The notes beneath the pieces are model-generated. The model was not told the DNA's origin and did no database searches. It saw nothing but the letters and a program-made list of their open reading frames with translations. Position numbers and translations under genes: made by a program. Positions 1-34,762 of a DNA stretch of 34,762 nucleotides are shown piece after piece. The stretch comes from Mycoplasmatota bacterium (GTDB taxonomy: Bacteria > Bacillota_I > Bacilli_A > RF39 > UBA660). Position 1 is the first letter of the stretch. Every line of letters starts with the position of its first letter. Location of the stretch: the NCBI GenBank assembly GCA_012727915.1, contig JAAYGD010000001.1, forward strand, positions 1 through 34,762, read 5' to 3'.

Positions 1-2170
1 CTGATTGTGCATCTGTACTTCCACTTATTGTTCCTGATACACTTGCTGCTTTTGTCCATGCTTCACTTACTGTTAATGTTGGTACACTTGGTGCTGTTGT
101 ATCTACTCTATTTGGTGGTGATGTACATGATGTTGTTAATCCAGCATTATTACTTATTAATACACTACATGTGCTTCCATTTGTTGCTCCTGTTACACAT
201 GACCCACCTGCTGTTGATATTCCTGATTGTGTATCCGTACTACTTGCTAATGTAAATGATTGTGTTCCACTTGCTTTCCATGGGCTTATACTTGGTGTCC
301 ACGTTCCACATACTGGTACTGATGTATCTACTCTTGTTACTGATGTTGGACTTGTTGTACTTGATGTTGATAATCCTACATTATTTGTTGCTGTTACATA
401 GTATTGATAACAATTTCCGCTTGCTACTGTTGATGTATATGGGCTTGTTTGTGTTCCTAAACTTGTCCATGCTCCATAAGCTCCACATGTTCCGTTTGTC
501 ATTGTTGCACTTCTTCTATATAATGTATAATTTGCCATTCCTGATTCTGAATCTGTTGCTGAGAACGTTACACTTTGTGTTGTACCTGTTATATATCCAT
601 TTGTATAAGATATTGCTACACTTGTTGGTGCTGTTCTATCTATTCTTACTACTTTTGATGTTGTTGTACTTGATGTTCCTGCTCCATTTATTGCTCTTAC
701 TGTTACTGTTGTTTGTCCTGCATTTGTTACTGTAAATGCTGTTCCTGTTGTCCATCCTAATGTTGTTGCTCCACTCATACTATATTCATATCTTAATATT
801 CCTGATTGTGCATCAACACTTCCATCTATTGTTCCTGATACACTTGCTGCACTTGTCCATGTTTCATTTACTGTTAATGTTGGTACGCTTGGTGCTGATG
901 TATCTACTCTTGTTGTTCCTGCTGGGCTTGTTGAACTATTAGATGTTAATCCAGCATTATTTCTTGCTAACACATAATATTGATAACAATTTCCACTTAC
1001 TACTGTTGATGTATATGGACTTGTTTGTGTTCCTAAACTACTCCATGCTCCATATGTTCCACACATATTATTTGTTAATGTTGCGCTTCTTCTATATACT
1101 GTATAATTTAATATTCCTGATATTGTATCACTTGATGAGAATGTTACACTTTGTGTTGTAACTGTTATATATCCGTTTGTATACGCTATTGTTGGTACTG
1201 CTGGTGCTGTTCTATCATATGTTACTAATCCTCCACTTGTTACATTTGTTTGTTCTAATCCTAAATTATTCCATATATCATAATAATTGCTTACATTTAC
1301 ACTTAATGATCCTTCAGTTAAAGCTGCTTCTGCTGCTGGTATTGTATATGTTGCTACTCTTGTATTTCCACTTCCTGTTACTGTTGCTGTTCTTCCTCCT
1401 ATTGTTACTGTTGGATCTGTTACACTCTTAGTAAATGTTAAATTTAATGTTACTGTATTTCCATTTATTGCGTACTTATTATTTGTTGTATTATTACTTA
1501 TTGCTACTGCTGTTGTTACCATTGGTGGTATTCCGTCATATACTATTACTGTTCTTGTTTCTGTATCTATTGTATCCCCCAAATTACTCTTTAAAACATA
1601 ATTAACTGTATAAGTACCTACTGTATTTATATCTATATCACTTGTTACTGTTACTCTATCTGTAGCCAAATTACCAAACTCATCGACTGCAATAAAACCC
1701 GGTTCTACATATACAGTTGGTTCATATATAGTATTTTGTCTCAAATAAAAAGGATTATCTCCTATTAAAGTAATAGTTGAAAAAACCAATTCACACATAT
1801 TTATATCTTCAAAAACTTGAACATTACCATTAAATTCTTTTAAAGCACAATAATTTTCTTTAAAAAGAGTAAAAGCTACTTGTCCTCTATCGTTTAAAAA
1901 AATAGTTCCAGAATCAGGTAAATCTCCAGTTACTTTGACATCTTCTTCTACAAAATTACCATCCACTATATTTATTATTTTATTTTCATAATCTTTTAAT
2001 ATAGAAGAACTTTCCAGTTTCCTAGCAATAGAATTAGAGGACGCTTCAAAAGCTCTTTCTTTGGAACCATCAATGATATTTAATACATTTGGTATAGCAA
2101 TTGCTAAAATTGTACCTAAAATTATTATTACAGATATTAGCTCTATTAAAGTAAAACCTTTTTTATTCAT
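1..2170 (-). CDS. Prepilin-like surface protein: type IV pilin N-terminal methylation motif fused to repeated Ig/FN3-like domains (partial, C-terminus beyond the left edge)
   Basis: Manual reverse-complement reading: ATG at 2168-2170 after SD-like AAGAGG; starts MNKKGFTLIELISVIIILGTILAIAIPNVLNIIDGSKERAFEASSNSIARKLESSS. The portions I translated are open down to position 2. Ser/Thr-rich repeats such as APTVPTIAYTNGYITVTTQSVTFSSSD and VNEAWTKAASVSGTISGSTDAQS. Not in the ORF track because it has no stop inside the window. Confidence 0.88.
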   Translation of the reverse strand, partial: MNKKGFTLIELISVIIILGTILAIAIPNVLNIIDGSKERAFEASSNSIARKLESSSILKDYENKIINIVDGNFVEEDVKVTGDLPDSGTIFLNDRGQVAFTLFKENYCALKEFNGNVQVFEDINMCELVFSTITLIGDNPFYLRQNTIYEPTVYVEPGFIAVDEFGNLATDRVTVTSDIDINTVGTYTVNYVLKSNLGDTIDTETRTVIVYDGIPPMVTTAVAISNNTTNNKYAINGNTVTLNLTFTKSVTDPTVTIGGRTATVTGSGNTRVATYTIPAAEAALTEGSLSVNVSNYYDIWNNLGLEQTNVTSGGLVTYDRTAPAVPTIAYTNGYITVTTQSVTFSSSDTISGILNYTVYRRSATLTNNMCGTYGAWSSLGTQTSPYTSTVVSGNCYQYYVLARNNAGLTSNSSTSPAGTTRVDTSAPSVPTLTVNETWTSAASVSGTIDGSVDAQSGILRYEYSMSGATTLGWTTGTAFTVTNAGQTTVTVRAINGAGTSSTTTSKVVRIDRTAPTSVAISYTNGYITGTTQSVTFSATDSESGMANYTLYRRSATMTNGTCGAYGAWTSLGTQTSPYTSTVASGNCYQYYVTATNNVGLSTSSTTSPTSVTRVDTSVPVCGTWTPSISPWKASGTQSFTLASSTDTQSGISTAGGSCVTGATNGSTCSVLISNNAGLTTSCTSPPNRVDTTAPSVPTLTVSEAWTKAASVSGTISGSTDAQS
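396..545. repeat. Intragenic repeat copy A (partner at ~971-1117) within the Ig/FN3-like CDS
   Basis: tattgataacaatttccgcttgctactgttgatgtatatgggcttgtttgtgttcctaaac... closely matches tattgataacaatttccacttactactgttgatgtatatggacttgtttgtgttcctaaac... near 977. Confidence 0.8.
971..1117. repeat. Intragenic repeat copy B (partner at ~396-545)
   Basis: Near-identical nucleotide stretch about 575 bp from copy A; encodes (Y)NYT(V/L)YRRSAT...CG.YGAWSSLGTQTSPYTSTV.SGNCYQYYV. Confidence 0.8.
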
Positions 2171-2227
2171 ATATTTACCTCTTATTATAAGTTAATAATA
2201 ACAAAAATATATAAACTTTTCAATAGT

Positions 2228-3490
2228 TTACAATATATTATTTATATTTAATAACATTATTTCTTTTAGTTTATTGATTTCTTCAATATTTCCTTTTTCT
2301 TTTATCAATAAATAATTAGATGAATGCCCAATTAAATATCCATCTTTATATGTTTCTGGAATAATAATTGCTTTTTTATTAATAAATTTATTTTTATAAT
2401 TGTTTTCCAATTCATTAGATAAATCTATTAATATTTTTGATCTTTTTCTCTTAGTTATTGAATCAATTTGATTTTGCATTAAAGCTGCTTTGGTTCCATT
2501 TCTTTTAGAATAAGGAAAAACATGTAATTTAGAAAAATTAATATCTCTTATTGTACTAACGGTTTCATTAAAATCTTCATCAGTTTCATTAGGGAAACCA
2601 ACAATAACATCAGTAGTAATAGAAATATCTGGCCTTATTTGTCTAATAACATCTATTTTGTTTTTAAAATAATTAACATCATATTTTCTTAACATATCTT
2701 TTAAAGTTTTATTACAACCGGATTGAATTGGAATGTGTAAGTGCTCCGCGATAATATCGATATCTTTTAAGCATTTTAAAAATTTATCATCTATTTCTGT
2801 TATTTCTATTGATGATAATCTTATTCTTTTTAAATTATCTATTTTACTTAAATTAATTAATACATCTGATAAATCATTTATTCCTTTTTCTTTGCCATAA
2901 TGACCTGTATGAATACCCGTTAATACTATTTCCTTATACCCATTATGAACTAATTTAGTTACTTCATTTATAATATCATCCATATCTTTTGATCTAATAT
3001 TTCCTCTTGCATAAGGAATTATGCAGTAAGAACAATAATTATTGCATCCATCTTGAATTTTAACAAAAGCTCTTGTTTTAGTATTAAAATTATCTATTGA
3101 CATATTTTCAAAATTACATTTATATATATCTTCAATTTTATATATTTGTTTTTTATTTTTGATATAATCTTCAACTAATTCCACTATTTTAGATTTATTA
3201 GATGTCCCAATTATTATATCTATTCCATCAATATTTATTTCTTTATTAACTTGAGAATAACATCCTACCAATGCTAAGGTAGAATTAGGATAATTATTTT
3301 TTATATGATTTATAGTCTTTCTTGTTTTTATATCAGCATTATTTGTAACCGTACAAGAATTAATTACATAAATATCAGCATATTCTTTAAATTCTACTAA
3401 AGAATATCCTTTTTCTTTAAATTTACTCATCATTACTTCAGTTTCATATAAATTAACTTTACATCCCAAAGTATAAAAAGCTACTTTCAT
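2228..3490 (-). CDS. mtaB: tRNA (N6-threonylcarbamoyladenosine(37)-C2)-methylthiotransferase MtaB
   Basis: MiaB-family layout: N-terminal YTLGCKVNLYETE, radical SAM motif CNNYCSYCIIPYARG, IQSGCNKTLKDMLRKY, C-terminal TRAM-like end. Confidence 0.9.
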   Translation of the reverse strand: MKVAFYTLGCKVNLYETEVMMSKFKEKGYSLVEFKEYADIYVINSCTVTNNADIKTRKTINHIKNNYPNSTLALVGCYSQVNKEINIDGIDIIIGTSNKSKIVELVEDYIKNKKQIYKIEDIYKCNFENMSIDNFNTKTRAFVKIQDGCNNYCSYCIIPYARGNIRSKDMDDIINEVTKLVHNGYKEIVLTGIHTGHYGKEKGINDLSDVLINLSKIDNLKRIRLSSIEITEIDDKFLKCLKDIDIIAEHLHIPIQSGCNKTLKDMLRKYDVNYFKNKIDVIRQIRPDISITTDVIVGFPNETDEDFNETVSTIRDINFSKLHVFPYSKRNGTKAALMQNQIDSITKRKRSKILIDLSNELENNYKNKFINKKAIIIPETYKDGYLIGHSSNYLLIKEKGNIEEINKLKEIMLLNINNIL

Positions 3491-3520
3491 ATTTCCTCCA
3501 CAAAAAAACTTATACTATAA

Positions 3521-4042
3521 TTATAAGTTCTTTCTAAATTCTTTCAAACTTTTTAAAAAAGTTTCATTTATATCATAATCAGGAACTTTATAAGACTCCT
3601 CTTTAGGAATAGTAACATTCGAATTTGGAGTGGTTCCTTTTAATAATTCTTCATAACTAATAACCGCAGTTTTTTCTTGTTCATCTTCATATATATCAGT
3701 AACATCTTCATTAACATCATATGTTACTTTTTTAATTTCATCTACAATCTTTTTTAAATCTTTAGTTTTTTCATTAGATTCATCAATAGAAATATCAACA
3801 TTTGTAGATTTTTTTATTTCTTCTAACTTTTTTTCATCTTCTTTAATTAATTTCAATTGTTTATTTTCTATTATTTGCTTAGTATTATTTTGTAATACAG
3901 CCATTACAATCAATACTATCAATATTAAAAATAATAATAAAACAACATAAAAAACTAATTTACCAACTTCGTTTAATCTGTCGTAAAAAGAACTAAAGTT
4001 TAGTATATAAATATTAAGTATATTCATATTAACTCCTATCAA
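3521..4042 (-). CDS. Uncharacterised single-pass membrane protein with acidic/charged soluble region (likely start at 4027)
   Basis: ORF with TM segment KLVFYVVLLLFLILIVLIVMAVL followed by a Glu/Lys-rich region. TAGGAG SD precedes the internal ATG (MNILNIYIL). Confidence 0.65.
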   Translation of the reverse strand: MIGVNMNILNIYILNFSSFYDRLNEVGKLVFYVVLLLFLILIVLIVMAVLQNNTKQIIENKQLKLIKEDEKKLEEIKKSTNVDISIDESNEKTKDLKKIVDEIKKVTYDVNEDVTDIYEDEQEKTAVISYEELLKGTTPNSNVTIPKEESYKVPDYDINETFLKSLKEFRKNL

Positions 4043-4198
4043 TATAATTTTATCATAAATACAAATTAATAAAACTATTTTTTTACCCAGTTTACATCTT
4101 CAAATACATTATATATTATAAAAATATTATTATCAACTTTAATTGAAAAAAAACATTTTATTTGATATACTTTAATATAAGAATAAAGGAGTTTTTTT

Positions 4199-5170
4199 AT
4201 GGTAGAAAATTTATTTGATGAAACAGAACTAAATAATGTTGCTAATAGTAGTACGTCTATAAGTAAAAACTTTAAAATGATAGATAGATACGGCGAAATA
4301 TTAACTGATAAAGAATATATTACAGATCCCGCAATAGCAAGAGATGAAGAAATAAAAAAAACTATGCTTACTCTTTTCACTCCAGAAAAATCTCCTGTTT
4401 TAGTAGGTAAACCTGGTATTGGTAAAACCGCTATTGTTGAAGGTATAGCATATAGAATTCAAAGAAATGAAGTTCCTGATGCATTAAAAGGTTTTAAAAT
4501 TATAAAAATAAATGCTGTAGCAATGGTTGGAAGTATAGTAAGTGAAGGCAATCAAGATGCTAAGGTTCAATTATTAATCGAAGAAATAGAACAATTGAAT
4601 AAAACAATATTATTTATTGATGAAACTCACACTTTAGTTGGAAATAAAGAAAATGGTGGACTTGATTTTGCAAATATATTTAAACCTTCTTTATCAAGAG
4701 GAGACATAAAAATGATAGGAGCTACCACTACAGATGAATTTGATTATTACATAGTAAAAGATAAAGCTTTCTTAAGAAGATTAGAAAGAATTGATATATT
4801 AGAACCTAATGCAGAAATGACACTTAAAATATTAATGGGAACATTACCTAAAATTGAAAAAACAACAGGAGCAAAATTTAATTACTCTTCATTTATTACA
4901 GAACAAGTAATGAAGTTTATCGTAGATATGACTAAAGAATACAATAGAATATTTGAATCAGCTTCTAGATATCCAGATGTATGTTTTGTAATTATTACTA
5001 AAATGTTCTCTTTTGCTATCTTTGATAATAGCAACGAAGTTAAATTTAAACATATATGGGAAGCAGTTAAAAATACAAATACAGTTTATCCTGATGTAAT
5101 AAAAAAATATACTGAAATATTTAAAATTCAATTTAAAAGAGAATTAGAAGAAGAAAATGTTATAATATAA
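4199..5170 (+). CDS. Standalone AAA+ ATPase related to the ClpA/ClpB first AAA module
   Basis: Walker A GKPGIGKTA, Walker B TILFIDETHTLVG, sensor/Arg-finger region MIGATTTDEFDYYIVKDKAFLRRLERIDILEP. Preceded by AAAGGAG. No second AAA module. Confidence 0.85.
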   Translation: MVENLFDETELNNVANSSTSISKNFKMIDRYGEILTDKEYITDPAIARDEEIKKTMLTLFTPEKSPVLVGKPGIGKTAIVEGIAYRIQRNEVPDALKGFKIIKINAVAMVGSIVSEGNQDAKVQLLIEEIEQLNKTILFIDETHTLVGNKENGGLDFANIFKPSLSRGDIKMIGATTTDEFDYYIVKDKAFLRRLERIDILEPNAEMTLKILMGTLPKIEKTTGAKFNYSSFITEQVMKFIVDMTKEYNRIFESASRYPDVCFVIITKMFSFAIFDNSNEVKFKHIWEAVKNTNTVYPDVIKKYTEIFKIQFKRELEEENVII

Positions 5171-5187
5171 ATTATAAGGAGAAATTT

Positions 5188-5442
5188 CTGAAAAATGAAG
5201 AATTAATTGATACAATAGCTCTTGAGTCTGCAAAAATTTATATAGCTGATCAAATAGGACTAAAGAATGAACAAAGAAATGCACCTTATGGTGAACATAG
5301 ACCAGACCAATCAATATTTGAGGGCCGTTATGCTGATCCAGAATTAATTGCAGAAAAAATGTTAGAAGTTTATCGTTATACAAGAGAAAAACTAAAAAAA
5401 ATAGTTACTATAGATCAAAACAATACACCCAAAATATATTAG
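5188..5442 (+). CDS. Small 84-aa uncharacterised protein, probable CTG start, co-directional with the AAA+ ATPase
   Basis: Manual reading: AAGGAG-AAATTT-CTG then open frame LKNEELIDTIALESAKIYIADQIGLKNEQRNAPYGEHRPDQSIFEGRYADPELIAEKMLEVYRYTREKLKKIVTIDQNNTPKIY* ending at TAG 5440-5442. Protein-like composition, but no ATG/GTG/TTG start. Confidence 0.6.
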   Translation: MKNEELIDTIALESAKIYIADQIGLKNEQRNAPYGEHRPDQSIFEGRYADPELIAEKMLEVYRYTREKLKKIVTIDQNNTPKIY

Positions 5443-5458
5443 AAATTAATATTAAATA

Positions 5459-5482
5459 AAAAACTATCAATTGATAGTTTTT
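5459..5482. terminator. Bidirectional intrinsic terminator between the small plus-strand ORF and dnaJ
   Basis: Perfect palindrome AAAAACTATCAA/TTGATAGTTTTT followed by T-rich sequence; overlaps the dnaJ stop codon. Confidence 0.75.
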
Positions 5483-6593
5483 ATTTTGTTTTTTTAAGAT
5501 AATTATTATATCTATTAAATTTTTCGTTTTCTAAATCAGTATTAGATAAATCGTTAATTAATTCTCTTTGTTTTCTATCTAATTTAGTAGGAGTTATGAC
5601 TTTTACTATTACAAACATATCTCCTTTTCTTTTTGTTTGAACATTTTCAATTCCTTTTCCTTTTATTCTGTGTCTATCTTCGTTTTGAGTTCCTGCTGGT
5701 ATTGATAATATAACATTACCATAAACTGTTGGAACTTCTTTTTTGCATCCTAATATGGCATCTGTAATTGTAATAGGTAAATCTATATATATATCATCTT
5801 CTTCTCTATAATAAAATTCATGTGGTTTAACTTTAAATTCTATATATACATCTCCATTTGGACCACCATTTACTCCAACTTCTCCTTTACCCGCTACTCT
5901 TAATTGATTTCCATTATCTATACCAGGTGGTAAAGTAACTTTTATTTTTTTGTTCTTTTTTACTATTCCTTTTCCATAACAGGCTGAACAAACCTTATCA
6001 TATGATTCTCCACTTCCTCCACAAACATTACAAGTAGTTCTTGTTTGAAAAGATCCTAATATAGTTCTTTGCTCTTGGATTATAGTACCTCTTCCCCCAC
6101 ATTTAGAGCAAGTATTTATACCATGTCCACCTTTTCCGTCACACGCTTCGCATTCTTCATAAGTATCTATTTCTATTTCCTTCTCAGAACCAAACACTGA
6201 TTCCTCAAATGTTATTGTCATAGATACACTAACATCTCTACCCTTTTTTCTTCTATTAGAAGTTGTATTATAACCACCAAATCCAAAAGAAGAACCAAAA
6301 ATATCTGAAAATATATCTCCAAAATCGAAATCATTTGGATTAAATCCACCATTAAAACCACCGGCACCATTATTAAATGCTTGATGTCCATATTGATCAT
6401 ATTGTGTTTTCTTTTCTTTATCAGATAAAACTGCATAAGCTTCTTGAATTTCTTTAAACTTAGCTTCAGCATCCTTCTCTTTACTTACATCTGGATGATA
6501 TTTTTTTGCAAGCTTTTTAAATGCTGATTTTATTTCATCTTCAGATGCACCCTTAGATATTCCTAATGTTTCATAATAATCTTTTTTGTTCAT
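5481..6593 (-). CDS. dnaJ: Chaperone protein DnaJ
   Basis: J domain with HPD ([29 protein letters not shown]), Gly/Phe-rich region, four CxxCxGxG-type zinc motifs. Confidence 0.97.
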
Positions 6594-6612
6594 TCTTCCT
6601 CCAACCTAAGAA

Positions 6613-6630
6613 AAGAGTATTGCTACTCTT
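6613..6630 (-). terminator. Intercistronic hairpin between dnaK and dnaJ (possible attenuator/processing site)
   Basis: AAGAGTA-TTGC-TACTCTT inverted repeat; on the minus strand it is followed by TTTCTT. Confidence 0.5.
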
Positions 6631-6635
6631 ATTTT

Positions 6636-8942
<2,307 letters not shown>

Positions 8943-8946
<4 letters not shown>

Positions 8947-9938
8947 TCCCTCTCAATCTTCTTCTTTACATAATCTAAATAACTAACTACCTTATCGTAT
9001 TCCATTCTTTTTGGACCTATAATCGCAATAGTACCTTCTTCTCCATTAATATTATATTTTGTCTTTATCATAGTAACATCTGAATCTATATTACTTTCAT
9101 CTCCAATATAAATATTAATACCATCTTTGGTTTCTTCAACAGTATGTATTAAATCTTCATCATTTAATTTTTTAATTATTTTTCTCATTTTTTCAGAATC
9201 ATCAAATTCTGGTTGAGATAACATATTAGTTTTAACCGATACATTATAATTATTAGATTTTTGAGTAAATTCATTAAATGCATCATAAAATATGTTATAT
9301 ATAGCTTCATGTTGTTTAATATAATTACCTATTATAGGTTTAATTTCAAACTCTAATTTTTCACTTACTTCATCAATTGGAGTTCCTATTAACAAACTAT
9401 TAATCAAATCTACCATTTTTTTTATTTCTTCAACAGATAAGTTTTTTCCTATATTAATAGACTTATTCTCTACATGACCTTTATCTGTTATTATGATTGC
9501 TACAAGCGAAAACTCACTAATAGGTATTACTTCAATTTTTTTTAATTTATTATCAGCTGAGGATTTTCCCAAAACTATAGAAGTATAAGATGTCATATCT
9601 GATATAATTTCCATACTCTTAGTTATAGCGTCAGTTAATATCAATTTATTATTCTTAAATATTGTTTGTAATTTTAAAACTTCTTCTCCAGTCATTTCTT
9701 TAGGTTTCATTAATTCATCAACATAATATCTATAACCTTTTTCACTAGGTATTCTTCCTGAAGAAGTATGAGTCTTTTCTAAATAACCTAAATCTTCTAA
9801 ATCAGCCATATCATTTCTTATTGTTGCTGATGAACAATCTAATTCATCACATAAAGATTTTGATCCAACTGGTTTTACAGTTTTAATATATTCTTCAACT
9901 ATTTTTTTTAATAATTCTTTTTGTCTATTAGTAATCAA
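8943..9938 (-). CDS. hrcA: Heat-inducible transcription repressor HrcA (TTG start)
   Basis: N-terminal winged helix MITNRQKELLKKIVEEYIKTVKPVGSKSL..SSATIRNDMADLEDLGYLEKTHTSSGRIPSEKGYRYYVD. GAGGAGGTG SD before TTG. TGA stop overlaps the grpE start. Confidence 0.96.
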
Positions 9939-9966
9939 TATGCCACCTCCTCAACCAAACAATATG

Positions 9967-9995
9967 ATTATATTATATCTTTTTAGCAATGTCAA
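9967..9995 (-). promoter_or_regulatory. Sigma-A-type promoter of hrcA-grpE-dnaK(-dnaJ): TTGACA-N17-TATAAT
   Basis: Minus strand TTGACATTGCTAAAAAGATATAATATAAT: -35 at 9990-9995, 17-nt spacer, -10 at 9967-9972. Confidence 0.9.
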
Positions 9996-10009
9996 TAGAA
10001 GAGTGCTAA
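9983..10009 (-). promoter_or_regulatory. CIRCE operator (HrcA binding site)
   Basis: Minus strand TTAGCACTC-N9-CATTGCTAA; consensus TTAGCACTC-N9-GAGTGCTAA, with 2 mismatches in the distal half-site. Confidence 0.93.
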
Positions 10010-10010
10010 A

Positions 10011-10035
10011 AAAGAAATATTATTCATATTTCTTT
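10011..10035 (-). terminator. Intrinsic terminator after rnfD
   Basis: AAAGAAATAT-TATTC-ATATTTCTTT inverted repeat; on the minus strand followed by TTTTTT. Confidence 0.65.
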
Positions 10036-10061
10036 CTAAACAATTTAATTTACTTATTATT

Positions 10062-11168
10062 TTATATGGTTCTAGACACAAAATAAGATACTATAACCGC
10101 AAATATTACTCCTATAAGGACAAATATATAACCATAATTACTATCTTGTTTTGATTTAACTCCCAATCTATCTAACAATAGAACTAATATATTCATTAAT
10201 ATTACTGCTACTAATATTCTTTCTGGATTATCAGTTAAAAATCTAACGCATACAGTTAACACCCCTAACCCCAATCCATATAGTATTTGACCAACACTAG
10301 TAGTTGGTGTAGTTACAGGGTCTGTCATAAATACAGCTATAAACAATAAACTTCCACTTAATAAATTAAATATTGGGAACCATATTCCCTCTCCATGATT
10401 AGAAGCAATCATAAACGTCATAATAAATACTGTAAGCAAATATGATAATGTTACTTTCCATTTAATTACTTTTAATATAGAAAGAAATACAAAAGATAAT
10501 AATATCAAAAATGCATTTGTTGTTCCTATGCTTCCAGGAACTGTTCCAAATAGAAAATTAAATAAATTACCATAAGGAGAAACTAAATTATTATAATTTA
10601 TTGATGTATAATCTAAAGTAACTACTGAAGAATATTTTTCAAGTTCTAATGGATTCAAATAATTAGAAAAATTTGATAATAAACTTCCAAATAATAATAT
10701 TATAATTACATATCCTAATGCTGCAGGATTAAAAAGATTTTCTCCAAAACCGCCATATATCATTTTTCCAAATAAAGTTGCAACTATAGCTCCTAATATT
10801 ACAACATATATTGGAACATTTATTGGTAACAATAGAGATAAAAATAAGCCCGGAATAATTGAATAAAACGGCAAATTCTTTTTATATCCCAATCTATTAC
10901 TTTCAATCTTTAAATATATTCTTTCAGTAAAGAAAGAAGTTATACAAGCTACAATAATTACTATTAAAGGATAAAATACATCTAATAGAGGGTATTTATT
11001 TTCTATAAATACTAAAAACACATTCTTATAAACCGAAAACAACAATAATGGAATTAATACCAATAATAGTCTTTTATAAATTAAATCTGTAGAATCTTCA
11101 TCTCTAATATGAGGTCCACTATCAATCGCATATTTCATACTATCTACTCCTTTTAGCTTTCTTAACAA
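10062..11168 (-). CDS. rnfD: RnfD/NqrB-family electron transport membrane subunit
   Basis: Polytopic protein. KMIYGGFGENLFNPAALGYVIIILLFG, PGSIGTTNAFLILLS (flavinylation-type region), VFMTDPVTTPTTSVGQILYGLGLG. Adjacent to rnfC. Confidence 0.9.
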   Translation of the reverse strand: MLRKLKGVDSMKYAIDSGPHIRDEDSTDLIYKRLLLVLIPLLLFSVYKNVFLVFIENKYPLLDVFYPLIVIIVACITSFFTERIYLKIESNRLGYKKNLPFYSIIPGLFLSLLLPINVPIYVVILGAIVATLFGKMIYGGFGENLFNPAALGYVIIILLFGSLLSNFSNYLNPLELEKYSSVVTLDYTSINYNNLVSPYGNLFNFLFGTVPGSIGTTNAFLILLSFVFLSILKVIKWKVTLSYLLTVFIMTFMIASNHGEGIWFPIFNLLSGSLLFIAVFMTDPVTTPTTSVGQILYGLGLGVLTVCVRFLTDNPERILVAVILMNILVLLLDRLGVKSKQDSNYGYIFVLIGVIFAVIVSYFVSRTI

Positions 11169-12378
11169 AGCTTCTTACGTCTATATTAGATGGGCATATA
11201 AATGAACACATACCACATTCAATACACTTTTCTGGATTTAATTTTTTTAATGCTTCAGGATTATTAACTTTATCTTTAATTAAAACTGGCACAATATTAG
11301 CGGGACACATCTCAACACATTTCCCGCATCTAAAACAAGGATAAACTTTCTTATCTTCTATATCATCCAAAAATAAAATTCCATTTAAGTTTTGAGTAAC
11401 AATTAAATCATTCTTTGGAAGAGCTCTTCCCATCATTGGACCACCAGATACATATTTAATTGTATCTCCCGCAATTAATTCAATATTTGGCAATACATCT
11501 TTAAGATTTGTTCCAATTCTTAATAGCGCATTAGTAGGTTCTTTTACTCTTTCTCCACTAATTGTCACAAATCTTTTATCAATACAAGTATTATATTTTA
11601 AAGCTTTATATATTGAATATATTGTAGATATATTATTAACTACTATTCCTTTTTCTTGAGGAAGCTTATCATAACTTTCTTTAGTAATTTCTTTTATTAA
11701 AGTTTTCTCCCATCCAATAGGATAAAAGTCTTTCACACTTACAATATGAATTTTAGAATAATTAATCGTATTGTTTGAATAAATAGATAATAAATCAGAA
11801 TATTTCTCGTTAATTGCTATAAAACACTCTCTTAATTTATTAATACTAATTATTGCGTTAATCGTTTCTATTATTTCTTTAAAATATTCTTTTGCTAAAA
11901 CATAGTCAGAAGTAATATAAGGCTCACATTCTACTGCATTAACTATTAAAGTTTTTAGTATTGGTTCATATTTAATATAAGTAGGAAAATTTCCCCCTCC
12001 CATACTAGTAACTCCATATTTTTTAAGTAATTCTAAATACTCTTCTTTAGTATATGCATTGATATCTTCAACCATTTCTTCTTTTGGTTGTCTTCCTTTT
12101 TTTTCAATTACAACACATTTAACAGTTCTTCCATCTAAATAAACACATTCACTAATATCATTTATAATTCCATTAACTGGAGACACAATAGAAAAATCCA
12201 AATCTTTTTTTATAGCTATTGGATCATTTTTCTTTATTTTTTTACCTTTTTTTACTAAAATTTCAACATCAGTAGAAAAATTAACTACCAACGGCATATA
12301 TATAGTGTCTATATCACTTAAGTCAATTAATTTATCTTTTGATAAATAATCTTTATCTTCAAATTCTATTTTATTCAT
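11140..12378 (-). CDS. rnfC: RnfC-like electron transport complex subunit (two 4Fe-4S clusters)
   Basis: GVTSMGGGNFPTYIKY, IVNAVECEPYITSDYVL, ISGGPMMGRAL, and CFRCGKCVEMCP / CIECGMCSFICP motifs. Confidence 0.93.
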   Translation of the reverse strand: MNKIEFEDKDYLSKDKLIDLSDIDTIYMPLVVNFSTDVEILVKKGKKIKKNDPIAIKKDLDFSIVSPVNGIINDISECVYLDGRTVKCVVIEKKGRQPKEEMVEDINAYTKEEYLELLKKYGVTSMGGGNFPTYIKYEPILKTLIVNAVECEPYITSDYVLAKEYFKEIIETINAIISINKLRECFIAINEKYSDLLSIYSNNTINYSKIHIVSVKDFYPIGWEKTLIKEITKESYDKLPQEKGIVVNNISTIYSIYKALKYNTCIDKRFVTISGERVKEPTNALLRIGTNLKDVLPNIELIAGDTIKYVSGGPMMGRALPKNDLIVTQNLNGILFLDDIEDKKVYPCFRCGKCVEMCPANIVPVLIKDKVNNPEALKKLNPEKCIECGMCSFICPSNIDVRSFVKKAKRSR

Positions 12379-12458
12379 AAGAAATTCCTCCTTATTATTC
12401 TATATAATAATAACATTATTTATAACAAAAATAAACTATAAAACATAATATTTATTTA

Positions 12459-13433
12459 TTAAGTTAATTTTATTCTTTCATAAACATTTACTTCTTTATC
12501 AATAAACACTTTTATATTTGTTTCTTTACCAAATCTAATAACACATAAATCACTTATTACAATTTCTTTATAATTATTAATTTTAAATTCATAACAAAAA
12601 CCTTCCACATCATTAGTTTGTTTTTCAATATTTAATCTATTAGACGCAAATATTATAATACTATTTTTTCCTAAAGAATTACATTCAACTACACAATAAT
12701 TGTCAATTTTAATAATAGTTTTTTTATTAAATTGAAATATCTTGGGTTTAATTTCATTATCTATTACTACTCTCTTTATTTCATCCAAATTAATCCTTTT
12801 TAATATACTTCCATTCTTCACTATTCCTGGTGTATCTATTAAAGTTAAATTATCATTTAATTTAAAACTAATGTTTTTTAATGTGGTTGATGGATAATAA
12901 CTAGTCAACAATTCCTCTTCTTCATTTAAATAATTTTTTATTAATTTTTTTATTAATGAAGATTTACCACTATTTGTGTAACCCACAACATATATATTGT
13001 TTTTTAACTTTAATAATAAATCATATAATTTATCTAAATTATGATTATTTTTACTACTAATAATAATATAATTCATATATCCAGGATATATCTTTTTTAC
13101 GTTTTCTAATAATGTATTTTCATTATTACTTCTTGGAATTATATCTTTTTTATTTATTACTAAAATACTATCTTTTTTTCTATCTCCAAGTATTTCTTCA
13201 TTATTTAAATTTAAAATATCAACTACATGCAATATAGTTGATTTTTCATCTTTTAATATTTCATTTATATTTAAATAAAAATCATTAGAATTGAAGTTTA
13301 AATATTCACCATAATTTTTTAATCTAAAACATCTTTTACATAATTTGTTTTCTTTGTTTGATTCTACATATCCATCTTTATCTGAATCAGTATTTTGAAG
13401 ATCTATTCCACACCCAAGACATTTATTAATCAT
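12459..13433 (-). CDS. yqeH: Circularly permuted ribosome biogenesis GTPase YqeH
   Basis: N-terminal CLGCG...CKRC zinc finger; permuted order NKKD (G4), then GYTNSGKSSLIKKL (G1), then DTPG (G3). Confidence 0.92.
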   Translation of the reverse strand: MINKCLGCGIDLQNTDSDKDGYVESNKENKLCKRCFRLKNYGEYLNFNSNDFYLNINEILKDEKSTILHVVDILNLNNEEILGDRKKDSILVINKKDIIPRSNNENTLLENVKKIYPGYMNYIIISSKNNHNLDKLYDLLLKLKNNIYVVGYTNSGKSSLIKKLIKNYLNEEEELLTSYYPSTTLKNISFKLNDNLTLIDTPGIVKNGSILKRINLDEIKRVVIDNEIKPKIFQFNKKTIIKIDNYCVVECNSLGKNSIIIFASNRLNIEKQTNDVEGFCYEFKINNYKEIVISDLCVIRFGKETNIKVFIDKEVNVYERIKLT

Positions 13434-13947
13434 AATAGTTTCCTTTAATAAATCCCAATTTTTTTAATCTTAATCTTAAAATTTTTTCTATTATTCTTTT
13501 TGATTTAATTAATATACTCTCTTTAGAGCTAATTCTTTCCACTAATATAGTATATATTCCCACCCTATTACCACCTAAAATATCAGTTAATAATTGATCA
13601 CCAATGAGTGCAATTTCATTTTCTGCAAACCTATATTCTTTAATTACTTTATTAAACTTCTTTTTAAAAGGTTTCCTAGATTTAGCGGAACAATCAACTT
13701 CTAATTTTTCTTTAAAAGGTTGAATTTTCTTTTTCTTAGCATTTGAAAATATTATTACTCTAAACCCCATTCTTTTTAATTTTTCTATTAAATCTATTAT
13801 TTTTTTACTAGGTTTTTTCATATCATTAGTAATAATTGTATTATCCAAATCAAAAAGTAAACATTTAATACCAATGCTATTTAATTTTTTATAATCAATA
13901 TCATAGATATTTTTTTGATACATATCGGGTTTAAATTTTTCAATCAT
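13426..13947 (-). CDS. yqeG: YqeG-family HAD-IIIA phosphatase
   Basis: LLFDLDNTIITNDMKKPSKKI, VIIFSNAKK, ALIGDQLLTDILGGNRVGIYTILV; overlaps the yqeH start. Confidence 0.92.
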   Translation of the reverse strand: MIEKFKPDMYQKNIYDIDYKKLNSIGIKCLLFDLDNTIITNDMKKPSKKIIDLIEKLKRMGFRVIIFSNAKKKKIQPFKEKLEVDCSAKSRKPFKKKFNKVIKEYRFAENEIALIGDQLLTDILGGNRVGIYTILVERISSKESILIKSKRIIEKILRLRLKKLGFIKGNYYD

Positions 13948-13983
13948 GCCATCACCTATTATTAATTATACTATATATTTCTT

Positions 13984-14682
13984 TTATTTTAAACTAAATT
14001 CATATAAACTTATACCAATTGCTATTGTTAAATTCAAAGAATCTATTTCATTACTATGATTTATTACTACACTTTCATATTTTTTATATGATTCATCCAA
14101 ACCACTCGATTCATTACCAAATACTAAAGATACCAAATTATCCTTTTCTATTTCATTTAATTTGAGTTTACCATCAGTCATAAAAGTATATATTTTATGT
14201 TTATTATATGTTTCTTTATATTCATCAAAACTAGAAAACAATTTAATGCTAACACCAAATATAGAACCCATAGAAGCTCTTATAACTTTTGGATTAAATA
14301 TATCTACTGATGGAGTAATGATTGCTAAATTTTTATAATTAAATCCCAACATAGTCCTAATTATAGTTCCAACATTACCCATATTAGATGGATTTACTAA
14401 TACCACATGAGGCTCATTTAAATCTAAATTTGAATAATATTTATTAAATATTCCAATTACATAACAATTTTCTTTATCACTAATTTTCTTTATTAATTTA
14501 TCATCATATGTATATTCAATTTTGTTATTACACAATTCAATTATTTTGTTTTCTATATCTTTATTTATTTCAGATGAAAAAATAATTTTAGAAACAGCAA
14601 TAATCTTTCTATTTAATAATTCAATTGTAGGAAATATTCCTAATGTATAAGAATAATCCATATCTTTTTCATATCTTTTCAT
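13984..14682 (-). CDS. TrmH/SpoU-family RNA 2'-O-methyltransferase
   Basis: VVLVNPSNMGNVGTIIRTMLGFNYKNLAII, RASMGSIFGVSIKLF, LVFGNESSGL, SLNLTIAIGISLYE. Confidence 0.88.
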   Translation of the reverse strand: MKRYEKDMDYSYTLGIFPTIELLNRKIIAVSKIIFSSEINKDIENKIIELCNNKIEYTYDDKLIKKISDKENCYVIGIFNKYYSNLDLNEPHVVLVNPSNMGNVGTIIRTMLGFNYKNLAIITPSVDIFNPKVIRASMGSIFGVSIKLFSSFDEYKETYNKHKIYTFMTDGKLKLNEIEKDNLVSLVFGNESSGLDESYKKYESVVINHSNEIDSLNLTIAIGISLYEFSLK

Positions 14683-15752
14683 ATTATCTCCATTAATATT
14701 TCATTCATTTTATAAACCCATTCTTCATTAATAAAAGCATATCCTTCTTTATTATCAATCTTTCCTTCTTTTATTAGTTTATCTAAAAGACTAAGTATAT
14801 TAGAATTATATTTTTCATTAAATTCTTCAATATTAATACCCTTTATTTTTCTAAATCCAAGCATTAAAGCGTATTTTATATTTTCTTTTGATATATCAAT
14901 GCTATTATATTTATAATTATTGTTTAAATATTCTGTCAAATTCTTATTGTTATCTATTCTATTATTACCAATAAAAGAAGATGCTCCCAATCCAAATCCA
15001 TAATATTCATCATTATTCCAATATACTAGATTATGTTTTGATTCAAATCCTTTTTTAGAATAATTACTTATTTCATAATGAATATAATCATTAGATTTTA
15101 ATCTATCTTCAATCATTTTATACATCTCATAATCTAAATCTTCATCTATTGGTTTAATTTTATCTATATAGAGTTTTGTATGAGGCTCAATCATTAATGA
15201 ATAGCAAGATATGTGTTCCGGATTTAAACTTAAAAAAATATCTAAATCTTTTTCTAATATTTCTAAAGTTTCATCCTTAACTCCATAAATTAAATCCATA
15301 TTAATATTATTAAAACCAATGTTTCTAATAATTTCAATTATTTCAAAAACTTTATTATTTGTTCTTTCAATTCCAAGAGTATTCAATATTTCTTTATCAA
15401 AAGATTGTATCCCCAAACTAATTCTATTAACTCCATTTTTTTTAAGTAATATTAATTTTTCAAAAGAAATACTATCTATATTACATTCAAAAGTAAACTC
15501 TTCTAATTTAGATAAGTCTAATATTTTAATAATATCAAATAAATATATTAATTCATTTATAGATAAAACTGAAGGAGTTCCCCCTCCAATATATAGAGTT
15601 CTTATGGGTTCATTATTATATCTTTCTTTTATTTCTTTTTTTAAAGCATCCAAATAAGGCATTACCCATTTATCTATATAAAATATTTTACAAAAATCAC
15701 AATAAAAACATATAGAACTACAAAAAGGAATATGTATATAAACTGATTTCAT
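14679..15752 (-). CDS. hemW: HemW-like radical SAM protein (coproporphyrinogen III oxidase-like)
   Basis: MKSVYIHIPFCSSICFYCDFCK (CX3CX2C), TLYIGGGTPSVLS, NGVNRISLGIQSFDKEIL, NINMDLIYGV, YEISNYSK. Confidence 0.9.
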   Translation of the reverse strand: MKSVYIHIPFCSSICFYCDFCKIFYIDKWVMPYLDALKKEIKERYNNEPIRTLYIGGGTPSVLSINELIYLFDIIKILDLSKLEEFTFECNIDSISFEKLILLKKNGVNRISLGIQSFDKEILNTLGIERTNNKVFEIIEIIRNIGFNNINMDLIYGVKDETLEILEKDLDIFLSLNPEHISCYSLMIEPHTKLYIDKIKPIDEDLDYEMYKMIEDRLKSNDYIHYEISNYSKKGFESKHNLVYWNNDEYYGFGLGASSFIGNNRIDNNKNLTEYLNNNYKYNSIDISKENIKYALMLGFRKIKGINIEEFNEKYNSNILSLLDKLIKEGKIDNKEGYAFINEEWVYKMNEILMEII

Positions 15753-15754
15753 AA

Positions 15755-17539
15755 CTATTCCTCATCCATACTTAATACTGATAAAAAGGCTTCTTGTGGT
15801 ATTTCAACGCTACCTATTGTTTTCATTCTCTTTTTACCTTCTTTTTGTTTTTCTAACAATTTTTTCTTTCTTGATACATCTCCACCATAACATTTCGCAA
15901 GTACATTTTTTCTCATAGCTTTTATATCGGATCTCGCTATTATTTTGCTTCCAATAGATGCTTGAATTGGTACTTCAAATTGCTGTCTAGGTATAATATC
16001 TTTTAATTTGTCTACTACAGTTTTTCCTCTTTTATATGCAAAATCTTTATGAACAATAGTACTTAAAGCATCTACCTTTTCACCATTAATTAATATTTCT
16101 AATTTAATTAAATCACTTGCCCTATAACCTATTACTTCATAATCAAAAGAAGCATATCCTTTAGTATATGATTTTAACTTATCAAAGAAATCATATACTA
16201 TTTCTGATAAAGGCATTTCATAATGAATATTTACTCTAGCTGTTGTAATATACTCCATATTAATAAATGTACCTCTTTTATTTTGGCACAAATCCATAAC
16301 TGGTCCAATATAATCAGAAAAAACAATTATATTAGTATAAATATAAGGTTCTTTTATTTCTTTAATATTAACTCTATCAGGCATATCAGTTGGGTTTTGT
16401 AATGTAGTTACTTTTAAATCATTAGTAGTTACTTCATAAATTACTGAAGGTGAAGTCGCAATTAAGTCTATATTAAATTCTCTTTCAATCCTTTCTTCAA
16501 TAATATCCATATGAAACATTCCAAGAAAACCAACTCTAAAACCAAATCCTAAAGATTCAGAGGTTTCAGGTTCAAATATCAAAGCAGCATCATTTAATTG
16601 AAGTTTTTCTAATGCTTCTTTTAAATCTCCATATTTCTTTGAATCAATTGGAAACAAACCACAATATACCATGGGTTTCATAGCTCTATACCCAATTAAA
16701 ACTTCATTAGTAGGATTTCTTTCTAATGTTATAGTATCTCCTACTTTTATATCTTTAATATTTCTAATCGCAGCAGTAATATAACCAACTTCTCCTGCAT
16801 TTAATTCTTCTCTTTTTTGTTCTTCTGGAGTATAAACACCCAATTCTACAACTTCATATGTTGCTCCAGTCGATAACATTTTAATTTTATCTCTAATCTT
16901 TATCTTTCCATTAACCACTCTTACTAAACAAATAACTCCCCTATAGCTCTCATATTCACTATCAAATATTAGTGCTTGTAATTTATCATTATTTGATTTA
17001 GGAGCAGGTATTCTATCTACTATAGCATCCAATAATTCTTTAATCCCAATATTTTCTTTAGCACTTACTAGCAATATTTCTTCTTCCATAAAACCAAAAG
17101 TATCTACTATTTCTTTTTTTACTTTTTCTACATCAGCATTGGGCAAATCTATTTTATTTATTACAGGTATTATAGTTAAATTTCTTTCCAAAGCTAAGTA
17201 AACATTTGCTAAAGTCTGAGCTTCTATTCCTTGAGATGCATCTACAACTAAAATAGCACCTTCACAAGCCGCTAAACTTCTAGATACTTCATAAGAAAAA
17301 TCTACATGTCCTGGTGTATCTATTAAATGAAAAGTATAATCTTTATACTTTAATTGAACTGCATTTAATTTAATAGTAACACCTCGTTCTTGTTCTAAAT
17401 CCATAGAATCAAGAATTTGATCTCTTTTATCTCTTCCTATAACAGAATTAGTATGTTCTAATATTCTATCAGCAAGAGTACTTTTCCCATGATCTATATG
17501 CGCAATAATACTAAAATTTCTAATGTTTTCTAAATTCAT
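15755..17539 (-). CDS. lepA: Elongation factor 4 (LepA)
   Basis: [67 protein letters not shown]-terminal [26 protein letters not shown]. Confidence 0.97.
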
Positions 17540-17580
17540 GTCATCACCAATTTGATTATACTATATTAAAAGAATATAAA

Positions 17581-17602
17581 AAAGCATTTTATTAAATGCT
17601 TT
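17581..17602 (-). terminator. Intrinsic terminator downstream of glyS
   Basis: AAAGCATTT-TATT-AAATGCTTT; on the minus strand followed by a T-tract. Confidence 0.7.
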
Positions 17603-17619
17603 ACTTATTAATTTATTTA

Positions 17620-18981
17620 TTAAAATATAATTCTATCCTGAATATATTTTTCTATATCATCAACTTTAACAATATCTTGCTTCATAGTATCTCTATTTCT
17701 AATAGTCACAGTATTATTATTTAATGTATTATCATCTATGGTAATACAATAAGGAGTACCTATTGCATCTTGTCTTCTATAACGTTTACCAATATTAGAT
17801 GTTTCATCATAACTAATTAAAAAATATTTAGATAATTCTTCATACAATTGATTTGCTTTTTCAGAGTGATTCTTTTTTATTAATGGTAATATTGAAGCTT
17901 TATAAGGTGCTAAATAAGGAGATAATTTCAACACTTCTCTTTCAGTACCATCTTCTAAAGTTTCTTTAACATATGATTCAAATAATAATGCAAGAAGTGT
18001 TCTACCCACTCCATAAGTGGATTCCACAATATAAGGAATATATTTTTCATTAGTATCTGGATCTAAATATTCCATTGATTTATTTGAGAATTCTTGATGT
18101 TTAGTTAAATCAAAATTAGTTCTATTATGAGTACCATTTACTTCTCCCCATCCAAAAGGAAATTTATATTCAATATCACAAGCTGCTTTTGCATAATGCG
18201 CCAACTTATCATGGTCATGAAATCTTAAATTGGATTCTTTAATACCTAAATCCATATAAAACTTTTTGCCAAATTCTTTAAAATAATTATAATGATCCAT
18301 ATCTTCGCCTTCTTTACAAAAGGTTTGATATTCCATTTGTTCAAATTCAATAGTTCTAAAAGTAAAATTACCTGGTGTTATTTCATTTCTAAATGCTTTA
18401 CCAATTTGACCAATACTAAATGGTAATTTAGCTCTCATACTTCTTTGAACATTTAAAAAATTAACATATTCTCCTTGAGCGTTTTCCGGTCTTAAATATA
18501 CAATATTTTTTGAATCTTGAGTAACTCCTTTATGTGTTTCAAACATAAGATTAAAATTTCTAATATCAGTAAAATTATGTTTACCACATTTAGGGCAAGG
18601 GATTTTATTATCTTTAATGAATTTAATCATTTCATCTTCATTCATCATATCAGGATTAGAATTTGAATCAAATTCATTTATTAATGTATCTACTCTATGT
18701 CTTGTTTTACATTCCTTACAATCTAATAAAGGATCACTAAAGCTACTAACGTGTCCAGAAGCTTCCCAAACTTTTGGATGCATCAAAATACCAGCATCTA
18801 TTTCATATGCATTTTTTCTTTCTTGAATAAATCTTTTTCTCCAAGCATCAATTATATTATTTTTTAGTTTACTACCTAAAGGTCCATAATCCCAAGTATT
18901 AGCTAAACCATCATATATTTCACTACCTTGAAATATAAACCCATACTGTTTACAATAGTTTACCATTTCTTCCATATTCAT
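17620..18981 (-). CDS. glyS: Glycyl-tRNA synthetase (class II, single-chain)
   Basis: YCKQYGFIFQGSEIYDGLANTWDYGPLGSKLKNNI, RPENAQGEYVNF, GQIGKAFRNEITPGNFTFRTIEFEQME, anticodon-binding domain. Confidence 0.96.
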   Translation of the reverse strand: MNMEEMVNYCKQYGFIFQGSEIYDGLANTWDYGPLGSKLKNNIIDAWRKRFIQERKNAYEIDAGILMHPKVWEASGHVSSFSDPLLDCKECKTRHRVDTLINEFDSNSNPDMMNEDEMIKFIKDNKIPCPKCGKHNFTDIRNFNLMFETHKGVTQDSKNIVYLRPENAQGEYVNFLNVQRSMRAKLPFSIGQIGKAFRNEITPGNFTFRTIEFEQMEYQTFCKEGEDMDHYNYFKEFGKKFYMDLGIKESNLRFHDHDKLAHYAKAACDIEYKFPFGWGEVNGTHNRTNFDLTKHQEFSNKSMEYLDPDTNEKYIPYIVESTYGVGRTLLALLFESYVKETLEDGTEREVLKLSPYLAPYKASILPLIKKNHSEKANQLYEELSKYFLISYDETSNIGKRYRRQDAIGTPYCITIDDNTLNNNTVTIRNRDTMKQDIVKVDDIEKYIQDRIIF

Positions 18982-18991
18982 ATAATGCCTC

Positions 18992-19726
18992 CTACATATT
19001 TTTTAATTTATTAATAAACTCTTTACTATTTATATATAATCCTGTGTATTTTTCATAATAATCATTTAAATACTTATCTATCTCAAATTTTATTTTATCA
19101 CTAACTTCTATTTTAGATATTTTTGATATATCTAAATATGAATACATTCTTATATGTTTTATAGTATCAATCGAATATAGTTTTTCATTTGTTCTACAAT
19201 CTTTGCATAACAATCCATGTCTTTCAAGCGATAAATTAATAATATTATTTTTATTTCCACATATAGAACAACTATCTAATGATGGGGATACTCCCAAATA
19301 ATTTAATAACTTTAATTCCAATATATTTGTTAATACTCCTGCATCTAATTTATCATTTAGCTTTAATATAGTTGAAATAAAATCATTGAATAATTCATCA
19401 TATATATCTACTTGTTTCGCTACTTGATAAATCAATTCCATTAAATAAGTTGTATATCCAATATTCATAATATCTTTTTTTATATTACTTAAATTATTTA
19501 TTATATCTACATTAGTTAATGTTGATAATTTACCTTCTTTATAATATATATTAAACTTTCCATAAGTCATTTTAGATGAAGCACTACATAAAGTACTTTT
19601 TGGTTTTTTGCATCCTTTAGAAATTACTGAAATAATACCATATTTTTTTGTAAATATTTCCATTATTTTACTTGATTCCAAGTAATCTCTTTCTTTAAGG
19701 ATAAAACCCTCTATTATTTCTTGCAT
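18992..19726 (-). CDS. recO: DNA repair protein RecO
   Basis: GFILKERDYLESSKIMEIFTKKYGIISVISKGCKKPKS; CSICGN..CKDC zinc motif; located between glyS and era. Confidence 0.9.
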   Translation of the reverse strand: MQEIIEGFILKERDYLESSKIMEIFTKKYGIISVISKGCKKPKSTLCSASSKMTYGKFNIYYKEGKLSTLTNVDIINNLSNIKKDIMNIGYTTYLMELIYQVAKQVDIYDELFNDFISTILKLNDKLDAGVLTNILELKLLNYLGVSPSLDSCSICGNKNNIINLSLERHGLLCKDCRTNEKLYSIDTIKHIRMYSYLDISKISKIEVSDKIKFEIDKYLNDYYEKYTGLYINSKEFINKLKNM

Positions 19727-19734
19727 AATAGCTC

Positions 19735-20598
19735 CTATCTATCTTTTAAGCCTAATTCAACTAAATATTTTTCTTTATCTCTCCAATCTTTAATAACTTT
19801 AACATTTAAATTTAAAAAAACTTTCTTCTTATAATATTCTTCTATTTCTATTCTAGCTCTAGTTCCAATTTCTTTTATCATAGAACCATTTTTTCCTATA
19901 ATTATTTTTTTAATATTTTCTCTATCTACTATAATTGATGCTCCAATATTAATAATGTTTTTCTTTTCTTCAAATTCTTCAATTATACAAGTTACTGTAT
20001 GTGGTATTTCTTCCTTAGTTAGATGTAATACTTTTTCTCTTACTAATTCACTTATATAGAAGTTTTCATCTTTGTCTTGAACAAATAACTCTTCATCAGA
20101 AGTAATAAATTCTTTTATTGTTTTTAATAATTCTTCTATATTATCTTTTTTATATGCGCTAATAGGCACAATATGAGAAAAATTATATAATTTAGAATAT
20201 TCATCTATTTTAGGTAATAATTCATCTTTTTTAACTAAATCAATCTTATTTAATACTAAAATAGTAGGAATATCAGTTAATTTATTTATTAAATATTTAT
20301 CCCCTTTACCCAAATCTTCAGTAACATCAACAACCATTAATATTAAATCCACATCTTCCATAGATATATAAGCTTTAGAATTTAATATATTTCCTAATTT
20401 ATATTTAGGTTTATGAATTCCAGGAGTATCAACGAAAATTATTTTAGTATCTTTATCTTCATAAACACCTTCAATATTATTTCTAGTAGTTTGTGGTTTA
20501 TTTGATATAATTGAAACCTTTTTATTTAATAAACTATTTATTAAAGTTGATTTTCCAACATTAGGTCTTCCAATTATACTTACTATTCCATATTTCAT
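19735..20598 (-). CDS. era: GTPase Era
   Basis: GIVSIIGRPNVGKSTLINSLLNKKVSIISNKPQTTRN, DTPGIHKPKYKLG, LNKIDLV, KH domain IIIGKNGSMIKEIGTRARIEIE. Confidence 0.97.
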   Translation of the reverse strand: MKYGIVSIIGRPNVGKSTLINSLLNKKVSIISNKPQTTRNNIEGVYEDKDTKIIFVDTPGIHKPKYKLGNILNSKAYISMEDVDLILMVVDVTEDLGKGDKYLINKLTDIPTILVLNKIDLVKKDELLPKIDEYSKLYNFSHIVPISAYKKDNIEELLKTIKEFITSDEELFVQDKDENFYISELVREKVLHLTKEEIPHTVTCIIEEFEEKKNIINIGASIIVDRENIKKIIIGKNGSMIKEIGTRARIEIEEYYKKKVFLNLNVKVIKDWRDKEKYLVELGLKDR

Positions 20599-20972
20599 AG
20601 ATTCTCCTCACTAAATGAATAAGGAGTAAGTTGATCTAATGTATATATATTTTCTAATCCATTTAAAGAATATATATATATTTTTGTTTCCTTATTTAAA
20701 TAATCAACTAAAGCTCGTCTACATACAAAACAAGGAGTAACTGGTTTATCTGCCATAATATGTAGCTCAAAAAAATCTTCTTTGTTATATCCATTTGATA
20801 TTGCGGAGTATAAAGCATTTCTTTCAGCACATATACCAGCATTTGGAGATGAAGTTTCTACATTGACACCCTTAAACTTATTACCATCTTTTGTTAACAA
20901 AATCGCAGATACTCTAAAATTATAATATTTGCTTTTGGAATTATCTAATAATTTTTTTAAATCTTCTATCAT
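20595..20972 (-). CDS. cdd: Cytidine deaminase
   Basis: GVNVETSSPNAGICAERNALYSAIS and PVTPCFVCRRALVDY zinc-deaminase motifs. Confidence 0.93.
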   Translation of the reverse strand: MIEDLKKLLDNSKSKYYNFRVSAILLTKDGNKFKGVNVETSSPNAGICAERNALYSAISNGYNKEDFFELHIMADKPVTPCFVCRRALVDYLNKETKIYIYSLNGLENIYTLDQLTPYSFSEENL

Positions 20973-20975
20973 TTT

Positions 20976-21413
20976 TTACCTCTTAAATATTAATTCTAGT
21001 ATTTGAGGAAAGAACACATATATCCCTACTATAGTTGCAAGTAATACTGAAGTTAATACTGCTGCTGAAGCACAATCTTTTGCTACCTTAGCTAAAGGAT
21101 GATACTCTTCAGTAACTAAGTCAACAGTTGCTTCAATCGCAGTATTCAATAACTCTGCAACTATAATTACTGTCATTACTAAAAACAATAATATCCATTG
21201 TGTTCCTGTAATTTCAAAAACAATTCCACAAAAAATTGCAAATATACTAAAAAATATATGTAATAACAAACTTTGTTCATGAGTATATGCATATTTATAT
21301 CCATAATATGAATTGACCCAACTTGCAATAAATCGTTTAAATCCATATTTTTTTGGACTAACTTCTTTTTTACCTTTTAATTTTTTCTTTTTATCTTTTG
21401 ATACCGTACTCAT
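20976..21413 (-). CDS. dgkA: Diacylglycerol kinase family protein (DgkA), overlaps ybeY start
   Basis: EQSLLLHIFFSIFAIFCG, VTVIIVAELLNTAIEATVDLVTEEYHPLAKVAKDCASAAVLTSV. Confidence 0.93.
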   Translation of the reverse strand: MSTVSKDKKKKLKGKKEVSPKKYGFKRFIASWVNSYYGYKYAYTHEQSLLLHIFFSIFAIFCGIVFEITGTQWILLFLVMTVIIVAELLNTAIEATVDLVTEEYHPLAKVAKDCASAAVLTSVLLATIVGIYVFFPQILELIFKR

Positions 21414-21831
21414 TTAAAATGTCCTCCTGTAATTTAAACATTACTATTTCTTCTTCTTTAATCATATGATCATAACCTAATAAATGCAATAATCCATGAA
21501 TTGATAAAAATGATATCTCTCTCTTAAGTGAATGATTATATTCAATGGCTTGTTCTTTTGACTTCTCATATGATATATAAATATCTCCTAATAATCTTTT
21601 TCCTTCGAACATAGACTTATCTATATCTTCTAATGCAAAACTTATTACATCTGTTTCTTTATCTATATTTCTATATTCTTTATTTATTTCTTTTATCTTA
21701 TTGTTATCTATAAATATTACATTAAATTCAACATTATCTATATTTAATTTTTTTAATGCATATTCCAATAAATCTTTTAAGTCAAAATCTATTCTGTATT
21801 TAATCTCATAAAATATATTAATATTATTCAT
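21391..21831 (-). CDS. ybeY: Endoribonuclease YbeY
   Basis: EINKEYRNIDKETDVISFAL, LGDIYISYEKSKEQA, HGLLHLLGYDH metal-binding motif. Confidence 0.95.
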   Translation of the reverse strand: MNNINIFYEIKYRIDFDLKDLLEYALKKLNIDNVEFNVIFIDNNKIKEINKEYRNIDKETDVISFALEDIDKSMFEGKRLLGDIYISYEKSKEQAIEYNHSLKREISFLSIHGLLHLLGYDHMIKEEEIVMFKLQEDILNEYGIKR

Positions 21832-22451
21832 TAATCCCCCAATATTATCTTATACCAATTTGTTACATATAACACAAATAACAGAAATATAATAACTAAT
21901 ACTAAATTTATAAACCATTCTTTCTGTAAACTATTTGGAAGTTTTTCTTTTATCTTATAGAACAACATATAAGTAAAATATCCTATTGAACCTCCTATTA
22001 CATTTAATATTATATCATCTATATCGAATACTCTACCAATATTTAATTGAATTAATTCAATTACTGTAGATATAAAAAACGAAAGGAATATTGCGGCATA
22101 TATTTTAGATGTTCTTGTATAATAAGTAATAAACCAACCAAGAGGAGCAAATAGTAAAATATTTCCAACTACATTTCTAAAAAACAATTCAGAATCAATT
22201 TTATATCTAAGCATCTCTTTAAATGGTATATAATTAGAAAAACCATAATTATTATCTTGAAAAGTAACTATATAGAATAAAAATAAAACATATATTACAA
22301 ATACTAAACTAACTAATTCTCTATATAAAACAAATTTATCTTCCTTATTATATATAAAATACATTATTCTAATAGACGCTAAAACAACTACAAATATTGC
22401 AGTCATTGGCCATATTTTATTAAGTGTATCTAGTAGAGCATCTTTAATCAT
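21831..22451 (-). CDS. VanZ-like family membrane protein
   Basis: NYIPFKEM, NVVGNILLFAPLGWFITYY, IELIQLNIGRVFDIDDIILNVIGGSIGYFTYM. Confidence 0.85.
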   Translation of the reverse strand: MIKDALLDTLNKIWPMTAIFVVVLASIRIMYFIYNKEDKFVLYRELVSLVFVIYVLFLFYIVTFQDNNYGFSNYIPFKEMLRYKIDSELFFRNVVGNILLFAPLGWFITYYTRTSKIYAAIFLSFFISTVIELIQLNIGRVFDIDDIILNVIGGSIGYFTYMLFYKIKEKLPNSLQKEWFINLVLVIIFLLFVLYVTNWYKIILGD

Positions 22452-22495
22452 AAACTCTCCTACAAAATATATTATATCACATAAAAAAGAGCAAA

Positions 22496-22933
22496 TTAAT
22501 TCAATTTACTCTTTAATATTTCACTTGCTAATTTTGTATCTGCTTTACCTTTTATTTTAGGCATCAATACTTTCATAACATTCCCAAAATCTTTTGAAGA
22601 TATAGCGTTAACTTCTTTAATTGAATCATCTATAATTTTTTCTAATTCTTCATTAGAAATTTGTTCTGGCAAATAACTTAATAATACTTCTATTTCTTTA
22701 TTTAATGTATCTATTGTATCTAATCTATTTGCTTTTTTAAATTCTTCAATACTTTCTTTTCTTAATTTTATTTGTTTACTTATAATATCAATTATTTGAT
22801 TATCATCTAAAGGTTTCATTATTTTCTTTTCTTCAATTTGAACTGCACCCTTTAATAATCTCAAAGTAGCTAATTTTATTTCTTCTTTAGATTTCATTGC
22901 CAAAATTAAATCTTGTTTAATTTTTTCGTTCAT
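22496..22933 (-). CDS. yqeY: GatB/YqeY domain protein
   Basis: IKQDLILAMKSKEEIKLATLRLLKGAVQ, EIEVLLSYLPEQIS, DFGNVMKVLMPKIKGKADTKLASEILK; next to rpsU as in Firmicutes. Confidence 0.92.
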   Translation of the reverse strand: MNEKIKQDLILAMKSKEEIKLATLRLLKGAVQIEEKKIMKPLDDNQIIDIISKQIKLRKESIEEFKKANRLDTIDTLNKEIEVLLSYLPEQISNEELEKIIDDSIKEVNAISSKDFGNVMKVLMPKIKGKADTKLASEILKSKLN

Positions 22934-23145
22934 TAATAATCTCTTCTTCCTTCAGAAGTTTTGCTCTTCTTTTTACTATTTTTAATTGCGTTTTTCTTGG
23001 CTTCTCTTTTTTCTACACCTGGTTTGGTATAGTGTTCTCTTTTCTTATATTCTGAAAAAACACCGCTTTTGGCAGAGTCATTTTTAAATCTTTTGAAAGC
23101 ACCTTCAAAATTGCCATTTTTTACTATTACCTTTGTCATATACAT
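22933..23145 (-). CDS. rpsU: 30S ribosomal protein S21 (probable true start MTKV at 23139)
   Basis: TKVIVKNGNFEGAFKRFKNDSAKSGVFSEYKKREHYTKPGVEKREAKKNAIKNSKKK; GGAGGGG SD upstream. Confidence 0.93.
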   Translation of the reverse strand: MYMTKVIVKNGNFEGAFKRFKNDSAKSGVFSEYKKREHYTKPGVEKREAKKNAIKNSKKKSKTSEGRRDY

Positions 23146-23221
23146 CCCCTCCTTTGCGGTTATAAATTCAAAAAAATTATATCAAACTTTCTTTGATTTT
23201 TCAACATCAAAAAAAGAGAGA

Positions 23222-23416
23222 TTAATTATCTTCTTTCTTTTTTTCCTTGCTTAATACTAATTTACCTTTATAAAATCCACATTCAGTACATACTCTATGT
23301 GGTTTAATTACTGCTCCACAATTAGTACATTTAGTTGTTTGTGATTCTTCTATTTTGTAATGTGTACGACGCATTCTCTTTCTAGTTTTACTAACTCTTC
23401 TAAAAGGAACTGCCAT
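23222..23416 (-). CDS. rpmF: 50S ribosomal protein L32
   Basis: MAVPFRRVSKTRKRMRRTHYK...CTNCGAVIKPHRVCTECGFYKGKLV. Confidence 0.97.
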   Translation of the reverse strand: MAVPFRRVSKTRKRMRRTHYKIEESQTTKCTNCGAVIKPHRVCTECGFYKGKLVLSKEKKKEDN

Positions 23417-23433
23417 AATATCCCTCCTTAACT

Positions 23434-23868
23434 TTAATCTTCATCTACAAGTTTCCAACCATCACCTTTGATATTACTTCTATCTAAGTTTGGACTCAAA
23501 ACTTTAAGTGGAATCTCTAATACAATATTTTGCCATATTAATGGAAGAATATCAACAGAATTCTTATCTATTTTTAAATATTCTTCATTTTCTTTTGATT
23601 CTAAGTCAATTACCTCATATATTTTAATATTAAATGGATAATTAACATCAACCAAAGATACTGAACATGGTAATATCATATAACCATCAATGGACATTTC
23701 TACTATAATTAAATCATCTTGTTCTCTTATAAAACTACCTTTAATATTTAATGGGCTCAATTTTCTAATGTCAGTTTTTTTAATATAACTGTCATCTATT
23801 TTAATATTTTCTTCAAAAGATATTTCATCTATTGAATAATTAAGTAGTTTACTAATATCAATAATCAT
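23434..23868 (-). CDS. yceD: YceD/DUF177 family protein
   Basis: Directly upstream of rpmF; DISKLLN.., LSPLNIKGSFIREQDDLIIVEMSIDGYMILPCSVSLVDVNYPF, C-terminal DRSNIKGDGWKLV. Confidence 0.85.
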   Translation of the reverse strand: MIIDISKLLNYSIDEISFEENIKIDDSYIKKTDIRKLSPLNIKGSFIREQDDLIIVEMSIDGYMILPCSVSLVDVNYPFNIKIYEVIDLESKENEEYLKIDKNSVDILPLIWQNIVLEIPLKVLSPNLDRSNIKGDGWKLVDED

Positions 23869-23959
23869 ATTTCCACCGCTATTACATTATACTAGCATAT
23901 TTATATTTTTGCAACAGAAAAATTATAGTTTAAATGGTATAATCATAATGGAGGCTAAT

Positions 23960-24862
23960 ATGAAGTTAGAACTAATAAACATAAATAAAAGTTTTAGTAA
24001 TAAAAAAATATTAAAAGATATATCTTTTACAATAAATAGTGGTAAAGCAATGGGGTTTTTAGGAAGAAATGGTGCTGGAAAAACAACTACTATTAGAATA
24101 ATAATGGATGTATTTAAAGCAGATAGTGGCTCTATAACAATAAATGATAAACCTTTTTTAAAAAAAGATTATAAAATTGGATATTTACCTGAAGAAAAAG
24201 GAATGTATCAAAAGATACCATTGTTAAAACAATTAGTGTATTTTGGAGAATTAAAAGGATTATCCAAAAAAGAAGCTATAGAAAAAGGAACAGAAATAAT
24301 AAATAAAATGGGATTATCCGAATATCTCAATAAACCTTTATCTATGTTAAGTAAAGGTAATCAACAAAAATTTTTTATTGCGCAATCAATTATAAATGAT
24401 CCAGATATATTGATATTGGATGAACCCTTTGGAGGCCTTGATCCAGTTAATGCTCAAAGTTTAAAAGATATTATTAGAGATTACATTAAAAAAGATAAAA
24501 TTGTAATATTTTCAAGTCATCAAATGTCACACGTAGAAGAATTTTGTGATGATGTTACTTTTATAAAAGATGGAAAAATAGTATTATCAGATAACCTAAA
24601 TAAATTAAAAAAAGAAATGGGAAAAAATAAAATAAAAATTAAATTAATAGAAGATAATGAAGTAGAAAAATTAAATATAATTAAAGATATATTAATAAAA
24701 AAAGAAAATGATTATATAATAATTGAATGCTTAAATAATAAAAAAACTAATGATTTATTATTAGAAATATTAAACTTAAAATTAAACATTGAAGAATTTA
24801 GTAACTATGTACCAAATTTAGAAACTATATTTATAAAAATAGAAGGTGATAAAAATGAATAA
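23960..24862 (+). CDS. ABC transporter ATP-binding protein (NatA-like)
   Basis: FLGRNGAGKTTTIRIIMD, LSMLSKGNQQKFFIAQSI, DILILDEPFGGLDP. TGGAGG SD before ATGAAGTTAGAA at 23960. The ORF track's 23909 start adds 17 upstream aa that look non-coding. Confidence 0.92.
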   Translation: MKLELININKSFSNKKILKDISFTINSGKAMGFLGRNGAGKTTTIRIIMDVFKADSGSITINDKPFLKKDYKIGYLPEEKGMYQKIPLLKQLVYFGELKGLSKKEAIEKGTEIINKMGLSEYLNKPLSMLSKGNQQKFFIAQSIINDPDILILDEPFGGLDPVNAQSLKDIIRDYIKKDKIVIFSSHQMSHVEEFCDDVTFIKDGKIVLSDNLNKLKKEMGKNKIKIKLIEDNEVEKLNIIKDILIKKENDYIIIECLNNKKTNDLLLEILNLKLNIEEFSNYVPNLETIFIKIEGDKNE

Positions 24863-26087
24863 TACTATAAAAGTATTCTTATTTGAATTTAAAAATAAAT
24901 TTAAAGAAAAGACCATTATGATATCATCAATAATAATTTTATTATTAATATTTATTGCAACCTTTATTCCAAGTATAATAAATAACAACAAAAAAACAGA
25001 AGAAGAAATAATTAAAGAGCAAATAGAAGAAATGGAAAATGTTGGTTATATAATAAATGATAAAGATATCGAATCTTTTTTAATAAATGATAAATCAGAA
25101 TTAAAACTCGCAAAAAAATATTCTAATGAATCAGTTTTAATAAATGATATTGAATCAAAAGATATTAAAATTGGTTTTGTAATAATAAATGAAACCAATT
25201 ATAAAATAATTAGATTTGGATCAGAATTTGCATTCTCTGAAGTATATGATTATGGAATAAAAGATAACCTAACAATATACGCCAAGAATAAATTCTATAA
25301 AGAACACAATATAGATCCAATGTTAGTTAGTAATGCAGAAAAAATTGAAATATCATCAACAATACAAGATATCGGAAAAAGTGCTGAAAACAACTTTTTT
25401 ATCGCTTATATAGGTACATTTATAATATATTTTATAATAATTTTATTTGGAGTATCAGTTTCAACAACCATAGCTAGAGAAAAAAATGATAGAACTATGG
25501 AATTATTAATCACAAATACTTCATCAACTAGTTTAATAGTTGGAAAAGTATTAGCTTCTTTAATATTTAGCATCGGTCAAATTATTGCAATGTTATTAAT
25601 AGGATATATAGGAATTCTTTTAAATAAAGCAAGCTATCCACCAAACTTTTTAAATATTTTAGTTCAAAATATATCTCCATCTTTAATTATAATATTTTTA
25701 TTATTCTCATTCTTTGGATGCTTAATGTATTTTTTTGTATATGCTTCTTTAGGATCACTAGTTTCAAAAGTTGAAGATGTTAATAATGCAATAGGACCCA
25801 TTCAATTAATATTTATAACATCATTTATGATATCTATGATAAGTATGAATACCCCTAATTCTTCTTTACTTACAATATCATCTTTTATACCATTTACCTC
25901 ACCTATGGCAATGTTTGTTAGATACTCTATGACCTTAGTACCATTAATAGATGTTATAATATCTCTAATATTACTTATAATTACATCTGTTTTACTAGCG
26001 TATTTAAGTATTAAAATATATAGGCAAGCCACTTTAAATTATGGTAATAAACTATCATTAATAAAAGTATTAAAGAATATAAAGTAG
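24846..26087 (+). CDS. ABC-2 type transporter permease (NatB-like)
   Basis: N-terminal TM, large extracytoplasmic loop, then C-terminal TM bundle FIIYFIIILFGVSVSTTIAREKNDRTMELLITNTSSTSLIVGKVLASL. Confidence 0.88.
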   Translation: MIKMNNTIKVFLFEFKNKFKEKTIMISSIIILLLIFIATFIPSIINNNKKTEEEIIKEQIEEMENVGYIINDKDIESFLINDKSELKLAKKYSNESVLINDIESKDIKIGFVIINETNYKIIRFGSEFAFSEVYDYGIKDNLTIYAKNKFYKEHNIDPMLVSNAEKIEISSTIQDIGKSAENNFFIAYIGTFIIYFIIILFGVSVSTTIAREKNDRTMELLITNTSSTSLIVGKVLASLIFSIGQIIAMLLIGYIGILLNKASYPPNFLNILVQNISPSLIIIFLLFSFFGCLMYFFVYASLGSLVSKVEDVNNAIGPIQLIFITSFMISMISMNTPNSSLLTISSFIPFTSPMAMFVRYSMTLVPLIDVIISLILLIITSVLLAYLSIKIYRQATLNYGNKLSLIKVLKNIK

Positions 26088-27164
26088 GTGTTTATGAAAA
26101 GTACAGGAATAATAATAGAATATAATCCCTTTCACAATGGTCATCTTCATCATTTAAATGAAACAAAAAAAATGTTTAAAGATAATGTTATTATAGCGGT
26201 TATGAGTGGTAATTTTACTCAAAGAGGAGATGTAAGCATAATAAACAAATGGGATAAAACTAAATTAGCGCTTAACTTTGGAGTAGATATTGTTGTAGAA
26301 CTTCCCTTTCATTATGCCACTCAATCAGCAGATTTTTTTTCAAAAGGAGCATTAGAAATACTTAACGAGTTAAAAGTAGAAAATATAGTTTTTGGATCTG
26401 AATCTGGAGATATTAATTTATTATATAAATATGCTTCAAAACTAATTAATGATAATCCAATATTGATTAATAATGAATCATATCCATCAAATATTTTAAA
26501 ATCAATAAATATTGAAAAACCTAATGATATATTAGGTATAACCTATATTAAAGAAATAATAAGAAACAAATATAATATTAAAGCATATACTATAAAAAGA
26601 AATACTAATTATCATAGCAAAGACTTAAAAGAATGTAGCGCAACCAGTATAAGAGAAGCACTAAAAACAAATAAAAAAATAAATGAATATATACCATATA
26701 AATTTAAATATGAAAATTTAAAATTTATTGAAGATTATTATTCTCTATTGAAATATAAAATACTATGTACTGATGATTTATCAATTTATAATGGGGTTGA
26801 TGAAGGATTAGAAAACAGAATTAAAAAAGTAATAATTAAATCTAATTCATTAGATGAATTAATAAATAATATTAAAAGTAAGAGATACACATATAGTAGA
26901 ATAAAAAGAATGTTATTGCACATATTAATAAGTTTCACTAAAACAGATAATGAGAAGTATAAGAATATTAATTATATTAGAATATTAGGATACTCTAATA
27001 AAGGTATTAAATACTTAAATAAAATAAAAAGAGATTTAAATTTACCTTTAATTACTAATTTTAATAAATATAAAGATTTATTATATTTAGAATACAAAAC
27101 TTCTTCAATATATGATATTAATAATATTAATTTTGAATTTAATATGCCTATAAAAAAAGACTAA
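26088..27164 (+). CDS. tmcAL: tRNA(Met) cytidine acetate ligase TmcAL (YlbM family)
   Basis: TGIIIEYNPFHNGHLHHLNETKK, VIAVMSGNFTQRGDVSIINKWDKTKLALNFGVDIVVELPFHYATQSADFFSKGAL, ECSATSIREAL. Confidence 0.93.
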   Translation: MFMKSTGIIIEYNPFHNGHLHHLNETKKMFKDNVIIAVMSGNFTQRGDVSIINKWDKTKLALNFGVDIVVELPFHYATQSADFFSKGALEILNELKVENIVFGSESGDINLLYKYASKLINDNPILINNESYPSNILKSINIEKPNDILGITYIKEIIRNKYNIKAYTIKRNTNYHSKDLKECSATSIREALKTNKKINEYIPYKFKYENLKFIEDYYSLLKYKILCTDDLSIYNGVDEGLENRIKKVIIKSNSLDELINNIKSKRYTYSRIKRMLLHILISFTKTDNEKYKNINYIRILGYSNKGIKYLNKIKRDLNLPLITNFNKYKDLLYLEYKTSSIYDINNINFEFNMPIKKD

Positions 27165-27178
27165 ATAAAAGTCTTTTT
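27154..27178. terminator. Bidirectional terminator between tmcAL and the LRR prepilin
   Basis: AAAAAGAC-N9-GTCTTTTT inverted repeat spanning both convergent stop codons. Confidence 0.7.
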
Positions 27179-28214
27179 ATGATTTCGACCATATACATGT
27201 TTGACACGTTGAAGTATAATTTCCAGCTGCTCTTGAATAAGTTGTTACATAAGAATTATAAAAATTATTTGATATTGAAGTACTTGATACATCTACTAAA
27301 GAAGGCATATTAATATTAACAATTGAATTATTTACAAAAGCCTCTATTCCTATCGAATTAACAGTTGAAGGAATAGAAAGACTAGTTAATTGATTTCCAT
27401 AAAAAGCTCTTTCTTCAATAGACCCTACCCCATTTGAAATAGATAAATTAGTTAATTGATTATTTTCAAATGCTGAAACTCCAATTGTATTTACACTAGT
27501 AGGTATATTAATATTATTAATAATATTTCCACTAAAAGCATATGAAGATATAGTAGTAACACTATTTGGTAATATTATACTTTTTAGAAAATTATTTTGA
27601 AAAGAATTTGAACCAATAGTATTAACTGTATTTGGAATTATTACACTTGTTAGTCCAATATTATCAAATGCAGAAGAACCAATTATCGTTAATGTTTTCC
27701 CTCCTAAAGTACTTGGTATAATTACATTTTTAGAGCAACTTAAATCATATCCAATAACAGTTGCTTCAGTTACTGAACTAGAATAATCAAAACAACTTTC
27801 GTCTACACTTTCTGGAACATTTAAAATACAAATAGAATCTTTTGTAACAGATACCCTCTTTTCATTAAATTCTTTTTTTGCGCACAAAGTACCATTAAAT
27901 AACATAATCGCTACATATCCATTATAAGTAACATAAATAATGCCTTGATCAGGTAAAGTACCATTATAAGGTATTGAATCTCCTACAAATATACCACCTG
28001 AAATAGTATATTTTTTATCTACTGGTACATTAAAAGATAAATCTAATAATCTATCACTAGCAGCTTTAACTAAATTCTCAGCTCCTACTCTAATAGACTC
28101 AATTTGAGAATTTTCTATAACTTTTAAAATTCTCGGAATAGAAATAACTAAAATTATTGCTAACACAACTATAACTGCTAATAATTCAATTAAAGTAAAC
28201 GCTTTTCTATTCAT
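27177..28214 (-). CDS. Prepilin-like protein fused to BspA-type leucine-rich repeats
   Basis: N-terminus MNRKAFTLIELLAVIVVLAIILVISIPRILKVIENSQ (class III prepilin signal). C-terminal ~23-aa repeats: GLTSVIIPNTVNTIGSNSFQNNFLKSIILPNSVTTISSYAFSGNIINNINIPTSVNTIGVSAFENNQLTNL. Confidence 0.92.
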   Translation of the reverse strand: MNRKAFTLIELLAVIVVLAIILVISIPRILKVIENSQIESIRVGAENLVKAASDRLLDLSFNVPVDKKYTISGGIFVGDSIPYNGTLPDQGIIYVTYNGYVAIMLFNGTLCAKKEFNEKRVSVTKDSICILNVPESVDESCFDYSSSVTEATVIGYDLSCSKNVIIPSTLGGKTLTIIGSSAFDNIGLTSVIIPNTVNTIGSNSFQNNFLKSIILPNSVTTISSYAFSGNIINNINIPTSVNTIGVSAFENNQLTNLSISNGVGSIEERAFYGNQLTSLSIPSTVNSIGIEAFVNNSIVNINMPSLVDVSSTSISNNFYNSYVTTYSRAAGNYTSTCQTCIWSKS

Positions 28215-28223
28215 TACTAACTC

Positions 28224-28883
28224 CTAATATAGTTCTTTTTTCTTTTTAGCAACTAACAAAATAATTCCAATAGTACCTAAAGTAATTATTGAAAACGATA
28301 TATAAATATAGTAATCCAAAAACCAATCTAATAATATATTAGATAATTTTTCTTCTTTAATTACAGTAGGTTCTTCTTCTATTTCTTTTTTATTATTTTT
28401 TTCTTCTATATAAGAATTAATTTTTTTTATAAATTCTTCTTCAGAAATTTTAGTATTTACATTTTCTTTACATAAAAAGTATTCTTCATTACCTATACAC
28501 AAATCATTATCCTTATATACATTATAATAAGGTATATTAATAACCTTAGAAGATATATTAAAACCATCACAAACACTATTTGGATTTGAATATATTTTAA
28601 AAGACATTACAGTTCCAGGTATAATACCCTCAATAATATTATTTTCTATAGTATATGTTTCATTATTATAATCAATTACAATATCTTCTATCATATTTAA
28701 AATAGTTACTTTATATAAAATTTCATCTTCATTTTTATACTTTTCTAGTACATAATTAAAATTTAAAGATGCATTTCTTAATTTAGATTTTTCACTTAAA
28801 GTACACATTGGATTTAATGTATCATTATAGCCTAAAACAATAATAGGAAAAATTAAAATTAATAAAAATAATATTTTTTTCAT
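28224..28883 (-). CDS. Uncharacterised secreted/membrane-anchored protein (signal peptide, C-terminal TM)
   Basis: MKKILFLLILIFPIIVLGYN signal; ectodomain with spaced Cys; C-terminal YYIYISFSIITLGTIGIILLVAKKKKELY. Directly upstream of the LRR prepilin. Confidence 0.75.
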   Translation of the reverse strand: MKKILFLLILIFPIIVLGYNDTLNPMCTLSEKSKLRNASLNFNYVLEKYKNEDEILYKVTILNMIEDIVIDYNNETYTIENNIIEGIIPGTVMSFKIYSNPNSVCDGFNISSKVINIPYYNVYKDNDLCIGNEEYFLCKENVNTKISEEEFIKKINSYIEEKNNKKEIEEEPTVIKEEKLSNILLDWFLDYYIYISFSIITLGTIGIILLVAKKKKELY

Positions 28884-28937
28884 AATTCCCCTTATTTTAT
28901 ATATAAAATTATATCATAAATATATCGTTTTGTTAAT

Positions 28938-28968
28938 AAAAGAGAAACTATTAATTAGTTTCTCTTTT
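28938..28968 (-). terminator. Intrinsic terminator downstream of serS
   Basis: AAAAGAGAAACTA-N5-TAGTTTCTCTTTT inverted repeat; overlaps the serS stop. Confidence 0.75.
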
Positions 28969-30237
28969 TATAAACTCTTTTCCGCCCATATATGGTTGTA
29001 ATGCCTTAGGTATTCTAATACTACCATCTTCTAAATAATTGTTTTCTAAGAACGCTATTAAAGCCCTAGGAGTGGCTAATACAGTATTATTTAATGTAGA
29101 TACATATTCATTGTTTTCTTTTTTAACTCTTATTCCTAACCTTCTAGCTTGAGCATCACCAAGTCTTGAACAGCTTCCAACTTCAAAGTATTCTTTTTGT
29201 CTTGGACTCCAAGCTTCAATATCACAAGATTTAACCTTTAAATTTGCTAAATCACCACTACAACACTCCAAAGTTCTAACAGGTATCTCTAACGTTCTAA
29301 AAAAATCTACAGTATATTTCCACATTTTATCATACCAATCAGCTTCTTCACTTCTATCACATAAAACTACCATTTCTTGTTTTTCAAATTGATGTACTCT
29401 ATATACACCTCTTTCTTCAATACCATGAGCTCCAACTTCTTTTCTAAAACATGGTGAATATGAAGTTATTTTTATAGGTAATTCCTCTTTTCTAATAATT
29501 TGATTCTTAAATTTACCAATAACAGAATGTTCTGAAGTACCAATCAAAAATAAATCTTCATTCTCAATTTTATACATCATAGCATTTAATTCTTCAAAAC
29601 TCATTACTCCATTTACAACATCACTTCTAATCATAAAAGGTGGTATACAATAAACAAAGCCCCTATCTATCATATAATCCCTAGCATAACTTAACATTGC
29701 AGAATGAAGTCTTGCTATATCTCCCATTAAATAATAAAAACCATTTCCACTAGTTCTACCAGAACTCTCTTTATCCAAACCATTTACAATATTCATAATA
29801 TCTGCGTGATAAGGTATTTCATAATTTCTAATTATTGGTTCTCCAAATCTTTCTACTTCAACATTTTCACTACTATCTTTACCAATAGGAACTGTTATAT
29901 CTATAATTTGAGGAATAGACATCATAATTTTATCAATTTCACTTTTTATTTCTACTTCTTTAGATTCCAAATCAACCAAATTTTCATTTAATTTAGATAC
30001 TTCTCCTTTTATATTATTAGCTTCTTCTTTTTTACCTTCTCTCATCAATAAACCAATCTTATCACTATTTTGATTTCTCAATTTTCTTAAATTATCAGCT
30101 TCAACCTTAATATTTCTAAATTTTTCATCTAAATCTCTTACTTGATCAACCAGCACTACCTTCTCATCTTGAAATTTTTTTCTAATATTTTCTTTTACTA
30201 ATTCACTATTTTCTCTTATTAATTTTATATCAATCAT
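28951..30237 (-). CDS. serS: Seryl-tRNA synthetase
   Basis: MIDIKLIRENSELVKENIRKK, coiled-coil arm, FYYLMGDIARLHSAMLSYA, LIGTSEHSVIG, SPCFRKEVGAHGIEERGVYRVHQFEKQE. Confidence 0.97.
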   Translation of the reverse strand: MIDIKLIRENSELVKENIRKKFQDEKVVLVDQVRDLDEKFRNIKVEADNLRKLRNQNSDKIGLLMREGKKEEANNIKGEVSKLNENLVDLESKEVEIKSEIDKIMMSIPQIIDITVPIGKDSSENVEVERFGEPIIRNYEIPYHADIMNIVNGLDKESSGRTSGNGFYYLMGDIARLHSAMLSYARDYMIDRGFVYCIPPFMIRSDVVNGVMSFEELNAMMYKIENEDLFLIGTSEHSVIGKFKNQIIRKEELPIKITSYSPCFRKEVGAHGIEERGVYRVHQFEKQEMVVLCDRSEEADWYDKMWKYTVDFFRTLEIPVRTLECCSGDLANLKVKSCDIEAWSPRQKEYFEVGSCSRLGDAQARRLGIRVKKENNEYVSTLNNTVLATPRALIAFLENNYLEDGSIRIPKALQPYMGGKEFIKRETN

Positions 30238-30336
30238 AAAACTCTCCTTATATTCATTATATCTTTATATTTATTAACTTTCAATCCAAAACTTTCTTGG
30301 AGACTTTTCTATTATTCATATTACTCCTTTTCTAAC

Positions 30337-30488
30337 AAAAAAACTTTCATTCCTAAGGAACGAAAGCCGTGGTACCATCCTATTTACTTCTCTTAATATA
30401 ACGGTATTTACCGGAAATGTTTACATTTCACTCAAAAGTAGATTCATAAACTATATATGTTAATTTTCACCAACCATTAACTCTCTAT
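30337..30488 (-). promoter_or_regulatory. T-box leader (tRNA-Ser responsive) upstream of serS
   Basis: Minus strand contains AGGATGGTACCACGG (T-box/antiterminator) at 30367-30381, then terminator CTTTCGTTCCTTAGGAATGAAAG-TTTTTTT at 30366-30337. Stem I region AGAGAGTTAATGGTTGGTGAAAATTAAC...GAATCTACTTTTGAGTG with candidate UCU (Ser) specifier at 30442-30440. Confidence 0.93.
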
Positions 30489-30495
30489 AATACAT

Positions 30496-30864
30496 TTATT
30501 TATTACTATTCTCTCTCTTAGATTTTCCAAAAATTAATTCTTTAGTTTTTTCTAATATACTCTTTCCAGATTGTTTTAGTTCTATTGAGGATTCTTCTTT
30601 CGGAAAAATTCCACAACTCATTTCTAATATGCTCTCTCCAGATTGTCTTGCTTTTTCTAAAAATAGCATTTCCTCTTTAGTCATTCCATAAACACTTTTT
30701 TCTAAAGTACTTAGTTTATTAAATCTTCTTGTTCCTATTTTTTCAATAAAATTTGTTCTTTCAGAAATAGTGAAAGCGTTTTTATATCTTTTTTGATCGT
30801 TTTCACTCATTTTTGAAACTAATGTTTCTTTTTCTTCTTCAGAAAAATAATAACTATACTTCAT
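30496..30864 (-). CDS. Uncharacterised small soluble protein with a duplicated QSG(E/K)SILE motif
   Basis: ORF with good codon structure: ARQSGESILEMSCGIF and LKQSGKSILEKTKELIFGKSK. Located between prepilin peptidase and the serS T-box. Confidence 0.6.
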   Translation of the reverse strand: MKYSYYFSEEEKETLVSKMSENDQKRYKNAFTISERTNFIEKIGTRRFNKLSTLEKSVYGMTKEEMLFLEKARQSGESILEMSCGIFPKEESSIELKQSGKSILEKTKELIFGKSKRENSNK

Positions 30865-30899
30865 CTAATATTCCCCCAACAAAATAATTATATCACTAT

Positions 30900-31664
30900 T
30901 TAATATAATAATCTAATTATTTCTAGTGCAGTTATATTAAAATAACTTATTATTAATGCTCCAACACACAAATAAGGCCCAAATGGCATCATGTGTTCTT
31001 TATCTTTAAAATAATAATAACAAGATATTGGAAAAGCTATAATAGTACCTAAAAATACTGCTATTAAAGCATTTTCCCACCCAAGGAATAATCCTACTAT
31101 AAGCATTAATTTTATATCTCCCCCACCCATAGTTTCTTTTTTAAATACTAAATCCCCAAAAGACTTTACTAAATATAAAAAAGCAAATGGTATTAAAGCA
31201 TCTAATAATATATCTTTATATATTGAAAATCCATTTATTAAAATCATTGATACAACAAAAAAAGTGAAAAACACAAAGATTATTTCATCTGGAATAATCA
31301 TATATCTTATATCAGATACAATTACGATTACTGAAAAAGAAATAAATAATATAGAAAAAAGTAACTCAATACTTAATCCAAATATTAAATATGATAAAAA
31401 GAATAATAAGCCAGTTAATAGCTCAATTAATGGATAAATAATGCTAACCTCTTTTTTACAATTCTTACATTTACCACCTAAAAATATATATGAAAATAAT
31501 GGTATTAATTCTAGTGAACCTAATTTATGATTACAATTAACACAGTGAGATGCAGGAAAAGCAATAGATTCTTTTTTAGGGACTCTATAACCTACCACAT
31601 TGAAAAAAGATCCCATTATTGTGCCTATTATAAAGAAAAACATTGGATATATATTAGTTAACAT
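30900..31664 (-). CDS. pilD: Type IV prepilin peptidase (A24 family, bifunctional type)
   Basis: N-terminal GSFFNVVGYRVPKKESIAFPASHCVNCNHKLGSLELIPLFSYIFLGGKCKNCKKEVS; catalytic Asp motifs SDIRYMIIPDE and GGGDIKLM. Confidence 0.93.
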   Translation of the reverse strand: MLTNIYPMFFFIIGTIMGSFFNVVGYRVPKKESIAFPASHCVNCNHKLGSLELIPLFSYIFLGGKCKNCKKEVSIIYPLIELLTGLLFFLSYLIFGLSIELLFSILFISFSVIVIVSDIRYMIIPDEIIFVFFTFFVVSMILINGFSIYKDILLDALIPFAFLYLVKSFGDLVFKKETMGGGDIKLMLIVGLFLGWENALIAVFLGTIIAFPISCYYYFKDKEHMMPFGPYLCVGALIISYFNITALEIIRLLY

Positions 31665-31676
31665 ATTAATCTCCTA

Positions 31677-33989
31677 TTACATTATTTCTGTATACATATT
31701 AAACATAGGTAATATTACAGACATTAATATTATACCAACTAATACAGTTAAAAACACTATCATTAATGGTTCTATAAAAGTTTTTATTTGAGTAACAGAG
31801 TTTTTATGTTGCAATTGGAAGTAATCAGACACCTTCATCATCATATCTCCAAGTTCTCCAGTTTTTTCTCCTGTAAGCAACATTTCATATGCAATTACTG
31901 GGAAAGCCCAATGATTTTTAAATGCATTAGAAATAATTCCACCTTTAGCCAAATTAGTAATTGTATCAAATATTAACATCTTATATATTTCATTATTTGT
32001 AATCTTACTTAACACTTCCATACTATCTGTTATGAATACATTGTGATTTAATAAAGATCCAAATGTTTTTGTAAATGTAGTTACTTCATTATATATAATA
32101 ATTTTACCAAATACCGCAACATGCATAGTTGCCCATTGTACTATCGTTCTAAATGCCTTTACCGACTTATATAATGCTTTAAATATTAAAAATATAGCAA
32201 ATAATCCCATCAATAAATAAAATATATTTTTTCTCAAGAAATTACTAGTATCAATGATTATCTTTGTAATGGTTGGTAATTCTGCGTCCATTTCTTTATA
32301 TATACCAACAAACTCTGGTATAACAAATATTAATATAAATATTATTACACCAGTTGCAAAAACAAATATTACTAACGGATAAGTCATAGCTGATTTCATT
32401 TGTTTTCTAGTTTTATTCATTTCATCATAGTAAGTAGCCATATCATCTAAAACTTCAGGAAGGTTTCCTGATAACTCGGATGATTTTATCATATTAACTA
32501 ATAATCTTGGAAAAGAATCTCCTTGTTTTTCAAGAGCGCTACTAAAATTTTCTCCCATTGTTAATTCATAATTTAATGATTTATATAAATTTTTATACTT
32601 TCTTTTATCAGTTTGTTTTTCTAATATTTTTATAGCTTCAAGTAAAGGTAATCCAGATTTTAAGAAAGTAGACAATTGTGTTAAGAAGAAAACCAAATCC
32701 GCTCTTTTAATTTTTCCTCTTACTAATTTAGTTAATACATCTTGACCATAATTTCTTTGAGGTGTAATTTCATATACCTCATAACCTTCCGCAAGTAAAT
32801 AAGAGTGAACTTCAAGTTTAGAAAATGCTGGAAAAACTCCTCTTTCAAGTTCCCCTGTTTCTAATTTTTTAGCAACATATGTAAAATATATTTTTTGTTC
32901 ACTACGAACAGCATCTTCTCCTTCAAAATCAATCAAAAGAACTTGTCTTTCCATTTCGGCTTTATTTTCTCTATACCTAACAAATGCAAGATTTTTATAC
33001 CATTTCTTAATCTTTTGTTTTAAAGGAATATTTTTTTCTTCTTTTTGCTTTTCTTTTTGTTCTAATTTTGCTTTTTTAATCTTTATCGCATTTTCTTTTC
33101 TTCTTTTAGATTCAGATTCTTTTGCAGCTTTAAGTTTGGATTCAGTTTCAATTTTTTCAATCAATTGTTTTTCTTTTAATTTCTTTTGTTCAGCTTTAGC
33201 AATAATTTTTTCTTCAGCTTTTTTTCTTTTTTCTTCCTTTTTTTGTAATTTTAATTCTAATTTCTTTTGTTTTTTTGGTTCTAATTCCTGTTTCTTTAAT
33301 TCTTTTAATCTTTTAGCTTCTTCAATTCTTTTAATTTTTTGTTCTTTTTTAAGAATCTTTTCTTGTTCTTTTCTTATTCTATTAACTTCTTTTAATGTTT
33401 CTTTATCAATGTTCTTATTAATAATTTCATTATTACTCTTTTGCTTGTTTCTTTTTTCTAGTTTTCTTTTTTCTCTTAACGCTATTTTATATTCTTTCTT
33501 TCTTTTCTTTTCTTCTATTCTTTGTAATCTTTCTTGTTCTTTTTTTGCTTTACTTGCGTTATTCAAAGCTTTTTTATCTATATCTTTTTTATTATCCGGT
33601 TTTTTTCTTCTTTCTAGTTTCTTTTTTTCTTTTAACGCTATTTTATATTCTTTCTTTCTTTTCTTTTCTTCTATTCTTTGTAATCTTTCTTGTTCTTTTT
33701 TTGCTTTATTTGTAATCTTCAATACTTTATTCTTTTTATTTTCATTTAATATTTTTTTATTTTTATCTTTTTTAAATGGTAATAATATTGTATTTTTTAA
33801 TATTAATTCTAAGCCATAATAAAAATATATAAATGATTTTACTGGGATCATTAATATTTGTCTTAATCCTTCTAAGAAAAAGACTATAATTTTTTTTATT
33901 AATTTAAAAGGAAAAAGAACACTCCTCTTTATAAAAGAAGTATTTTTTTTCAATGGAGACGATAACAAATTGTGTGTCTTTTTTTCCAT
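31677..33989 (-). CDS. pilC: Type IV filament platform protein (GspF/PilC family) with a long Lys/Glu-rich N-terminal extension
   Basis: C-terminal two T2SSF-type units (FFLTQLSTFLKSGLPLLEAIKILEKQ...; TKTFGSLLNHNVFITDSMEVLSKIT...), TM helices, MTYPLVIFVFATGVIIFILIFVIPEFVGIY. The ~340-aa N-terminal region is mostly K/E/R. Confidence 0.92.
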   Translation of the reverse strand: MEKKTHNLLSSPLKKNTSFIKRSVLFPFKLIKKIIVFFLEGLRQILMIPVKSFIYFYYGLELILKNTILLPFKKDKNKKILNENKKNKVLKITNKAKKEQERLQRIEEKKRKKEYKIALKEKKKLERRKKPDNKKDIDKKALNNASKAKKEQERLQRIEEKKRKKEYKIALREKRKLEKRNKQKSNNEIINKNIDKETLKEVNRIRKEQEKILKKEQKIKRIEEAKRLKELKKQELEPKKQKKLELKLQKKEEKRKKAEEKIIAKAEQKKLKEKQLIEKIETESKLKAAKESESKRRKENAIKIKKAKLEQKEKQKEEKNIPLKQKIKKWYKNLAFVRYRENKAEMERQVLLIDFEGEDAVRSEQKIYFTYVAKKLETGELERGVFPAFSKLEVHSYLLAEGYEVYEITPQRNYGQDVLTKLVRGKIKRADLVFFLTQLSTFLKSGLPLLEAIKILEKQTDKRKYKNLYKSLNYELTMGENFSSALEKQGDSFPRLLVNMIKSSELSGNLPEVLDDMATYYDEMNKTRKQMKSAMTYPLVIFVFATGVIIFILIFVIPEFVGIYKEMDAELPTITKIIIDTSNFLRKNIFYLLMGLFAIFLIFKALYKSVKAFRTIVQWATMHVAVFGKIIIYNEVTTFTKTFGSLLNHNVFITDSMEVLSKITNNEIYKMLIFDTITNLAKGGIISNAFKNHWAFPVIAYEMLLTGEKTGELGDMMMKVSDYFQLQHKNSVTQIKTFIEPLMIVFLTVLVGIILMSVILPMFNMYTEIM
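33457..33555. repeat. Intragenic direct repeat copy 1 in the charged extension of pilC
   Basis: tctagttttctttttt...aacgctattttatattctttctttcttttcttttcttctattctttgtaatctttcttgttctttttttgctttac; partner ~156 bp downstream. Confidence 0.85.
33613..33710. repeat. Intragenic direct repeat copy 2 in the charged extension of pilC
   Basis: Nearly identical to 33457-33555; both encode KAKKEQERLQRIEEKKRKKEYKIAL(K/R)EK.KLE.R. Confidence 0.85.
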
Positions 33990-34031
33990 TTAGTAACACA
34001 CCTCCATAGCCAACCCCTGTATCTTGATTTT

Positions 34032-34042
34032 ATTATATCACA
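34032..34042 (-). promoter_or_regulatory. Candidate extended -10 promoter for pilC
   Basis: Minus strand TGTGATATAAT (TGnTATAAT), about 45 nt upstream of the pilC ATG; no clear -35 (weak TTCAAA). Confidence 0.45.
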
Positions 34043-34083
34043 AAAAGAGATATTTTGAACATTTATTAATAATTTATAACATG

Positions 34084-34110
34084 AAAAAAGATAGAATAAT
34101 CTATCTTTTA
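34084..34110 (-). terminator. Intrinsic terminator after the Cys-rich CDS
   Basis: AAAAGATAG-AATAAT-CTATCTTTT perfect inverted repeat; on the minus strand followed by a T-tract. Confidence 0.75.
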
Positions 34111-34114
34111 ATTA

Positions 34115-34762
34115 TTAATTATATACTACTCTATTTTGACATTGTAATGTGCCTGATGCTGTACAAGCTGTTGTTGTCCAAGATCCAAAACTATTCCATG
34201 TTGCACAACTTCCTTGAGCATATGTTTCGCATCCACAAGTCGCTGCGCGACATGAGTTATATGTTTGACATCCACATCCACTTGTTCTACATGAATTGTA
34301 TCCACAGGCTGATGCATTTGCACATGAATTGTACGATGTACAACTTCCCGTATATGTTCTTTTTATGTATGTACTAATTCCAGTTTGTTTCCATGTAGGT
34401 GTTTGATCACACCCTTTAGCACCTGATTCGCTTCTACATTTTGTTTCACACCTATTTGAAGTTGTAGACCAAGATATGGAACTGGCTCCTTTTAAACAAC
34501 TACAAGTACAAGTATATGCGTTTACGTTACATGTGTTATAAACTTGATTTGGTCCTGCTGACCCTGATGCAGAGCAGCTACTTGGATATGTTTTGCTCTC
34601 AACATAATTTCCCCACCATGCACAACTACATGATGAGTTTGGACATGATGCTGCTCCACATGCTGAATTTGCACAAGATTTATAAGTGGCACACGTACAA
34701 GATGAATTTGGACAGCTCTTGTATTGAGTACATGCTCCATTGTTATATGTTGCACAAGATGC
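34115..34762 (-). CDS. Extremely cysteine-rich, probably secreted protein (partial: C-terminal 215 aa; N-terminus beyond the right edge)
   Basis: Manual minus-strand reading, open from 34762 to TAA at 34117-34115: ...CTQYKSCPNSSCTCATYKSCANSACGAASCPNSSCSCAWWGNYVE...SCTSYNSCANASACGYNSCRTSGCGCQTYNSCRAATCGCETYAQGSCATWNSFGSWTTTACTASGTLQCQNRVVYN*. 30 Cys counted. Not in the ORF track because it is open to the edge. Confidence 0.8.
   Translation of the reverse strand, partial: ASCATYNNGACTQYKSCPNSSCTCATYKSCANSACGAASCPNSSCSCAWWGNYVESKTYPSSCSASGSAGPNQVYNTCNVNAYTCTCSCLKGASSISWSTTSNRCETKCRSESGAKGCDQTPTWKQTGISTYIKRTYTGSCTSYNSCANASACGYNSCRTSGCGCQTYNSCRAATCGCETYAQGSCATWNSFGSWTTTACTASGTLQCQNRVVYN

Follow-up and report, generated by a model that had tools for sequence, protein, structure and literature searches.

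Type IV pilins that carry an extra C-terminal module are already known, with more than 1,200 modular proteins in 264 architectures described (PMC8179133). For example, PilB of Streptococcus sanguinis carries a vWA module behind its pilin domain, and this C-terminal module is the adhesin (PMC8179133). Here we examine a window of 34,762 nucleotides (the whole stretch of DNA analyzed), which is the entire contig C59 and ends in a strikingly Cys-rich frame. The genome comprises 873 kb in 76 contigs. We compare this frame with modular pilins and with other surface proteins.

Results

The Cys-rich frame lies on the minus strand at the right end of the contig. It runs from 34762 to 34118, followed by a stop codon at 34117-34115; all 215 codons are open, and its 5' side is open where the contig ends.

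34115..34762, minus strand: 3' end of a 5'-truncated gene encoding a Cys-rich C-terminal tail (215 aa, 30 Cys)
34622..34762, minus strand: Cys repeat block 1 (aa 1-47), SCPNSSCxCA and YKSCANSACG spacing, profile match at 34649-34735
34343..34594, minus strand: middle segment (aa 57-140), TYPSSC...NTCNVNAYTCTCSC...WSTT, common to the paralogue on contig C49
34205..34342, minus strand: Cys repeat block 2 (aa 141-186), SCTSYNSC...SGCGCQTYNSC...CGCETY, with matches of profile A4 at 34118-34300 and 34259-34345
34118..34204, minus strand: terminal motif (aa 187-215), W..(F/W)..WTTT.CTAS....QC..R..YN, defined by comparison with homologues

Cysteine accounts for 14% of the residues (28 TGT and 2 TGC codons), compared with a mean of 1.1% for the remaining window genes, a rate at which 30 Cys in 215 residues has a binomial probability of about 2e-23. 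Eighteen of the 29 gaps between Cys are 2, 5, or 6 residues, which was matched by none of 20,000 shuffles. The very high Cys density claimed in the initial annotation is thus borne out by the count, and the motifs that it quoted are present in the window sequence. The G+C content of the gene is 39%, versus 25% for the window, and the plus-strand open reading frames that face it are incidental. Searches of Pfam, NCBIfam, and PHROGs gave no family match to the 215-aa tail, and an AlphaFold2 prediction with three sequences was uninformative (pLDDT 28).

A paralogous tail is found at the left end of contig C49 of the same genome, with 51% identity over residues 57 to 215 of the window gene. Across 122 aligned codons the two have 16 Cys in common, out of 17 in one sequence and 16 in the other; dN is 0.45 and dS is 1.08 (dN/dS about 0.41). 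Given this identity, the aligned Cys, and the excess of dS over dN, we conclude that the Cys-rich frame is a real gene. Judged from this alignment, purifying selection acts on the frame on average, and its Cys are conserved.

Two longer proteins in the same genome end in Cys-rich tails. The first, on contig C18, is a complete 1,234-aa prepilin with Ig-like domains; its tail is built of different repeats (CNPYS and CYDT/CYGT) and appears similar in kind to the window tail rather than clearly homologous. The second, on contig C41, has 1,464 aa, a plain N-terminal membrane anchor without a prepilin signal, and Ig-like and Big_2 domains. Its last 50 residues are homologous to the window tail, and by its terminal motif (WSSWTSTKCTP...KCETRTVYQ) it is a close tail homologue of the window gene within this genome. 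Contig C16 also encodes a 765-aa prepilin (L027:6257-8551) with an extended body of repeats (GGLVG-type, by eye) and hardly any Cys.

A single-sequence search of 60 relatives with the tail gave no match outside the genome itself. Profiles reached further: the terminal-module profile matched 6 of 193 genomes of the family and, in the order, 13 of 385 (this genome included), all of them inside the family, with several matches weak. Profile matches to the tail were thus counted in 12 genomes of the same family besides its own, some of them weak. A degenerate DNA pattern picked out two Bacilli metagenome-assembled genomes (MAGs), along with five matches at which no matching frame was seen. One of the two, L066, is an uncultured Bacilli MAG from the Lapin series that the profiles had not reached; the second MAG is probably G107. 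The viral contigs and plasmids that were searched held no relative of the tail.

Four complete proteins with Cys-rich tails were found outside the genome, in G015 (936 aa), G342 (773 aa), G179 (1,659 aa), and G063 (645 aa). All four begin with a prepilin signal, and their N termini, like that of the C18 protein, match prepilin, ComGC/ComGE, or type II pseudopilin models; five genomes, with C18 representing the window's own, therefore encode a prepilin with a long, mostly Ig-like ectodomain and a C-terminal Cys-rich tail. The remaining tail proteins that we looked at were cut by a contig end or too short to judge. Repeat block 1 of the window gene resembles the tail of the complete G342 prepilin (CVNSSCDCKTYKSCRNSSCDC), and the terminal motif recurs at the extreme C terminus of several homologues. 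Where the upstream part is readable, an Ig-like domain with a D.AGN-type end mostly stands immediately before the tail. These relatives show a clear architecture: the Cys-rich tail is an extra C-terminal module outside the pilin fold, and that of the window has homologues among the tails that follow pilin and Ig-like domains in one protein. Rather than one small disulfide-rich protein, the window frame is most likely the end of a far larger protein. In G063, what is seemingly the same 645-aa prepilin occurs on two contigs, C11 and C22 (L100:1508-3442 and L101:154-2088), which may reflect a recent duplication or assembly redundancy.

The two ends of the window hold further signs of genes of this class.

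34084..34109, minus strand: intrinsic-terminator-like hairpin directly 3' of the Cys-rich gene (MFE -11.2 kcal/mol, z -3.3), with a T-run behind it
2..2170, minus strand: 3'-truncated prepilin head with Ig-like repeats (Pfam N_methyl and Bact_surface_Ig-like), paralogous to the C18 prepilin and to the C49 head

The hairpin was not listed by a G+C-based terminator scan. Among the loci compared, exact 24-nt copies of this terminator follow the window gene and the C49 tail and lie close to where the C18 prepilin gene ends; none follows the C41 gene. Heads of prepilins with Ig repeats are cut at the left end of the window and at the right end of C49 (14533-15348), and each of these contigs has a cut tail at its opposite end. 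The two heads are 69% identical over residues 1 to 268, and the last 66 bases of the C49 head are identical to the window's head. Cut heads and cut tails would be the expected product of an assembly broken at repeats in such genes. At most one head-tail pairing can be right, since both together would join C49 and C59 in a closed circle of 50 kb. The N terminus of the window gene was not found on any other contig; the head at 2..2170 belongs to the same protein class as the putative missing part, and we do not assign it to the same gene.

The genome encodes type IV filament machinery, two components of which lie in the window.

31677..33989, minus strand: pilC-type type IV pilus platform protein (T2SSF; Pfam PF00482, E value 2.5e-53) with a long Lys/Glu-rich N-terminal extension, the next gene downstream of the Cys-rich gene
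30900..31664, minus strand: prepilin peptidase (A24; Pfam PF06750 and PF01478)

PilB is encoded on contig C76 and a PilT-like ATPase on C19, and prepilins are numerous. The initial annotation used the location beside pilC as support for display on a filament, but this location carries little weight. An operon of the two genes was rejected: the hairpin and T-run lie between them, and none of 20 relatives has a Cys-rich prepilin upstream of pilC. Other genes occupy that position in the relatives, often a dnaG-rpoD-methyltransferase set (names assigned by eye from N-terminal sequences). The pairing is local.

Several features of these regions are recorded for their own sake. The N-terminal extension of the PilC homologue is about 300 residues long and includes low-complexity repeats (33480-33710), and the pilC homologue of G015 (L049, G015:C58) contains one in-frame TAG. 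A second prepilin of the window (27177-28214, minus strand) has BspA-type leucine-rich repeats (PF13306) in place of Ig-like domains. Upstream of serS, a T-box leader was detected at 30353-30528 on the minus strand (Rfam RF00230, 101.5 bits).

No match to DsbA (PF01323) or VKOR (PF07884) was found in the genome, which is about 94% complete. Of its four thioredoxin-family matches, three look like short soluble proteins and one is part of an 802-aa frame. Disulfide bonding of the tail is thus putative; the tail may instead carry free thiols or bound metal, given that neither oxidase was matched and that the readable thioredoxins are short and soluble. The CYDT/CYGT repeats of the C18 tail gave a match to TIGR04114 of 16.1 bits, below the cutoff of 20. 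Modification of the window tail as a radical SAM CXXX-repeat target was considered and gained no support, as it has no TIGR04114 match and no TIGR04115 maturase was found in the genome.

Discussion

We postulate, with a probability of roughly two in three, that the window frame encodes the Cys-rich module at the C-terminal, cell-distal end of a large modular type IV prepilin. The whole protein would begin with a prepilin signal and alpha-1 helix, continue through a series of Ig-like domains, and end in the Cys-rich tail. It would be exported by Sec, cleaved by the prepilin peptidase encoded at 30900-31664, and incorporated into filaments assembled by PilB, PilT, and PilC, or located at their tip. 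Its tail would then face outward as a cross-linked or metal-bound tip rich in Tyr, Ser, and Thr, the most likely target of which is a gut surface or ligand. The analogy with S. sanguinis PilB suggests that the tail may be adhesive, and tails at the far end of such very large pilus subunits probably serve as sticky or stabilizing tips. Of the initial proposal that the gene encodes a secreted, possibly filament-displayed adhesin, the general idea gains from the architecture of the complete prepilin relatives and loses the argument from location.

The same tail could instead sit on a wall-spanning adhesin independent of pili, held by an ordinary N-terminal transmembrane anchor and built of Ig-like and Big_2 domains. 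The C41 protein has exactly this architecture together with a homologous terminal motif. We consider this strongest competitor unlikely: every other complete tail protein found, in five genomes, is a prepilin, and by its shared terminator the window gene goes with C18 and C49, not with C41. We favor the prepilin for the window gene because of this terminator and because the heads and tails at contig ends fit an assembly broken at repeats.

Very high Cys content, in a gene whose N terminus lies beyond the contig end, might also suggest a free-standing or cytoplasmic metallothionein-like metal-binding protein or a toxin-like or defense peptide. This is very improbable, as homologous tails end Ig-domain surface proteins with export signals, the composition is rich in Ser, Thr, Tyr, and Asn as in extracellular linkers, and Pfam, NCBIfam, and PHROGs offer no corresponding family; nothing was found in favor of the toxin-like or defensive role raised in the initial annotation. 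Equally improbable is a decayed remnant of a gene already broken upstream of the contig end, an idea prompted by an apparent frame change about 85 to 95 nt from the contig start in the C49 tail, since that change sits where the contig begins and could be either a fault of the assembly or a real break, and the window frame is open throughout and under purifying selection on average.

A modular prepilin of this kind would extend modular pilins to uncultured, small-genome, gut-type Bacilli. Modular pilins themselves are not new; the terminal module is new to Pfam and NCBIfam and occurs in one family of uncultured Bacilli. If it is adhesive, it offers a concrete candidate for how such minimal bacteria cling to mucus or partner cells. 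It also raises the question of surface Cys chemistry in a bacterium presumed to be anaerobic, whose genome gave no DsbA or VKOR match. We speculate, as a distinctly doubtful proposition, that this undescribed tip module of small-genome gut Bacilli, carried on giant modular pilins and anchor-type adhesins, may remain reduced under the anoxic conditions of the gut and work via free thiols or metal that it binds (for instance, by thiol-disulfide exchange with mucins) instead of forming a disulfide scaffold, an idea based on the lack of a match to a dedicated thiol oxidase.

Comparison with known systems places the tail at different distances from several families. At its extreme C terminus, the W..W..W spacing followed by C and R recalls a thrombospondin type 1 repeat by eye, as the initial annotation remarked; that likeness did not hold up, with no Pfam match and no thrombospondin structure in PDB searches even at E values up to 10. 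The CXXX-repeat peptides on which radical SAM enzymes act (TIGR04114/TIGR04115) resemble the C18 tail below threshold and differ from the window tail. Bacterial Ig-like surface proteins (PF16403, Bact_surface_Ig-like; PF02368, Big_2) share their domains with the bodies of the C18 and C41 proteins and the C49 head, whereas the window tail has no Ig-domain match and these families define no Cys-rich tail. Closest are the modular type IV pilins, represented by S. sanguinis PilB and PilC (PMC8179133). Unlike these, the relatives described here insert a long, mostly Ig-like stalk and end in a Cys-rich repeat tail instead of a vWA or lectin module; the prepilin part of the window gene would lie beyond the contig end. 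Like them, the complete relatives join a prepilin N terminus to a large additional module at the C terminus, and they occur in monoderm bacteria that have PilB/PilC/PilD machinery.
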